NCBI RefSeq assembly: GCF_000682775.1
Contig: NZ_AWFI01000012.1
Span: 558,001 to 622,000 of the forward strand
Reading direction: 5' to 3'
Length of the DNA stretch: 64,000 bases
Source: Hyphomonas sp. L-53-1-40
Lineage (GTDB): Bacteria > Pseudomonadota > Alphaproteobacteria > Caulobacterales > Hyphomonadaceae
Shown here: positions 1-64,000 of the stretch, one piece after another
Numbering within the stretch: the first letter of the stretch is position 1
Layout: each line of letters begins with the position of its first letter
Notes under the pieces: model-generated
What the model saw: the letters and a program-made list of their open reading frames with translations, nothing else
Told to the model about the DNA's origin: nothing
Databases searched by the model: none
Program-made: the position numbers and the translations under genes

Positions 1-2
1 AA

Positions 3-389
3 TCCATGGTCAAGCGTGCCAAGGCTGGCGATCCAGGAGGCTCGCTGATCGGCACAGCATCGCTCGCTGCGCTGTCGGGTGCAGCGCGCAATCAGGCATA
101 TGGGCATACCAAGGGTGGCCTCATCGCCATGATGAACGCCATCGCCGTCGAATATGGCCGCTATCAGATCCGTGCAAATTCCATCCTGCCGGGCTGGATC
201 GCGACCGACATGACGGACGGCGCGCAGGACAACGACGTTTTCAACAGCAAGGTCATTGCGCGCGTTCCAATCCGTCGCTGGGGCAAGCCGGAGGATTTCG
301 GCGGAATTGCCGTCTATCTGGCGTCTGACGCTTCGAGCTTCCACTCGGGCGATACGCTGCTGGTAGACGGCGCGTACCAGAAATTCTGA
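3..389 (+). CDS. SDR family oxidoreductase, C-terminal part (gene begins before the window)
   Basis: The reading frame is open to the left edge, so the ATG at 6 is probably internal and the N-terminal NAD(P)-binding half is missing. Visible are the active-site pattern YGHTK (YxxxK), the following helix, then the RANSILPGWIATDM segment that follows the catalytic helix in classical short-chain dehydrogenases, and the usual C-terminal LASDASSFHSGDTLLVDGA pattern. The substrate cannot be told from this part. The stop is followed 21 nt later by a hairpin terminator shared with the convergent lipoprotein gene. Confidence 0.9.
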   Translation, partial: SMVKRAKAGDPGGSLIGTASLAALSGAARNQAYGHTKGGLIAMMNAIAVEYGRYQIRANSILPGWIATDMTDGAQDNDVFNSKVIARVPIRRWGKPEDFGGIAVYLASDASSFHSGDTLLVDGAYQKF

Positions 390-410
390 TCGACCGCCTG
401 GTCTCACAAA

Positions 411-438
411 AAAAGGGCTGCCCGAGGGCAGCCCTTTT
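411..438. terminator. Bidirectional intrinsic terminator
   Basis: Perfect 12-bp stem, AAAAGGGCTGCC (411-422) pairing with GGCAGCCCTTTT (427-438), with a 4-nt CGAG loop. A-runs on one side and T-runs on the other let it work for both the SDR gene (+) and the convergent lipoprotein gene (-). Confidence 0.9.
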
Positions 439-461
439 CAATTCTGGTAGGACCAGACCGA

Positions 462-758
462 TTACTCGGTTGGCTCTTCTTCAAGTTCGTCCGCAGCGTC
501 GTCGACAGCTTCTTCAGCGTCATCCATTGCTTCGTCCATTGCATCGCCTGCATCTTCCGCAGCCGCTTCAATGTTGTCGCCAGCTTCGCTGAGCGCGTCG
601 CCTGCATCGGCAGCAGCTTCGTCCATTGCATCAGCAGCATCATCTGCAGCTTCTTCGATGGATTCAGCAGCCGTCGTATCTTCAGGAGCCGTTGTTTCTT
701 CTGCAGCGCATGCAGCCAGTACAAGCGCAGCGGCACCGATAATCAGGAGTTGTTTCAT
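462..758 (-). CDS. Small, highly acidic alanine-rich lipoprotein
   Basis: The 98-residue product has a lipoprotein signal with lipobox LAAC (Cys at about residue 16), so it should be lipidated and membrane anchored. The mature part is almost only Ala, Asp and Glu with a few Met, Ser and Gly, in a pattern that should form one long amphipathic helix. It contains an internal duplication: the 17-base stretch at 529-545 recurs exactly at 616-632. A GGGGAA ribosome binding site precedes the ATG. I do not recognise a named family. A structural or envelope-spacing role is only a guess. Confidence 0.75.
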   Translation of the reverse strand: MKQLLIIGAAALVLAACAAEETTAPEDTTAAESIEEAADDAADAMDEAAADAGDALSEAGDNIEAAAEDAGDAMDEAMDDAEEAVDDAADELEEEPTE

Positions 759-1176
759 GCTTTATTCCCCTACTTCAGGTCAAAGATGACCGGGCAGAGG
801 TTTAACATCTGCCGACCACGACGCAAAGATGGTTTCAGCTGAAGGTCTGATGCAGCGCTTTTTGCGCAAACTGCGCCCAAAATAGCGAATTCGCGCTCCA
901 ACGGCGCAGATTTGGGCCGGATCGGGCATTTATTCATCATCTTCCCCGCCAAATATCACCGTCTCCGATTCGCAAGCGAATGGTCTTTCAACCGCTTAAT
1001 AGCGTCGAAACAGGATCCTATTCCGTTTTATGCCCGAATCACGTGGACAGGCCTGGAGCCAATCACGTCCCTTCACCCTGCCAGGAATCGCGCTTGGTCA
1101 AACAGCCTTGCGTTGACGCAAGGACGGCAAATTAGGGTCTTTTCAGAAGAATTCATAAAGTCAGGGAGACGCCGTC
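759..1176. other. 418-base intergenic region between divergent genes
   Basis: No convincing gene was found here. It should hold the promoter of the acidic lipoprotein (leftward) and of the nitronate monooxygenase (rightward). Visible elements are an inverted repeat GGCAGA-N9-TCTGCC at 793-813, an AATCACGT direct repeat at 1037-1044 and 1061-1068, and a strong palindrome at 1106-1123, which is listed separately. Confidence 0.6.
1106..1123. promoter_or_regulatory. Palindrome upstream of the nitronate monooxygenase gene, possible operator
   Basis: CCTTGCGTTGACGCAAGG has two perfect 8-bp arms around a 2-bp centre and ends 53 bases before the start codon at 1177. It embeds TTGACG, which could be a -35 element. 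Size and symmetry suit a TetR- or MarR-type dimer. The regulator is not encoded next to it. Confidence 0.4.
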
Positions 1177-2160
1177 ATGGCCATAAAAACCGCACTCACA
1201 GAAATGTTGAACACCGAACACCCCATCATGCTCGCGGGCATGGGCGGTGTGTCCTACGCCGAAGTTTGTGCGGCCATGTGCAATGCGGGCGGATATGGCG
1301 TGCTCGGCATGGCGGGAACGACCCCGGACTTCATTGAAGGCCAGATGAAGCGCGTGCGCGAACTGACCGACCGGCCCTTTGGTGTGGACCTGCTGGCTGC
1401 CAGTCCGGAAAGCCTTGAAGAGAGCGTGGATGTCATCATTAACAATGGTGCCGACAGTTTTATTGCCGGTCTTGGCGTTCCAATGCCGATCATGGAGCGC
1501 CTGAAAAAGGCAAATGTGAAAGTCATGGTCGTCGGCGGCGCGGTGAAGCATGCCATCAAGGCCGAACAGGCTGGCTGTGATGCGGTCATCCTGCAGGGCG
1601 GTGAAGGCGGCGGGCATACGGGTCTGGTGGGAACGATGCCGCTGGTGGCGCAGGCCGTGGAAGCCGTGAACATTCCGGTGATCGCGGCAGGCGGCATATA
1701 TGACGGTCGCGGCCTCGCAGCAGCGCTCGCACTCGGAGCCTGCGGCGTCTGGATGGGTACGCGATTCATCGCCTCGACCGAGGCCCATGCCGCGCAGATG
1801 TACAAGGACACGGTCGTTGGCGCGGGCGACACCGATACGACACGCACGCGTTGCTATTCGGGCAAGCCGATGCGTTGCCGCACGAATGACTATATCAATG
1901 ACTGGGAAACGCGCCCGCAGGACATTCAGCCCTTCCCGCACCAAGCCATCCATTCTACCCGGACAGGCGTAATTGGGGGCATTGGGGGCATCACGGACGA
2001 AGCCAAACTCGATGCGGACACCTCCTGCTTCGCCATGGGCCAGTCGGCTGGCGGCGTGAGGGAGGTCAAGCCCGTCGCGGAGATCGTGGCAGACATAATG
2101 CGCGATGCCGAATCAGCCATCGAACGGATGGCCAGCCTGCGGACCAAAGCGACCGCATAG
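1177..2160 (+). CDS. Nitronate monooxygenase family protein (NMO / 2-nitropropane dioxygenase type)
   Basis: The 327-residue product is a predicted FMN-binding TIM barrel that oxidises alkyl nitronates such as propionate-3-nitronate, or a related flavoenzyme. The N-terminus reads HPIMLAGMGG, and the QGGEGGGHTG segment (residues about 140-150) carries the His region and phosphate-binding glycines of the family. AAGGIYDGRG and GACGVWMGTRF follow, as expected for the later FMN-phosphate site. GGGAG lies upstream of the ATG. The exact substrate is unknown, because members of this family are often over-annotated. Confidence 0.88.
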   Translation: MAIKTALTEMLNTEHPIMLAGMGGVSYAEVCAAMCNAGGYGVLGMAGTTPDFIEGQMKRVRELTDRPFGVDLLAASPESLEESVDVIINNGADSFIAGLGVPMPIMERLKKANVKVMVVGGAVKHAIKAEQAGCDAVILQGGEGGGHTGLVGTMPLVAQAVEAVNIPVIAAGGIYDGRGLAAALALGACGVWMGTRFIASTEAHAAQMYKDTVVGAGDTDTTRTRCYSGKPMRCRTNDYINDWETRPQDIQPFPHQAIHSTRTGVIGGIGGITDEAKLDADTSCFAMGQSAGGVREVKPVAEIVADIMRDAESAIERMASLRTKATA

Positions 2161-2183
2161 AAAACATCACGCCGGAAACATAT

Positions 2184-2209
2184 ACAGCCGGGCCCACAGG
2201 CCCGGCTGT
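2184..2209. terminator. Bidirectional intrinsic terminator
   Basis: An 11-bp perfect stem, ACAGCCGGGCC (2184-2194) with GGCCCGGCTGT (2199-2209), and a CACA loop, followed by a T-rich stretch. It lies between the convergent ends of the nitronate monooxygenase and sugar dehydrogenase genes. Confidence 0.85.
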
Positions 2210-2216
2210 AATCGTT

Positions 2217-3437
2217 TTACTGCGCGGCGGCCGGTGTCAGCTTGATCAGGCGACCACCTTCCTTGTCCTCCAGAACATAGAGCGCGCCGTCTGGTCCTTG
2301 CTCAACTTCGCGAATGCGTTTTCCCCATTCATAGCGCTCGGCCTCCTTGGCCACCGGTTCGGTTTGGCCATCCTTGGGCGGTTGTCCGAGATTGTCAGTC
2401 GGTTCAGTCTCGAAGGAGACGCGGATCAATGCCTGCGAGGACAGTCCTCCGATGAACGCATTGCCCTGCCAATCGGCAAACATCTCCCCATCATAGAATA
2501 CCAAACCGGCCGGGCTTATTGCCGGAACCCAAGCGATCGCCGGGTCCTCGAAAATCGGATTGCTTTCATGTGTCGGGATCGGCTTTCCACTATAGTGATC
2601 GCCCTCAGAGACTTCGGGATAGCCGTAATTCTCGGACCGTACGATCAGGTTCAGCTCGTCCCCACCCTTTGGGCCCATTTCAACGACCCAGAGGCGCTCT
2701 TGCCCGTCAAATGCAATGCCCAGCGGATTGCGATGACCAAGCGTCCACACCTGATCTGCAACCGCGCCGTTTCCGAAGAAAGGGTTGTCTTCCGGAACAG
2801 ACCCGTCCTGATTGACACGAACTACCTTCCCCAAATTCATGGCCATGTTTTGCGCCGGAGTGAACTTCTGACGCTCTCCTGAGGCGATGAAGAGATGACC
2901 ATCCGGTGCGATGGCAAGACGATGGCCGTAATGGCCGTTGCCTTTCACTTTTGGTGTCTGGCGCCAAATCACGTCGCGCCCCTCCAATGTGCCGCCCGTG
3001 TCAGTAAGGGTCAACGTTGCGCGCTCAACGGCTGCCCCGCTCAAGCTCTCATCCGTCTCATCGCGTTCGACGTAAGAAATGAAGACGGTGCCGTTCTCAG
3101 CGAAGTCCGGGTGGACGATAATGTCCCCCAGACCTCCCTGCCCCATTGCCGTGACCGAAGGGACATTGGCGATTTCGCCCAGTTTCTTGCCCGCGGTATC
3201 CAGCAGCCAGAGATCACCATCCTTTTCTGAAACAAGTGCGCGGCCATCCGGCAGGAAGGTCATCGCCCAGGCGCTGTCAAAGGTTTCGAGCGGGGTAGCG
3301 GTGAGCTGCGTGCCGCTTGTGCCAGTGACCGTCATGGCGTCGGGTGCAGTGGCCTCATGATGTTCAGCGGTCGCACAGCCCACAAGCATGATTGCGGCGC
3401 TGCCGCTCAGCAAGGAGCGCAGGATGAGTGATGACAT
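2217..3437 (-). CDS. PQQ-dependent sugar dehydrogenase (aldose sugar dehydrogenase type), lipoprotein
   Basis: The 406-residue product starts with a lipoprotein signal (LVGC, Cys about 21), followed by a six-bladed propeller of the soluble glucose dehydrogenase/YliI family. Typical segments are GHYGHRLAIAPDG, which includes the presumed catalytic His, GHRNPLGIAFD and the C-terminal REVEQGPDGALYVL. These periplasmic enzymes oxidise aldose sugars with pyrroloquinoline quinone. GGAGGAATT precedes the ATG. No PQQ synthesis genes are in the window, so the cofactor would have to be made elsewhere or taken up. Confidence 0.88.
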   Translation of the reverse strand: MSSLILRSLLSGSAAIMLVGCATAEHHEATAPDAMTVTGTSGTQLTATPLETFDSAWAMTFLPDGRALVSEKDGDLWLLDTAGKKLGEIANVPSVTAMGQGGLGDIIVHPDFAENGTVFISYVERDETDESLSGAAVERATLTLTDTGGTLEGRDVIWRQTPKVKGNGHYGHRLAIAPDGHLFIASGERQKFTPAQNMAMNLGKVVRVNQDGSVPEDNPFFGNGAVADQVWTLGHRNPLGIAFDGQERLWVVEMGPKGGDELNLIVRSENYGYPEVSEGDHYSGKPIPTHESNPIFEDPAIAWVPAISPAGLVFYDGEMFADWQGNAFIGGLSSQALIRVSFETEPTDNLGQPPKDGQTEPVAKEAERYEWGKRIREVEQGPDGALYVLEDKEGGRLIKLTPAAAQ

Positions 3438-3502
3438 GGGAATTCCTCCGGTGGCAGATGTCTGCCAACCGGAACGCCCAAAAGCGCAAGCAGTTCCACT
3501 GC

Positions 3503-4492
3503 TCAGTCAGCAAACGTCTCGCGCGGCACCACGTGTTTCAGCGGCTCATTGGCCAGATAGCGCTTGAGATTGTCCAGAAAGGTCTCGTCCGCGCGAATAT
3601 AGGTCGCCTGCGTCATGGCGCTGTTGTGCGGTGTGATCGCGACTTTGGGATGGCGCCAGAGCGGGCTGTCGCTTGGCAAAGGTTCTTCGGCGGTGACGTC
3701 AACTGAGGCGAAGGCCGGGCGCCCCGCATCCAGCGCCGCGACGAGCGCCGCCTCATCCACCAACTGCCCGCGGCCAAGATTCATCAGCAGCGCATCCGGG
3801 CGCATGCCTGCCAGGAATTCCGCATCGACCATGCCAGCCGTTTCATCTGTCAACGGAACGCTGAGCAGGACCACGTCGGCTTGCTCCAGTTCGCTCGTCA
3901 CCAGCGCCATCGGTACAATATGATCAGCGCCCTCAGCCGGACCAGGCGAGCGCCGTGCGCCCGTCACGTGACCGCCGAGTAGCTGGACCCGCTTGCCGAC
4001 CGCCGACCCGATGGACCCAAACCCGACAATCAGCCAGCGCGACCCCATCATCTCACGCATCTCGAGCCGGTTCCAGTCAGCCTCGGCCTGTTGTGCGCGA
4101 TGCTCCGGACCCTTCTTGAAAAAGTCGAAAGACTGCCAGAGCGCCCATTCGGCCATGGCTTCGGACTGCGTGTGGTTGGTACAAAACGTGCGGGAAATCT
4201 TGCCAACGGAGATCAGTGCCGGATTGTCGAGCCCAGCCGCGGAGGACTGGAACCAATCTATCCCGCCAGTCTTGAGTACGGCGATCATGAAGTCGCGGGC
4301 ATGGCTGCCAAACCAGACATCGGTATTCCCGAACACGATGTCGGGTTTGACGTTATGCACAACGGTGCTGTCCCCGGCATGGGAGAACAGGCCGTCCTCA
4401 TCCATGACAATGAACTGGATCTCATGTTCAAGGCCCTTGAGCCTTTCACGAATGCGCGCAAAAGTCGTCGCATGAAGCAAACAGGTTTTCAT
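3503..4492 (-). CDS. D-isomer specific 2-hydroxyacid dehydrogenase (NAD-binding)
   Basis: The frame extends further upstream, but the ATG at 4492 has an AGGAGA site just before it and starts a normal N-terminus (MKTCLLHATT), giving 329 residues. The Rossmann motif GFGSIGSAVG lies in the middle. The catalytic set is visible as LGRGQLVDE (the Arg/Asp region), AEEPLP (Glu) and ITPHNS (His). It probably reduces a 2-keto acid or oxidises a D-2-hydroxy acid. The specific substrate is not evident. Its first 21 bases overlap the start of the divergent TIGR02301-type gene. Confidence 0.88.
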   Translation of the reverse strand: MKTCLLHATTFARIRERLKGLEHEIQFIVMDEDGLFSHAGDSTVVHNVKPDIVFGNTDVWFGSHARDFMIAVLKTGGIDWFQSSAAGLDNPALISVGKISRTFCTNHTQSEAMAEWALWQSFDFFKKGPEHRAQQAEADWNRLEMREMMGSRWLIVGFGSIGSAVGKRVQLLGGHVTGARRSPGPAEGADHIVPMALVTSELEQADVVLLSVPLTDETAGMVDAEFLAGMRPDALLMNLGRGQLVDEAALVAALDAGRPAFASVDVTAEEPLPSDSPLWRHPKVAITPHNSAMTQATYIRADETFLDNLKRYLANEPLKHVVPRETFAD

Positions 4493-4885
4493 ATTCTCCT
4501 GCTTAGCGCGGTGATGTTCTGCGGCGCAAGCACAGCGCAATCGGAATTGCCGATTCGTGGACCGGATTATTTCCGCGATGCGACCGATCTCGCAGCCACG
4601 CTGGGCGCCGCCCACGCGATCCGCGCAAAGTGCAATGGCCGCGATGACCAGTATTGGCGGCGCTACATGTCCGACATGCTGAAGTACGAAGCGCCCAATC
4701 GCGGCGCGGTCCGCAGCTCACTGGTCGACGCCTTCAATGAGGCCTTCACAAGCGCCGGGCGCATCTACCAGACCTGTGACAATCGCGCGGTCGAGGCTGA
4801 AGCTGATTTTGCCGTGAAGGGCCAGGAAATCGCCACGCGCATGGCCACCCATTACTTCCCTCAACCCCCAGAGCGCCAAGACTAG
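4472..4885 (+). CDS. TIGR02301 family exported protein
   Basis: This is a 137-residue protein with an N-terminal signal sequence (MKQTGFHILLLSAVMFCGASTAQS). The body has the alphaproteobacterial TIGR02301 pattern LGAAHAIRAKC...WRRYMSDMLKYEAP and a second conserved Cys in YQTCDNRAVEAE. The function of the family is unknown. A longer frame begins at 4091, but only the ATG at 4472 gives a signal peptide. No strong ribosome binding site is seen. The gene starts inside the divergent dehydrogenase gene and its end overlaps soxR by 4 bases. Confidence 0.8.
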   Translation: MKQTGFHILLLSAVMFCGASTAQSELPIRGPDYFRDATDLAATLGAAHAIRAKCNGRDDQYWRRYMSDMLKYEAPNRGAVRSSLVDAFNEAFTSAGRIYQTCDNRAVEAEADFAVKGQEIATRMATHYFPQPPERQD

Positions 4886-5349
4886 GTTTCGGTCGACACC
4901 ACGCTGACATCCTCAAGCAGGAATCGCGGTCCTGTGCCGAGCCCACGCGCACGATCCTCCGGATTGTAAAGTTGGCATTTTTTCAGGGACAGGCAGCCAC
5001 AACCGATACAGCCGTCCAGCTTCCGGCGCGTCCGCTCCATAAGCGCGATCCGTTCATCCAGCATGTGCCGGAAGGCCGTACTGATACGGGTCCAGTCCCG
5101 CTTGGTCGGCGTACGCCGCTCCGGCAATGACGACAGGAGCTGGCTGATCTCTTCGATGGTCAGGCCAATCTGTTGGGCGATCAGGATAAAGGACAGGCGA
5201 CGAATGTCCGAGCGCAGGAAGACACGCTGGCCGCCAGAGGACCGTTCTGGGTGAACCAATCCCCGCCCTTCGTAGAAACGGATCGCCGAGACCGACAGGC
5301 CGGTCCGCGCAGCCACATCTCCGATCGCCAAGCCCTTCGGAACTGCCAT
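4882..5349 (-). CDS. soxR: Redox-sensitive MerR-type activator SoxR
   Basis: The 155-residue product has a MerR helix-turn-helix (IGDVAARTGLSVSAIRFYEGRGL) at residues 9-31, a dimer helix, and the diagnostic 2Fe-2S motif CIGCGCLSLKKC with cysteines at 114, 117, 119 and 125. SoxR responds to redox-cycling compounds through oxidation of the cluster. A near-perfect SoxR box lies 27 bases upstream, in the gap to the divergent VOC gene. That arrangement suits autoregulation plus control of the VOC gene. No soxS is present, as is normal outside enterics. Confidence 0.96.
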   Translation of the reverse strand: MAVPKGLAIGDVAARTGLSVSAIRFYEGRGLVHPERSSGGQRVFLRSDIRRLSFILIAQQIGLTIEEISQLLSSLPERRTPTKRDWTRISTAFRHMLDERIALMERTRRKLDGCIGCGCLSLKKCQLYNPEDRARGLGTGPRFLLEDVSVVSTET

Positions 5350-5371
5350 GAAAAAATCTCCTATTTCACGC

Positions 5372-5402
5372 TTGACCTCAACTTAAGTCGAGGAATTACG
5401 AC
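5372..5402 (+). promoter_or_regulatory. SoxR box inside a 19-bp-spaced promoter
   Basis: CCTCAACTTAAGTCGAGG (5376-5393) is an 18-bp palindrome with one mismatched pair and closely matches the enteric SoxR box CCTCAAGTTAACTTGAGG. On the plus strand it sits between TTGACC (5372-5377) and TACGAC (5397-5402). The spacer is 19 bases, the over-long spacing that MerR-family activators work on. Transcription would run towards the VOC gene. Confidence 0.85.
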
Positions 5403-5446
5403 AGCTTTATCAGAGATTTGATGAAGACGAAATGGAGTTGAAAACA

Positions 5447-5830
5447 ATGAGTATTGCAAAGTTCGAACATGTGAATGTGACCGTCAGTGATCCAAAGAAG
5501 ACCGCGTCCATGCTGACCCGTTTGTTTGGCTGGAAAGTGCGCTGGGAAGGCCCGTCCAAATATGATGGCTATACGGTGCATGTCGGCACGGATGAGGATT
5601 ACCTCGCACTGTATGCGCTGCCCCAGCAAGACCGGCCAGATGAGGAAAGCTATTACCGGACCGGCGCCGTCAATCATTTCGGCATCCTGGTGGATGATCT
5701 GGACGCGACCGAGCAGAAGATCCTCGCCGCTGGCTATCGCACCCATAGCCACCAGACCTATGACCCAGGCAGCCGGTTCTATTTCCACGACCATGATGAC
5801 ATCGAGTGGGAGGTGGTGAGCTATGCTTGA
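5447..5830 (+). CDS. VOC superfamily (glyoxalase/bleomycin-resistance-like) protein, SoxR target
   Basis: The 127-residue product is one vicinal-oxygen-chelate unit with two beta-alpha-beta-beta-beta repeats: FEHVNVTVSDPKKTASML at the start and NHFGILVDDLDATEQKI in the second half. Candidate metal ligands are His near the start, His in VNHFGI and the terminal Glu in DIEWEV. The ATG at 5447 has GGAG 9 bases upstream and starts right before the first strand, so I prefer it to the ATG at 5432. Its placement behind a SoxR promoter suggests handling of a redox-active or electrophilic compound. The substrate is unknown. Confidence 0.85.
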   Translation: MSIAKFEHVNVTVSDPKKTASMLTRLFGWKVRWEGPSKYDGYTVHVGTDEDYLALYALPQQDRPDEESYYRTGAVNHFGILVDDLDATEQKILAAGYRTHSHQTYDPGSRFYFHDHDDIEWEVVSYA

Positions 5831-5964
5831 TGGACTGATCCATTCCTATCTCGAAACCGTGGGCCGGGCATGGGAACCGCGCGACGCGTTTGTTCGGCCT
5901 CGCTGGGACTCGCTTCTGCCCCAAAGCGCGCTAAGCTCTCGTCAGATGAGAACAGGAGAGGCTG

Positions 5965-7893
5965 ATGAGACCCATTCAGGCAATCGCCGCAACAGCGCTG
6001 GCTATCGGATTGTACGCGTGCGCTACACCGCCAGCACAGGATGAGGCGCAAGTAGACGCCACCGCGAAGGTCACGCAGAAGAAAGTGGTCCGGATATCCA
6101 TAGAAAAGGATGCCGAAGCCACGCCGCCGGGGCCGGGCGACCGGATGATTACCGGGCGGGACCTTGGCACGCGCTCCTCTGTGGTGGCCCCGAATGGCGC
6201 GGCCGCCACAGCCCATCCCCTCGCCACGCAGACGGCGCTTGATGTGCTGAAAGCCGGCGGATCAGCCGTGGATGCGGCTATTGCCGCAAATGCGATGCTG
6301 GGCCTTGTCGAGCCGACCGGAAACGGCATTGGCGGCGATCTGTTCGCCATCGTTTGGGATCCGGAGACGCAGCAGCTCTACGGTTATAATGGCTCTGGTC
6401 GCTCTCCGATGGGCGCAACGCTAGAAGACATGCAGGCCAAAGCCGATGAATTCATGGACGGTGAGGAAATCCCGCCCTTCGGCGCGGCGCCTGTCACTGT
6501 GCCCGGCACAGTCGACGGCTGGTACGCACTGCATGGCAAATTCGGCAAGCGGCCGATGAACATGAACCTCGAACCGGCCATTCAGTATGCCCGTGATGGG
6601 GCGCCGATCCCGGAAGTCATTGCCTATTATTGGGGCCGCAACGCAACGCGCCTGCAGGAAGCGGCTGACAGCGGCATGCTGGAAGAGTTCGACAATGCCA
6701 AGGCGACCTATTTCTCGCCCGCCCCGAAAGAAGGCAGCCTGTTCCGCAATCCGGACCTTGCCGACACGCTGGAGCGGATAGCCTATAAAGGCCGCGACGA
6801 ATTCTATTCCGGCGAGACCGCCCACATCATGGGCGACTATTTCGAGCGGATCGGCGGCTTCCTGACCTATGAGGATTTTGCCGCCCATACCGGCGAGTGG
6901 GTCGAGCCAATCTGTGTGACCTATCGCGGTGACTACAAGGTCTGCGAATTGCCGCCGAACACGCAGGGCATCGCGGCGCTGCAAATGCTGCAGATGCTGG
7001 AACGGTTCGACCTGCGCGGCATGGGCTTCGGCTCGGCCGACTCGATCATGGCGCAAGTGGAAGCGAAGCGACTCGCCTTTGCGGACCGCGCGCGGGGATA
7101 TGCTGATCCAGAAACGTCCGGCATCGATCCGAAGGTCTTCGTGCGTGAGGGCTACAATACCGAGCGCGCGACCAATATCGACCTCAAGCAAGCCATGGCG
7201 CCCCCGGCGCCCGGTTTTGCGGACGCTGACACGAAGCTTAATGATGGCGACACGACCTACCTCACCGTCACCGACAAGGACGGCATGATGGTGTCCCTTA
7301 TCCAGTCGAACTATCGCGGCATGGGCTCGGGCCTCGTCGCCGATGGCCTCGGCTTCATGTTTCAGGATCGCGGCCAGCTGTTCAGCCTCGACCCGGCCCA
7401 TCCGAATGTGTTCGAGCCCGGCAAACGGCCCTTCCATACGATCATCCCGGCCTTTGCCTTCAAGAAGGACATGCCGGGCTGCCAGGTGCGCGCCGTGCCG
7501 ATTGAGCAGGCCTGTCCGTTCGAGCCCTGGCTCAGCTTTGGCCTGATGGGCGGCGGCATGCAGCCACAAGGCCATGTGCAGGTGATCCTGAATCTCGTTG
7601 ATTTCGACATGGGGCTACAGGAAGCCGGCGATGCTGCGCGCTGGGAACATGTCGGCGGGTGCGAACCGACGGATGACCTGACCGGCGACACGTGTGAGAG
7701 CGATATGGGCATCGTGCATCTGGAAAGCGGCATCCCGCCGGAAACCCGCGCCGAACTGGAAGCGCGTGGCCACACGGTCGAATGCTGCAAGGCGAATGCG
7801 GGCGGCTATCAGGCGATCATGCGCGACTTCAACACCGGCGCATGGATCGCCGCCACCGAAATGCGCAAGGATGGCAGCGCGGATGGGTACTAG
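5965..7893 (+). CDS. Gamma-glutamyltransferase family protein (Ntn hydrolase), probably envelope-anchored
   Basis: The 642-residue product is of GGT family length. The N-terminus has a signal with a possible lipobox (LYAC). The large-subunit region shows GGSAVDAAIAANAMLGLVEPTGNGIGGDLFAIV. The autoprocessing site is probably DTTYLTVTDKDG, where the second Thr would become the N-terminal nucleophile of the small subunit. SNYRGMGSG and a Gly-rich GLMGGGMQPQGH follow, as in the acylase-like branch. It would cleave gamma-glutamyl compounds such as glutathione, or act as an acylase. AGGAGAGG precedes the ATG. Confidence 0.9.
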   Translation: MRPIQAIAATALAIGLYACATPPAQDEAQVDATAKVTQKKVVRISIEKDAEATPPGPGDRMITGRDLGTRSSVVAPNGAAATAHPLATQTALDVLKAGGSAVDAAIAANAMLGLVEPTGNGIGGDLFAIVWDPETQQLYGYNGSGRSPMGATLEDMQAKADEFMDGEEIPPFGAAPVTVPGTVDGWYALHGKFGKRPMNMNLEPAIQYARDGAPIPEVIAYYWGRNATRLQEAADSGMLEEFDNAKATYFSPAPKEGSLFRNPDLADTLERIAYKGRDEFYSGETAHIMGDYFERIGGFLTYEDFAAHTGEWVEPICVTYRGDYKVCELPPNTQGIAALQMLQMLERFDLRGMGFGSADSIMAQVEAKRLAFADRARGYADPETSGIDPKVFVREGYNTERATNIDLKQAMAPPAPGFADADTKLNDGDTTYLTVTDKDGMMVSLIQSNYRGMGSGLVADGLGFMFQDRGQLFSLDPAHPNVFEPGKRPFHTIIPAFAFKKDMPGCQVRAVPIEQACPFEPWLSFGLMGGGMQPQGHVQVILNLVDFDMGLQEAGDAARWEHVGGCEPTDDLTGDTCESDMGIVHLESGIPPETRAELEARGHTVECCKANAGGYQAIMRDFNTGAWIAATEMRKDGSADGY

Positions 7894-7900
7894 CCGTCTC

Positions 7901-7926
7901 GCTCCTCTCCCATTAGGGAGAGGGGC
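7901..7926 (+). promoter_or_regulatory. Hairpin that buries the ribosome binding site of the uracil-DNA glycosylase gene
   Basis: An 11-bp stem (7901-7911 with 7916-7926, one G-U pair, loop ATTA) ends directly before the ATG at 7927. The only Shine-Dalgarno-like sequence, GGGAGAGG, lies in the right arm. It could terminate the upstream gene weakly or limit translation unless ribosomes arrive from the gene upstream. Confidence 0.5.
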
Positions 7927-8586
7927 ATGACGACGAAATTTGCCCCAGAAGCCCCGGCCGATTGTCCTCTGTGCCCGCGCCTTGTGGCGTATCGGGAAGA
8001 GGTCGCGGCGAAAGAGCCGGATTGGTTCAACGGCGCCGTGCCGAGCTTCGGGCCGGAGGATGCCGAATTGCTGATCATCGGGCTCGCGCCGGGCGTGACC
8101 GGGGCGAACCGGACGGGCCGACCATTTACCGGCGACTGGGCCGGTGACCTGCTCTATGCGACGATCGACAAGTTCGGATACTCGACCGGCACCTACGATG
8201 CGCGGCCGGATGATGGGTTGAAGCTGAAGCGCGCCATGATCACCAATGCCGTGCGCTGTGTACCGCCGCAGAACAAGCCGGTCGGCGCCGAGATCAATCA
8301 GTGCCGCCCCTTCCTGTCAGCGCGGATCTCCGCGCTGCCGAAACTGAAGGCGATGATTTGCTTGGGCAAGATTTCCCATGATTCCACGGTACGCACGCTG
8401 GGCCTGAAGCTGAAGGATTATCCCTTCGGGCATGGCACGCATTATGATGTGGAATTCAAAGACCGCCCGCTGGCGCTGATCTCCTCCTATCATTGCAGCC
8501 GCTACAACACGAATACACGCCGCCTGACACCGGAAATGTTCGAGGATGTTTTCGCGATGGCAAAGAAAGTGACAAAATCCGACTGA
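7927..8586 (+). CDS. Uracil-DNA glycosylase family 5 (UdgB type)
   Basis: This 219-residue repair enzyme removes uracil, and often hypoxanthine or xanthine, from DNA. Four cysteines suitable for a 4Fe-4S cluster are at 13, 16, 111 and 126 (CPLC near the start, CVPP and NQC later). The family 5 active-site motif GLAPGVTGANRTGRPFTGD spans residues 52-70, and the late motif ISSYHCSRYNTNT is present. It follows the GGT gene by 33 bases, with a hairpin over its ribosome binding site. Confidence 0.93.
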   Translation: MTTKFAPEAPADCPLCPRLVAYREEVAAKEPDWFNGAVPSFGPEDAELLIIGLAPGVTGANRTGRPFTGDWAGDLLYATIDKFGYSTGTYDARPDDGLKLKRAMITNAVRCVPPQNKPVGAEINQCRPFLSARISALPKLKAMICLGKISHDSTVRTLGLKLKDYPFGHGTHYDVEFKDRPLALISSYHCSRYNTNTRRLTPEMFEDVFAMAKKVTKSD

Positions 8587-8611
8587 GGGGTTTGCAATAG
8601 AGAACTTCCCG

Positions 8612-8639
8612 TTTATCGATAATATTGATTTTCGATAAA
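8612..8639. promoter_or_regulatory. Inverted repeat upstream of the DUF2306-like gene, possible operator
   Basis: TTTATCGA (8612-8619) and TCGATAAA (8632-8639) form perfect 8-bp arms separated by 12 AT-rich bases. The repeat ends 10 bases before the start codon at 8650, where a bound repressor would block transcription or initiation. The AT-rich composition stands out against the GC-rich surroundings. The regulator is unknown. Confidence 0.45.
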
Positions 8640-8649
8640 GGTCCGTTCC

Positions 8650-9447
8650 ATGCCTCGATATGCCGCTCCTATTCTGTCATGCTTTCTGGCACTGGCGTTT
8701 CTCGGCGCCGGGGCCGCCCACGCGGCAAAACTGGAAGTTGACCCGGATGCGCCGCTCTGGATCAGACTTGCGACTGACGCACTGCTCTATGCGCATATTG
8801 GCGGTGGGACTGTCGGGCTCGTGTCCGGTGCTGCCGCGATTGCGACGCGCAAAGGCCGAGCTGTTCACCGGCTTGCCGGGCAAATTTTCTTCGTTTCCAT
8901 GTTCATCACCTACCTGATCGGCGCAGGCGTCGCTCCATTCCTGGAGGAAGGGCAGCGACCCAATTTCGTGGCCGGCATTCTGGCCCTGTATCTGCTCATC
9001 ACGGCTCTGGTCACGGTTCGCCAGCGCGGGCCGGTCCGGGTCAACTGGCAGCACCATGCTGGTCTCGCAACAGCGCTCGGGATCACGCTGATGGGCGTCA
9101 TTTTCATGTATATGGGCGCAAATAGCGAAACAGGCACGGTGGATGGCTCGCCCCCTCAGGCATTTGTCCTGTTTGCGGTGGCAGGCAGCTTTGCTGCCTT
9201 CGGAGAATTCAACGTGATACGGAAAAAGGCGCTGTCCTACGCCGCACGTATATCGCGTCATCTCTGGCGCATGTGCTTTTCGATGTTTATTGCCTCAGGC
9301 TCGCTTTTCCTCGGTCAGCCGCAAGTCTTTCCCGAGGGCTTCAACCAGTCCGCCTGGCCATTCCTGCTGGCCTTTATGCCACTATTTGCGCTGCTCATCT
9401 GGCTGGTTCTGGTGAGGTTTCGCGGCGCAAAACTCCGCGCCGCCTGA
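8650..9447 (+). CDS. DUF2306-like multi-pass membrane protein
   Basis: The 265-residue product has about seven hydrophobic segments, the first perhaps a signal ending AHAA. LYAHIGGGTVGLVSGAAAI, followed by KGRAVHRLAGQIFF, is the conserved His/Arg pattern of DUF2306-type predicted membrane proteins. A later ISRHLWRMCFSMF segment also fits. The spaced histidines at membrane faces could bind haem or a metal, but no function is established. A palindrome just upstream suggests individual regulation. Confidence 0.7.
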   Translation: MPRYAAPILSCFLALAFLGAGAAHAAKLEVDPDAPLWIRLATDALLYAHIGGGTVGLVSGAAAIATRKGRAVHRLAGQIFFVSMFITYLIGAGVAPFLEEGQRPNFVAGILALYLLITALVTVRQRGPVRVNWQHHAGLATALGITLMGVIFMYMGANSETGTVDGSPPQAFVLFAVAGSFAAFGEFNVIRKKALSYAARISRHLWRMCFSMFIASGSLFLGQPQVFPEGFNQSAWPFLLAFMPLFALLIWLVLVRFRGAKLRAA

Positions 9448-9457
9448 GCGGTAGTCC

Positions 9458-9937
9458 TCACCCTTCCTTCAGGATCCGCGCCTTCTGGCGTTGCCAGTCG
9501 CGTTTGGCTTCAACGTCGCGCTTGTCATGACTCTTGCGGCCGGTGGCGAGGCCGATCAGGATCTTCGCCATGCCGCGCTCGTTGAAATAGAGCTTCAGCG
9601 GCACGATGGTGCGCCCGGCCCGGTCGACGGACTGGGTGAGCTTGGCCAGCTCCCGCTTGGACACGAGCAGTTTCCGCTTGCGCTTCGGCTCATGATTGAA
9701 CCGGTTGGCGGCATTGTAGATCGGGATATCCGCATTGATCAGGTAGAGGCCGCCATCTTCCGGGCTGACATAGGCTTCAGCGATATTGGCCTTGCCCTGA
9801 CGCAGGGATTTTACCTCGGAGCCGACCAGCATGATGCCAGCCTCCAGCGTGTCCTCGACCGCATAATCGCGGCGGGAGCGGCGGTTCTCCGCGACCAGCC
9901 CATCCGAGCGGCCCTTGGTCTGGTTTTTCTTCGACAT
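9458..9937 (-). CDS. smpB: SsrA-binding protein SmpB
   Basis: The 159-residue product is the tmRNA partner that brings SsrA to stalled ribosomes. Diagnostic segments are [41 protein letters not shown] and the basic C-terminal tail [27 protein letters not shown]. The gene lies 9 bases after dapA on the same strand, an order common in Alphaproteobacteria. The tmRNA gene itself is not in the window. Confidence 0.97.
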
Positions 9938-9946
9938 CGCCCTGAT

Positions 9947-10828
9947 TTAGGCGCTCAGGCCCGCAAGTGCCATGGCTTGGTCGATTTCAGCCCGTTTTTC
10001 TGCACCTGGGCTGGTGATCGGCAGGCGCACCTCGTCGGTGCAGAAGCCGAGCCGCGACAAGGCATATTTCGCCGGTCCGGGCGATGGCGAGCAGAACATG
10101 GCCTTGTGCAACGCGATCAGCTTGCGCTCTATCGCGCGAGCCTCATCAAGATTTCCAGCATGGAAAGCCGTGTGCATGGCAGCACATGCTTCCGGCATGA
10201 CGTTCGCCGTGACCGAGATGCAGCCCATGCCGCCCATGGCAAGATGGCCCAGCGCACTCGGGTCGTCGCCGGACAGCTGAACAAATTGCGTGCCTTCCGG
10301 GATCGCAGCGGCGTGCTGGCTGACGCGGTCCATGTCGCCAGTCGCGTCCTTGATGCCGACAATGTTGGGCAATTGGGCCAGGCGGGTGACCGTATCCGGC
10401 GCGAGATCCACAACGGTGCGGCCCGGCACATTGTAAAGCAGGACCGGAAGCGCGACCGAGTCGTTGATCGCTCGGAAATGGGCCTCAAGGCCTTCCTGAT
10501 TGGGATTGTTGTAATAGGGGCATACGACCAACGCAGCGTCAGCGCCGACAGCCTTGGCGTGCTCGACCAGTTCGATTGCCTCGTCTGTGGCATTGGCCCC
10601 GGCCCCAGCAATCACGGGCACGCGACCTTTGGTAATTTCAACACAAAGCGTTACGACATCCTTATGCTCTTGGGTGGAGAGTGTGGACGTCTCGCCCGTA
10701 GTGCCGACCGGCACGAGCGCGCTGGAACCGCCAGCAATCTGGCGCTCTACCAGCGCTGCAAAAGCGTCCCGGTCAACAGCACCATTGCTGAAGGGTGTGA
10801 CGAGAGCTGGGATTGAGCCATGGAACAT
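9947..10828 (-). CDS. dapA: 4-hydroxy-tetrahydrodipicolinate synthase DapA
   Basis: The 293-residue product condenses pyruvate with aspartate semialdehyde in lysine and diaminopimelate synthesis. The frame is open further upstream, but homology begins at [13 protein letters not shown] (ATG at 10828). Seen are [10 protein letters not shown], the tyrosine region LLYNVPGRT, and the Schiff-base lysine in VGIKDATGD. It is followed closely by smpB and faces the lytic transglycosylase gene. Confidence 0.95.
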
Positions 10829-10930
10829 CGTAAATTTGCCGCGATTCAGGTGTTGTTTGTCTTGATCGAGTATGAATCGCCAATGCCTTCTCACGCTTTG
10901 GCCAAGAAATAAACTCTGCAGAGACGTTTC

Positions 10931-12927
10931 ATGATGCGACCCGTTGCCATTTTTGCCTCTCTTGCCGTGCTGTCCCCGGCGGCTGTCTGAAACCCGACCG
11001 ACCCTATGCGTCTTCCGTAACGGATGCCCGCAATGCGGAAATCCTGCACAAGGCACTCCGCGCGGCTGACCGCTATGACTGGCCGACTGTGGCACATCTG
11101 CAGACTCAGGCCTCTGATGCCGACGTGCGAAACCTCATTATGTGGATCCGGGCCAGCCGCGGCGTTCCGGGCATGAATTTCTCGGAAGTCTCGTTCGCGC
11201 TGGACAAGCTGCAAGACTGGCCGAAAAAGACCTCCATGCGCCGCCGCGCCGAAGAGATTATCGGCGAATCGTCTTTCAGCCATAAGGAACGCATCGACTG
11301 GCTGACCGAGTCGGGTCCGATTACCGGAGCTGGCAAGATCGCGCTGGCCGATAGCTGGCGTGCGATTGGTGAACCCGGCAAGGCGCTGGAAGCCGTGCGT
11401 GACGCCTGGCACAATAATTCCCTCGAACGCGACGTCGAGCGCGAAGTCCTGTCCACTTATGGCAAACAGCTGACCCAGTATGATCACCGCGCCCGTGTCG
11501 AGTTCCTGCTATGGACCAACCAACGCACGGCTGCATCGAAGCTCAAATACCTGCTCACGTCTGACTATCGTAAACTGGTCGACGCCCGCATCGCGCTCGC
11601 TGCGCGGTCGCGCAATGTTGATGCATTGGTCGATGCCGTCCCCGCCAACTTGCAGGACAATCCCGGCCTGCTCTACGAGCGCGCCAAATGGCGCCGCCAG
11701 AAACTGCGCAACCAGGATGTGGCGACCCCATTGCTAACGGGCATCGACGGGAATGACATTCCGGAAGCTGGCCGCTCGCGCCTGTGGGACGAACGCAACA
11801 TCGCGATCCGGACAGATCTGAAGGACGGCAACTGGAGCCGCGCCTACCAGCTGGCCTCACCGCATGGCATGGAAAGCGGCGGCGACTTCGCCGAGGCCGA
11901 ATGGGTGTCTGGGTGGATCGCCCTGCGCCTGAAGAATGATGCGGATCGCAGCCTGCAGCATTTCGAGACCATGTCTGACGGCGTCTCAACACCGATCAGC
12001 CTTGCACGCGGCAAGTATTGGGCTGGTCGCGCCCGCGATGCGCTTGGCCAACCGGATGCCGCACGGACAGATTACACGGCGGCAGCTGAGCACAAGTTCA
12101 CCTATTACGGACAACTTGCCGCCGAGCGTCTGGACGACAAGAAGCTCGCCTTCCCGAAGACCTCAGAGCCGACCGCAGAAGAGATTGCAGCCTTCGAGGA
12201 CAAGCCAATGGTTCAGGCCCTGCGCCTGCTTGGCGAGAGCGGTGAGGAACGCCTGTTCCGTGAATTCGCCTATCACATGGACGACCTGCTTGAGACCGAG
12301 TCCGAATATCTGCTGCTCGCCCGCATTGCTACGGAGTATCAGGTGCCGGATGTCGGGGTTCGTGGTGCCAAGGCCGGTCTTGCCAAAGGCATTGTCTCTA
12401 CCGATGCCGCCTACCCGGTGGTTGCCTATCCGCTTCTGCGCGAGCCACAGGTAGAGCGGCCGCTAATGCTGGCCCTGTCTCGGCAGGAAAGCGAAATGAA
12501 CCCGAACGCGATCAGCCATGTTGGCGCACGCGGCCTGATGCAATTCATGCCGGCCACCGCTCGTAACGAAGCGCGGCTACGCGGCCTGCCTTACCGCACT
12601 TCCTGGCTGACCGATGATCCGGGCTATAACATGACCCTAGGCGGCCAGCATCTGGACACGCTGCTCTCGCGGTTCAATGGCAGCTACATCATGACAGCCG
12701 CCGCCTATAATGCCGGGCCTAGCCGACCGCGCCAGTGGATCCAGGACTATGGCGATCCCCGCACTGGTCAGGTCGATCCGATTGACTGGGTGGAATTCAT
12801 TCCCTTCTCGGAAACCCGCAATTACGTCCAACGCGTCCTTGAGAACACTCAGGTCTACCGTCACCGCCTCAGCGGAGAGCCGATTGATATCGAGATTGAG
12901 GAAGATCTCGACCGAGGGCGGGAATAG
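10931..12927 (+). CDS. Soluble lytic murein transglycosylase (Slt type) with an apparent frameshift near its start
   Basis: The catalytic GH23 domain is clear near the C-terminus: [19 protein letters not shown] with the catalytic Glu, then [10 protein letters not shown] and [15 protein letters not shown] helical superhelix domain precedes it. The first usable start in the main frame is GTG at 11089, but the frame is open and homologous-looking upstream ([10 protein letters not shown] before 11089) and has no ATG, GTG or TTG there. A signal-like peptide, [16 protein letters not shown], starts at 10931 in the neighbouring frame and stops at 10988-10990. One extra base near 10974-10983 would join the two. 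It cleaves peptidoglycan in the periplasm. Confidence 0.85.
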
Positions 12928-12930
12928 GTC

Positions 12931-14502
12931 CTACCGCGCCGGAACGTGCGCCGCGATCAGCTGAGGCCCGTCCGCAGCAAACGCCCGCTCAAGCGCAAGA
13001 TCGAACTCTTCCGCATTCGTGGCGTTGACTGCGGGTACACCCTGCGCCTCTGACAGCTTCACCCAATCGATCTCGGGATGGCCGAGGCCAAGCAGTTCCT
13101 GCGCGGCAGGCCCCGGATTGCCAGCGCCTGTCCGCGCCAGTTCTATATTCAGGATACGGTAGGAATGGTTGACGAAGACCACGTTGACCACATTCGCGCC
13201 TTCGCGCGCCATGCTCCAAAGTGCCTGATTGGTATACATGCCCGCACCGTCGCCGGTGATGCAGAGCGTCTTGCGGTCAGGCGCAGCGAGCGATGCCCCC
13301 AACGCGAGCGGCATGCCCTGCCCGATCGCGCCGCCCGTCAGCATCATCCAGTCATGCGGCCGGGCGCGCTGGGTCATCAGGAAGCTAGGCAGGCCATTGG
13401 AGACGCCATCATCCGAGACGAAACTGCCTTCCGGCATGTGGCGGGCAATGGATGCGCCAATCGTAGCAGCATTGAGAGCGCCTGTCGGTGCAGCGGGCAG
13501 GTCCAGCTCAGCCACTGGCGCGGCTTCCTTCGCACCGAGCGCATCTGCGAGCGCCTCAAGGATCGCGGCGCTGTCGGTCTCCGGTCCGCCAATCTTCATC
13601 GGTGTACATCCTTCCGGCACAAGCACGCTCGGCTTGCCGGGATAGGCGAAGAAGGCCACCGGCACCTGCGTACCTGCGATCAGCATCAGGTCCGAGCCTT
13701 CAAGGTCCGACATGGCGCCTTCGGCGAAGTATTGCATCCGGTCCGGGATGAACCGCCCAGCCCCCCGCGCCTGGCGTGGAAAGAAGGTATCGGTCAGCAC
13801 ACGTACGCCTGCGGCCTTTACACGCGCAGCCTGTGCCAGGCCCGCTTCAGTCAGCGCGGTGCCATTGATGATGATGATCGGCTTGCTGGCAGATTTGACG
13901 GCGGCCGCAGCTGCTTCGATAGCAGTCGGGTCAGGCTTGCGCAGCGATGGACGCCCGCGCTTTGCGCCGGGTTTCCCACCTTCCAGCCAAGCGGTGTCGG
14001 CGGGAAGGATGAGGGAGACCGGGCCGGGTTCAGGCCCAAAGCTCGCCTCCCAAGCCTGCGCGGCAAGATCGCCGGCCTTGGCAACCGTGTCAGCGGACTT
14101 GACCCAGCGGGAGTTTGGCCCGGCCATGCCGATGACATCCGAGGCCAGCGGCGCATCATAGCGCTGGTGCGGCACGGCATGATCGCCGATCACATTGATC
14201 ATTGGTGTCCATGCCCGGCGGGCATTGTGGATGTTTGCCCCGCCATTGAGATAGCCCGCACCGAGGTGCAGCAACGTCATGGCAGGCGTTCCGGTTACAC
14301 GCGCGTGACCGTCAGCGGCGCCGGTTGCGACACCTTCGAACAAGCAGAGCGTCGACTTGATGCGCGGCTCATGATCGAGCGCGGTGACGAGATGCATTTC
14401 GGACGTGCCGGGATTGGCGAAGCACGCCGTTACGCCATGGTCGGCCAGCGTGGAAACAAGCGCCTCGGCGCCGGTCATCTTTTCAAGTGGCTGATCTGTC
14501 AT
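12931..14502 (-). CDS. Thiamine-pyrophosphate enzyme, benzoylformate decarboxylase / acetolactate synthase large-subunit-like
   Basis: The 523-residue product has the three TPP-enzyme domains: an N-terminal Pyr domain with the conserved Glu in LCLFEGVATGAADGHAR, a central domain, and a C-terminal PP domain with the GDGAGMYTNQALWSMAREGANVVNVVFVNHSYRILN block (GDG...N thiamine motif). It is shorter than true acetolactate synthases and has no nearby small subunit, so a 2-keto-acid decarboxylase or lyase role is more likely. It lies 43 bases after the feruloyl-CoA synthase gene, suggesting a shared catabolic role. Confidence 0.85.
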   Translation of the reverse strand: MTDQPLEKMTGAEALVSTLADHGVTACFANPGTSEMHLVTALDHEPRIKSTLCLFEGVATGAADGHARVTGTPAMTLLHLGAGYLNGGANIHNARRAWTPMINVIGDHAVPHQRYDAPLASDVIGMAGPNSRWVKSADTVAKAGDLAAQAWEASFGPEPGPVSLILPADTAWLEGGKPGAKRGRPSLRKPDPTAIEAAAAAVKSASKPIIIINGTALTEAGLAQAARVKAAGVRVLTDTFFPRQARGAGRFIPDRMQYFAEGAMSDLEGSDLMLIAGTQVPVAFFAYPGKPSVLVPEGCTPMKIGGPETDSAAILEALADALGAKEAAPVAELDLPAAPTGALNAATIGASIARHMPEGSFVSDDGVSNGLPSFLMTQRARPHDWMMLTGGAIGQGMPLALGASLAAPDRKTLCITGDGAGMYTNQALWSMAREGANVVNVVFVNHSYRILNIELARTGAGNPGPAAQELLGLGHPEIDWVKLSEAQGVPAVNATNAEEFDLALERAFAADGPQLIAAHVPAR

Positions 14503-14545
14503 CCGGGTTCCCTTTGAGATTCTTGTTCGTGTTCGGTGTCTTGCG

Positions 14546-16420
14546 CTACAGAATCAGCAAATTCGCAGGCGTCTCGCTTGTTTCGGCGAACAGCGTGTCG
14601 ACTTGGTCCTTTCGGAGATCCTGTGTGCGCGACTGGTTGATGTAGCCCTTCTCGGTAATCTCGCCATTGTCCGCCAGCGGAGGACAGGTTTGCAGCAGCA
14701 CACGGGCGACCCGAGCAGACACATTCGGATGTGTCTTGTTGTGGGCCACTAGTCCTTCGCGAACTTTCTCATGGATGGTCGGGTGCGCGACAAGTTGGTC
14801 CAACGGCAAATCCTCACCAATCAGGCGACGACACCATGCTTCATTCAGGAAACCAAGCAGGCGCACATCATTGCGGTTCAGGCCACAGACAACAGCATCA
14901 GACAGTGCACCGCCGGTCGCAGCCACGGCCTGCACGCGCACGGTGCCTGCTGAAACCCAGGTCCCATTGGCGAGCTTGAACTCTTCGGCCGTGCGCCCGT
15001 CAAAGGCGAGGCCACGTTCGGGGTTGTCGGGATCGACGAATTTCACCGCATCGCCGAGCTTGTAGAAGCCTTCCTCGTCGAAAGCTTCTGCGGTCTTGGC
15101 TTCGTTGCGAAAATAGCCGGGTGTCACGTTCACGCCTTTGACGCGCAACTCCATCTTTTCGGCATTCGGCACCATCTTGAACGTGTTGCCCGGCAGCGGC
15201 AGGCCGATCAGCCCCATCCGGTCGTTCGGCCAGTGCACATTCGACGCCGTCGGGGCGGTCTCGGTCGCGCCGTAGCCGGCTGAGAGGGAAATCCGTTCGC
15301 CAGTGATACGCACGGCGACAGCCTGAATGCGCTCATAGATATCCTGTCCCATGGATGCGCCACCATAGGCCATGCAAACGAGTCGTTTGAAGAAAACCTC
15401 TGCTAGCTGATCATCCCGTTCAAGCTCCGTCGCGAGGGCAGCCCATGCCGCCGGCACGGTCGTGTGCTGGGTGGTGGAGACCTCTTTCAGATTCCGCAAC
15501 ATTTCCGGAAGTCGTGCGGGCGTCGGCGCGCCTTGGTCTATGTAGAGCGTACCGCCCCAGTCGAGCATATTGTGCAGGATCGAATGCGCACCATAAGTAT
15601 GGCTCCAAGGCAGGAAATTGCACATGACCTGCGTGCCGCCCGTCAGCTCATCGAGACGCTCCTCATCCCAGATCGAGCGGATCATCCGGGCATTGGAGGC
15701 GACCATGCCGTGCAGATTGATGACCGCCTTCGGCTCGCCGGTAGAGCCGGATGTCATCATGTATTTTGCCACCGTGTCTGGCGTGAGACGGGCATAGGCT
15801 TCATCCACCGCCGAAGTAGGCGACCGCATGAATTGTTCGAAACGCACCGCATCGCAACGCTCCGGCGCGCTGCCACTATAGATGACGAGGCGGCCATCAA
15901 GATCCAGTCCATCGAGCGCGCGCTGATAGTCCGCGCCATCCTCGACATAGATGAATTTCGGCTGGGTCAGGCCATCAATATATTTGAGGCGGCCAAGGTC
16001 TTCGCTGAGCAGCGCATAGGCCGGTGTGACGGGCACGGCCGGGCTGCCGGCCCACATGGCCGCATACATGATCAGCGCATTGGCGATGGAATTCTTTGAC
16101 AGGATCATCAGGGGCGCACCCTGCCCGGCGCCTGCATCGAGAAAGCCTTGCGCAAGCCGGCGCACGGCATCAAGTCCCGCCGCATAGGTGATTGTGTTCC
16201 AGCCTTCGGCATCCGGCTTTTCCGGATCACGTTCCGCCAACCACACTGTATCTGGCCGATGCTCGGCCCAATGGACAAGCGCCGCCAGCATGTGTGGCGG
16301 GCACGCTTTCAGGGGCTGGCCATTATCGAGGTAGATCGTCCCGTCGGGTCGCCGATCGATCTCCAACTTCAGCGGCAGATAGGGTACTTCCCGGAAGGGC
16401 AGGTCCGACGTGTCAGGCAT
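14546..16420 (-). CDS. Feruloyl-CoA synthase (AMP-forming acid-CoA ligase)
   Basis: The 624-residue member of the ANL superfamily activates a carboxylic acid with ATP and CoA. The phosphate loop is MMTSGSTGEPKAVI, the adenine motif is GYGATETAPT, and the hinge region reads YFRNEAKTAEAFDEEGFYKLGDAVKF. The C-terminal DNGEITEKGYINQ carries the acylation lysine. The FWRNP-type and C-terminal patterns match the feruloyl-CoA synthetase branch. No hydratase/aldolase for feruloyl-CoA is adjacent, so the exact acid is open. Confidence 0.85.
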   Translation of the reverse strand: MPDTSDLPFREVPYLPLKLEIDRRPDGTIYLDNGQPLKACPPHMLAALVHWAEHRPDTVWLAERDPEKPDAEGWNTITYAAGLDAVRRLAQGFLDAGAGQGAPLMILSKNSIANALIMYAAMWAGSPAVPVTPAYALLSEDLGRLKYIDGLTQPKFIYVEDGADYQRALDGLDLDGRLVIYSGSAPERCDAVRFEQFMRSPTSAVDEAYARLTPDTVAKYMMTSGSTGEPKAVINLHGMVASNARMIRSIWDEERLDELTGGTQVMCNFLPWSHTYGAHSILHNMLDWGGTLYIDQGAPTPARLPEMLRNLKEVSTTQHTTVPAAWAALATELERDDQLAEVFFKRLVCMAYGGASMGQDIYERIQAVAVRITGERISLSAGYGATETAPTASNVHWPNDRMGLIGLPLPGNTFKMVPNAEKMELRVKGVNVTPGYFRNEAKTAEAFDEEGFYKLGDAVKFVDPDNPERGLAFDGRTAEEFKLANGTWVSAGTVRVQAVAATGGALSDAVVCGLNRNDVRLLGFLNEAWCRRLIGEDLPLDQLVAHPTIHEKVREGLVAHNKTHPNVSARVARVLLQTCPPLADNGEITEKGYINQSRTQDLRKDQVDTLFAETSETPANLLIL

Positions 16421-16459
16421 AATGTGCGCGTTTCTTCCCGTATATTTTTTCTTTCCGGC

Positions 16460-17245
16460 TCATTCAAAGCCGCTTGTGGGAATATGGATCACTTCTCCGC
16501 AGTGCTTGCAATGCACGGCATCGCGTTCGTGAAGTCGCAGGCCACACTCATCGCATTCCTGTTCAACCTTGTCGCGCGGCTCGATAATAGTGCGAATGAG
16601 CTGCAGGAAGAGGGTCAAACCCAGCACCATCACTATTATCGACAGAAGTCGTCCGCCAGGACCAACCATCAGAACATCGCCATAGCCAGTTGTGGTCAGG
16701 CTCGTGACCGTGAAATAGAGCGCGTCTATATAGGTGCGGATGCCGTCATTGATGCCGACCTGGGTCGAATAGACGACCGCAGCCATGATGAAGACGAACA
16801 CAGCCAGGTTGGTCACCTTATCGATGATCCGCTCATGCCGCTGAAAGAAGGGGGTGATCACCTTCACTCGCTTGATAAAGGTGAACGCGCGAATGGCCCT
16901 GACCGCACGGAGCACGCGCAGGAAGGCGAAATTCGAAACCAGCAGCGGCGCAAACATGGTGATCACGACGACAAGATCCGCAATATTGATGGGCCGGACC
17001 ACGAAATTCCAGCGGTGCCGCGCGATATAGAACCGCGCCAACAGGTCGGCGAGGATCACACTTCCAATCACGTAATCGACAGCGATATGCGTGCGGTCCC
17101 GCTGGTCAAAGGGCGCCCAGAGGAAATAGCCGATGGTAACGAAATCGAACGCCAGCATGGCCCAGCGAAACAGGAACGGCCATTTGCCCGTACCCTCATA
17201 CAGCCAGAATAAAGCCCGGTTCAGCCCCTTGCGTTCGTGCTTCAA
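16460..17245 (-). CDS. Voltage-gated-type potassium channel with a C-terminal zinc ribbon
   Basis: The 261-residue product has six transmembrane segments. The S4-like stretch FLRVLRAVRAIRAFTFIKR (residues 108-126) carries Arg at every third position. The pore has the selectivity filter TTGYGD at 185-190. The cytosolic tail ends in a CDEC...CKHC zinc ribbon (Cys 231, 234, 246, 249), which is unusual for this family. The start overlaps the end of pyrC by 4 bases (ATGA), so translation is probably coupled. Potassium selectivity is inferred from the filter. Confidence 0.9.
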   Translation of the reverse strand: MKHERKGLNRALFWLYEGTGKWPFLFRWAMLAFDFVTIGYFLWAPFDQRDRTHIAVDYVIGSVILADLLARFYIARHRWNFVVRPINIADLVVVITMFAPLLVSNFAFLRVLRAVRAIRAFTFIKRVKVITPFFQRHERIIDKVTNLAVFVFIMAAVVYSTQVGINDGIRTYIDALYFTVTSLTTTGYGDVLMVGPGGRLLSIIVMVLGLTLFLQLIRTIIEPRDKVEQECDECGLRLHERDAVHCKHCGEVIHIPTSGFE

Positions 17246-18576
17246 CCGGCAGGCTCCAGCGTTTCGTTGAAGCGGACCGGCTGTCCGCCGCCCTTCTTGA
17301 CGATCTCGCCGTCGCGCATGACGAAGCCGCCGCGGATGATGGTTGCGACCGGCCAGCCGGTTGCCTCGAAACCGTCATAGGGCGTCCAGCCGCATTTCGA
17401 CTTCGACCAGTCTTCCGTGATGGTCTCCTTGCGTTTGAGGTCCACCACCGTGAAGTCGGCATGATAGCCTTCGGCAATGCGGCCCTTGTCGGCGAGGCCG
17501 AAGACCCGTTGCGGCCCGGCGCTGGTCAGTTCGACAAAGCGCTGAAGGCTGAGCTTACCATTGTTCACATGGGTCAGCATGACCGGCACCATCGTCTGCA
17601 CGCCCGGCATGCCAGACGGCGACGCGGGATAGGGCCGCTCCTTTTCCTCGCGCGTATGCGGGGCGTGGTCCGTGGCCAGCACGTCAACAATACCCGCATT
17701 CAGCGCGCGCCACAGCGCATCCTGATGGCGCTGTTCGCGCACAGGCGGGTTCTGCTGGGCAAAGCCCTTGAGGCGTTCATAACAATCCGGTGCAGCGAGG
17801 GTGAGGTGATTGGGCAGCACTTCGACACTGGCCAGATCCTTTGCGTCGCGCAGCAGCTCCATCTCCTCGGCGGTCGAGATATGCAGCACATGGATGCGTT
17901 TCCCTGTCTTGCGCGCGAGGCGCAACAGGCGGCGCGTGGAACTGACGGCAGCCTCGACGTCACGCACCACGATATGGCTCTGCCAATCACCTGCGACGGC
18001 AAGGCCGCGCCGTTCTTCGAGGCGGTATTCGTCTTCGGAGTGGAAGGCCGCGCGGCGCTTGATCGCGCGCAGGACAGCTTCGACACCCTCATCATCCTTG
18101 ATCAAGAGGTCACCTGTAGAGGCGCCCATGAAGACTTTCACGCCGCAGCAGCCGAGCATCTTCTCCATCTCGGGCAGCAAGTCGATATTCTCGTGCGTCG
18201 CGCCCGCATAGAAAGCGTGGTCGGTGTCCATCCGCCCTTTGGCGCGGGCCAGCTTGTCGGTCAGGGCCTCGGGCGTGGTTGTTGAAGGATTGGTGTTCGG
18301 CATCTCGAACACGGCAACGACGCCACCAAGCGCCGCTGAGCGCGCTTCGGTTTCAAGGTCAGCTTTGTACTCGAGGCCCGGCTCACGGAAGTGGACCTGG
18401 CTGTCGATCACGCCCGGCAGGATGTGCAAGCCGGTCGCATCATAAACCTCCCCGGCATCCACGCCGGTCAGATCGCCAATATGCGCGATACGCTCGCCGA
18501 TCACGCCAACATCGGTTTGGGTCATACCGCCGGGTGAAACGACGGTGCCGCCTTTAAGGATCAGATCATAGGTCAT
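17242..18576 (-). CDS. pyrC: Dihydroorotase
   Basis: The 444-residue amidohydrolase catalyses ring closure of carbamoyl-aspartate in pyrimidine synthesis. DSQVHFREPG replaces the usual DxHxH motif, so the first metal His is Gln. As I recall, this also occurs in one accepted branch of bacterial dihydroorotases. The carboxylated lysine is probably in GVKVFMGAS. Other metal histidines lie in AAFHSEDE and HVLHIS, and the catalytic Asp is in ATDHAPHT. It heads a minus-strand run whose next gene, the potassium channel, overlaps it. Confidence 0.88.
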   Translation of the reverse strand: MTYDLILKGGTVVSPGGMTQTDVGVIGERIAHIGDLTGVDAGEVYDATGLHILPGVIDSQVHFREPGLEYKADLETEARSAALGGVVAVFEMPNTNPSTTTPEALTDKLARAKGRMDTDHAFYAGATHENIDLLPEMEKMLGCCGVKVFMGASTGDLLIKDDEGVEAVLRAIKRRAAFHSEDEYRLEERRGLAVAGDWQSHIVVRDVEAAVSSTRRLLRLARKTGKRIHVLHISTAEEMELLRDAKDLASVEVLPNHLTLAAPDCYERLKGFAQQNPPVREQRHQDALWRALNAGIVDVLATDHAPHTREEKERPYPASPSGMPGVQTMVPVMLTHVNNGKLSLQRFVELTSAGPQRVFGLADKGRIAEGYHADFTVVDLKRKETITEDWSKSKCGWTPYDGFEATGWPVATIIRGGFVMRDGEIVKKGGGQPVRFNETLEPAG

Positions 18577-18684
18577 GACAGATGGGGTGTGACTCCGGAG
18601 GGGCTAAGTCAAGGGTGGTTTTTCGGTATAGGCAAATGGCGACGCTCCCTTGAGATGGGTCAAAACCATACTTACAAGAAGTAG

Positions 18685-19497
18685 ATGAAACGCATTCTTC
18701 CAAACCGCGCCATTATCCGCCTGACCGGACCTGACATGCTGCACCTGCTTGGGCGCACCGTAACCCATTCCGTCGATAACTGGCAGACCGGCGAAATGCG
18801 CTATGGCGCGCTGCTGACGCCGCAAGGGAAGGTGATCGCTGATTATCTCGCCATGCTGGCGCTGGAAAACATCTATATCGACGTCCATGCCGACGCCGCC
18901 GATGACCTGGAGAAGCGCCTGAAAATGTTCAGGATGCGCAATGACGTCGCAATTGACCGGCTCACCGAGGATGTCGTGACAGAAGGTAGCTGGATTGACA
19001 TCCGCTCCCCCCAATTGCCGCATCGCGCGATTACACCTGTTGGCGTCTCCGGCATCGAAATTCCGGCCCAGGAATGGCATGCCGCACGGATCGCGGCGGG
19101 CGTGCCGGAATGGGGCGCGGACTATCGAGGATCAGAGGTTTTCCCGACCGATATCAACATGGATATGATGAACGGCATCGACTACAAGAAAGGCTGTTTC
19201 GTCGGTCAGGAAGTGGCGAGCCGCATGAAGCGCAAGGGCAAGATTCGCAAGCGCACGGTGAAAGTCACTGGCGACGCGCTGGAAACCGGCATGGATATTC
19301 TCGCGGACGCCCCAATCGGCACCGTGACCAGCGTGGCTGGATCTGCCGGCCTTGCCCTCATCCGCACCGACCGACTGGCCAAAGCCGAACAGGATGGCAA
19401 ATCATTCACTTGCAACGGCGCGGCTGTCACCTTTGACTTGACCGAATGGCAACGCGCCGAAGTCGACGCGCATCTGGCGGAACCAGCCCATGACTGA
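18685..19497 (+). CDS. ygfZ: Folate-binding YgfZ/CAF17-like protein
   Basis: The 270-residue protein of the GcvT-like fold supports iron-sulfur cluster assembly or repair through tetrahydrofolate binding. The signature KGCFVGQEVASRMKRKGKIRKR matches the YgfZ motif K-G-C-x-x-G-Q-E, including the conserved Cys. It ends inside the tag gene (8-base overlap), forming an operon ygfZ-tag-lipoprotein. Confidence 0.92.
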   Translation: MKRILPNRAIIRLTGPDMLHLLGRTVTHSVDNWQTGEMRYGALLTPQGKVIADYLAMLALENIYIDVHADAADDLEKRLKMFRMRNDVAIDRLTEDVVTEGSWIDIRSPQLPHRAITPVGVSGIEIPAQEWHAARIAAGVPEWGADYRGSEVFPTDINMDMMNGIDYKKGCFVGQEVASRMKRKGKIRKRTVKVTGDALETGMDILADAPIGTVTSVAGSAGLALIRTDRLAKAEQDGKSFTCNGAAVTFDLTEWQRAEVDAHLAEPAHD

Positions 19498-20068
19498 AAC
19501 CTTTCCCTGCGCATGGGCCCCGCTTACCGACGAGCTATATCGAAACTACCACGATACCGAATGGGGTGTGCCTGAAAGGGATGGCCGCGCGCTCTGGGAA
19601 AAACTGCAACTGGACGGCATGCAGGCCGGACTCGCCTGGATCACCATCCTCCGCAAGCGGGACAGCATTCGCGAAGAGTTCGATAACTTCGATCCGGAAA
19701 AGATTGCCCGCTGGACACCTGCCCGCGCCGCCAAGGCGCTGACAAACCCCGGCATCATCCGCAGCCCAAAAAAGGTCGAAGCCGTGATCGGCAATGCCCA
19801 ATCCTATCTCGCCATGGAAGAGGCAGGGGAGGATTTTTCCGACTATTGCTGGCGTGTCGTGGGCGGAACGCCGACCATCAATAAATGGAAGCATTTCCGA
19901 GATGCACCAACCGAAACCAGTTGGTCAGCTGCAATGTCAAAAGACCTCAAGAAACGCGGGTTCAAATTTGTTGGTCCCACAATCGTCTACGCATGGGCGC
20001 AGGCGGTTGGCATGGTCAATGACCATGATGTAGCCTGTCCCCGACACACCGCCGTCCAGGAGACCTGA
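19490..20068 (+). CDS. tag: DNA-3-methyladenine glycosylase I (Tag)
   Basis: The 192-residue HhH-family repair glycosylase removes 3-methyladenine. CAWAPLTDELYRNYHDTEWGVP carries the first zinc Cys and substrate-binding residues, and FKFVGPTIVYAWAQAVGMVNDH is followed by the final Cys and His of the zinc site (ACPRH). Homology starts at the ATG at 19490, although it overlaps the previous gene. Confidence 0.96.
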   Translation: MTETFPCAWAPLTDELYRNYHDTEWGVPERDGRALWEKLQLDGMQAGLAWITILRKRDSIREEFDNFDPEKIARWTPARAAKALTNPGIIRSPKKVEAVIGNAQSYLAMEEAGEDFSDYCWRVVGGTPTINKWKHFRDAPTETSWSAAMSKDLKKRGFKFVGPTIVYAWAQAVGMVNDHDVACPRHTAVQET

Positions 20069-20071
20069 TTC

Positions 20072-20386
20072 ATGAAAGCCAGTTTGATTGCCGCTGCCCT
20101 CATCGCGCTGCCGACGCTGGTCGCATGCACTACTTCCTCAGTCGATCAGGCCAATCGTGCGGAAGCCTGGAGCCGGTGCCGCACAGCCCCCAACCCGGAA
20201 ACCCGCGATCGATGCATCCAGACCGAGATCGCGCTGCTCGAAGCCCGGCAAGAGCGTGAAGCAGCCTCCTATGCGGAGAAGAAGCGTGCCGCTGAAGAAC
20301 GCCAGGCCGTAAACGAAGCACAGGGCATTTCCCGAGAGGATGCGCGTCAAACCACGGATTCCGGACTGCGCCTGCCGGACGAGTGA
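20072..20386 (+). CDS. Small lipoprotein of unknown function
   Basis: The 104-residue product has a lipoprotein signal (LVACT, Cys about 19), followed by a short Cys-containing segment (SRCRTAPNPETRDRCIQTE), then a charged helix rich in Glu, Arg and Ala that may be a coiled coil. It starts 3 bases after tag and is probably co-transcribed. No family is recognised. Confidence 0.7.
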   Translation: MKASLIAAALIALPTLVACTTSSVDQANRAEAWSRCRTAPNPETRDRCIQTEIALLEARQEREAASYAEKKRAAEERQAVNEAQGISREDARQTTDSGLRLPDE

Positions 20387-20504
20387 ACAGCTACCGGTAC
20401 TTGCCAAACCTCGCATCTCGTCCAACACTGTCGGACAAGCTAAACCTTTGTAGACTCAAACAGAATTGGTCCGCACTTCGGCGGTTCTGGAATAGAGGGC
20501 AGGA

Positions 20505-21626
20505 ATGAATACACCCGTGATTTCGGCGACAGGTCTCTGGACGCCGCCCAACTCGATTTCCAATGAAGAATTGGTTCACAGCTACAATGTATGGGCTGAC
20601 AACTGGAACCGGGAACGCGCGGCGGATATCAGCGCGGGATTGATCGAGCCGAAAACCCATTCATCGGTAGAGTTCATCCAGAAGGCGTCAGGCATCAAAT
20701 CGCGCTTCGTGATCGACAAGGCCGGCATCCTGGATCCTGACATCATGGCACCGCGCATTGCCGAACGTCCGAATGATCGCATTTCCGTATTGGCCGAGAT
20801 TGCCGTAAACGCCGCGCGCGACGCGCTGGAGCGCTCCGGTCGCAAGGCCGAAGACGTTGACGCCGTTATCTGCGCCGCGTCCAACATGCAGCGCGCCTAT
20901 CCCGCTATGGCGGTCGAAGTGCAGGACGCATTGGGGTGCGGCGGCTTTGCCTTTGACATGAATGTGGCATGTTCGTCGGCAACATTCGGCATTCAGACCG
21001 CAGCTGACTTCATCCGGTCCGGTAGCGCGAAATCCGTGCTGGTGGTAAATCCCGAAATCTGTTCCGGCCACCTGAATTTCACGGATCGCGATAGCCATTT
21101 CATCTTTGGCGACGTGGCCACAGCTATCCTTGTCGAAGAGGAGAGCATTGCGCCGGTCGGCCATTGGAAAATTCTTGGCACCAAACTGAAGACCCAGTTC
21201 TCGAACAATATCCGGAACAATTTCGGGTTCCTGAACCGCGCCGCGCCGGAAGGCATCGACGCGCCGGACAAGCTGTTCGTTCAGGAAGGCCGAAAAGTGT
21301 TCAAGGAAGTCGTGCCAATGGTCGCCAACATGATCGCGTCGCAGATGGAAGAATTGGACATCAAGCCGGAAAGCCTGCGCCGCATGTGGCTACATCAGGC
21401 AAATGCCAATATGAATCGCCTGATCTCGTCCAAGGTGCTGGGGCGCGAAGCGACGGAGGACGAAAGTCCCACCGTGCTAGACACCTATGCAAATACGTCA
21501 TCCGCAGGCTCGATCATCGCATTCCACAAGAATTCAGGCGACTTCAAGCACGGCCAGCGCGGCCTGATCTGTTCGTTCGGCGCCGGATATTCTGCCGGAA
21601 CGGTATTTGTAGAGAAAGCCGCTTGA
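20505..21626 (+). CDS. Beta-ketoacyl-ACP synthase III family protein (FabH-like)
   Basis: The 373-residue condensing enzyme has the catalytic triad visible: Cys in FDMNVACSSATFG, His in WLHQANANM and Asn in TYANTSSAG. An insertion near residues 25-55 makes it longer than E. coli FabH (317), as in the second KAS III branch of many proteobacteria. It may start fatty acid synthesis or make a specialised acyl chain. It is not in a fab cluster here. A GAGGGCAGGA ribosome binding site precedes the ATG. Confidence 0.9.
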   Translation: MNTPVISATGLWTPPNSISNEELVHSYNVWADNWNRERAADISAGLIEPKTHSSVEFIQKASGIKSRFVIDKAGILDPDIMAPRIAERPNDRISVLAEIAVNAARDALERSGRKAEDVDAVICAASNMQRAYPAMAVEVQDALGCGGFAFDMNVACSSATFGIQTAADFIRSGSAKSVLVVNPEICSGHLNFTDRDSHFIFGDVATAILVEEESIAPVGHWKILGTKLKTQFSNNIRNNFGFLNRAAPEGIDAPDKLFVQEGRKVFKEVVPMVANMIASQMEELDIKPESLRRMWLHQANANMNRLISSKVLGREATEDESPTVLDTYANTSSAGSIIAFHKNSGDFKHGQRGLICSFGAGYSAGTVFVEKAA

Positions 21627-21642
21627 GCGACCAGGGCCCGAA

Positions 21643-21792
21643 CTAGTCGTCCAGGTCGTCCATGAACATGTCGCCCCAAAGGATTTCCTTGCTGGCACGG
21701 ACCGCTTCTACAACAACAATGCTGCACGCAATCAGCAATACGCCGAACGCAATAGCCTGGGTAGATACAACAGTCGTCAAAGAATCCAGCAT
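21643..21792 (-). CDS. 49-residue single-span membrane miniprotein
   Basis: A short reading frame begins with ATG (21790-21792) after a good AGAGGTG ribosome binding site 5 bases upstream. It encodes an N-terminal Thr/Ser-rich segment, one hydrophobic helix (AIAFGVLLIACSIVVVEAV) and a short tail ending in the acidic MFMDDLDD. The layout of one membrane span, a conserved-looking Trp and an acidic tail is typical of real small membrane proteins. The gene sits convergent to the ketoacyl synthase gene, with 16 bases between them. The function is unknown. Confidence 0.55.
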   Translation of the reverse strand: MLDSLTTVVSTQAIAFGVLLIACSIVVVEAVRASKEILWGDMFMDDLDD

Positions 21793-21969
21793 AGTCACCT
21801 CTTGTTTGGGTCGGCCGCGAATTCATGAACGCAGCCCTTGTTCACACCCCCCTTTTGCCCGAAACGCCTTAACAGCGCATTTGCCAATCAGGGCGAAAAA
21901 GGGACGAGTTCGTAACCGGAATGCCCTCGTTTCTTTACCCCTATTACAAATGGCTTAAAGAAGGGGGTG

Positions 21970-22590
21970 ATGACGTCTCGAGTGAAGCATTCTGTTAAGG
22001 CCCCAAGAGTCTGGCAACGCATGTTGTCCGGCCGCCGACTCGATTTGGCGAATCCCTCGCCCATGGATGTGGAAATCGAGGACATTGCTCATGGTCTTGC
22101 CCGTGTTGCCCGCTGGAACGGCCAAACCCGTGGTGAGCATGCATTTTCAGTGGCCGAACATTCTGTTATTGTGGAAAAGATCTGCCGCACCTTGCAGCCT
22201 GACCTGACACCACAGCAAAGCCTGACGGCCCTGCTGCATGACAGCCCTGAATATGTCATTGGCGATATGATCTCTCCTTTCAAAGCCTTGCTGGGAGAAA
22301 GCTACAAAAGCATCGAGGCCCGTCTGCAGGAAGCAATTCATATTCGGTTTGGCCTTGCTCCTGTAACACCGCAACGCCTGAAACGCCTGATCAAGAAAGC
22401 GGACCTGATCTGCGCATGGAGTGAAGCGATCCAGTTGGCCGGGTTCTCCGAGGACGAAGCAAACAAGTTGTTTGGAAAACCGCCCGAAGACACGAAATTG
22501 CGGCTGAAACCAAAAGCTGTACCGGACGCACAATCCACATTCCTGAAGCGCTATGCCCAGATCAACAAGCAAATAGAGACTGCCACATGA
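21970..22590 (+). CDS. HD-domain phosphohydrolase (YfbR-like)
   Basis: The 206-residue product has the HD metal site spread over EHAFSVAEHSVIV and ALLHDSPEYVIGD, plus a later Asp in KKADLICAWSEA. It resembles 5'-deoxynucleotidase-type hydrolases, so a nucleotide phosphate is the likely substrate. A GTG at 21967 directly precedes the ATG at 21970. The AGAAGGGGG spacing favours the ATG. The end overlaps the NAD regulator gene by 4 bases (ATGA), suggesting a role in nucleotide or NAD metabolism. Confidence 0.85.
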   Translation: MTSRVKHSVKAPRVWQRMLSGRRLDLANPSPMDVEIEDIAHGLARVARWNGQTRGEHAFSVAEHSVIVEKICRTLQPDLTPQQSLTALLHDSPEYVIGDMISPFKALLGESYKSIEARLQEAIHIRFGLAPVTPQRLKRLIKKADLICAWSEAIQLAGFSEDEANKLFGKPPEDTKLRLKPKAVPDAQSTFLKRYAQINKQIETAT

Positions 22591-23537
22591 CACAGTCATC
22601 CCCGTTGCTGATTGGTCTGTCTGCCGTGATGGTCGCCGTGGAAGCAGACGCGCCCCGTGTGTTGATCACCCAACGCGAGACAGGCGAAGATGCGCTCCCA
22701 TTCGGTGTCTTCGACCCAGACAGGCACCGCACTTTTGACCTCTCGCTGAGAGGGTGGGTTCGGGAACAGACGGGTTTCGAACTCGGTTATGTTGAACAAC
22801 TCTACACATTTGGGGACAAAGACCGGGAGACACCCGAAGCAACGCTGGCTGGCACAGCGCCAAATGCGCGTGTCATTTCTGTCGGCTATCTTGCGCTAAC
22901 ACCCGAAGCGCGCCCGGCGGGGGACTCTTTTGAGGCGCGCTGGCAATCCTGGTACAGATTTTTTCCGTGGGAAGACCATCGGAATGGCAGACCCGCCATC
23001 ATCGATGCTCATATTGCGCCGCGTCTGATGACGTGGGCGGCTGGAAATGAACGCAGACTGGAGCGTGCACGCGCCGCTTTCGCGCTGGATGGTATCCGTT
23101 GGATCGAAGAGCGGGTGCTCGACCGCTATGAATTGCTCTATGAGGCTGGTCTGGTTAACGAATGCGCCCGTGACGCTGGCTTGCCTGAACCCGATGTACG
23201 CCTCGGCGAGCCTATGGCATCGGACCACCGCCGCATCCTCGCCACCGCTATCTCCCGGCTACGCGGCAAGATCAAATATCGACCGGTTGTGTTCGAGCTT
23301 ATGCCGGACCGGTTTACATTGTCGTCACTACAACGCGCGGTTGAGGGCATCTTGGGTTTATCCCTGCACACACAGAATTTCCGACGCGCCTTGGACAAGA
23401 CCGGCTTTGTCATTGGAACGGGTGCGTTGGAAACAAGCACCGGCGGCCGCCCGGCAGAGCTATATAGCTATAACCGGGACAGCGCCTTTGATGCATCGAC
23501 TACCGGCCTGTCAGCGCCGCGAAAGACAGCGGATTAG
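22587..23537 (+). CDS. NAD regulator with degenerate Nudix domain and winged helix (COG4111/NadQ-like)
   Basis: The 316-residue product combines an N-terminal Nudix-fold domain with a C-terminal winged-helix domain (FELMPDRFTLSSLQRAVE...RRALDKTGFV), the architecture of NrtR-type transcription factors. The Nudix box is degraded: WVREQTGFELG stands where REExxEExG would bind metal, so it probably senses an ADP-ribose or NAD-related ligand without cleaving it. The pairing with an HD hydrolase matches the alphaproteobacterial NadQ-like family. Its targets (nad genes) are not in the window. Confidence 0.75.
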   Translation: MTQSSPLLIGLSAVMVAVEADAPRVLITQRETGEDALPFGVFDPDRHRTFDLSLRGWVREQTGFELGYVEQLYTFGDKDRETPEATLAGTAPNARVISVGYLALTPEARPAGDSFEARWQSWYRFFPWEDHRNGRPAIIDAHIAPRLMTWAAGNERRLERARAAFALDGIRWIEERVLDRYELLYEAGLVNECARDAGLPEPDVRLGEPMASDHRRILATAISRLRGKIKYRPVVFELMPDRFTLSSLQRAVEGILGLSLHTQNFRRALDKTGFVIGTGALETSTGGRPAELYSYNRDSAFDASTTGLSAPRKTAD

Positions 23538-23546
23538 GCAAGCTGC

Positions 23547-24953
23547 CTAGTTGAGCCCTTCAGGTTGGCCCACTACAATGAAGCTGAAACGGTCCGGCTG
23601 GAGGAATTCCGCCGCAACGCGGTTTGCATCCTCGAGCGTGACAGCTTCGATCAAGGCATTGCGCCGGTCGAAATAATCCACTCCCAATTCGTCCTGACGG
23701 ACACTCATCATCTGGCCCGCGATCTTGGCGTTCGAGTCGAAAGCCAATGGATAGGAGCCCGTGAGGTAAGCCTTCGCGTCTGCAAGCTCTTCCGCAGTAA
23801 TGCCTTCTTCCGCAATCAACGCGGTTTCGACCAATAGTGCCTCGACGAATTCACCTACACTCTCATTCTTGGTTTGGCCGCTGCCACCCCAATTCTGATA
23901 AGTGTCGTCAAACGACAGCCAAGAGTAGACGCCATAGGTCAGCCCTTTCTGAACGCGCAGCGATTCCATCAGCCTACTGCCGAATCCACCGCCACCATAT
24001 GTGTAGTTTACGACATAGGCCGTAAAGAAATCCGGATCTTCGCGTTTGAGGCCTGGTGCCAGAAAGCGCACAAGGCTTTGCGGCTGAGGCAGGTCGATAA
24101 GCACAGGCTCAAATGCACCATCTACCGTGAAGGTAATTTCCGGCGTTTCCGGAAGATCACTGCTCTCTGGCAGGCTCGCCGCAATCGCATCAAGCATGGG
24201 AGCGAGCTCTTCCGGCGTAATCGCACCGACGGCGGTAACAATCAGGCTGTCCTTCACCATCAGTTTGCGCATGTGCGCCTTGGCGAGTTCTGGCGTTAGG
24301 GCAGCAATGCTCTCGGCGGACGTCTCGCGCGCATAAGGGTGGTCAGGATAGATAGCCTGAGCCTCAGCCCGACCTGCGAGATAGCGCGCATTCGTTTCGC
24401 GCGTGTTCAATGAAACTTCCCTTTCCCGCTGGAAGCGGGCGAACGGGCCCGCATCGAAACGGGGTGCCTCGAAAGCTTGTGCCACAAGGCTCATTGCCTC
24501 ATCCGCATTGTCGGTGAGCATGGATGCAGAGCAGGAGGTCCAGTCGCTCGAGGCGCTACAGCCGAAGCTCATGTTCAGCTCTTCCATCCGGGTCTGGAAG
24601 GCGAGCGAGTCGAGATCGCCGGCGCCTTCATTCATGTGATAGACGACCGCGTCGGCCAGACCTTCCAAGCCCTCCGGGTCGACCGCTTCGCCACCTTCCC
24701 ATGCCATCGCGACGGACAGGATCGGGATTGAAGGCTCGGAAACCAGCCAGACCGACACGCCGCCGGGCGTCGTAAATTGTTGGATCTCGGCAAAATCCCC
24801 TTCGTGGACGACGATATCCAGACCGCTTTTTTCAACAAGCGCCACAGGTGCCGTGTCGGCAACACTGGCCAATTCATCCTGCGTCTCCACAGAAGCACAG
24901 GCCGCAAGTCCGACACCAAGGGCCGCACCAATGATGAGGTCAAAAGGTTTCAT
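23547..24953 (-). CDS. M16 peptidase family protein lacking the zinc site, lipoprotein
   Basis: Translation should start at 24953, giving 468 residues with a lipoprotein signal (LAACA), rather than further upstream. The N-terminal domain has no HxxEH motif (GLADAVVYHMNEG stands there). The C-terminal domain keeps the YGGGGFGSRLMESLRVQKGLTYGVYS region (Arg/Tyr substrate contacts). This is the non-catalytic subunit of an M16B heterodimer whose active partner is directly upstream, with a 1-base gap. Confidence 0.9.
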   Translation of the reverse strand: MKPFDLIIGAALGVGLAACASVETQDELASVADTAPVALVEKSGLDIVVHEGDFAEIQQFTTPGGVSVWLVSEPSIPILSVAMAWEGGEAVDPEGLEGLADAVVYHMNEGAGDLDSLAFQTRMEELNMSFGCSASSDWTSCSASMLTDNADEAMSLVAQAFEAPRFDAGPFARFQREREVSLNTRETNARYLAGRAEAQAIYPDHPYARETSAESIAALTPELAKAHMRKLMVKDSLIVTAVGAITPEELAPMLDAIAASLPESSDLPETPEITFTVDGAFEPVLIDLPQPQSLVRFLAPGLKREDPDFFTAYVVNYTYGGGGFGSRLMESLRVQKGLTYGVYSWLSFDDTYQNWGGSGQTKNESVGEFVEALLVETALIAEEGITAEELADAKAYLTGSYPLAFDSNAKIAGQMMSVRQDELGVDYFDRRNALIEAVTLEDANRVAAEFLQPDRFSFIVVGQPEGLN

Positions 24954-24954
24954 C

Positions 24955-26310
24955 TCAGGAATCTCCCTCGGCAGGCAGCAAGTGTGCCTCAATATAGTGG
25001 CGGTCAGTGCCAAAGATTTCGCGCACAGCGGCAATTGCCTGTTCAGTGGTTATGGCACGCATCGCGTCCGGATAATCCAGCACGTCCTCAATCGAGCCAC
25101 CGAGGGCTAGCGTGGAGCCGAATGTGTTGGCCATGTTGGATTGGCTGTCCCGGGCGTAAATCGCTTGCGCGGCAAGACTGTTACGTGCCCGCTCGACTTC
25201 GGCATCAGTGAAGCCCTCTTCCAGCACCTTCTCCAACTCGGCCATGATGGCCGTTTCCAACGCGTCCAGCGTGACGCCGGGTGCCGGGCTTGCCGTGATG
25301 ATGGCGGGGCCTTCATCGTGAAGTGTCGTCCAGGCATACGTGCTGGCATTGATGGCAATCTTCTGATCCTCAACGAGCGACTGGTAGAGACGGCTGGTCA
25401 TACCGCCGCCGAGGACTTCGAGACCGACATCAAGCGCATAGGAAAGTTCACGGTCGCGGGTCTCGGAAGTACCGGAATAATACCGGCTCCAGCTAGGCTG
25501 GCGAACCTTCGGGTCTGAATAGACGAGTTCCTTGGTGTCGGTCAGAGGTGCAACGGGTGCCCATTTACGCACGCCATGCGCCGTACCGGTTGGCGCAATT
25601 GCACCATAATGCTCTTCGGCCAAAACGCGCACCTCTTCGGGCGTCACATCACCGGCAACGACCAGAATCGCATTCTCAGGGCTGTAATATTCCTTGTAGA
25701 AGGCCAATCCGTCCGCTGGCGTCAGAGCCGCCACTTCGTCCATATTGCCGATGATCGTGATCTCGTAAGGATGGCCCTTCCAGAGTTCTGACAGGACCAT
25801 TTCCTGCAGGATCACGCCGGGATTGTTGTCGATGCGCTGGCGACGCTCTTCCTTCACGACATCGCGCTCGGAAATGAACGGACCGTCTGGATCGTCATTG
25901 ATGACGAGGTCGGTCATGCGCTCGGCCTCGAGCGCCATCATCGTCCCGAGTTGGTCCTTGGCCACCCGCTCGAAATAGGCAGTATAGTCCCAACTCGTGA
26001 AGGCATTGCTGACGCCGCCATTGCGCGAGACGATGCTGTCGAACTCACCTGGGGCGAGGTCATCAGTCTCCTTGAACATGACATGTTCAAACAGGTGCGC
26101 GATGCCGGATTTTCCCTCGGCTTCGTCGACCGCGCCGACTTTGTACCACACCATATGGGTCACGACGGGCGCGCGATGGTCAGGAACGACAACGACTTCC
26201 ATGCCATTGTCGAGATTGAACACGGTCGGAGTCCATGCGCTTTCGTCTGCGACGGCACTGGATGCGAAAGCCGAGAGCGCGAACAGCCCCCCGGCAAATA
26301 TCCGTTTCAT
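24955..26310 (-). CDS. M16 zinc metallopeptidase, catalytic subunit
   Basis: The 451-residue product has a signal peptide (cleavage near AVA-DES) and the inverted zinc motif HLFEH at residues 72-76, with a downstream Glu in SERDVVKEERRQR as third ligand. Homologous to processing peptidases and pitrilysin-type proteases, it probably digests or trims peptides in the periplasm together with its inactive partner. The order ileS-lspA-DUF3035-M16-M16 recurs in Alphaproteobacteria. Confidence 0.93.
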   Translation of the reverse strand: MKRIFAGGLFALSAFASSAVADESAWTPTVFNLDNGMEVVVVPDHRAPVVTHMVWYKVGAVDEAEGKSGIAHLFEHVMFKETDDLAPGEFDSIVSRNGGVSNAFTSWDYTAYFERVAKDQLGTMMALEAERMTDLVINDDPDGPFISERDVVKEERRQRIDNNPGVILQEMVLSELWKGHPYEITIIGNMDEVAALTPADGLAFYKEYYSPENAILVVAGDVTPEEVRVLAEEHYGAIAPTGTAHGVRKWAPVAPLTDTKELVYSDPKVRQPSWSRYYSGTSETRDRELSYALDVGLEVLGGGMTSRLYQSLVEDQKIAINASTYAWTTLHDEGPAIITASPAPGVTLDALETAIMAELEKVLEEGFTDAEVERARNSLAAQAIYARDSQSNMANTFGSTLALGGSIEDVLDYPDAMRAITTEQAIAAVREIFGTDRHYIEAHLLPAEGDS

Positions 26311-26360
26311 GGGCGTTGTTCCTCTCAGGTGTTCGACTGACTCATTTTACGTAGATTGTA

Positions 26361-26855
26361 TCAGGTTCCCGGCAACTTGATGCGCGGCGCATCGCTGGAT
26401 TGCTCGATCACGACCGGTTCACCACCGGTGGCATTATCGGTGGCAACGCCTTCAGCGGTTTCCTCATCATCAGCCCGCCAGAACAGGATGCGGTCGGCAA
26501 TGCTGGTCGATTTGCGGATCGTCTTGGTCTCTTCATAGTCGACCTGCGTGCGGATGACCGGATCAACCGCATTGGCGCCGGCAGCAGCCACGAGGGCTTT
26601 CTCGGACGCGCTGGCATTGCGGCCAATGGTCGAGCCGAAGGCGGCGGTGACTTCAGTGCGCGAGCCATCCAGTTCCGGTGGCAAGGCGCCGCCGGCTTCC
26701 GGCGGTCGCAGCTTGTAGTTCGGCGGAACGGTCAGAGGAGCCATGGTCACAACGCGGAACTCGTCCGGCGTACGCGAACCGCCACCGGATGACGTACAGG
26801 CCGTGGATGCCGCCATTGCGACACCAGTAGCCAGAAGGATAATCTGTTTTTTCAT
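26361..26855 (-). CDS. DUF3035 (BamF-like) outer membrane lipoprotein
   Basis: The 164-residue lipoprotein has a signal ending STAC. Right after it stands the family signature TPDEFRVVTMAPLTVPPNYKLRPP (residues about 29-53). DUF3035 proteins have been linked to the alphaproteobacterial BAM outer-membrane assembly complex. That assignment is from memory of the family, not from this sequence. The gene lies 33 bases after lspA, which would process its own signal peptide. Confidence 0.85.
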   Translation of the reverse strand: MKKQIILLATGVAMAASTACTSSGGGSRTPDEFRVVTMAPLTVPPNYKLRPPEAGGALPPELDGSRTEVTAAFGSTIGRNASASEKALVAAAGANAVDPVIRTQVDYEETKTIRKSTSIADRILFWRADDEETAEGVATDNATGGEPVVIEQSSDAPRIKLPGT

Positions 26856-26888
26856 ATCAGGGCGTCCTCGCCATCACGATTAAAATAC

Positions 26889-27413
26889 TCAGGACTGTTT
26901 CTTAGCCTGTTTCCGACCCGACAGTAAGAACTGGTCGGCAAACAGCAATACCGCGCCCACACTAATTGCAGCATCGGCTACGTTGAAGACCCATGGGAAC
27001 ATCAACTCATTGGCATTGACGAAGTCCACAACGGCTCCGAACCGAACCCGGTCGATCAGATTGCCGAACGCGCCGCCAACAACCATGGCCAGCGACAACT
27101 TCAACAGCCAATGATCGGCATAGCGCACGAGCCAGTACAGGAAGCCCAGCGCGATCACCAACATGACGAGCGCCAACAGCCAGCGCCCGATGCCATCGGA
27201 CTGGAACAGGCCATAGCTCATACCCCGGTTCCAAACCATGGTCAGGTCAATCGGACCGGGCAGCGGGATATGTCCGCAGCCCTGACGGGTCTCCAGACAG
27301 GTGAGCGCGTTGAACCGGGGTTCTTCCAGCACAAGCCATTTGGACCATTGGTCAACCAGCACGAAGACCGGAATGAGCGCCAGAGCCCAGAGTTTGGAGA
27401 CTTTCAATTTCAT
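26889..27413 (-). CDS. lspA: Lipoprotein signal peptidase (signal peptidase II)
   Basis: The 174-residue protein has four membrane spans. Catalytic aspartates fit D130 in GAVVDFV and D147 in FNVADAAI, with the preceding conserved GGAFGNLIDR. It removes signal peptides from prolipoproteins after lipidation, and several such lipoproteins are encoded in this window. It follows ileS by 49 bases, a classical pairing. Confidence 0.96.
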   Translation of the reverse strand: MKLKVSKLWALALIPVFVLVDQWSKWLVLEEPRFNALTCLETRQGCGHIPLPGPIDLTMVWNRGMSYGLFQSDGIGRWLLALVMLVIALGFLYWLVRYADHWLLKLSLAMVVGGAFGNLIDRVRFGAVVDFVNANELMFPWVFNVADAAISVGAVLLFADQFLLSGRKQAKKQS

Positions 27414-27462
27414 CCCGCGCAGATTGCAGCTTCAAGCAGGCTGATCAAGCGATTCTGAGCAC

Positions 27463-30450
27463 TCATCCGGCAGCTTTGTCCCACGCCTTCACGGTCAATG
27501 CATCGCGCGGCGTGATATCTGGGAAAGCCGGATCAGCGGTCTCCGGGTCGAAATACTTCCAGCTACGTCGGCACTTGATACCATCTGCCTTTACCGGATA
27601 GACGACCACGCCATCTGTGTCGTCCAGCGTGAATCCGCCGCCATTGCCGTTGGATGTGTGGATCAGCTCGGCGCCGGATGTGATGAAGATATCGGCGGGG
27701 CTTTCGCCCTTGAACGCATCGATCAGGTTCTGATCTGCAATGTGCACCTTGGGTGCCGCTTCCAGCGATGCCCCGATCCGCTTCTCGCGGCGCTCGACTT
27801 CCAATGCTCCGGTGACGACACGGCGAACCGTAAAGATCTTGGCCCAACGCGCGGCCAGCGCCTCGTCTTTCCAGCTGTCTGGCGTATCGGCGAACTGCAG
27901 CAGGTGCACGGATTCCGCACGATCCTTGATGTGGCTCTCGAGAAACGCCTCCTCCATCGTGAACGGCATGATAGGCGCTAGCCATGCGAGCAGGCGTTCG
28001 AGCACGGCGGCCATGACGGTGCGCGCGGCGCGGCGGCGGTTGCCATAAGTCGCCGTCTTGTCGTCCCAGGCTGATTGGGTCTCAAATCGTGGGTCGCAAT
28101 ACAAGCTGTCCTTGCGGATGTCGAAATAAACCGCCGAAAGGTCGACGCCGCAGAAATTGATCAGCAGCGACATGATGCGCTTGAAGTCATAGACGTCATA
28201 CGCGGCGCGGATCTGGCCATCGAGTTCAGCAAGACGGTGCAACAACCAGCGTTCCAGGCTTGGCATGTCTTCGCGCGGCAGGGCTTCCGCCTCCGTCCAG
28301 CCGTCGAGCGCGCCGAGCATGTAGCGCACCGTGTTGCGCAGCTTGCGATAGGATTCCACCGAGCCCTTGATGATCTCGTCGGAGATGCGGAGGTCTTCCG
28401 TATAGTCACCGGACGCGGTCCAGATTCGCAGGATTTCGATCCCGTATTGCTTCTGGATCTGCTCGGGTTCGATCGTGTTGCCGATTGATTTCGACATCTT
28501 CTTGCCATCTGCATCGACGATGAAACCGTGGGTCAGCACCTGCTTGTAGGGTGCGATGCCGCGCGTCGCACAGCATTCCAGAAGTGATGACTGGAACCAA
28601 CCGCGATGTTGGTCAGAGCCTTCCATATAGAGGTCGGCCTGTCCGGTTTCTGCGTCGATGATGCCGCGCTCGCGCAGGGCGAAAGCATGCGTCGTGCCGC
28701 TATCGAACCAGACGTCGAGAACGTCCGTGACCTTTTCCCACTCACTCGCAGGCAGGCCCAGCGGCGACAGGAAGTCTTCCGCAGGCGTATCGAACCATGC
28801 TTCGACCCCGCCTTTGGCGATGGCCGCCTTGATGGCGTCATTGAGTTGTTCTGCCTGATCCGCTTCCAGCGCGGCCGTGTGCGGCTGGCCATCCTTGTTG
28901 ACAAAGATCGTGATCGGCACGCCCCAATTGCGCTGGCGGCTGATCAGCCAGTCCGGACGCCCTTCAACCATGCTTTGCAGGCGGTTGCGGCCAACCGCCG
29001 GGAAGAACTCCGTGTCTTCAATCGCCTTCAGCGCATTCTCACGCAGGCTCTTGCCGTTCGGACCGGGTTTGTCCATCGAGATGAACCATTGCGGCGTCGC
29101 GCGGCGGATCACCGGCGCCTTGGAGCGCCAGGAATGGGCATCACGGATCGTCGTGATGCCGCGCGCCAGAAGGTTTCCGCTCTCGGCCAGCAGCTTGATG
29201 ACTTCCGGGTTCGCCTTGCCCTGCTCGCCCCGCTTCTTGCCGGACGTGCGGATGATGTCGAGCCCTTGCAGCGCTTGGGGAAGGTCACGGTGCTGATAAG
29301 CGCCATCAGGGCTGACGATGTCGCGGATATCAGAGGCCTTGCGACCCGACGAGACCCAGGCATTGAAGTCATCCTCACCATGCGCCGGGGCCGTGTGGAC
29401 GAATCCTGTACCGGCATCGTCGGTTACATGGTCACCTGCGAGCAGCGGCACGTCGTGCTGGAAGAAGGGGTCTAGCTTGGCCAGCGGGTGAACCAGCGAA
29501 CCGAGTGAAGCCGGGTCCACATCTTCGACACGTTTGAAGGCGGAAACCTTGGCAGCATCGAGTACGTCCTGTGCCAACTTGTCCGCAAGGATCAGCTTGT
29601 CACCTGCAGCCGCGTACGGAGGAAAGCCCAGTTCTTCCTCGCTCATCACGGTTTCGACCTCGAAGAGACCGTAGGAGATGTCCGTGCTGAAGGATACAGC
29701 TTGGTTGGCTGGGATGGTCCAGGGAGTTGTGGTCCAGATGACCAGCTTTGCACCGTCCTCGCGGGACGGGACTCCAAACTTCACCCAGATCACCGGAACT
29801 TTGCGGTCGTGATACTCTACTTCCGCTTCGGCCAGCGCGGTGCGCTCCACCGGGCTCCACATGATCGGCTTGGCGCCGCGCACCAGCGTACCGCCCATCG
29901 CCATGCGCAGGAATTCGCCGACGATGGAGGCTTCGCTCTCGAACTTCATGGTGAGGTAGGGATTGTCCCACTCACCCTCGATGCCGAGCGCGCGGAATTC
30001 GGCTTTCTGAACGTCGACCCATTTGCCGGCATAGGCACGACAGGCGGCGCGGAAATCGCCCGGCGCCACATCATCCTTGGTCTTGCCCTTGGAGCGGAAC
30101 TCTTCTTCCACCTTCCACTCGATGGGCAGGCCGTGACAGTCCCAACCCGGCAGGTAAGCCGCGTCATGGCCGGTCATCTGGTGCGAGCGCACGATGATGT
30201 CCTTGACGATCTTGTTCATCGCCGTGCCGAGGTGGATGTGCCCGTTCGCGTATGGCGGGCCATCATGCAGGATCCACGGCTTGGCGCCGCGTGCTTTCGC
30301 ATCCGCGCGCAGCTTTTCATAAAGTTTCAATTCGTCCCAGCGCTTGATCCAGTCCGGCTCGCGCTTGGGCAGGCCACCGCGCATCGGGAATTCGGTGGCG
30401 GGCAGGAACAGCGTGTCGCGATAATCGCGGTCGGTCAGGGAATCAGTCAT
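27463..30450 (-). CDS. ileS: Isoleucyl-tRNA synthetase
   Basis: The 995-residue class I synthetase carries the HIGH motif in HDGPPYANGHIHLG (residues 62-75) and KMSKS in DGKKMSKSIGN. The editing domain lies between. The long frame begins at 30516, but MTDSLTDRDYRDTLFLPATEFPMRGGLPKREP at 30450 is the natural start. The C-terminal zinc ribbon of many bacterial IleRS is degraded: IKCRRSWKYF keeps one Cys and the second pair is absent. Confidence 0.97.
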   Translation of the reverse strand: MTDSLTDRDYRDTLFLPATEFPMRGGLPKREPDWIKRWDELKLYEKLRADAKARGAKPWILHDGPPYANGHIHLGTAMNKIVKDIIVRSHQMTGHDAAYLPGWDCHGLPIEWKVEEEFRSKGKTKDDVAPGDFRAACRAYAGKWVDVQKAEFRALGIEGEWDNPYLTMKFESEASIVGEFLRMAMGGTLVRGAKPIMWSPVERTALAEAEVEYHDRKVPVIWVKFGVPSREDGAKLVIWTTTPWTIPANQAVSFSTDISYGLFEVETVMSEEELGFPPYAAAGDKLILADKLAQDVLDAAKVSAFKRVEDVDPASLGSLVHPLAKLDPFFQHDVPLLAGDHVTDDAGTGFVHTAPAHGEDDFNAWVSSGRKASDIRDIVSPDGAYQHRDLPQALQGLDIIRTSGKKRGEQGKANPEVIKLLAESGNLLARGITTIRDAHSWRSKAPVIRRATPQWFISMDKPGPNGKSLRENALKAIEDTEFFPAVGRNRLQSMVEGRPDWLISRQRNWGVPITIFVNKDGQPHTAALEADQAEQLNDAIKAAIAKGGVEAWFDTPAEDFLSPLGLPASEWEKVTDVLDVWFDSGTTHAFALRERGIIDAETGQADLYMEGSDQHRGWFQSSLLECCATRGIAPYKQVLTHGFIVDADGKKMSKSIGNTIEPEQIQKQYGIEILRIWTASGDYTEDLRISDEIIKGSVESYRKLRNTVRYMLGALDGWTEAEALPREDMPSLERWLLHRLAELDGQIRAAYDVYDFKRIMSLLINFCGVDLSAVYFDIRKDSLYCDPRFETQSAWDDKTATYGNRRRAARTVMAAVLERLLAWLAPIMPFTMEEAFLESHIKDRAESVHLLQFADTPDSWKDEALAARWAKIFTVRRVVTGALEVERREKRIGASLEAAPKVHIADQNLIDAFKGESPADIFITSGAELIHTSNGNGGGFTLDDTDGVVVYPVKADGIKCRRSWKYFDPETADPAFPDITPRDALTVKAWDKAAG

Positions 30451-30643
30451 GTCGGGCCTATGGCAGTTTTGGCGTGTTGTACGGAAATGCCGGGCAATGG
30501 CCACGGCTTTTTTCATGCGTTCAGAGCATGGGCTCCCGGCTTCGCGGCCCCGATAATCGGGTCAGCGCGCAGCCGGGCGGCTAATTCGAATGAAGCATAT
30601 CCGTGCCATGGCGTTTCCGTAGCAGGCGCGGCTTAACGAGTCA

Positions 30644-31189
30644 CTATTTCCACTCAGCCTTCGTTTCGGCCCCCGGGAGGCTCGCCAAACGCTCAGAAAC
30701 CTTGCCGCAAAGCATCCGGAACACAGCCCCATTCTCCACGAGATTGCTCCAGCTGATGCCGTGATCCAGGATCACATAGCGGGAAACCCGAACTTTCTGG
30801 CTGTCGGACTTGTAAAGAGAGATCGCCGGATAGTCGCGATCGATGCCCGAAATCACATCACTGCTCGCACTCGAACCATACACGGCCATCAGCTCGAGCC
30901 CCCGGCAATCCGTGCCGTCCGGCCCGGCGCAAACGGCATAAGCACCGAAGGTCAGGCCGTCGTCGAACTCACCGAATACAAAGGGCGCACCGTCCCCCGT
31001 GCGACCGGCCGCGATGAACTGCGCGCCCATATCGTCCAGCAGGAACCGAAGATCATCCATCGTGACCGCCCGGATAATCTGAATTGGCTCAATTTCCACC
31101 GGCTCAGATGGCTCAACAGGCGCATCTTGCGCGATCGCAAGCGGTACCATTGCCAGAGCAAGTCCGGCGGTCACTAACCGTGTCAACAT
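30644..31189 (-). CDS. Exported YbjN-like protein
   Basis: The 181-residue product has a signal peptide (AIAQD), a Pro/Glu linker, then a domain starting VTMDDLRFLLDDMGAQF that resembles YbjN (type III chaperone-like fold): an N-terminal helix, 'GEFDDGLTFGAYAVCAG' strand, a conserved Cys pair around GTDCRGLELMA and a helix near the end. No enzymatic residues are evident. AGAGGGA precedes the ATG. It sits between ribF and ileS. Confidence 0.65.
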   Translation of the reverse strand: MLTRLVTAGLALAMVPLAIAQDAPVEPSEPVEIEPIQIIRAVTMDDLRFLLDDMGAQFIAAGRTGDGAPFVFGEFDDGLTFGAYAVCAGPDGTDCRGLELMAVYGSSASSDVISGIDRDYPAISLYKSDSQKVRVSRYVILDHGISWSNLVENGAVFRMLCGKVSERLASLPGAETKAEWK

Positions 31190-31263
31190 GGTCGTCCCTC
31201 TAACCAGTGCATCAGTTGTCTACGAATGGATTATGGCAGTGAATTGACAATAACCTGAGTTAA

Positions 31264-32187
31264 TCAGGACGCTTTCAGCCGCCGCTTTGCTTCGATTTCG
31301 TCCTTCCCCATCTGAACCACCATCAGATCCAGACTGTCAAAGTTCAATTCCGGCCTCAGATAGGACAGCATCTGGACTTCAATCCAGCGACCATAGATAT
31401 CCCCTACAAAATCAAAGATATGTGCCTCGAGCAGCGGGTCGCGCAGCCCCGTGGTGGGCGTACGCCCGAAATTCGCGACGCCCGGCATCCAGTCACCCGT
31501 TCGGTCGATGCGCACCTTTACGGCATAGACGCCATATTTTGGGTGGATCAAATCGCCGAGATTTGTATTGGCCGTCGGATAGCCGAATTTGCGTCCGTTC
31601 TGTTCGCCCTTCATCACAGGGCCATCCGCGATCCACGGCGAGCCAAGAATCTCGGCAGCTCGCTCCGGTTCACCTGCTCTCAGCGCCTGTCTTATCGCGG
31701 TAGATGAGGCTTTTTCGTCGTCATTCTGGACTTCTTCGACAATGGTCACCCCAAAGCCGAGCGCACGCCCAAGGCTCGACAAGCGCTGCGCATGGCCCAT
31801 TCGGCCTCTGCCGAAGCGGAAATCAAACCCGACGGAGACGTGGCTTACGCCCAGGCCATCGACCAGAACTTGCCGGACAAACTCTTCATCCGTCTTCGAC
31901 GCCATTTCCCCGTTGAAAGGCAATTCAAATACCGAATCCGCGCCTTCATTCAATATGGTCTCGTTGCGCCGTTCAGGGCGGAAGATCCGGAAAGGAGGGT
32001 CCAACGGGCGGAAATAGGCATGAGGTGGCGGTTCAAAGGTCGCCACTGAAAAAGATCCTTCGCCAGCCTCGCGGGCGGCTGCAATCACGGCCTTGTGGCC
32101 CGCATGCAAGCCATCAAAATTGCCCAGAGCGATCGACGCGCCCCGTGCAGATTCAGTTAAACCGCGATAGTCAGCAAAGATGCTCAT
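31264..32187 (-). CDS. ribF: Bifunctional riboflavin kinase / FAD synthetase
   Basis: The 307-residue product makes FMN and FAD. The N-terminal adenylyltransferase domain has ALGNFDGLHAGHKAVI (nucleotidyltransferase HxGH) and SSTAIRQALRAG. The C-terminal kinase domain has GRKFGYPTANTNL, YGVYAVKV and the GVANFGRTPT/EAHIFDF segment. The start overlaps the last base of the MaoC gene. The position upstream of ileS/lspA is conserved in many bacteria. Confidence 0.95.
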   Translation of the reverse strand: MSIFADYRGLTESARGASIALGNFDGLHAGHKAVIAAAREAGEGSFSVATFEPPPHAYFRPLDPPFRIFRPERRNETILNEGADSVFELPFNGEMASKTDEEFVRQVLVDGLGVSHVSVGFDFRFGRGRMGHAQRLSSLGRALGFGVTIVEEVQNDDEKASSTAIRQALRAGEPERAAEILGSPWIADGPVMKGEQNGRKFGYPTANTNLGDLIHPKYGVYAVKVRIDRTGDWMPGVANFGRTPTTGLRDPLLEAHIFDFVGDIYGRWIEVQMLSYLRPELNFDSLDLMVVQMGKDEIEAKRRLKAS

Positions 32188-32618
32188 TAGCTCTCCCGGC
32201 GCGGTGCCACGACTTCAGCTTCACCCGTAATAACGCGCTTGCCGTCCACCGTACAATCGACCTTCAGCGTCACACGGTTGCCACGCTCCTTCTTCTCGGA
32301 CACTTCTGCGCGCACGATCACTTCGTCTCCGATGTGAACGGGGCGTTTGAAACGCATCGACAGGCCGATGAAAATCGCCCCCGGGCCAGGAAGATTGTTG
32401 CCCAGAATGCCGGAAATGTAGCTGGCCGTCAGCGCGCCATGCGCGATCCGTTTGCCGAAAATCGTCTTGGCGGCGAAGTCGTCCGACATGTGCAGCGGAT
32501 TGAAGTCACCAGAGACTTCCGCAAAACGCTGAATATCATCCTCGGTGATTACATGCACGGTCTCGTGAGACATGCCGATATCGAGGTCTTCGTATTTGTA
32601 ACCGGTGAATTCGCTCAT
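32187..32618 (-). CDS. MaoC-like (R)-specific enoyl-CoA hydratase
   Basis: This 143-residue single hot-dog domain has the hydratase 2 motif: Asp and His in SGDFNPLHMSDDFA followed by FGKRIAHGALTAS. It would hydrate trans-2-enoyl-CoA to the (R)-3-hydroxyacyl form, linking beta-oxidation to polyhydroxyalkanoate or other acyl pools. It is translationally close to ribF, although the functions are not obviously related. Confidence 0.92.
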   Translation of the reverse strand: MSEFTGYKYEDLDIGMSHETVHVITEDDIQRFAEVSGDFNPLHMSDDFAAKTIFGKRIAHGALTASYISGILGNNLPGPGAIFIGLSMRFKRPVHIGDEVIVRAEVSEKKERGNRVTLKVDCTVDGKRVITGEAEVVAPRRES

Positions 32619-32676
32619 CCCACTCGGGCTCCTGATTGCTTTTCGGCAGTTTCGTTACACGCTGCAGCGCAGCACG

Positions 32677-33528
32677 TCACCATCTGAGGCCAGTCATTGC
32701 GTAGGTTGCTTCCTCGCCATAGTCTGCCAGAAGGTCTGAAACTTCCGTCTGGAAGTCCGCGCCATGCTCTGTCAGGCCAGTCCCGACATAGAGTCCATCA
32801 AAGCCCTGAATGCGCGCGCCGCGCATGTCCGTCGTGGGGCTGTCGCCGATGCACAGGACCCGTGACTTGTTTGCGGCGGCGTCACCCACACGGGAAACCG
32901 CAAGATCGTAAATCGCCCCATGGGGCTTTCCAGGATAGATCACGGATCCGCCAAGATCTTCATAAATTTCCGCCAATGCGCCGGCACACCAATGCAACTG
33001 GCCGCCGATCCGCACCTGCTTGTCAGGATTGGCACAGATCATCGGAATGTTCCGGTCGACCCCCTGTTTCAGCGTATCGGTGTAATCGGAGGGATGGTCC
33101 TTGAGGGAATCGCTCAACCCGATGCAGAGCAGGACATCAGACTCTTCCGGCTCGCCAAAGCTCAAGTCGAGCCCTTGATACAGATAAGGATCTCGCTCCC
33201 ACCGCGCATTCGCGCCCATCGCCCAGAAAACCTTGTCCCGGCGCTTGGCCAGTTCTTCGCGGGTCGCATCTCCGGACGAGACGCAATCATCATAGGCATC
33301 TGTTGGCACACCAAGCGGCAAGAAATAGTCGATCACCTGCTGCTTTGGCACCGGCGCATTCGTGATGAGACAGACTTTTCCGCCTTGCTTGCGAAAGTTC
33401 ACCAGCGCCACGCAAGCCTCTTCAAAGGCATCGCGGCCATTATGGATCACGCCCCAGACATCGCATAGAATGGCGTCATACTGGCCAGCAATCTCGGACA
33501 GGCCGCCCGGAAATTTCAATTGTGTCAT
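32677..33528 (-). CDS. TIGR01459 family HAD-superfamily class IIA hydrolase
   Basis: The start at 33528 gives 283 residues and the expected N-terminal motif ILCDVWGVIHNG. Motif II is LITNAPVP. The C-terminal motif is GKPHGAIYDLA followed by CIGDSPTTDMRGA. The DxWG variant, where the second motif I Asp is replaced by Trp-Gly, is typical of this alphaproteobacterial NagD/PGP-like subfamily. It probably dephosphorylates a sugar or nucleotide phosphate. Confidence 0.9.
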   Translation of the reverse strand: MTQLKFPGGLSEIAGQYDAILCDVWGVIHNGRDAFEEACVALVNFRKQGGKVCLITNAPVPKQQVIDYFLPLGVPTDAYDDCVSSGDATREELAKRRDKVFWAMGANARWERDPYLYQGLDLSFGEPEESDVLLCIGLSDSLKDHPSDYTDTLKQGVDRNIPMICANPDKQVRIGGQLHWCAGALAEIYEDLGGSVIYPGKPHGAIYDLAVSRVGDAAANKSRVLCIGDSPTTDMRGARIQGFDGLYVGTGLTEHGADFQTEVSDLLADYGEEATYAMTGLRW

Positions 33529-33560
33529 GCATTTGGACCTAGGCTGCACCGCCAAGCCGG

Positions 33561-34061
33561 TCAATCGCCAAAACCGCAAGCCTCTGCCGGCAAGGGATTG
33601 AGGCGCCAGTGCACAGCCGTGGGAATGGAGATGGCATGCGCAAAAAAGCATCCCTTCAGACGGGTCATATGGCCAAACCCGTCATCAGAGATCAGATTCG
33701 GATCATAATTGCACGACAAGAGGTTTCCACCGTGCTGCACAGGGTCACCCATGCGCACTTCCAGGAGCATGTGGTTTGAACCAGTTGCCACCATGACCGT
33801 GCCTGCCTCAACCGGTCCGAATTCGCATTCGTCCAGACTGCCATAACTGCCATCCTTCAGGATGATGGCGGGTTCGAGCTCCGGCGCGATGCGCAGGTCA
33901 AGCAAGACGACGCCTTCCGTCATGGCCTGCAGCGCCTCAGGCGCCTCAAATTCGATGGGGCCTGGCAAGTCCGCGTCGACGCGCTGAACGGCGCCTGACT
34001 CTGCCATAGCCGATGTCGCGAGAATTGTTGCCGCAGTACCGATCTGTACGAAACGTTTCAT
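33561..34061 (-). CDS. Secreted protein of unknown function
   Basis: The ATG at 34061 has a strong AAGGAGGTG site and begins a signal peptide (MKRFVQIGTAATILATSAMAES), giving 166 residues. The mature part holds three cysteines and little else that is recognisable. It starts 66 bases after the TipF gene and runs in the same direction. No family is recognised. Confidence 0.65.
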   Translation of the reverse strand: MKRFVQIGTAATILATSAMAESGAVQRVDADLPGPIEFEAPEALQAMTEGVVLLDLRIAPELEPAIILKDGSYGSLDECEFGPVEAGTVMVATGSNHMLLEVRMGDPVQHGGNLLSCNYDPNLISDDGFGHMTRLKGCFFAHAISIPTAVHWRLNPLPAEACGFGD

Positions 34062-34127
34062 TCTGCCACCTCCTTTACCGGAGATGACAGCTTGGAAATG
34101 GGGCATATTGAAGGTCGGTTGGCGGCC

Positions 34128-35357
34128 CTAGCCGAAATTCGACAGGCGCTGGACGAGCTCCTGTGGCGGCGCTGTGGCTTCCATCAGGGATGACTTGATC
34201 GGGCGCGGCGCGCCGAATACGTGGCCCTGACCGTACGGGATGTCATATTCTAGAATCTCGACAACGCTGGCCTCATCCTCGATCTTCTCGGCAATCATTG
34301 TGATGCCATAGCGCGAGAACACGGCGCTGACTTCTTCTCCATCAACGCGGCGGTTGATCGACGAGACCGGGCGCGGACCGGTTGGGTCGCGCAGCTGGTC
34401 CATCAGGTTCGTGCCATTCATCTTCACGAAACGAATTCCCGCCGACTGAAGGCGCGGCAGGTCGAGGCCCAAATTGTCGGCATGATCAATGGAGAAGCGG
34501 AAACCAAGCGCTGTCAGCTTGTCCATATTGTCCCGCATCGCGCGCGAACGTGTCTCGAACCGGTCTGCCGTAATCTCGAAGATCACCGCGCCGGACAGGT
34601 CACGATTCTCGGTGATGAATTCCAGGAACATCGGGAAGAAGGTTGTGTCTTCCAGCGACGCCGCAGAAATATTGCAGAATACGCCGACGCGACGGTCACG
34701 CTCAGCCAGGCGACGCACGATCTGGACACACCGGAACAGCGTGAAATTGTCGATGATGCCCATCAGTTTGGCGCGGCGCGCAGCATCAAGAAATTCCGCT
34801 GGCAGAACCAGGGAACCATCCGGACGGCGCAGGCGGGTGAACCCCTCGTAGAAGGACACACGACGCTGGGGTAGAGACACGATCGGCTGCAGGTGCAGGT
34901 CAACACGACCATCCTTCAGCGCGTCGCGCACATCACGCAGGACAGCATCTTCTTCCGGTGCCACGACCGCGGTGCTGGTCGTTTCCGCCAACTTGTTTTC
35001 AAAGCTCTTGGACAGCCGGTCGATCAGGCTCTCCAGCTGCTTCATCTCGGTCACGAGCGCGTCGCGGCGCTCGGTCAATTCGTGCTTGACGGTCGCCTCG
35101 ACGGCATCCGTGCGCGCTTCAATGACATCAACACGTTCCGCGGAATCGCGAACGGTCCGCTCCACCCGGTCGATGCGGTTATCGATGTCCTTGGTGGCGC
35201 GTCCTGAACTGGCGAGTAGGTGAATCTGCCCAAGCAAAGCCGTGGTGATGCCACCCGCCGCAATCGACATAGGCAGGCCGACATCCGTCAGCGTGAAGAC
35301 GCCGTAGCCGACGCCGCCGCCGATGGCCGCGTATAGAAGGAACAGAACAAAAGTCAT
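34128..35357 (-). CDS. tipF: TipF-like membrane protein with degenerate EAL domain
   Basis: The 409-residue product has two N-terminal membrane segments (about 3-50), a long coiled coil (about 55-125), then an EAL-type domain. The signature glutamate motif reads EGF (171-173) instead of EAL, and the DDFG motif is replaced by DHADNLG, so phosphodiesterase activity is unlikely. The same build is known in Caulobacter TipF, a c-di-GMP receptor needed for flagellar assembly at the pole. A palindrome lies upstream. Identification as TipF rests on architecture. Confidence 0.75.
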   Translation of the reverse strand: MTFVLFLLYAAIGGGVGYGVFTLTDVGLPMSIAAGGITTALLGQIHLLASSGRATKDIDNRIDRVERTVRDSAERVDVIEARTDAVEATVKHELTERRDALVTEMKQLESLIDRLSKSFENKLAETTSTAVVAPEEDAVLRDVRDALKDGRVDLHLQPIVSLPQRRVSFYEGFTRLRRPDGSLVLPAEFLDAARRAKLMGIIDNFTLFRCVQIVRRLAERDRRVGVFCNISAASLEDTTFFPMFLEFITENRDLSGAVIFEITADRFETRSRAMRDNMDKLTALGFRFSIDHADNLGLDLPRLQSAGIRFVKMNGTNLMDQLRDPTGPRPVSSINRRVDGEEVSAVFSRYGITMIAEKIEDEASVVEILEYDIPYGQGHVFGAPRPIKSSLMEATAPPQELVQRLSNFG

Positions 35358-35656
35358 TACGTCAGCACCCGATACAACCCAATAATGTTAACAGCTAGGC
35401 CCAATTGGTTAACGAATTGCGAGGAATTGGAGGAATTTGTCGACCGCGGCAATCCTGTCACAGCGCCGTTGCAAACAAGCCACAATCCCCATCAAGTCGA
35501 GCATGGCAGGCGTCGCGCATGCGGACAAGGCGATTAGTGCTGGCACTAAGGGCAGCTTTCGCCGGTGCTAGGACGCATTTGCGGTCAGATCGACTGGCAC
35601 AGCCACATCTGAAACCAGATCGGAGAACTGTGGAAAAGCAGGTCTCGATCCGATTT
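35358..35656. other. 299-base intergenic region upstream of tipF
   Basis: It contains the tipF promoter region with the palindrome listed above. The rest of the stretch, up to the end of the MBL-like lipoprotein gene, shows no convincing gene, terminator hairpin or RNA. Confidence 0.5.
35387..35419. promoter_or_regulatory. Palindrome and repeated GTTAAC upstream of tipF
   Basis: CAATTGGTTAACGAATTG (35402-35419) is an 18-bp palindrome with one mismatched pair. A second GTTAAC stands at 35387-35392, 21 bases (two helical turns) from the one at 35408-35413. Both lie 30-60 bases upstream of the tipF start. The spacing does not fit the CtrA site TTAA-N7-TTAA, so the binding protein is unknown. 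Confidence 0.4.
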
Positions 35657-36382
35657 TCAGTTAACCACCCCGTCACGAAACACGAAAACCGGATCTGCTG
35701 TTGGCCAATTCGATTCGCAATCAAGCACCAGATCAATTCCATCGGTTACCGAGTCGGGCAGTTGAATGCCACAGCCCGCGATCAGCGCCGTATGGTCAGC
35801 ATAGTCCACAACATAGAAGGCTCGGTCCGTCCCGGTTTCGAACTTGCTGATACGCAAATCGCCGGTATCGAAAACGGTTGCCACCTGCTCACCGTCTCCA
35901 GGCAACAAAGCGAGCAGCGCCGCATCGAACCCACCGGCTGGACGGTCCTCGACATAGATCAGCGCATCGGACACCTCATAGGCGCGATTTAGCAGTCCGA
36001 GAAACTCGCCCGTGCCGGACGGTCCCGCTACTGGAAGAGAAGATTCCCTTCCGGCACGCCACGCAGCGTTTCGCATCTCGTCTAGGCCTTCAATATCCTC
36101 ACCGCGCAAGGATAGAAGCATAACAGCGTCGGTGTTCCGCAAGCTCGCTCGCGTCATGTCGAGTGTCATGCCGGCCGGCGCGCCGAATATGACCCGTTTT
36201 CCGCCTGCCAGAACATGGACGCAAGCCCCGGGCAAACTCCGCTCTGTACAAGGCAGCACAGCGAAATCTGTCGAATGCACAATCAAATCCGCTCGTGCCG
36301 TCTCGGCATCTTTGGAAGTCACCGGATTGCATGCGGCGAGCGCAGTAGCGCATACGACAATCCCAAGAGCTCGAAATTTCAT
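35657..36382 (-). CDS. Lipoprotein with a degenerate metallo-beta-lactamase-like fold
   Basis: The ATG at 36382 with AGGGTGGG upstream gives 241 residues and a lipoprotein signal (LAACN, Cys 18). Residues about 60-128 line up by eye with the RNase Z/arylsulfatase-type MBL core: GAPAGMTLDMTRASLRNTDA, then LSLRGEDIEG where THxHxDH would bind zinc, then an entry like WRAGRESSLPVAGPSGTGEF. The metal histidines are missing, so it is unlikely to be a hydrolase. It follows the FAH gene by 13 bases. The fold call is inference. Confidence 0.6.
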   Translation of the reverse strand: MKFRALGIVVCATALAACNPVTSKDAETARADLIVHSTDFAVLPCTERSLPGACVHVLAGGKRVIFGAPAGMTLDMTRASLRNTDAVMLLSLRGEDIEGLDEMRNAAWRAGRESSLPVAGPSGTGEFLGLLNRAYEVSDALIYVEDRPAGGFDAALLALLPGDGEQVATVFDTGDLRISKFETGTDRAFYVVDYADHTALIAGCGIQLPDSVTDGIDLVLDCESNWPTADPVFVFRDGVVN

Positions 36383-36395
36383 GATCGTACCCACC

Positions 36396-37232
36396 CTACC
36401 CGATCCGCGTGTCTCCGGGTTCGGTTACGATTTCGTTTTCGATGACACCGACCTGATCAATTTCCAGACGCACCCGGTCGCCCACCTTCAGCCACTTCGG
36501 TGGGGTGAACCCACCCCCAACACCCGCAGGCGTACCTGTGAAGATGAGGTCACCCGGCTCCAGCGTGAAGGCGGCAGTAAGATGCGCAATCTGCGCAGGA
36601 ATGTCATGGATCATGTCGCGTACATGACCGGTCTGGCGCAACTCATCATTCACAAAGCTGCGCAGTTCCACTGAAGCCAGATCCTCGATTTCGTCCGGTG
36701 TTACAAGAGCCGGACCAAACGGGGCGTGGGTGTCGAAACCCTTGCCCATGATCATGGTCTGGCTCGCGCGCTGCCAGTCACGCACCGAGTAGTCACAGCC
36801 GACGCAAAAGCCGGCGACGATTTCCATCGCCCGCTCACGTGGCACGTGCCGGCCATGCTTGCCGATGACAACAACCAGTTCGACTTCATAGTCCAGCTGA
36901 TCAGAAACCTTGGGTAGATGCACGCGGCCGAAGGGCTTGTTGGCCGATGTCGCCTGCTTGTTGAACCATTTCTGCACCTGCGGAGATTTTGTATCCACAA
37001 AACTCACACTCTCGGCGGCATGGGCGGCATAGTTCACCCCAATCCCCAAAATCTTGCGGGGGCGCTCCACCGGCGCCAGCAGATCGAGCGTTTTCAACGG
37101 GACCGGCAAAGCGTCTGATCCTGTAATTGCCAGCGCATCTTGCAGAGTTGTCGCACCTGTCGGCCGGACGCTGTCCCCGTCCAGAACTCCATAGCGAGCG
37201 GTACCATTTTCTGCGAACCGAACCAGCTTCAT
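36396..37232 (-). CDS. Fumarylacetoacetate hydrolase family protein
   Basis: The 278-residue product has a short N-terminal domain then the FAH beta-roll: ILGIGVNYAAHAAE, the metal-binding glutamates in DYEVELVVVIGK, GKGFDTHAPFGP and GDLIFTGTPAGVG. Members cleave carbon-carbon bonds of diketo acids or act as decarboxylases in aromatic degradation (for example 2-keto-3-deoxy sugar acids or homoprotocatechuate steps). The substrate is unknown. It is upstream of the MBL-like lipoprotein gene. Confidence 0.93.
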   Translation of the reverse strand: MKLVRFAENGTARYGVLDGDSVRPTGATTLQDALAITGSDALPVPLKTLDLLAPVERPRKILGIGVNYAAHAAESVSFVDTKSPQVQKWFNKQATSANKPFGRVHLPKVSDQLDYEVELVVVIGKHGRHVPRERAMEIVAGFCVGCDYSVRDWQRASQTMIMGKGFDTHAPFGPALVTPDEIEDLASVELRSFVNDELRQTGHVRDMIHDIPAQIAHLTAAFTLEPGDLIFTGTPAGVGGGFTPPKWLKVGDRVRLEIDQVGVIENEIVTEPGDTRIG

Positions 37233-37344
37233 TGCGTTACTCTCCTGTCACACTTTTTCCGCAAACGCGTTGCAAGCCGTTCATGTGCCGTTGTGATGAC
37301 ACTTGGCAAGGGCTAGGCACAAAGCTTGTATAGAGGATGCCAGT

Positions 37345-39003
37345 ATGGATCTCGGCGTACGTGCCCAGGAGAGCTCGCTCAAGAGTATTTTCGGCCCCAG
37401 CGAACGGCTCTGCATGCCGCCCTACCAGAGAAGTTACTCCTGGACGGAGCGCGAGGCTGGCGAACTCCTGACTGACCTTCTTGACGCCGCCGAAACCGGC
37501 ACACCCCACTTTGTCGGGGCTGTGGTTCTGAACCGCGGCACGGAAGAAGGCTTGCTGGAGATTGTCGACGGCCAGCAGCGCCTCACGACGCTGACCATCC
37601 TGCTCTCTGTCCTGCGAGACATTGAATCCGACCCGTCGAAAAGTGCGGAAATTCACGCTCTGATTGCTGACGAGGCACGCCCCATGCTGGGAGAGACCGC
37701 GAGTTGGCGCTTGCAACTTAACCATATGGACGGGCCGTTTTTCCGCCACATGATTCAGACCCCCGGTGCCACGCTGCGGCTGGATGGCGAGTCCGGGGAC
37801 AGTGACAGCCAACGTCGCATGGTTCAAAATGCCCGCACGCTACTGAAGCGCGTGAAGGCCCTGTCAGACACAGATCGGAATGCCCTGGCAGATGTCACGA
37901 TGAATCGCTGCGCGCTGGTTCGCGTGGTGGTGAACGACAAGGACCAGGGCTTCAAGGTCTTCCGTGTACTCAACACGCGCGGCAAAGAGCCGGGCGCACA
38001 CGACATCATCAAGACCGAACTGTTCCAAAGGTCGAAGTTCACGACTGAAGAAGCAAGCTTTTACTCAGAGCGCTGGGCCGAGCATGAGGCTGCTCTGGGC
38101 GGCAGCGCGTTCGACGACCTGCTTCGCCAGATCCGCTCAATCTATGACAAATCATCGAAGGGTGAGTTGATCACCGGCTTCCTGAAAAACGTCATCCCGA
38201 AGATCACCGCACGCGGTTTCCTTGATGACGTCCTACCCCGCTATGTCGCAGCGTACAAGGTCATCACAACCGCCAATTTGGACAAAGGCCCACACGCCAA
38301 ACTGATCAGTGACAAGCTGAACCAGATGCGCGCGCTGGATCAGACAAGCTGGCGCGCTCCGGCGCTCAAATTCCTTGTCGAGCATGGCGTTGAACATGAG
38401 AGTGCGCCGGAATTCTTCACCAAGCTGGAGCGGCTTTCGTATATCATCATGCTGGTCCTCACTGATCGCGACCAACGCACAAAACGCTTCAACAAGGTGA
38501 ACGAGAATATCGGCAACAGCCGCACGCTGTATGGCCGCGGGAGCCCGTTCAACATCACCAAGGATGAGTCCCGCCGCGCCTTTGACAGAATGCTTGGCCG
38601 GTTCGCAACGTTCGGTCAGAGGCGCTCAATGGCGCTGCGCCTGAATGCGGCGCTGGACGGCGGCTTCACCATTGCTCCTCAGTCTGACGCGACGGTCGAA
38701 CATGTCCTGCCCCGCAATATCAGCGAAGATAGCCACTGGATGATCACCTGGCCGGATCCGGCCAAGCGGCGCGAGCAGTGCGACACGCTCGGCAATTTCG
38801 TCCTGCTGACCAACAAGGTGAACCAGAAAGCCGACCGGCTCGACTATCGCGCCAAGAAAGAAGTCTATTTCAATGGCGGTGGCGGACAGGATTTCGCGCT
38901 GACACGAGATCTGGTTGATCAGGAAGCCTGGACGTCAGAAGTGGTTAGAAAACGTACGGAACGGCTCGCCGAAATCCTCATGATAGAATGGCAACTCGCC
39001 TGA
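37345..39003 (+). CDS. DUF262/DUF1524 protein (GmrSD-like putative restriction/defence nuclease)
   Basis: The 552-residue single polypeptide combines both halves of GmrSD-type enzymes. The N-terminal DUF262 domain has MPPYQRSYSWTEREAGELL and the nucleotide-handling motif DGQQR at residues 75-79. The C-terminal DUF1524 nuclease has His453 in EHVLPRN (HxxP) and Asn residues in LGNFVLLTNKVNQ (484, 490, 493). Relatives degrade modified phage DNA in an NTP-dependent way. GAGG lies 8 bases before the ATG at 37345. It stands alone among metabolic genes. Confidence 0.88.
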   Translation: MDLGVRAQESSLKSIFGPSERLCMPPYQRSYSWTEREAGELLTDLLDAAETGTPHFVGAVVLNRGTEEGLLEIVDGQQRLTTLTILLSVLRDIESDPSKSAEIHALIADEARPMLGETASWRLQLNHMDGPFFRHMIQTPGATLRLDGESGDSDSQRRMVQNARTLLKRVKALSDTDRNALADVTMNRCALVRVVVNDKDQGFKVFRVLNTRGKEPGAHDIIKTELFQRSKFTTEEASFYSERWAEHEAALGGSAFDDLLRQIRSIYDKSSKGELITGFLKNVIPKITARGFLDDVLPRYVAAYKVITTANLDKGPHAKLISDKLNQMRALDQTSWRAPALKFLVEHGVEHESAPEFFTKLERLSYIIMLVLTDRDQRTKRFNKVNENIGNSRTLYGRGSPFNITKDESRRAFDRMLGRFATFGQRRSMALRLNAALDGGFTIAPQSDATVEHVLPRNISEDSHWMITWPDPAKRREQCDTLGNFVLLTNKVNQKADRLDYRAKKEVYFNGGGGQDFALTRDLVDQEAWTSEVVRKRTERLAEILMIEWQLA

Positions 39004-39086
39004 TCGGCTTTTCCTAGCGTGACCCCTGTTCGAAGCGGACTCCTGTGCTAACGAGTCTGCAACGATAAATGTTAGGGAGCCTCACC

Positions 39087-39854
39087 ATGAGCCTGTTCGA
39101 CCTTACGGGAAAAACTGCTGTCATCACCGGATCTTCGCGTGGCATAGGCAAGTCCATCGCCGAGCAGATGGCCGAACAAGGCGCGCGCGTGGTGATCTCG
39201 TCCCGCAAGCCGGGCCCGTGCCAGGAGGTAGCTGACGCGTTGAACGCCAAGCATGGCGATGGGACGGCGATTGCAATCCCGGCCAATATTTCTTCGAAGG
39301 ATGACCTGAAGAATCTGGCCGAGAAAACACGGGCCGAATTCGGCCAGATCGACATTCTCGTCTGCAATGCGGCGTCGAACCCGTATTATGGCCCGCTGGA
39401 GGAGATCGATGACGAATCCTTTGAGAAGATCTTGTCCAACAACATCATCTCAAACCACTGGCTGATCCAGTTGGTCGCGCCTGAAATGAAAGAGCGCAAG
39501 GATGGCGCCATCGTTATCATCTCGTCAATCGGCGGCCTGAAAGGCTCAAGTACAATTGGCGCATACAATATCTCCAAAGCTGCCGACTTCCAGCTGGCCC
39601 GCAATTACGCACTCGAGCTCGGCCCTCACAATATTCGGGTGAACTGTGTCGCACCAGGCCTGATTAAGACAGATTTCGCCCGGGCCCTGTGGGAGAACCC
39701 CGAAATGGCGGCACGCGTCGAAAAAGGCACGCCCATGCGTCGCATCGGCGATCCGGAAGATATTGCTGGCGCCGCTGTCTTCCTCGCCTCCAAGGCGGGC
39801 GCCTACATGGCCGGCCAGATGGTGGTCGTGGACGGCGGGTCCGTGATCGTTTGA
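39087..39854 (+). CDS. SDR family oxidoreductase
   Basis: The 255-residue classical short-chain dehydrogenase has the cofactor motif TGSSRGIG near residue 13, CNAAS for structure, catalytic Ser in ISSIGG, and YNISK as YxxxK. It probably prefers NADP(H) or NAD(H) on a hydroxy- or ketoacyl-type substrate, but this cannot be told from sequence. GGGAG precedes the ATG at 39087. It starts an operon with a tRNA-binding protein and a thioesterase. Confidence 0.93.
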   Translation: MSLFDLTGKTAVITGSSRGIGKSIAEQMAEQGARVVISSRKPGPCQEVADALNAKHGDGTAIAIPANISSKDDLKNLAEKTRAEFGQIDILVCNAASNPYYGPLEEIDDESFEKILSNNIISNHWLIQLVAPEMKERKDGAIVIISSIGGLKGSSTIGAYNISKAADFQLARNYALELGPHNIRVNCVAPGLIKTDFARALWENPEMAARVEKGTPMRRIGDPEDIAGAAVFLASKAGAYMAGQMVVVDGGSVIV

Positions 39855-39857
39855 TCC

Positions 39858-40229
39858 GTGCATCTTACAGACTCTCCTGAATCCGGCCCCGCCGACGAAA
39901 CCAGTTTCGATACGTTTCGCCAGATCGACATTCGCGTCGGCACCATTATTGAGGCTGCGCCGCTGGAAGGCGCGCGCAAGCCTTCCATCCGCCTCCTGAT
40001 CGATTTCGGACCGGGCGTCGGCACAAAGAAATCGTCGGCGCAGATAACCGAACATTATTCCCCCGAACAACTGGTTGGACGACAAGTCGCGGCCGTGGTC
40101 AATTTTCCACCGCGCCAGATCGGCAAATTCATGTCTGAAGTCCTGACGCTGGGTTTTCCGGACACGGATAACCGCATCGTCCTGTTCTCTCCAGATCATC
40201 CAGTTCCCAATGGCGCGAGACTCGCATGA
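39858..40229 (+). CDS. tRNA-binding domain protein (CsaA-like)
   Basis: The 123-residue product is one EMAP/Trbp111-type OB-fold: FRQIDIRVGTIIEAAPLEGARKPSIRLLIDFG, then the SSAQITEHY and VGRQVAAVVNFPPRQIG segments typical of CsaA. Such proteins bind tRNA and have been described as export chaperones. The start is GTG 3 bases after the SDR gene, and the end overlaps the thioesterase gene (ATGA). Confidence 0.9.
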   Translation: MHLTDSPESGPADETSFDTFRQIDIRVGTIIEAAPLEGARKPSIRLLIDFGPGVGTKKSSAQITEHYSPEQLVGRQVAAVVNFPPRQIGKFMSEVLTLGFPDTDNRIVLFSPDHPVPNGARLA

Positions 40230-40705
40230 CAGAACACACGCTTTCCACCCAAGCCAAAACCTTCCTCAGCAATTTGCAAGATGGCACATGGCAGCCTCCA
40301 CTCGGCCTCAAGAACCTCGGCATCCGCCCGGATCTCTGGCTGAAGGAATTCGACTATGGCTATACGCGGTATGAGTGGCCGAATACGGGCGACCGCGATA
40401 TCAGTGAGAACCGCGCCTTCGGCGGTTGGGTAGCTGGCTTTTCAGACCATATCGTATCCATCACCATGGCAAGCGCGCTGGCCGAAGGCGAATGGTTCAC
40501 GACAATGGAATTGCAGACCCGCATTCTACGCCCTGTCGGCCACGGCCTGATCACGATCGAAGGTCGACTTGTCAGTCGCGGTCGCACGACTGGGCTGGTC
40601 GAAGCCGAGTGGAAGGATGCCAATGGACGCCTGCTGGCAAAGATCACCGCCGCCAAGGCCATCCGGACCCGCGACGAGTTGGGCCAGCCTGCCATCTCGA
40701 AATAA
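40226..40705 (+). CDS. PaaI-type hot-dog thioesterase
   Basis: The 159-residue hot-dog-fold protein has an AFGGWVAGFSDHIVSITMASAL helix with the central Asp, then FTTMELQTRILRPVGHGLITIEGRLVSRGRTTGLVEAEWKD strands. It would hydrolyse an acyl-CoA or aryl-CoA thioester. It is the last gene of the SDR operon, whose enzymes together suggest acyl-CoA handling. Confidence 0.82.
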   Translation: MTEHTLSTQAKTFLSNLQDGTWQPPLGLKNLGIRPDLWLKEFDYGYTRYEWPNTGDRDISENRAFGGWVAGFSDHIVSITMASALAEGEWFTTMELQTRILRPVGHGLITIEGRLVSRGRTTGLVEAEWKDANGRLLAKITAAKAIRTRDELGQPAISK

Positions 40706-40777
40706 GGCAATATCAGGACATCAGGAACCTGAGCATCAGCGCCCCGTTTATAGCATAAGCTATTTAAGGAGCTGACC

Positions 40778-41173
40778 ATGATGAAGTCATTGAAATATGT
40801 TGCCGCAGCTGGCGCTCTGAGCGCTGCGACCGCACTCGCCACATCCCCAGCATACGCTCAACTCGGCATCGGCGTTGGGGTGGACACCGATGTGGAAGTC
40901 GGGGTCGGGGTAAGAACTGCGGATCCACATCCGCGGCATCGCCACGAAACATATGTTTATGATGGTTATGAGTCCGGTCATTGGCACACACGCCACGAGA
41001 TACGTCGCGAGCACCGCTGGAACGCGCGCTATAAGGGCTACGACTGTTATGAGTCCTTCCAGTATACTTGGGAAGACGGCGAGCGCGTTCGCTATGACAC
41101 AACGTTCTGCTATAATGATAATGGCCGCAAGTATGAACCTGATGGTGTTCGCGCAACCGTGAAAGTTCGCTAG
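40778..41173 (+). CDS. Small exported protein rich in Arg, Tyr and Asp
   Basis: The 131-residue product has a signal peptide ending AYAQ, a Gly/Val repeat (GIGVGVDTDVEVGVGV), a His/Arg-rich middle (PHPRHRHET, HWHTRHEIRREHRWNARYKGYDCYES) and two cysteines (CYES, FCYN) that may pair in the periplasm. AAGGAG lies before a double ATG (40778 or 40781). The His cluster might bind metal. No family is recognised. Confidence 0.7.
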   Translation: MMKSLKYVAAAGALSAATALATSPAYAQLGIGVGVDTDVEVGVGVRTADPHPRHRHETYVYDGYESGHWHTRHEIRREHRWNARYKGYDCYESFQYTWEDGERVRYDTTFCYNDNGRKYEPDGVRATVKVR

Positions 41174-41194
41174 CAACACGATGAAATGACTGTC

Positions 41195-41225
41195 AAATCC
41201 CCGTGCTTCAGGCGCGGGGATTTTT
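41195..41225. terminator. Bidirectional intrinsic terminator overlapping the end of queA
   Basis: Stem AAATCCCCG (41195-41203) with CGGGGATTT (41215-41223), flanked by T residues on the plus side. It ends the small exported protein gene. The queA stop codon (41208-41210) lies inside its loop side, so the same hairpin also marks the end of the gyrA-coaD-ppi-queA run. Confidence 0.85.
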
Positions 41226-42281
41226 CGTTGGGAGTAACAGGCAAGCATCGCCATACGAGTAGAAACGGTACTCACTGGCAATAGCGTGTGCATAAGCCGC
41301 CTGCATGATCTCCGTCCCCATCAGTGCGCACACCAGCATGAAAAGGCTGGAGCCCGAAAGGTGGAAATTCGTCACCAGGGCGTCTGTCGCGCGAACGGCA
41401 TCGCCCGGCTTCAGGAAGATGTCCGTTGGGCCAGTCGCCGCGTGCAGGATACCATCCGTATCAACACAACTCTCCAGTGTTCGCATAGCCGTTGTGCCGA
41501 CTGGCACCACACGGTGTCCACCGGCCCGCGCCGTGTTCAGCCTGACCGCCACCTCCGGCGTCAGACGTCTCCATTCTTCATGCAGACGATTTGCTTCAAG
41601 CTGCGCAGCTTCCAATGGTTTGAACGTGCCGAGCCCAACATGCAGGCGGACGATCTCCCGCACAATGCCAGCCGCATCAACGTCAGCCAACAAGCGGGGT
41701 GTGAAGTGCAAACCAGCTGTAGGAGCGGCAACGGAGGCTGCGTCCTCGCCAGCAAACCTGGTCTGATAAGTTTCGCGGTCCATGGCATCCGCCGGGCGGC
41801 GGCGCGCGATGTATGGCGGCAACGGCATCGCGCCATGGGCTTGGAGCGCTTCGGTCAATGCATCACCCGCAAGCGAGAAGCACAATTCTATTTCGCCGCC
41901 TTCATGGCGACCAGTGATCTCAGCGGAAAAGCCTTCGGCAAAGATAATCGTGTCGCTTTCTTTCAGCCGACGACCCGGCCTTGCCAGTGCGCGCCAACGC
42001 CGCGCATCCATCCGCTCGGTCAGATTGACATCGCACGCCACGTCCTGCCCAGACTCATCGCGCGCCGGACGGACGCCGGTCAATGCAGCGGGCAGCACAC
42101 GCGTGTCATTGAAAACCATGACATCACCAGCCGACAGGTAGCGCGGCAGGTCACGTATAGTCGCATCTTCCAACCGCCCATCGCCATGCACCACCAGCAG
42201 ACGCGCAGAATCCTGCGGATCGGCCGGGCGCAGCGCAATCAACTGCTCCGGCAGGTCAAACTCGAATTCGGACAAGTCCAT
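41208..42281 (-). CDS. queA: S-adenosylmethionine:tRNA ribosyltransferase-isomerase QueA
   Basis: The 357-residue enzyme of queuosine synthesis transfers ribose from SAM to preQ1 in tRNA. Characteristic segments are the N-terminal FDLPEQLIALRPADPQDSARLLV, MVFNDTRVLPAAL, TAGLHFTPRLL, HVGLGTFKPL and the C-terminal NFHLSGSSLFMLVCALMG. queE, another queuosine gene, lies at 55.6 kb. The stop codon is within a terminator hairpin. Confidence 0.97.
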   Translation of the reverse strand: MDLSEFEFDLPEQLIALRPADPQDSARLLVVHGDGRLEDATIRDLPRYLSAGDVMVFNDTRVLPAALTGVRPARDESGQDVACDVNLTERMDARRWRALARPGRRLKESDTIIFAEGFSAEITGRHEGGEIELCFSLAGDALTEALQAHGAMPLPPYIARRRPADAMDRETYQTRFAGEDAASVAAPTAGLHFTPRLLADVDAAGIVREIVRLHVGLGTFKPLEAAQLEANRLHEEWRRLTPEVAVRLNTARAGGHRVVPVGTTAMRTLESCVDTDGILHAATGPTDIFLKPGDAVRATDALVTNFHLSGSSLFMLVCALMGTEIMQAAYAHAIASEYRFYSYGDACLLLPTKNPRA

Positions 42282-42307
42282 GCGGCGATGCCCCGACCAG
42301 AAAGTCT

Positions 42308-43177
42308 CTAGTCTTCAACGACCGTTGGAACGGGCGGCAGGCTACAAACATGCGGACGGCCGGGCCCGGTGATCAGGTCGGCAAACAGATCACTGTCCGT
42401 GCGCATGACCCAAGCCTGGGGGCGCTCACCTTCCGGCAGGGCAGCCGGATCCGCGACCACTCCATCAGTGCCATTCGGACCTTTCTTAATCGACATGACC
42501 ACATCCTGCCCGTCAAGCACACGGCCCCAGGCGGTGTATTGCTTGTCGAGATGCTCGGTATGTCCACGCATCAGGAAGAATTGCGAATTGCCGGAGTTCA
42601 CATCATTGCCAAGGCGCGCAGTAGACACCACGCCCGCGCAATGCGGGATCCAGCTTTCGATGGTTTCGTTCCCGAGGTCTTGAGCCAGCCAAAGCGGGCG
42701 AGTCGCGATCGGAAAGCCGTTGATATAGCCATTGTCTGCGTCGTCGCGCTCACCAATCGCATAATCCAGCGGCATCTCCTCCGGATTGCGGCGGAACGTG
42801 AATTCAGCTTCGATGCCCGGCAGGCCAGAGCCCGTACCATTGATGGCGCGAATGTCGCCACCTTGCGCCATGAAACCTTCGATCACGCGATGGAACTTGG
42901 TGCCCGCATAATCGCCAGACCGGATAATGGTAGAAAATTGCGCGAAATGCTTGGGAGCGACTTCCGGGAACGCTTCGATCAGGATGCGCCCCTTGTTGGT
43001 ATTGAAAATGAACAGTCGCTCGGGGTCCACGGCACGCCAGTTGGCCATATCAGCCTTGACGTCTTCAACCGTAAAAGTTGCCGGGGCGTCTTCCGCTGGC
43101 GCTGCGCTTTCTGTGGTATCGGCCGTGGCTGTCAGGGCGATGGCGGAAGCGGCAAGCGCAAAAGCGGCAAACTTCAT
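42308..43177 (-). CDS. Cyclophilin-type peptidyl-prolyl cis-trans isomerase, exported
   Basis: The 289-residue product has a signal peptide (cleavage about ATA-DTT), a short linker, then a cyclophilin domain with FHRVIEGFMAQGGD (catalytic Arg), GLPGIEAEF, NDVNSGNSQFFLM and the late DGQDVVMSI. Insertions around 125-165 make it larger than minimal cyclophilins. It helps fold proteins in the periplasm. The ATG overlaps the coaD stop (ATGA), so it is in the gyrA-coaD operon. Confidence 0.93.
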   Translation of the reverse strand: MKFAAFALAASAIALTATADTTESAAPAEDAPATFTVEDVKADMANWRAVDPERLFIFNTNKGRILIEAFPEVAPKHFAQFSTIIRSGDYAGTKFHRVIEGFMAQGGDIRAINGTGSGLPGIEAEFTFRRNPEEMPLDYAIGERDDADNGYINGFPIATRPLWLAQDLGNETIESWIPHCAGVVSTARLGNDVNSGNSQFFLMRGHTEHLDKQYTAWGRVLDGQDVVMSIKKGPNGTDGVVADPAALPEGERPQAWVMRTDSDLFADLITGPGRPHVCSLPPVPTVVED

Positions 43178-43671
43178 TTTTCATACTTCTCCAGCAGGGC
43201 CCGTTTTACGTCGGGCGTTACAAACGGCGTGATATCCCCGCCCAGGCTCGCAATTTCCTTTACGAGCCGAGAGGCCACGGCCTGATGCCTAACATCGGCC
43301 ATGAGAAACACGGTTTCAATGTCGGGATTCAGTTGTTCGTTCATGGCGGTCATCTGAAATTCGTATTCGAAATCCTGAACCGCGCGCAGGCCACGCACGA
43401 TAATATGAGCTTCACAAGCCTCTGCGAACTTCATGAGCAAGCCATGCATCGGCATGACCTTGATATCGGCCAAGCCCGGTCCGTTCATTTTGGCGCACTC
43501 TGACCGCACCATGTCGACACGCTCCTGTAGCGGGAACAGGGGTTTCTTGGCCTCATTGATCGCCACGCCAATGATCAGCGTGTCCACCAGCTTGCGGGCT
43601 CGGCCAATGATATCAAGATGGCCGTTCGTCGGCGGGTCGAATGTTCCTGGATATAGTCCTACGCGATGCAA
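43174..43671 (-). CDS. coaD: Phosphopantetheine adenylyltransferase
   Basis: The 165-residue product carries out the penultimate CoA synthesis step. YPGTFDPPTNGHLDII holds the nucleotidyltransferase (T/H)xGH motif, and the ATP-binding VRGLRAVQDFEYEFQM and the late SRLVKEIASLGGDITPFV are standard. It starts 44 bases after gyrA and overlaps the isomerase gene, a gene order common in Alphaproteobacteria. Confidence 0.97.
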   Translation of the reverse strand: MHRVGLYPGTFDPPTNGHLDIIGRARKLVDTLIIGVAINEAKKPLFPLQERVDMVRSECAKMNGPGLADIKVMPMHGLLMKFAEACEAHIIVRGLRAVQDFEYEFQMTAMNEQLNPDIETVFLMADVRHQAVASRLVKEIASLGGDITPFVTPDVKRALLEKYEK

Positions 43672-43715
43672 AAGCCTGTCCTCCCCGCCTTTCAGGTCCG
43701 ATTTAAGTACGGGAT

Positions 43716-46508
43716 TTAGTCTCCCGTATCTTCGGCATCATCCATAGCGGTTTCAGCGTCTTCCACAAGCCGTGCGACAGAAACCACACGTTCGCCTTCG
43801 GCTGTGCGGAGCACCCAGACGCCGCCCGTCGACCGACCGGCAATGCGGATCTGCTCCACAGGCGTGCGGATCAGCTGGCCTGCATTGGTGACCAGCATGA
43901 CCTGATCGCCGTCGCCCACCGTGAAGGATTGCGCCACCTGCTTGACCGGGCCCAGCTTCTTGTCGCGTCCCCAAATATTCTGGGCGACAAGGCCTTTACC
44001 ACCGCGGCCAGTGACACGGTAGTCATAGGCTGACGAGCGCTTGCCCATGCCGTCATCGGCAATAGTCAGGATGAATTCCTCGGCGGCGCCAAGTTCGGCA
44101 ATGCGTTCAGCGCTCAAGGCAGCCTCGTCGACGGCTTCTTCGCCATCATCGTCCGAGACTTCCTCTTCCTCGCCCGTCGCAGCGCGGCGCATCGCGGCGG
44201 CGTGCTTCAGATAGCCGCGCGCCTCCTCCGACGTGACATCCATGTGGCGCAGAATGCCCATGGAGATCACTTCATCTCCTTCACCCAGACGGATGCCCCG
44301 GACACCGGTCGAATTGCGCCCCGCAAAGACACGTACATCCGGAACGGCAAAGCGGATACACTGGCCAAGCGCTGTGGTCAGCAGGATATCGTCCTTCTCG
44401 GAACAGATCTTCACTGACACGATGCCGTCATCATCTTCCAGCTTCATCGCGATCTTGCCGTTGCGGTTCACGCGAGTGAAATCTGACAACTTGTTACGGC
44501 GGACCGTGCCGGTCTTCGTCGCGAACATGACGTCCAGCTCATTGCGGGACTCATCGTCCTCCGGCAGCGGCATGACGCTTTCGATACGCTCATCGGCGGC
44601 CAGTGGGAAGATATTGACCAGCGCCTTGCCGCGCGAGTTCGGCCCACCAATCGGCAAGCGCCAGACCTTCTCCTTGTAGACCATGCCGGCCGAGGAGAAG
44701 AAGAGGACTTCAGTATGCGTGGTCGCCGAGAACACGTTCACGACGAAGTCCTCGTCCTTCATGTTCATGCCCGAGCGGCCCTTGCCGCCCCGATGCTGCG
44801 TACGATAGGTCGAGAGCGGGGTACGCTTGACGTAGCCGCCATGCGTCACGGCCACGACCATGTCTTCGACCTCGATCAGGTCTTCGTCTTCCATGTCGAT
44901 GCCGCCAAAGGCGAATTCCGACCGTCGTGGAACGGCGAATTTCTCTTTAACTTCAGAGAGCTCGCCCTTGATGATGTCCAGAACACGCTGGCGCGACCGC
45001 AGGATGCTGAGGAATTCCTCGATCTTCTCGGACAGACCCTTGGCTTCATTGCCAATCTCGTCACGGCCGAGGCCCGTCAGACGGGACAGCTGCAGCGCAA
45101 GAATGGAGCGCGCTTGCTCATCGGACAGATAGATCGTGTCGCCGTCGCCCTTGCGGGTCCGGCGGTCCGCGATCAGATCCAGCAGCGGGCCCATATCCAT
45201 GATCGGCCACGCTTTCTCGAGCAGAGCTTCGCGGGCTGCATTCGGATCGGGCGAATAGCGTATGATGCGAATGACTTCGTCAATGTTGGCCACGGCCATG
45301 GCCAGGCCGACAAGAACGTGGGCGCGGTCGCGCGCCTTGTTCAATTCGTGCTTGGTGCGGCGAACCACAACTTCCTGACGGAAAGCCACAAAGCAATCGA
45401 GCACTTTGCGCAGGTTCATCAGCTCCGGGCGACCACCATTCAGGGCCAGCATGTTGACGCCGAAACTGGTTTGCATCTGGCTGAAACGGAAGAGCTGGTT
45501 CAGCACCACTTCCGCGCTCGCATCCTTTTTCAGTTCGACCACAACACGAATGCCGTTCCGGTCGGATTCGTCCCGCAGGTCAGCGATGCCTTCGATGCGC
45601 TTGTCACGCACGAGTTCCGCGATCTTTGTAATCATCGCGGCCTTGTTCACCTGATAGGGAATTTCGGTCACGATAATGGCCTGACGGCCATTCTTGGCTT
45701 CTTCGATATCGGTCTTGGCGCGCATGATCACGCTGCCGCGGCCGGTGGTCATCGCCTTGCGGCTGCCGGACATGCCCATGATCTGGCCGCCGGTCGGGAA
45801 GTCAGGACCGGGGACGATTTCGAGCAGGGCGTCTTCATCCAGCGTCGGGTCTTCGATGATTGCCAGTGTCGCGTCGATCACTTCGCCCAGATTGTGCGGC
45901 GGGATATTCGTCGCCATACCGACCGCGATGCCGCCAGCACCATTGACCAGCAGGTTCGGATACTGCGCCGGCAGGACAATCGGCTCTTTCTGGGATCCGT
46001 CATAATTGTCCTGGAAGTCGACCGTATCCTTGTCGATATCGGCGAGCAGATAGGTCGCCTCCTTCGTCATGCGGCTTTCGGTATAACGCATGGCGGCTGG
46101 TGGATCATTGTCGATCGAGCCGAAATTGCCCTGACCGTCTACGAGCGTCACGCCCATCGAGAATGGTTGGGCCATGCGCACCAGCGCGTCATAGATCGCA
46201 GAGTCACCGTGCGGGTGGTAGTTACCCATCACCGCGCCGACGATATTTGCAGATTTCTTGTACGGCTTGCTGGGCGTGTTACCGCCCTCGTTCATCGCAT
46301 ATAGAATGCGGCGATGAACAGGTTTCAGACCATCCCGCACATCCGGCAGCGCCCGGCTCACGATGACGCTCATCGCATAGTCGAGATAGGAGCTTTTCAG
46401 CTCGGATTCGATAGAAATCAGCTCAATGCCGTCCGGAAGGGGCGCGCTGCCCTCACCGCCATTTTCTGGCGTTTCCGGGTCGTCTGGCGGAGTTGTGTCG
46501 TCGCTCAT
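43716..46508 (-). CDS. gyrA: DNA gyrase subunit A
   Basis: The 930-residue product has catalytic Tyr142 in AAMRYTES. The quinolone region HGDSAIYD keeps Ser103 and Asp107, the residues equivalent to Ser83 and Asp87 of E. coli. The GyrA box is QHRGGKG in the C-terminal DNA-wrapping domain. An acidic insert ([17 protein letters not shown]) interrupts that domain, as often seen in Alphaproteobacteria. The N-terminal 25 residues are an acidic extension. Confidence 0.97.
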
Positions 46509-46640
46509 GGAGAATTCGTCCTGGCTACGGTGAAATTAACGGGAATCACCTGTTCCGATACAGGAACATGTCTAGCATCCCGCCATGATTGAAACAAATG
46601 CGACAGGGCCAAAATAGCAGTAAATACGGGCGAAATCGCC

Positions 46641-47498
46641 CTAAAACGGGGTCTCGGAAGCAGGGCTCAGCGCCCCGATGGTTTCGAGCGCTTTGCGGAC
46701 CGCCTCTTTGCGCGTTTTCAGTGCCGGATTTTCAGCGTTCATGTCCAGATTGAACGCGAATGCATATGTACCGGGAGCGTCACCTTCGGTCTGTTCCAGC
46801 CAGCCAACATACCAGCCGATATCCGTTTCACCGGGCACACTCTTCCAACCCGTCTTGGCATGGATCGACCAGCCATCACCCTCCTCGGCGAGCATCATCG
46901 GAATTGCCTGCTCATAGGTCCGCGCCGAAAGCGGCAAAGTGCGGGCAGACAGTTTCGCGAGAAACACGACTTGCTCCCGCGCGGAGGTCTTCAGCGGGCC
47001 CTTCAGCCAATAGGTCTGAATATCGTCCTCGGTGCCCGTGTCAGCGTTTCCATAGCCAAAGCGCGCGAGCCAAGTGCTCAGCGCCACACTGCCGATACGC
47101 GGCGTGACCGTCTGGTAGATCCACACTGTCGAGCGCTGGAAGGCAGAAGCAAAGTCCTGGCTTTCATTCCACCCAGGCAAGAACCGTGTCTCACCACCCC
47201 ACTCAAACCACTCATCGGAGCCGCTGACAGCGCCTGTCTCCAAGGCAATCAGCGTGTGCGGGATCTTGGAGGTCGATGCGGCCACGAAACGCTCAGATGG
47301 CCGCTCACCGCTGGTGGTCCATGTCCGACCGTCTTCAAGCCGATAGACGACGAGCGCCGCTGTATCCTGCGTCAGGGATTTGCTGGCAAGGACAGGATCA
47401 AGATTTCCGACCGGGACACTCGGCGGAGACTGGCATGCGCCCAGCACGGCGACCAAAGCCACCGCCAACCAGTGCGCAGGATGCCAGCCTGCCCGCAT
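46641..47498 (-). CDS. Class D (OXA-type) beta-lactamase, lipoprotein
   Basis: The 285-residue product has a lipoprotein signal (LGAC, Cys 22). The class D motifs are all present: STSK at 75-78 (nucleophile Ser and the lysine that becomes carboxylated), STV at 123-125, YGN at 149-151, Trp164 in YWLKG and KTG at 215-217. STSK replaces the common STFK. It would hydrolyse beta-lactams in the periplasm. The gene starts 4 bases after ssb with no good ribosome binding site, so it is probably read from the ssb transcript. Confidence 0.92.
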   Translation of the reverse strand: MRAGWHPAHWLAVALVAVLGACQSPPSVPVGNLDPVLASKSLTQDTAALVVYRLEDGRTWTTSGERPSERFVAASTSKIPHTLIALETGAVSGSDEWFEWGGETRFLPGWNESQDFASAFQRSTVWIYQTVTPRIGSVALSTWLARFGYGNADTGTEDDIQTYWLKGPLKTSAREQVVFLAKLSARTLPLSARTYEQAIPMMLAEEGDGWSIHAKTGWKSVPGETDIGWYVGWLEQTEGDAPGTYAFAFNLDMNAENPALKTRKEAVRKALETIGALSPASETPF

Positions 47499-47502
47499 AG
47501 CG

Positions 47503-47982
47503 CTAGAACGGGATCTCGTCGTCGAGGTCCTGGCTGAAACTTTCCTGCGGACCGCTCATCTGGCGCGGCGCGCCAGCCTGCCCCTGATAGCCGCCGAAAT
47601 CGTTGCCGGAAGACCGGCCACCGCCTTCATTGCGGCTGTCCAGCATGGTCAGCGTGGAGTTGAAGCCGCGCAGCACGACTTCAGTCGTGTAGCGGTCCTG
47701 GCCATCCTTGTCCTGCCATTTGCGGGTCTCGAGTTGGCCCTCGATATAGAGTTTGGAGCCCTTTTTGATATAATTCTGGACAACGCGGACAAGGCCCTCG
47801 CTGAAAACCGAGACGCGATGCCATTCGGTCTTTTCCTTGCGTTCGCCCGTATTCTTGTCCTTCCACGTCTCGGACGTGGCGAGCGAGAAGCTGGCGACCT
47901 GACCGCCATTCTGGAACTGGCGGACTTCCGGGTCCTGTCCAACATTTCCGACAAGAATGACCTTGTTCACTGATCCTGCCAT
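47503..47982 (-). CDS. ssb: Single-stranded DNA-binding protein
   Basis: The 159-residue product has an N-terminal OB fold ([70 protein letters not shown]), a Gly/Gln-rich linker, and the C-terminal tip DLDDEIPF that docks partner proteins. It is divergent from uvrA across a LexA-type box, the same pairing as in E. coli, and is followed at 4 bases by a class D beta-lactamase gene. Confidence 0.97.
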
Positions 47983-48111
47983 GGTTCCAACTCCGCTCCG
48001 GTCTGTTTCGCTTTCGATTCGAATCCGCTTTTACTCTGCTCAAGGCGGTGTGTCGCCCGCTGCGGTGAAAATTCCCCCGCCTTCGGCATGAAAAAGCAGC
48101 GCCCGCTGTAT

Positions 48112-48126
48112 GTTCACATTTTGTTC
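48112..48126. promoter_or_regulatory. LexA (SOS) box between ssb and uvrA
   Basis: GTTCACATTTTGTTC matches the alphaproteobacterial LexA consensus GTTC-N7-GTTC exactly. It lies 99 bases before the uvrA start and 130 bases before the ssb start. Both genes are classical SOS members, and the site could serve both directions. Confidence 0.85.
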
Positions 48127-48179
48127 TTGTCGTCAAGCTGGACTCAAGGCACACATAGGACCTAGCAGATATTTAGTCC

Positions 48180-48197
48180 CGTTTCGCTGGCGAAACG
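48180..48197 (+). repeat. Perfect inverted repeat in the uvrA leader
   Basis: CGTTTCGCTGGCGAAACG has two 8-bp arms around TG and ends 27 bases before the uvrA ATG at 48225. In RNA it would make a hairpin too short-looped to be ideal (2 nt). As DNA it looks like a protein-binding palindrome. Confidence 0.4.
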
Positions 48198-48224
48198 AGC
48201 ATCAATCCAGCAGAGAGCCCGTCA

Positions 48225-51200
48225 ATGGCAGAGTCTCCCTTCATCCGCGTGCGCGGCGCCAAGGAACATAATCTCAAGAATGTCGACGTGGATATTCCCC
48301 GCGGCGAGCTGGTCGTGATGACCGGCCTGTCGGGATCAGGCAAATCTTCGCTGGCTTTCGACACGATCTATGCCGAAGGCCAGCGCCGTTATGTCGAGAG
48401 CCTTTCGGCCTATGCGCGCCAATTTCTGGAGCTGATGCAGAAGCCGGATGTAGAGAGCATTGAGGGCCTGTCGCCCGCTATCTCGATTGAGCAGAAGACA
48501 ACCAGCCGAAACCCGCGCTCGACCGTTGGTACGGTTACCGAGATTTACGACTACATGCGTTTGCTGTGGGCGCGCGTCGGTATTCCTTATTCTCCCGCCA
48601 CTGGCCTGCCCATCGAGAGCCAGACCGTCAGCCAGATGGTCGACCGCACAATGGACCTGCCCGAAGGCACGCGACTCTACTTGCTCGCCCCCATCGTCCG
48701 TGGGCGGAAAGGGGAGTACCGCAAGGAATTTGCTGAACTGCTCAAGAATGGCTACCAGCGCGTCAAGGTCGACGGTGAGTTTCACGAACTGGAAAATCCG
48801 CCCAAACTGGACAAGAAATTCAAGCATGACATCGACGTTGTGGTCGACCGGATCGTCGTGCGCGAGGGCATGGAACAGCGTCTTGCCGAGAGTTTCGAGA
48901 CGGCGATCGGACTCGCAAACGGCATCGCTATCGGCGAATATGCCGATCTCGAAGAAGGCGAGACCGAGCCGAAGCGCATTACCTACAGCGCCAATTTCGC
49001 CTGCCCGGTCTCCGGCTTCACCATTCCCGAGATCGAGCCGCGCCTGTTCTCGTTCAACAATCCTTTTGGGGCCTGCCCGACCTGTGACGGTCTCGGACAG
49101 CAATTGAAGGTGGATGCCGGACTGGTTGTTCCGGACAAGGATCTTGACCTGCTGAATGGCGCAATCGCGCCCTGGGCCAAATCAACCTCACCCTACCAGA
49201 CCCAGACCCTGCAGGCCCTGTCAGCGCACTACCGGTTTGACCTGAAGAAGCCCTGGAACAAATTGTCGGAGGACATCCACCAGATGATCCTGTTCGGCAC
49301 GGGCGAAGAAGAAATCAATTTCGTCTACGACGACGGCATGCGCCGTTATGAGGTGAAGAAGACGTTCGAAGGCGTCATCCCGAACCTTGAGCGCCGCTAT
49401 CGCGAGACCGACAGCCAATGGGTGCGTGATGAGATCGCGAAATTTCAGGCAGCTGCACCCTGCCCGGCCTGCGGTGGCAAGCGTCTCAAACCTGAAGCAC
49501 TGGCAGTGAAGATCGACAGTCTCGACATTTCCGACGCCTCGGTTTTCTCCATCAAGGATGCTCACATCTGGTTTGGCAATGCGCACAAGGCGCTGACCAA
49601 ACAGCAGAACGAGATCGCCGGACGCATCCTGAAAGAAATCAATGACCGGCTCGACTTCCTCAATGATGTCGGCCTGGAATACCTGACGCTCAGCCGCGCC
49701 TCCGGCACGCTGTCCGGCGGGGAGAGCCAGCGCATCCGGCTCGCCAGCCAGATCGGCTCCGGCCTGACCGGCGTGCTCTACGTGCTGGATGAGCCGAGTA
49801 TTGGCCTGCACCAGCGCGACAATGATCGCCTGCTGGAAACGCTGAAACGCCTGCGTGACCTTGGGAACTCCGTGATCGTCGTGGAACATGACGAGGATGC
49901 TATCCTGACCGCCGACCATGTTATCGACATGGGACCGGCCGCTGGTGTGCATGGCGGCCAGATCATTGCCGAGGGTACGCCCGATGAAGTGATGGCCAGT
50001 CCGAAAAGCCTGACAGCAGACTATCTGAACGGCACCAAGGAAATCCCGATTCCGATGCGTCGACCGGTTGAGAAAGCCAAGCGCAAGGTGACCCTGAAGG
50101 GGGCCACCGGCAACAATCTGAAAAATGTCGACGCGACGATCCCGCTTGGCAGCTTTACCTGCATCACGGGCGTCTCCGGCGGCGGCAAGTCCACGCTGAT
50201 CATCGAGACGCTTTACAAGGCACTTGCGCGCAAGCTGAATGGCGCGTCGAGCCCGCCACAACCGTACCAAAGTCTTGAAGGTCTGCAGCATCTCGACAAG
50301 GTCATCGACATTGACCAGAGCCCGATTGGCCGTACACCACGCTCTAACCCGGCCACTTATACCGGTGCCTTCGGCCCGATCCGCGACTGGTTTGCCGGAC
50401 TGCCCGAGGCCAAGGCGCGCGGCTACGCACCTGGCCGGTTCAGCTTCAACGTGAAAGGCGGGCGCTGTGAAGCCTGTCAGGGCGACGGCGTCATCAAGAT
50501 CGAAATGCATTTCCTGCCAGACGTCTATGTCACGTGCGAAACCTGCAAAGGCAAGCGCTACAATCGCGAGACGCTGGAAGTCCTGTTCAAGGGCAAGTCG
50601 ATTGCCGACGTACTGGACATGACAGTGGAAGACGCCGCGAAATTCTTCTCCGCCGTGCCTGCGATTTCGACCAAGCTCGACACATTGAATCAGGTCGGCC
50701 TTGGCTATGTGAAAGTCGGCCAGCAGGCAACGACTTTGTCGGGCGGCGAAGCCCAGCGGGTGAAGCTCGCCAAGGAGCTCTCCAAGCGCGCCACCGGCAA
50801 GACGCTCTACATTCTCGACGAACCGACTACCGGCCTGCATTTCGAGGACGTTCGCAAGCTTCTCGAAGTGCTGCACTCCCTCGTCGACACCGGCAACACG
50901 GTCGTCGTGATCGAGCACAATCTGGATGTGGTGAAAACGGCGGACTGGGTGCTGGACCTCGGCCCTGAAGGCGGCGATGGCGGCGGCGAACTGGTCGCTT
51001 ATGGCACACCGGAAGATATTGCTGCCTGCACCGACAGTTGGACCGGTAAACACCTCGCCGAGACGTTCCGACGTCAGGACGAGCGCCGCGCCGCGCGCAA
51101 CAAGCGATTGCGAGCCGAAGGCACGAGCAAGGCAAAGCCTGCCGCCAAACCGAAGAAGGCCGCCGCAAAGGCGCCTGCGAAAGCCAAAGCTGCAGCTAGG

Positions 51201-51299
51201 CCGAAGGCCAAGGCCCCTGCAAAGGCCGCAACCAAGGCAACGCCAAAAGCAAAGAGCCCGGCAAAGCGGAAATCCCGCACGCCGAGCCCTGCCAAGTAA
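48225..51299 (+). CDS. uvrA: Excinuclease ABC subunit A with a lysine-rich tail
   Basis: This 1024-residue damage sensor of nucleotide excision repair has two ABC ATPase modules ([10 protein letters not shown] near 33 and [10 protein letters not shown] in the second half), signature sequences [11 protein letters not shown] and [11 protein letters not shown], and zinc motifs CPACGGK and CEACQGDG...CETCKGK. The first zinc site reads CPVSG, missing one Cys, which I recall as common in Alphaproteobacteria. After a normal end, residues about 967-1024 are nearly all Lys, Ala and Pro, like a histone H1 tail. The gene is preceded by a LexA box. Confidence 0.96.
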
Positions 51300-51311
51300 T
51301 CGCCTGTCGCG

Positions 51312-52247
51312 CTAAACGAAAGTCTCGTTGATCGCCGCCGTGTCCGTCCAGTTCGGGTCGGTCTTCGCAGCCAATGCTGCGGGGCCACCGAACACATGCA
51401 TCATGATGCCAGCCAGCCCCATATAGATCAGCCCGAAGAAAATTGCGGGAATGACGAATCCCGGCGATGCAAAGGCAGCGAGTATTGCGGCCGGATCGTC
51501 CGATCCGCTTTGCATGACCGGCATCAACGCCAGGACAGCGGTCACCGCGAAAACCAGATACAAGACAAAGATAATCGCCATCATGATCAGCGCCAGGATC
51601 AGCCAACTGCCGATCAACGTCCACACTTTGCCTTTGGTGACACGCCACGCGCTGCCGAACCGAATCTTGCGATCCCGAATGGTCATGGCGGCGGCGGGTG
51701 AGAAGCGCACAGCGACCCATATTGCGAAGACCATGTAGGCAAGCATGACGATCACAGCCACAGCTCCTGCGGCCATAACTCCGTCACCGCCTGCGGCAGC
51801 CCCGATGAGCATGGGGATCATCAGCAATATGAACATCCCTATATAAAGCAGGATCAGCAGACCGAACCAGAACAGGCCGACTACGAACAGGCGGCCTTCA
51901 TCACCGCCAAGCTTCAGGCTGAAGCCGTCGGCGCGCATGTAGCGCCGCTGGCTGGCGGCTTCGAACATGATCCACATCAGGATACCAAAGACAAAAGAGA
52001 CCAGATAGCCGAGCGCCACCCGGCCCATATTCTCCAGCATCACCTGATCCATCATGTCGGGATCTTCCATGACGATGGGATTGAACGCAGCACCATAGAT
52101 GGGCGCCATGAGGTAGAAACTGAGCCCCTGCACAACAATTCCGATCAGTGCGTATGCCAACGCATATTTCCAGAGAAACCCTTTCGGTCCCCCGGTTTTG
52201 CGGAAGTGCCCCATCGCATTCCCGACTGAAAATTCCAGAGTATTCAT
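51312..52247 (-). CDS. Multi-pass membrane protein, paralogue of the next gene upstream
   Basis: The 311-residue product has about six membrane segments and no signal peptide. It shares with its neighbour the motif MFEAASQRRYMRADGFSLKLGGDE (94-116) and a C-terminal MMHVFGGPAALAAKTDP. No catalytic residues are seen. It is the last of three genes for membrane proteins and is convergent with uvrA, with 12 bases between. Transport or envelope organisation is possible but unproven. Confidence 0.7.
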   Translation of the reverse strand: MNTLEFSVGNAMGHFRKTGGPKGFLWKYALAYALIGIVVQGLSFYLMAPIYGAAFNPIVMEDPDMMDQVMLENMGRVALGYLVSFVFGILMWIMFEAASQRRYMRADGFSLKLGGDEGRLFVVGLFWFGLLILLYIGMFILLMIPMLIGAAAGGDGVMAAGAVAVIVMLAYMVFAIWVAVRFSPAAAMTIRDRKIRFGSAWRVTKGKVWTLIGSWLILALIMMAIIFVLYLVFAVTAVLALMPVMQSGSDDPAAILAAFASPGFVIPAIFFGLIYMGLAGIMMHVFGGPAALAAKTDPNWTDTAAINETFV

Positions 52248-52262
52248 CAGCTTGCCCTCTCT

Positions 52263-53246
52263 TCAGCTGAAAGTATCCACATGATACGTATCGTCCACAC
52301 TGCCGCGCGGGTCATGCCTCGCCGCAAACGCAGCGGGCGCGCCAGCGACATGCATAAGCAGCCCCGACAGGAACAGACGCGCAATCAGGTAGATGGCCAA
52401 CACCACGATAACCCCACTGCTCATGATGGCCGCGGCAATGTCATCGCCAGTCTGAACGTTCTCAAAGGCTGGCGCCATCATGAACATCATTGGCAACTGG
52501 AGCACTTGGTCGGCGATGCTGACAACGATTCCGCCCACAATGGTGAGGATGAGATATGCACCGAGGATTGGCCAGAACCGGCCACGTGACACGTTCCAGG
52601 CATCGAAGAACCGGAAAGCCTTGTCCTTTATGGTGAGACCGAAACACGGTGCCAGCCGCGTCGCGAAAAACGCGTAGACAAAGAACAGCACGAACCAGAG
52701 CCCAAATGCACCAAGCATCGTCCCAACCACGCTGCTTGCGATCTGTGACTCGGTAATGCCATCGGCCGCAAGCCCCACTGCCGTGGACACGGCCCCAAAG
52801 AGCATGAGCACCGGTACAATAATGAACAGGGTTTGCATCACGGCCCAACAGAGTCCGACCGCCATCGTTCGTATTTCATCCCCTCCGAAACCGAGGGAAA
52901 ACCGCTCATCGCGAACATATCGCCGTTGCGATGCGGCTTCGAACATTGCCCAGATGATCCAGCTGCCGAGCATGGCGAAGACCGCCCACCCGACCAGGGG
53001 CTCCATCGCACCCAATATCGCGGCGAATACGGCTTGAGGGTCGCCGCGACCGACCGAGGCCTGTTCCAGCATTTCTATGGTCTGGAATACTCGTAAAAAA
53101 TCGTCTTTGGCGAAAATCAGGATTGCCAAGCTGAACACGGTGAACACGCCAGCAAAGGCGAGGGGAAATATCCAGAGAAAGCTCCGCGCATGCGCCGCAC
53201 GGAACGCGAACATCAACGCACCGTCAAATGAAAACCGGCTTGGCAT
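52263..53246 (-). CDS. Multi-pass membrane protein, paralogue of its downstream neighbour
   Basis: The 327-residue product has about six membrane segments. The motif MFEAASQRRYVRDERFSLGFGGDE (101-124) and the C-terminal MHVAGAPAAFAARHDP match the neighbouring gene, which starts 15 bases downstream, so the pair arose by tandem duplication. The function is unknown. Confidence 0.7.
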   Translation of the reverse strand: MPSRFSFDGALMFAFRAAHARSFLWIFPLAFAGVFTVFSLAILIFAKDDFLRVFQTIEMLEQASVGRGDPQAVFAAILGAMEPLVGWAVFAMLGSWIIWAMFEAASQRRYVRDERFSLGFGGDEIRTMAVGLCWAVMQTLFIIVPVLMLFGAVSTAVGLAADGITESQIASSVVGTMLGAFGLWFVLFFVYAFFATRLAPCFGLTIKDKAFRFFDAWNVSRGRFWPILGAYLILTIVGGIVVSIADQVLQLPMMFMMAPAFENVQTGDDIAAAIMSSGVIVVLAIYLIARLFLSGLLMHVAGAPAAFAARHDPRGSVDDTYHVDTFS

Positions 53247-53311
53247 GTGGCAGAGCCCCCCTGAACTGCTTATCAGGCGTCAGGATAGGACGATTTAGAT
53301 GACAGGCGCAA

Positions 53312-54115
53312 TCATTCGCTTGGCTCGGTGCCAGGATGCAGCTGGTGCAGGGTGGCCACCGCAAGGCCATGTCCGCCGAGCAGGAACGGCACCAGCAGTG
53401 CCATGCCAATCGCGCCTGACAGGAAGGCCCCAATGGCGCTATCGCCCCAGACATCCCGCAAGGTCCAGTTGATCAGAACCGCCACCGCAAATGGCAGGAT
53501 ATGTGTCGCCAGTCCCGCGAGGCCGAGTTTCACAGCGTGGCCCTTGGTCCACGGCCATGTGCGAAACACCAGTGTCTGGCCCGTCGCAACCGTCGCAGCG
53601 CCAACCAGCAACAGACGCAATGCCATGAAGAATAGTATGGCTGCACCCGCCAGACAGGCAAGGATCAGCACCGCGCCATAAGCGGTCGGCAACATATCGA
53701 TCAGCGCGGCCTGCACGACTTCTGGCGGCGTCTCCGCATCAACATCCACTCGGCCGGAAGCCTTGAGCAGGATTCCGGGCAGGATCAGGAGGAAGAATCC
53801 GATGAAGACACCCACAAACAGAAACGCCACGTAGATCGCCAGGTTTGCATGGGCGAGCCGCAATCGGTCTCCCGTCCTTGTGTCCAGCATGGCGCGGTAC
53901 ACAACCAGTGAGAACTCGATGCCCACCACGAACACGACCAGCGCAGCAATGGCCGGAGCTGCATCGCCCATTGAAGATCCAGGCCCCACGGCGAATGTGT
54001 AAATACCGCCCGCAACAATCAGGGCCAGCATGATGACCGAGCTGGGCCGGGCCGCTTTCAGGGCAAGGGACCATGCCTCTGAAACAAGGCCTGGAATGGA
54101 GAGTTCACGAGTCAT
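53312..54115 (-). CDS. Multi-pass membrane protein of unknown function
   Basis: The 267-residue product has about six hydrophobic segments. It lacks the FEAASQRRY motif of the two genes after it but has a similar size and layout (a conserved Trp-rich, Gly-rich middle and short soluble ends). It starts the three-gene run and is divergent from trmFO. It may be a distant relative of the pair. Confidence 0.65.
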
Positions 54116-54210
54116 ATCCGACTCCTTACACGCCTCATCGCGCGCTCGCCACGAGGAATCACGGCAAACGCCATCTTGACGGAGGGGCTGTCGCCCCGCA
54201 CATCCGGCCC

Positions 54211-55614
54211 ATGAGCATCAAACCCATTCATATCATCGGCGGCGGCATGGCCGGGTCGGAGGCCGCCTGGCAGGCCGCAAATGCAGGCGTTCCCGTCATC
54301 TTGCACGAAATGCGTGGCGTCAAAGGCACCGATGCCCACCAGACCGACAAACTGGCGGAACTGGTCTGTTCCAACTCGTTCCGGTCAGACGATCACGTCT
54401 CGAACGCCGTCGGTGTGCTGCATGAGGAAATGCGCCGCGCGAATGGCCTGATCATGCATACGGCAGCCGAGCACCAAGTGCCCGCCGGCAGCGCGCTGGC
54501 CGTGGACCGCGAAGGTTTTGCAGAAGCCGTCACTGCCAAGTTGGAAGCCCATCCGAACGTCACCATCATCCGCGAGGAAATCGACGGTATCCCGCCCGAA
54601 GACTGGGACAGCGTGATCGTGGCCACAGGGCCGCTCACTTCGCTCAAGCTTGCAGAGGCGATCCACGCGCATACCGGCGAGGATGACCTCGCTTTCTTCG
54701 ACGCCATCGCGCCCATCGTCTATTTCGACTCCGTCGACATGACCAAGGCCTGGCGACAGAGCCGCTATGACAAGCCCGGCCCCGGCGGTGACACGGCGGC
54801 GTATATCAACTGCCCGCTGGATGAAGACCAGTACAATGCCTTCATCGACGCACTGATCTCGGGCGAGAAGACCGAGTTCAAGGAATGGGAAAAGAACACG
54901 CCTTACTTTGAAGGCTGCCTGCCCATTGAAGTCATGGCAGAGCGCGGTCGCGAGACGCTGCGATTCGGCCCGATGAAACCAGTCGGCCTGACCAATCCAC
55001 ACCAGCCGGACATCAAGGCGCACGCCATCGTCCAGCTACGCCAGGACAATGCCCACGGCACGTTGTGGAACATGGTCGGCTTCCAGACCAAGCTTAAGTA
55101 TGGCGCGCAGACCGATATCTTCCGGATGATCCCTGGCCTCGAAAAAGCAGAGTTTGCACGGCTTGGCGGCATCCACCGCAACACCTTCCTGAACTCGCCG
55201 AAACTGCTCGACGAGCAACTCCGTATGAGGACCCTGCCACGTCTGCGTTTCGCAGGTCAGGTGACGGGTGTCGAAGGCTATGTCGAAAGCGCGGGCATGG
55301 GGCTGCTGGCCGGTCGCTTTGCCGCGGCAGAGCGCCTTGGCCGCCCGTTGGCACCGCCACCCGAGACGACCGCACTCGGCTCGCTGATTCGTCACATCAC
55401 AGGCGGACACCTTGAAGGCAAGGCGACGTTCCAACCGATGAACGTGAATTTCGGCCTGTTCCCTGAGATCACCGACTTCCCCAAACACGGGCCCGACGGC
55501 AAGCGCCTGCGCGGCAAGGACAAGGGCCGCGCCAAGAAGCGCGCGCAGGCCGTACGCGCGCTGGAAGACTTTGATTCCTGGCTATCGGCCACCAGCCTGG
55601 TCCCGGCGGAGTAA
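54211..55614 (+). CDS. trmFO: Folate/FAD-dependent tRNA (uracil-54-C5) methyltransferase TrmFO
   Basis: The 467-residue flavoprotein makes ribothymidine at position 54 in tRNA using methylenetetrahydrofolate. The FAD site is [19 protein letters not shown] (residues 7-25). The catalytic Cys region is [12 protein letters not shown], and [19 protein letters not shown] is a family block. The frame runs upstream to 54073, but homology starts at the ATG at 54211. queE starts 2 bases after the stop. Confidence 0.95.
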
Positions 55615-55616
55615 AC

Positions 55617-56372
55617 ATGCGCCTCGCCGTCACAGAGCCCGGCGTGCCCGAGATATTCCATTCGCTTCAGGGTGAGGGCGTCTCGGCTGGTAAGCCGAGC
55701 GTGTTTGTGCGCCTGTCGCAATGTAATCTCCACTGTGTCTGGTGCGACACGGCCTATACTTGGAATTTTCAGGGGACGGAGTTTGTCCATCGCGACGACC
55801 TGCCGGGCGCCCCGAACAAATTCGACCGCACAGCAGAGACCGTCGATGTATCCGTGGATGCCCTGACCGAGAGACTGCTTGGCCAGAACTGTCGTCGCAT
55901 CATCTTCACTGGCGGCGAGCCCCTGTTGCAGCAGCGCGACCTCGGCGAGCTGGTCCAAAACCTCAAGGCCGCTGACCCGGCCTTCTATATTGAGATCGAA
56001 ACCAATGGCACGATCAAGCCCATTGGCCTTGCGGCGGAGTTGATCGACCAGTTCAATGTCTCGCCGAAGCTTGCCCATTCCGGCAATTCGGCCTCAATCC
56101 GTTTCAGGCCTGAAGTGCTCGACTTCTATGCGAGCGACCCGCGCGCGAACTTCAAGATTGTCGTGGCAAACCCTTCAGACCTCACGGAAGTTTACGCCCT
56201 TGTTGCGCAATCGGGTATGCCCGCCCATCGCGTATGGTTGATGCCTGAAGGCCGGACGCCAGCCGAACTTCGCGCGCGAGAAACCTGGCTTGCCGAAGCA
56301 TGTCTTGAAGCTGGCTACAATTTCACTGACCGCCTGCACATCCATCTGTATGGCGATACGCGCGGCACCTGA
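55617..56372 (+). CDS. queE: 7-carboxy-7-deazaguanine synthase QueE
   Basis: The 251-residue radical-SAM enzyme of queuosine synthesis has its cluster cysteines in CNLHCVWC (CX3CX2C), FTGGEPLLQQ for SAM, and the FHSLQGEGVSAGKPSVFVRL start. It lies 2 bases after trmFO, so two tRNA modification genes share a transcript. queA is also in this window. queC and queD are not. Confidence 0.95.
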   Translation: MRLAVTEPGVPEIFHSLQGEGVSAGKPSVFVRLSQCNLHCVWCDTAYTWNFQGTEFVHRDDLPGAPNKFDRTAETVDVSVDALTERLLGQNCRRIIFTGGEPLLQQRDLGELVQNLKAADPAFYIEIETNGTIKPIGLAAELIDQFNVSPKLAHSGNSASIRFRPEVLDFYASDPRANFKIVVANPSDLTEVYALVAQSGMPAHRVWLMPEGRTPAELRARETWLAEACLEAGYNFTDRLHIHLYGDTRGT

Positions 56373-56375
56373 GCC

Positions 56376-57116
56376 TTACTTGGCCAGCATCCACACAGCC
56401 ATTGCGATCATCATCAGGTTTTCGGTCAGTGAGACGAAGCCCAGCGGCACATTGCTGTCCCCACCAACACAGGCGCATTTCAGGTCCCGCTTTTCAATGT
56501 AAACGGCGCGGAACACCGATACGGCACCGATCGTGCCGATGAACAGGGCGACCGGCGCTGCAAGGAAGATCAATGCGCCCGCAATCATCAGCACGCCTGC
56601 CAGAAATTCCGCAAACGGATAGATATAGGCATACCTGACCCATTTGCGTGCCAGCAGATCGTAGCCGAGAAACGAGTTCGAAAAGCTCTCAAGATCCCGC
56701 AATTTCTGGATGGCCAGGATGCACATGCTGATCGCGATAAACCATTCTGCTGCACGGATGGTCAGCACGCTCCCATAAGCGGCCCAGCTGACAGCTAGTG
56801 CCATCAGGGCGGCCGACACAAAGATGGCGACAACCGGCGTATAGGTCTTCTTGTCCTTGTCCTTTGCAGGCTGGCCGAAGAATTCCTTCAGCGCGTCATA
56901 GCCGCCGATCCGCTTTCCATCGATGAAGGTCTGGGGCGTTGTCTTCACACCATGTTCGCGCTTGAAGGCATCGGTCTCCTCGCGGCTGGTCAGGAGATGA
57001 TCCTCGACCGGATACCCTTTTCGCTTCAGCAGCGCCCGGCTTTTCAGTCCGAACGGACAGACATGCGACGGTGTTTTCATCCGGTAGAGACGGGCGATGG
57101 GTTTGCTGGCGGACAT
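56376..57116 (-). CDS. Glutaredoxin-MauE fusion membrane protein
   Basis: In this 246-residue product, residues 1-80 form a glutaredoxin-like domain with a single-Cys active site CPFG (20-23), TPQTFIDGKRIGGYDALKEFF as the glutathione-binding end. Then come four to five membrane segments of the MauE/DoxX type, ending with a Cys pair, KCACVGG, and the conserved ENLMM. Such proteins pass reducing power across the membrane for redox enzyme maturation. The fused form puts donor and membrane carrier in one chain. The partner protein is not seen. Confidence 0.85.
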   Translation of the reverse strand: MSASKPIARLYRMKTPSHVCPFGLKSRALLKRKGYPVEDHLLTSREETDAFKREHGVKTTPQTFIDGKRIGGYDALKEFFGQPAKDKDKKTYTPVVAIFVSAALMALAVSWAAYGSVLTIRAAEWFIAISMCILAIQKLRDLESFSNSFLGYDLLARKWVRYAYIYPFAEFLAGVLMIAGALIFLAAPVALFIGTIGAVSVFRAVYIEKRDLKCACVGGDSNVPLGFVSLTENLMMIAMAVWMLAK

Positions 57117-57194
57117 GGATCACTCCTTTACGGGGCGGGCACAGGGCTGGGAATGACAAACCAACGTGTCACGGCGTGACGAGTTGCGTTCCGA

Positions 57195-57842
57195 TCAGAC
57201 CTTGCCGCTGCGGATCGCCTGCAGCACGCAGAGCCGTTTCTGAATGGCGTTCGGCGTCTTGCCCTCGGTGTAGAGTTTGCGCAGGCGAAAATGCGCGATG
57301 GCTGGCCGGATCGGCTTCGGCGCAGGCGGCAGGATCGGGCCGTATGCCTTGGAGTCAGAGCGGCGGGCGGCGGCAAAATAGGGCGCAACGTCCCGGATTT
57401 CCTCGGCCCAGCCATGCATAGGCGTCAGCACATGCGCTGCCGTCAGCGCCAGCCAGCCCTCCGGTTCAAGGGAGCGATCCTGCGCCTCGAATGCCGATTG
57501 GTAGCCATCAATGAGGTCCTGTAAGGCGCGTGCCTTCAAGCGCCCTGCCTCGATCTCTTCCTTCAGGGCCCGGGCGACGTCATGTTCGCGCACTTTGCCC
57601 GCCTCAATTTCGGAAATAGCATCCCGCCACCATTGGAACCGGATCAGGCCAAGGCCCTCTTCAGTAACCACCAGGCGCACCCGTGCCAGCTCATAGGCGA
57701 GTGCGTAAAGTGCCGTCAGGGCGTGCCGTTGATCATCTTTTGCATAGCGGCTGGAAATCCAGCGGTCTTCGTCCGCGCGCAGAATCCGCTTGTCGATCGC
57801 GGCCCATTGAGATTTGGAAAGAGGGCTGGTCTGGTTTGACAT
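57195..57842 (-). CDS. Short squalene/phytoene synthase-like protein
   Basis: The 215-residue product begins DEDRWISSRYAKDDQRHALTALYALAYELARVRLVV and continues GLIRFQWWRDAI, the conserved head of the trans-isoprenyl synthase family. The usual Asp-rich second motif with DxxED in the C-terminal half is not apparent, and the length is below the 270-300 of true synthases. It resembles the NDUFAF6-like branch found in Alphaproteobacteria. An alternative ATG lies 9 bases upstream (57851). Confidence 0.7.
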   Translation of the reverse strand: MSNQTSPLSKSQWAAIDKRILRADEDRWISSRYAKDDQRHALTALYALAYELARVRLVVTEEGLGLIRFQWWRDAISEIEAGKVREHDVARALKEEIEAGRLKARALQDLIDGYQSAFEAQDRSLEPEGWLALTAAHVLTPMHGWAEEIRDVAPYFAAARRSDSKAYGPILPPAPKPIRPAIAHFRLRKLYTEGKTPNAIQKRLCVLQAIRSGKV

Positions 57843-57907
57843 GCAACCCATATGTGGGAAGACGCGTAATTAGACCAGATACTTTGCTGCAAGAAAGGAC
57901 GCCCAAA

Positions 57908-58516
57908 ATGGCATTTTCCCTCCCTGATCTTCCATACGGACGCGACGCCCTGGCGCCGCACATCTCCGAGGAGACCTTGAACTTTCACCACGGCAAGCAC
58001 CACGCCGCTTATGTCAACAACCTCAACGGCCTGATCGAAGGGACCGACCTCGAAAACGCATCGCTGGAAACCATCATCAAAACAGCCGCAGCCGACAGCG
58101 GCAAAGCTGGCCTGTTCAACAATTCGGCTCAGGTCTGGAACCACACCTTCTACTGGCACTCCATGAAGCCGGGCGGTGGCGGCAAGCCTCATGGCAAGGT
58201 CGCAGACCTGATCGACCGCGATCTTGGCGGGTATGACGAATTCGTCAAAGCCTTCAAAGCCGCTGGCGGTGGCCAGTTCGGATCTGGCTGGGCATGGCTC
58301 GTCTACAAGGATGGCAAACTGTCCATCACCAAGACACCCAACGCAGAAACCCCACTCACTGACGAGGGTGCGACGCCGATCCTGACCATGGATGTCTGGG
58401 AGCATGCATATTACCTCGACTACCAGAACAGCCGCCCGAACTATATGGGCGCTTTCCTGGACAATCTCGTGAACTGGGATTTTGCAAACCAGAATCTCGC
58501 TGACGCGGGCGCCTGA
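57908..58516 (+). CDS. sodB: Superoxide dismutase (Fe type)
   Basis: The 202-residue product has metal ligands matching His27, His79, Asp162 and His166 (FHHGKHHAAY, WNHTFYWH, MDVWEHAYYLDY). The Gln in SAQVWNHTFYWH, close to the metal, marks the iron form. The start is MAFSLPDLPYGRDALAPHIS. It disproportionates superoxide in the cytosol. The stop is followed after 10 bases by a strong hairpin. Confidence 0.95.
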   Translation: MAFSLPDLPYGRDALAPHISEETLNFHHGKHHAAYVNNLNGLIEGTDLENASLETIIKTAAADSGKAGLFNNSAQVWNHTFYWHSMKPGGGGKPHGKVADLIDRDLGGYDEFVKAFKAAGGGQFGSGWAWLVYKDGKLSITKTPNAETPLTDEGATPILTMDVWEHAYYLDYQNSRPNYMGAFLDNLVNWDFANQNLADAGA

Positions 58517-58526
58517 TTTAGGGTAT

Positions 58527-58555
58527 GGTCTCCTCGTCATATGGACGAGGGGACC
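58527..58555 (+). promoter_or_regulatory. Strong hairpin between sodB and the zinc-ribbon gene, covering its ribosome binding site
   Basis: A 12-bp stem (58527-58538 with 58544-58555, one G-U pair) and a 5-nt loop. The right arm contains GAGGGG, the only Shine-Dalgarno-like sequence of the ATG at 58560. There is no T-run, so a pure intrinsic terminator is less likely than mRNA end protection of sodB or translational control. Confidence 0.5.
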
Positions 58556-58559
58556 GCCC

Positions 58560-59222
58560 ATGTTTTGTACAAATTGCGGACAGAAGCTGGGAGATGGCCA
58601 CCGCTTCTGCGCCAATTGCGGAACGGCTGTTACACACGGCGCGCACTCCGCCTCACCGGCATCCATCCCTGCACAGAATGTTGATCCCAGCGTCGATTGG
58701 CGCAATTCGATGAATGTGGGAGAGATCATCAACCATCCCGATGTTCGAGCACGAGTTGTCCAAGTCACCGGAGCGACACCACAAGGGATGACCGCAGAAC
58801 AGTTCTTCAAATATGCCGAGCCCGTCATGGCGGCGGCTGGCGCGGGCGGGGTCCCGCTGGCCGCGATGAAAGACATCGCCATCCCGCTTTATGCCAAGCT
58901 CGGCCTCAAGATGGACCGCGAACTGTCGCAAGGCTTTCGCAACACGTTCGGCGAAACGCTCGCTGCCGTGGTCTGTTCGCTCGCCAGCCGCAGCCAGCCA
59001 ATCGTGGATATTTCAGAGGCAGGCGATGGCTGCATCATCAATTCCAAAATGGCCTCTTCTGTCTGGTCCTGGGAAGGCAACATGATCATTACTTTGGAAT
59101 CCCGTGAGGAAGGTACATTGCTGAAAGGCACGATTACCGTGCCCGGACAGGCATTTGATTGGGGCCGATCCAAGCGCGTGCTGCAAAATCTGATCGATGA
59201 CGTCCAGCGCTATCGCGTCTGA
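58560..59222 (+). CDS. Zinc-ribbon protein of unknown function
   Basis: This 220-residue product begins with a zinc ribbon, MFCTNCGQKLGDGHRFCANCG (Cys 3, 6, 17, 20). A Pro/Ala linker follows, then a helical region and a beta-rich C-terminal domain (residues about 130-220, GDGCIINSKMASSVWSWEGNMIITLE). No membrane segment is seen, so it should be cytosolic. The C-terminal part looks like a small ligand or lipid-binding fold, but I cannot name it. Confidence 0.7.
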   Translation: MFCTNCGQKLGDGHRFCANCGTAVTHGAHSASPASIPAQNVDPSVDWRNSMNVGEIINHPDVRARVVQVTGATPQGMTAEQFFKYAEPVMAAAGAGGVPLAAMKDIAIPLYAKLGLKMDRELSQGFRNTFGETLAAVVCSLASRSQPIVDISEAGDGCIINSKMASSVWSWEGNMIITLESREEGTLLKGTITVPGQAFDWGRSKRVLQNLIDDVQRYRV

Positions 59223-59416
59223 CCTGACGCTCTTGGGCGAAAGCTGGGCGCGCCCCCTTCCATTTGGTCGCAATTTGGCTTATGTGCAGCGCAACACGAC
59301 GCTCCGGGCATGGAATTCGCCCGGCCCGCCAAAAGTGCACTAAGGCACTGAACGCGGGAAACTGCGGCCACCAAGGCCGCCGGGTTGAATCAGAAACCAT
59401 TCCAGGAACCATAACA

Positions 59417-60934
59417 TTGACTGACGTAACATTTGCAGACCTCGGCCTTGGGCCGAACGTACTTATGGCTGTGGAAGAGGCAGGCTATACCACGCCCACG
59501 CCGATCCAAGCCGAAGCCATCCCCCATATCCTCGCCGGCGGCGACGTCACAGGCATCGCGCAAACCGGCACCGGCAAGACGGCGGCCTTCGTGCTCCCGA
59601 TGATCCATCGCCTTGCGCGCGGACGGGCGAGGGCCCGCATGCCCCGTTGCCTGATCCTCTGCCCGACGCGCGAACTGGCCGCGCAGGTGGCCGAGAATTT
59701 CGAGAAATATGGCAAGCACCTGAAACTCACCATGGCCCTGCTCATTGGCGGTGTCAGCTTCAAGGAACAGGAAGGCCTGCTCCAGCGCGGCGTTGACGTA
59801 CTGATCGCCACACCGGGCCGCCTGATGGACCAGTTCGAACGCGGAAAGCTGCTGCTGATGGGCGTCGACTACCTCATCATCGACGAAGCTGACCGCATGC
59901 TGGACATGGGCTTCATTCCTGACATCGAGAAGATTGTCTCCAAAATTCCGGCGAAACGGCAGACTCTGCTGTTCTCGGCAACCTTCCCGACCGATATTCA
60001 GAGACTGGCGAAGACCTTCCAACGCGACCCGGTCAAGGTCGAAGTTGCCCGCCCGACCGACGCAGCCCAGACGATCACACAGCACGTCGTCCACATTCCG
60101 ACAAACGACGCGAAGGCCAAGCGCACGGCGCTGCGCCGCGTGATCGAGTCCCGCGACGTGAAGAACGGCATCGTCTTCTGTAACCGGAAGGTCGAAGTCG
60201 ATATCGTCGCGGCCTCGTTGCAAAAGCATGGCCACGACGCCGCCGCCATCCATGGCGACCTACCGCAGGCCTTCCGCACCCAAGTGCTACAGCGTTTCCG
60301 TGACGGCGACCTGAAGCTGCTCGTTGCGTCAGATGTCGCCGCACGCGGGCTAGACATTCCGGACGTCGGACATGTCTTCAACTATTCGCCGCCACCCAAA
60401 GACGAGGATTATGTTCACCGGATCGGGCGGACCGGCCGCGCCGGGCGTACGGGCGAAAGCTTCACGGTTGTGTCACCGTCGGACGAAAAATCCTGGGGCT
60501 TTGTCCTCAAGATGATCCAGCAGGATGTCGAGGACTATATGCCCGAGGGCCTGCTTGAGGAACTCGGAGACCTGCCACCGGATGAAAGTCGCAGCCGCGG
60601 CCGTTCCCGGTCAGGCAGTCGTGACGACAAATCACGCGGCGGTCGCTCGCGCAGCCATCGGCGCGACGAGAACACCGACAAGCTGGAAGGGGCAACTCCC
60701 GCCGAGTCCAAGCCTAAAGCCAAGGCTGAAGAGCCCAAGGCAAAGACTGAACCGAAGTCCGATGCCCAGACCGATGATCGCCCGGAAGAGAAGCCAAAGC
60801 GCGAGCGTGCGGCGAAGCCAAAACGCGATCGCGAACGGGACCGCAAGCGCAAGGATGACGACCCTATCCTCGATCCGGCTCCTGAAAAGGTCAAAGGCTT
60901 CGGCAGCGACATTCCAGCATTCCTGAAACGCTAG
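59417..60934 (+). CDS. DEAD-box RNA helicase with a charged C-terminal tail
   Basis: TTG at 59417 follows AGGAACC at the right distance and starts the protein right before the Q motif, giving 505 residues. Motifs are PTPIQ, AQTGTGKT (48-55), PTRELA, TPGRL, DEAD, SAT, and HRIGRTGRAGRTG. The tail from about residue 395 is first Arg/Ser/Asp-rich, then Lys/Glu/Pro-rich, ending in GSDIPAFLKR. Such helicases act in ribosome assembly or RNA turnover, often in the cold. About 195 bases precede it, perhaps a regulatory leader. Confidence 0.92.
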   Translation: MTDVTFADLGLGPNVLMAVEEAGYTTPTPIQAEAIPHILAGGDVTGIAQTGTGKTAAFVLPMIHRLARGRARARMPRCLILCPTRELAAQVAENFEKYGKHLKLTMALLIGGVSFKEQEGLLQRGVDVLIATPGRLMDQFERGKLLLMGVDYLIIDEADRMLDMGFIPDIEKIVSKIPAKRQTLLFSATFPTDIQRLAKTFQRDPVKVEVARPTDAAQTITQHVVHIPTNDAKAKRTALRRVIESRDVKNGIVFCNRKVEVDIVAASLQKHGHDAAAIHGDLPQAFRTQVLQRFRDGDLKLLVASDVAARGLDIPDVGHVFNYSPPPKDEDYVHRIGRTGRAGRTGESFTVVSPSDEKSWGFVLKMIQQDVEDYMPEGLLEELGDLPPDESRSRGRSRSGSRDDKSRGGRSRSHRRDENTDKLEGATPAESKPKAKAEEPKAKTEPKSDAQTDDRPEEKPKRERAAKPKRDRERDRKRKDDDPILDPAPEKVKGFGSDIPAFLKR

Positions 60935-60955
60935 TTCGAACAGACCGCAAAAGAA

Positions 60956-60984
60956 AAAGCCCGCCAGCATTGCCGGCGGGCTTT
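60956..60984. terminator. Bidirectional intrinsic terminator
   Basis: A 10-bp stem AAAGCCCGCC (60956-60965) with GGCGGGCTTT (60975-60984), with A-rich and T-rich flanks. It separates the convergent helicase and aldehyde dehydrogenase genes. Confidence 0.9.
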
Positions 60985-61004
60985 CTTGTTTCCGGAAACA
61001 GAGC

Positions 61005-62441
61005 CTAGCGCTTGATGCGGCCTTTCACCTGACCCCGGAACTTGTCGCCATAAGGCGGGCGCATCATGGCCAGCATCTCACTGCCTGTTTGCGTGTATAC
61101 TGACTTCTTGTGACTGAACTCCATGAAGCCGTCCCGACCGTGATAGCTGCCCATACCGGATGGACCAACGCCGCCAAAGGGCAGGTCTTCCTGCGCGACA
61201 TGGAAGATGACGTCATTCACGGTTACGCCCCCCGACGTCGTGTTGTTCAGCACATAGTCCTTCTCGGTCGAGTCTTCACCAAAATAGTAAAGCCCAAGCG
61301 GCCGGTCATGCGCGTTTACATATGCCACCGCATCTTTTGTTTCACCATAAGACTTGATGGGCAGGATCGGGCCGAAAATCTCGTCCTGCATGACTTTCAG
61401 ATCATCGCCCGGATTGACGATAATGTGCGGCGGGATCTTGCGGTGGGGCTGCTGGGAAAAGTTCTCTCCCGCAGGATTGAGCTCGTGAACCTCCGCGCCT
61501 TTTTCGCGAGCTTCCTCGATATAGCTCATGATCCGGTCATAATGGCGCTGGTTAACAACTGACGTGTAGTCGTCATTGTCCTTCAGGCCCGACGGATACA
61601 TCGTCTCTATGGCTTTGGTCGCCGCGCCCACAAATTCTGCGGTCTTCTCCTGCGGCACGAAGGCATAGTCGGGTGCCAGGCAAATTTGACCTGCGTTCAA
61701 CGTCTTGCCCGCCATGATGCGGCTGGCCGCTTTTTCCATATTGGCCGACCGCCCGAGGATGACCGGGCTTTTCCCGCCAAGCTCCAGCGTCAGCGGCACG
61801 AGATTGTCCGCAGCCGCGCGCATGACGTGATGCGCAATCGACGTCGCGCCAGTAAAGACCATATGGTCAAATGCGAGCTTGGAGAACTCCGCGCCCACTT
61901 CCGGGCCGCCCGTGACTACCGCGACTTCTTCTTCGTCATAATACTGACCAATCAGCTGCTTCATCAGCTCTGAGGTCGCCTCGGTGAATTCCGATGGCTT
62001 GATCATCGCGCGGTTGCCAGCAGCGAACACGCCCGCCAGTGGGGCGAAGGTCAGATTGACCGGGAAGTTCCATGGGCTGATCACACCGATCACGCCCTTT
62101 GGCTGGAACTGAAGCTCTGCGCGTGAGCCGAGCAATCCAAGCGGAAATTCGACCTTGCGCTTCTCAGCCCGCATCCATTTGGCGACATGTTTCTTCGAGA
62201 ATTTGAGCGCGCCGATAGACCCGGCAATATCGGTCAAATTCGACTGGTCCACAGACCGATGGCCAAAATCTTCCCGCATGGCTTCGGCGAGCGCGTCGCC
62301 ATGCGTCACCAAAAGGTCGATGGACTTGTCCAGCCATTCGATACGTTTCGAAGCGGAGGGAATGCCGTCGCGAATATGCGCGGCTTTCTGACGGCTCAGT
62401 ATCGAACTCATGCCAGATCCGGTAGCGCTATCTAGGGCCAT
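61005..62441 (-). CDS. calB: Coniferyl aldehyde dehydrogenase
   Basis: The 478-residue product starts at the ATG at 62441, where AAGGAAG lies before MALDSATGSG. The catalytic Glu is in TLELGGKSPVIL and Cys in NAGQICLAPDY. The block EIFGPILPIKSY and the C-terminal MRPPYGDKFR match the coniferyl aldehyde dehydrogenase branch of the ALDH superfamily. It would oxidise coniferaldehyde or another hydrophobic aldehyde, so a broad specificity is possible. It is divergent from an enoyl-CoA hydratase gene. Confidence 0.85.
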   Translation of the reverse strand: MALDSATGSGMSSILSRQKAAHIRDGIPSASKRIEWLDKSIDLLVTHGDALAEAMREDFGHRSVDQSNLTDIAGSIGALKFSKKHVAKWMRAEKRKVEFPLGLLGSRAELQFQPKGVIGVISPWNFPVNLTFAPLAGVFAAGNRAMIKPSEFTEATSELMKQLIGQYYDEEEVAVVTGGPEVGAEFSKLAFDHMVFTGATSIAHHVMRAAADNLVPLTLELGGKSPVILGRSANMEKAASRIMAGKTLNAGQICLAPDYAFVPQEKTAEFVGAATKAIETMYPSGLKDNDDYTSVVNQRHYDRIMSYIEEAREKGAEVHELNPAGENFSQQPHRKIPPHIIVNPGDDLKVMQDEIFGPILPIKSYGETKDAVAYVNAHDRPLGLYYFGEDSTEKDYVLNNTTSGGVTVNDVIFHVAQEDLPFGGVGPSGMGSYHGRDGFMEFSHKKSVYTQTGSEMLAMMRPPYGDKFRGQVKGRIKR

Positions 62442-62589
62442 TTGTTTCTTCCTTTGGGTCGTTTCCTCACCAGAGTGTAACGCGCATTGACCCCTGAACA
62501 AAATAAAAAACATTTCCGTTGGGTCAGGCGTTCACGCGGGCCAGACGACACAATAGGGTGGCAAAAAATGTCCATCGGGAGCGGAACAC

Positions 62590-63387
62590 ATGGCCTACAC
62601 AAAAATTTCCTATGAGCTGAAAGGCGACATCGCCGTCATCAGCTTCAATGATCCAAGCACGCTGAATGCATGCGGCGTCGATACAGCACAGGAATTGCTC
62701 CACGCATTCGAAGTGGCAGCGGACGAGGCACGCTGCACCATTCTGACCGGATCAGGTCGCGGCTTCTGTTCCGGCGCCAATCTCGGCCCCGGCGGTCTCA
62801 GCGTACAACTCAGCCATGAAGGATCCAAGCCAGATGCGGGGCGCGCCCTCACAACGCATTACAATCCGCTGATGCAGGCGATCAGGGAACATCCGCATCC
62901 GGTCATTACTGCCGTGAATGGTGCCGCTGCTGGTGTCGGCTGTTCGCTTGCACTTGCTGGCGATATCGTGGTCTGCGGCCAGAGCGCCTATTTCCTTCAA
63001 GCCTTCCGCCGCATCGGCCTCGTACCGGATGGCGGATCGACCTGGCTTCTAGCCCGCACAATCGGCCGCGTGCGCGCAATGGAAATGGCTCTGTTTGGCG
63101 ACAAGCTCCCTGCGGAAAAAGCGCTGGAATGGGGCATGGTCAATCGGATCGTCGAGGATGACCAGTTGATGCCCACGGCTTTGGAAATGGCCGAGAAGTT
63201 GGCAACTGGCCCGACCATCGCCCTGTCTCTGGCACGCGAACTGATTTGGAAAGCCTGCGAATCTGACTTCGATGAAGCCATCTATGACGAGCGCATCGCT
63301 CAACGCACTGCGGGGCGCACGGACGACTTCAAGGAAGGTGTCACCGCATTCCTCAAGAAACGCCCGGCAGAGTTTAAAGGAAAATAG
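62590..63387 (+). CDS. Enoyl-CoA hydratase/isomerase family protein
   Basis: The 265-residue crotonase has an oxyanion hole in GRGFCSGANL and VNGAAAGVGCSLAL. The catalytic end of the helix is LVPDGGSTWLLARTIGRVRAMEMALFGDKLPAEKALEWGMVN, and the Asp instead of the second Glu (PDGG) resembles the PaaG/isomerase-like branch. It could act in beta-oxidation or phenylacetate-type degradation. It starts 148 bases from the divergent aldehyde dehydrogenase. Confidence 0.9.
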   Translation: MAYTKISYELKGDIAVISFNDPSTLNACGVDTAQELLHAFEVAADEARCTILTGSGRGFCSGANLGPGGLSVQLSHEGSKPDAGRALTTHYNPLMQAIREHPHPVITAVNGAAAGVGCSLALAGDIVVCGQSAYFLQAFRRIGLVPDGGSTWLLARTIGRVRAMEMALFGDKLPAEKALEWGMVNRIVEDDQLMPTALEMAEKLATGPTIALSLARELIWKACESDFDEAIYDERIAQRTAGRTDDFKEGVTAFLKKRPAEFKGK

Positions 63388-63478
63388 CCGGAAGGTTTAT
63401 TTTTAGCCGTCTATTTTCCCTTAACAATTGCGAAACGGCTTTGTCATATCCCTGTCCAAATTGGACGGGGACATTTCA

Positions 63479-63973
63479 ATGACGACGGAATACCGATTGA
63501 TTCACTTCAATTGCGCGCGCCCATTAGGCGCGTTCAACATGGAGAATGAATTCGTCCGGGTATTCATGGCAATTTTGCCCCGTATCTTCACTGACGCGGA
63601 CTCGTTTGACGGCATGCATTGGCATACGCACGGCATCCGGCGCCCAAATGGTGACTGGTATGGCATGCAAGATGCCTTTCCTTATCCCCGCGACATGGCT
63701 GCGCCGGATGTGTGCACCATGGCTGGCTGGACATCGATCGAAGCCCTGAAAGAGTTCTCTTACAATGGACGCACACACCCACCCGGGATGCGCCGTCTGT
63801 CCGACAGTCTGGATCGTAGTGACGGGGCGAGCTTCGTTCTCTGGTGGGCCCCGCGTGGTGAGCGCTTCTCGATGCAGGATGGCTGGGAGAGGCTACAATC
63901 CCTGAGGCAGAACGGCCCGACAGAATCTGCGTTTTCACTTGAGCACCTGATCAGCAAACCGGTGGCAGCCTGA
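63479..63973 (+). CDS. DUF3291 domain protein
   Basis: An upstream TTG at 63428 extends the frame, but the ATG at 63479 has a GGGGA site and begins the domain directly (TEYRLIHFNCARPLGAF), giving 164 residues. It has the ferredoxin-like DUF3291 pattern, including FDGMHWHTHG, GWTSIEALKEFSYNGRTH and FVLWWAPRGERF. This fold is related to monooxygenase-like dimeric alpha-beta barrels. The function of the family is unknown. The stop overlaps a possible next start (TGATG). Confidence 0.8.
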   Translation: MTTEYRLIHFNCARPLGAFNMENEFVRVFMAILPRIFTDADSFDGMHWHTHGIRRPNGDWYGMQDAFPYPRDMAAPDVCTMAGWTSIEALKEFSYNGRTHPPGMRRLSDSLDRSDGASFVLWWAPRGERFSMQDGWERLQSLRQNGPTESAFSLEHLISKPVAA

Positions 63974-64000
63974 TGTTGTCGCGGAGACTTGCACTCGGGC
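63973..64000 (+). CDS. Possible start of the next gene (cut by the window end)
   Basis: An ATG shares its first base with the previous stop codon (TGATG) and opens MLSRRLALG up to the edge, a basic start that could be a signal peptide. There is too little to judge. Confidence 0.3.

Follow-up and report, generated by a model that had tools for sequence, protein, structure and literature searches.

We propose that the class D beta-lactamase gene (bla) of Hyphomonas sp. L-53-1-40 forms a conserved operon with ssb, is expressed at a steady housekeeping level, and rises at most modestly in the SOS response, and we put the probability of this reading at about 60%. The window, that is, the whole stretch of 64,000 nucleotides that was analysed, includes the following features:

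43716-46508, minus strand: gyrA, 132 nt downstream of bla (NCBIfam TIGR01063, 1105 bits)
46641-47498, minus strand: bla, class D beta-lactamase gene of the OXA-1090 family, 285 aa, probable lipoprotein (NF040784 score, solved class D enzymes, and invariant residues)
47265-47276, minus strand: codons of the STSK active site (S75-K78), position derived from the ORF; S75, T76, and K78 are invariant in 38 rows
47499-47502, minus strand: 4-nt gap from the ssb stop to the bla start, without Shine-Dalgarno (sequence and scan)
47503-47982, minus strand: ssb, single-stranded DNA-binding protein, 159 aa (NCBIfam TIGR00621, 168.3 bits; Pfam PF00436)
48072-48077, minus strand: candidate ssb -10 region, GGGGAA here and TGTGGAwA in relatives (loose pattern across genomes)
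48112-48126: LexA-type box GTTC-N7-GTTC, common to the divergent ssb/uvrA region (motif match, position conserved across genomes)
48225-51299, plus strand: uvrA, divergent from ssb (NCBIfam TIGR00630, 1455 bits)

The ORFs and their strands matched the preliminary description of this DNA, which had placed ssb and bla on one strand with a 4-nt gap. The gap letters between the ssb TAG (47503-47505) and the bla ATG (47496-47498) are CGCT on the minus strand. A Shine-Dalgarno scan of the window found no core before bla, in agreement with the earlier claim that bla has no ribosome binding site of its own. The exact GTTC-N7-GTTC box reported upstream of ssb was also found, as GTTCACATTTTGTTC at 48112-48126. 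Relative to ssb it occupies -144 to -130, with 98 nt between it and uvrA. The two genes diverge on either side of the box, and the preliminary description was silent on uvrA. A dedicated regulator adjoining bla was ruled out, as the neighbours of bla are ssb and gyrA.

The product of bla scored 461.6 bits on the NCBIfam model NF040784 (OXA-1090 family), above the curated cut-off of 400, and thus it is a member of this family. Against NF012161, which models class D in general, it reached 216.2 bits and so stayed below the cut-off of 250. In addition, solved class D enzymes aligned to the product within residues 45-280, and the class D motifs (SxxK, SxV, YGN, the omega-loop Trp, and KTG) were present, with KSG replacing KTG in two of the 38 rows of the bla alignment. 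All 38 rows matched NF040784 at 1e-50 or better. Residues S75, K78, S123, V125, G150, N151, W164, K215, and G217 were invariant in this alignment, and so was the lipobox Cys22, which marks the product as a probable lipoprotein. STSK had previously been taken for a second oddity of this locus. This is not so, because S77 is the usual residue among the relatives (STAK or STTK occurs in 3 of the 38 rows), and STSK is typical of the family. Furthermore, bla had dN/dS values of 0.07-0.22 in 13 pairs, for which those of ssb were 0-0.09. The bla values indicate that bla is under purifying selection, as for a working protein. The purified named member, OXAVL06/OXA-1090, hydrolyses ampicillin, oxacillin, and imipenem, whereas piperacillin and meropenem are not hydrolysed, according to the excerpts of its description (PMC9045261). 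The window enzyme belongs to the same curated family, and its own activity is a prediction. It would be an exported OXA-1090-type lipoprotein that destroys penicillins and perhaps imipenem, with both export and substrate range predicted from the sequence.

We searched 105 genomes of Hyphomonadaceae and found bla in 38 of them, namely 36 of the 42 genomes of Hyphomonas, one of genus g3, and one of genus g4. The preliminary description had proposed a survey of ssb-bla synteny in this family, and bla turned out to lie directly behind ssb in all 38 genomes. When the first possible start was taken, the ssb-bla gap was 1-18 nt in 36/36 members of the genus; it was about 29-39 nt in the two other genomes, depending on the start chosen. 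These results indicate that the arrangement is conserved in the genus and is not a local accident.

Six members of the genus have no bla, and two of them (G066 and G069) also have no detected ssb. For this reason, the latter two are absent from our uvrA+ssb+gyrA tree, which covers 51 of the 98 family genomes. In this tree, the bla-less G048, G062, G068, and G073 were nested among genomes with bla, which implies three losses of bla. For instance, the junction in G062 reads TAG-GATG and is followed at once by the 3′ flank of bla, which indicates that bla is cleanly deleted there, with a TAG-G-ATG scar kept. Furthermore, the bla distances tracked those of the neighbour genes (Mantel test on 35 genomes, without G027, G034, and the truncated G071; r = 0.72, a value reached in none of 2000 permutations). 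Class D beta-lactamase genes are often mobile in other settings, and the patchy presence outside Hyphomonas (2 of 63 family genomes) would fit the recent capture of a mobile resistance gene, with a place behind ssb that is due to chance. However, this reading is contradicted by the presence of bla in most of the genus, the nested position of the bla-less members, the distances that follow the neighbours, the scar in G062, and the single clade formed by the ssb-linked bla of Hyphomonadaceae (support 96/90). Near-identical bla in distant hosts would be required for it, and we consider it extremely improbable.

Two other observations were made on these loci. The Henriciella genome G027, a carrier of ssb-bla, has full-length copies of ssb at C17:409151-409639 and C17:438558-439013, about 29 kb apart and on opposite strands. 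Meanwhile, the uvrA-ssb interval of Hyphomonas hosts differing inserts of 1.2-1.7 kb (L082, L084, and L091), with a 277-aa ORF in L082 and look-alike ORFs of 363 and 369 aa in L084 and L091.

As expected of an operon, ssb and bla share the strand, a short gap without a terminator, and a conserved order. No terminator-like hairpin was found in the ssb-bla gap in 38/38 genomes, and the four weak hits of the scan were inside bla. For comparison, the same stretch after ssb had a hairpin hit in 21 of the 60 bla-less genomes. Many relatives have a Shine-Dalgarno core that either overlaps the ssb stop or comes after it (e.g., TAGGAGG). There is no such core for bla in 11 of the 38 genomes, including the window, G052, G070, and G037 (gaps of 1-4 nt). 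The missing core and these short gaps suggest stop-and-restart translation of bla in the group of the window. The coupling of bla to ssb, as first claimed from the window, is therefore well supported by the adjacency in every genome with bla, the tight gaps of the genus, the hairpin-free gaps, and the lack of an own ribosome site in the window. We infer that ssb and bla are co-transcribed. The two genes would form one operon, and the message of ssb would serve for bla as well; in the window, ribosomes that terminate at the TAG of ssb would probably re-initiate on bla 4 nt further along.

It could also be proposed that bla has a promoter inside ssb and that its place behind ssb is without regulatory consequence. 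In some relatives, the Shine-Dalgarno for bla overlaps the ssb stop, so that independent translation of bla is possible there; two BlaI/BlaR1-like pairs elsewhere in the genome would also be in line with separate control. However, no sigma-70-like match was found in 46400-48300 (0 versus 0.6 expected), and nothing stood out in scans of ssb from eight genomes with Caulobacter-type and sigma-70 consensus sequences, which were run without a shuffle control. The tight gaps in 36/36 of the genus also argue against an own promoter, which we regard as improbable. The two pairs (Penicillinase_R plus Peptidase_M56) are on other contigs, at G000:C17:93586-94931 and G000:C15:327925-329129 (L296-L300), and bla may be controlled by them in trans.

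The exact GTTC-N7-GTTC motif occurred twice in the window, versus 1.62 matches expected, and there was no genome-wide excess of it (95 versus 110 for the reversed control). The second match in the window (34546-34560) is inside the coding frame 34128-35357 and is most likely due to chance. The motif by itself is not rare; what counts is its position upstream of ssb. In 92 of the 98 family genomes, which are related and hence not independent, the 250 nt upstream of ssb contained an exact box (GAAC-N7-GAAC on the ssb strand), and the other six had one-mismatch boxes there. By comparison, the counts for 12 control patterns, read on both strands, ranged from 0 to 10 of the 98 genomes (top values: CAAG-N7-CAAG, 10/98; spacing 3, 8/98), and base shuffles gave a mean of 0.68. 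In favour of SOS control, the genome has a lexA gene with an exact box some 40 nt upstream of its matched start; against it, recA has one-mismatch boxes only. Genomes without bla had the exact box upstream of ssb as often (57 of 60) as genomes with bla (35 of 38). Therefore, the box did not evolve for bla, which would inherit its LexA control.

The relation of the box to uvrA was also considered. An exact box was present in 65 of the 67 genomes with uvrA within 500 nt and in 21 of the 22 genomes without uvrA within 1 kb; nine more genomes had too little sequence to be sorted. Because the box is conserved and persists where uvrA is more than 1 kb away, LexA probably acts on ssb in Hyphomonadaceae, and on bla through it. 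Against this, among the six genomes with bla and without uvrA within about 1 kb, three had the exact box and three only a one-mismatch form. More than 1.2 kb separates uvrA and ssb in the bla-carrying G070 and G047, and each gene has its own box, while in G038, also with bla, the exact box is on the uvrA side only.

Alternatively, ssb and bla may be one operon that is constitutive, with the box serving uvrA only. A conserved block (GTTCTTGTCG...TGGACTC, uvrA strand) next to the window's box accompanies uvrA in G012, G016, G018, G022, and G024, where the two genes have separate boxes, and thus the window's box is probably above all a uvrA operator. Moreover, the box is upstream of the likely ssb -10, which falls at roughly -90 to -95, some 35 nt past the box. 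A loose -10 pattern was found at -140 to -60 in 79 of the 98 genomes, versus 13.6 in base shuffles. In E. coli, two of the three ssb promoters are thought to be free of LexA, as stated in the consulted part of PMC9505508. However, the box upstream of ssb is kept in nearly all genomes with a distant uvrA and in the genomes with two boxes, and the loci of a second family, f4, carry a box close to ssb (-48 to -72 in 16 of 17 loci from 16 genomes, and -233 in one). The persistence of the box where uvrA is not nearby would point to ssb, and its flanks in the window, which are of the uvrA type, to uvrA. We consider constitutive expression of both genes rather unlikely.

Under the preferred reading of an ssb-bla operon with a modest SOS response, bla would mainly be expressed at the same steady level as ssb, somewhat reduced by LexA at the box upstream, and DNA damage would raise the two genes jointly and modestly. 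LexA binding at the box, the rise of bla with DNA damage, and the size of the induction are predictions from the sequence comparison. A study of the S. meliloti uvrA-ssb promoters by Tapias and Barbe (1999) reportedly bears directly on the inducibility of ssb. The ssb gene of E. coli is highly expressed at the basal level and rises in an SOS-dependent manner after irradiation, an induction called moderate in the passages drawn from PMC9505508 and PMC3323433. In Caulobacter, uvrA is only 3.5-fold up without LexA (PMC6120978, in part) and rises late after damage (PMC12700426, in part). Given these moderate and modest responses, a rise of bla of at most a few-fold would be expected on SOS.

Beyond the family, a scan of genome contigs found ssb in the fetched stretch for 32 of the best 80 named loci, out of 173 relatives, and no ssb for 48; most of the relatives outside Hyphomonas among these best 80 of 173 are without ssb linkage. 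In an order-wide search, a bla match was found in 66 of 398 genomes, and all 29 matches outside the family were fetched. In family f4, ssb was upstream of bla on the same strand in 15 of 25 loci. The first possible bla start was 31-79 nt behind ssb in nine of them (the true start may be further in), and about 0.6-2.1 kb separated the two genes in the other six. No ssb was found within the 5-7 kb fetched in the other 10 of the 25 f4 loci and in all four loci of other families. Family f4 is probably Maricaulaceae, because an Oceanicaulis contig groups with it in the tree. In one f4 locus (L197, from G250), a strong terminator-like hairpin stands directly after ssb and before bla. Therefore, ssb and bla look transcriptionally separate there, unlike in Hyphomonas.

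The bla tree included 115 rows (contigs L112, L117, L121, and L132 were omitted as repeats of included genomes), and a second tree with support values included 55 of them. The trees set the f4 bla apart from the Hyphomonadaceae clade, at the support given above, and unlinked genes of Roseobacter and Parvularculaceae fell between the two clades. Meanwhile, a single clade of ssb-linked bla was not rejected by the AU test (P = 0.076). The constraint held 28 of the 55 rows together, 15 of Hyphomonadaceae and 13 of f4; it included G344, which has bla and no ssb nearby, and omitted G289, which has a long branch. If ssb linkage in f4 has an origin of its own, the pairing has evolved at least twice.

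A more far-reaching scheme can be drawn, in which beta-lactams stall division and so trigger SOS, LexA falls, and ssb-bla delivers a repair protein together with a drug-destroying lipoprotein. This would replace dedicated control of the AmpR/BlaR kind, and the enzyme would be intrinsic and perhaps carbapenem-active. Beta-lactams can trigger SOS in E. coli via DpiBA, according to the available part of PMC6863773. We consider the whole scheme doubtful. If the SOS step is real, an intrinsic beta-lactamase has been wired into the LexA regulon by its place behind a replication gene and kept there through the history of the genus, and the locus lends itself to a natural test of whether environmental bacteria have their beta-lactam defence primed by damage signals. 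Even with a small SOS effect, a resistance gene would be maintained by housekeeping transcription, in a lineage with relatives of a carbapenem-active enzyme.

Among the matches listed from the open-licence literature, titles and openings of abstracts held no report of a chromosomal beta-lactamase that is linked to ssb or controlled by LexA. Neither ssb linkage nor Hyphomonas is mentioned in the consulted parts of the OXA-1090 paper (PMC9045261). Known systems share several features with the present locus. In the divergent uvrA-ssb of E. coli and Vibrionaceae, a LexA site lies between the genes, and each gene keeps its own site after an insertion, as the consulted part of PMC3323433 describes; both features are also found among the present genomes. 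Similarly, the integrase of class 1 integrons has a LexA-type site upstream of a resistance-linked function, as here, judging from parts of PMC9090394 and PMC3375312. Unlike E. coli and Vibrionaceae, the present locus has the alphaproteobacterial type of box and a beta-lactamase gene behind ssb. A further SOS-linked resistance function is qnrB. Unlike this gene and the SOS-linked integron integrase, bla is an old gene of the chromosome that sits in a probable housekeeping operon, for which SOS control is predicted.
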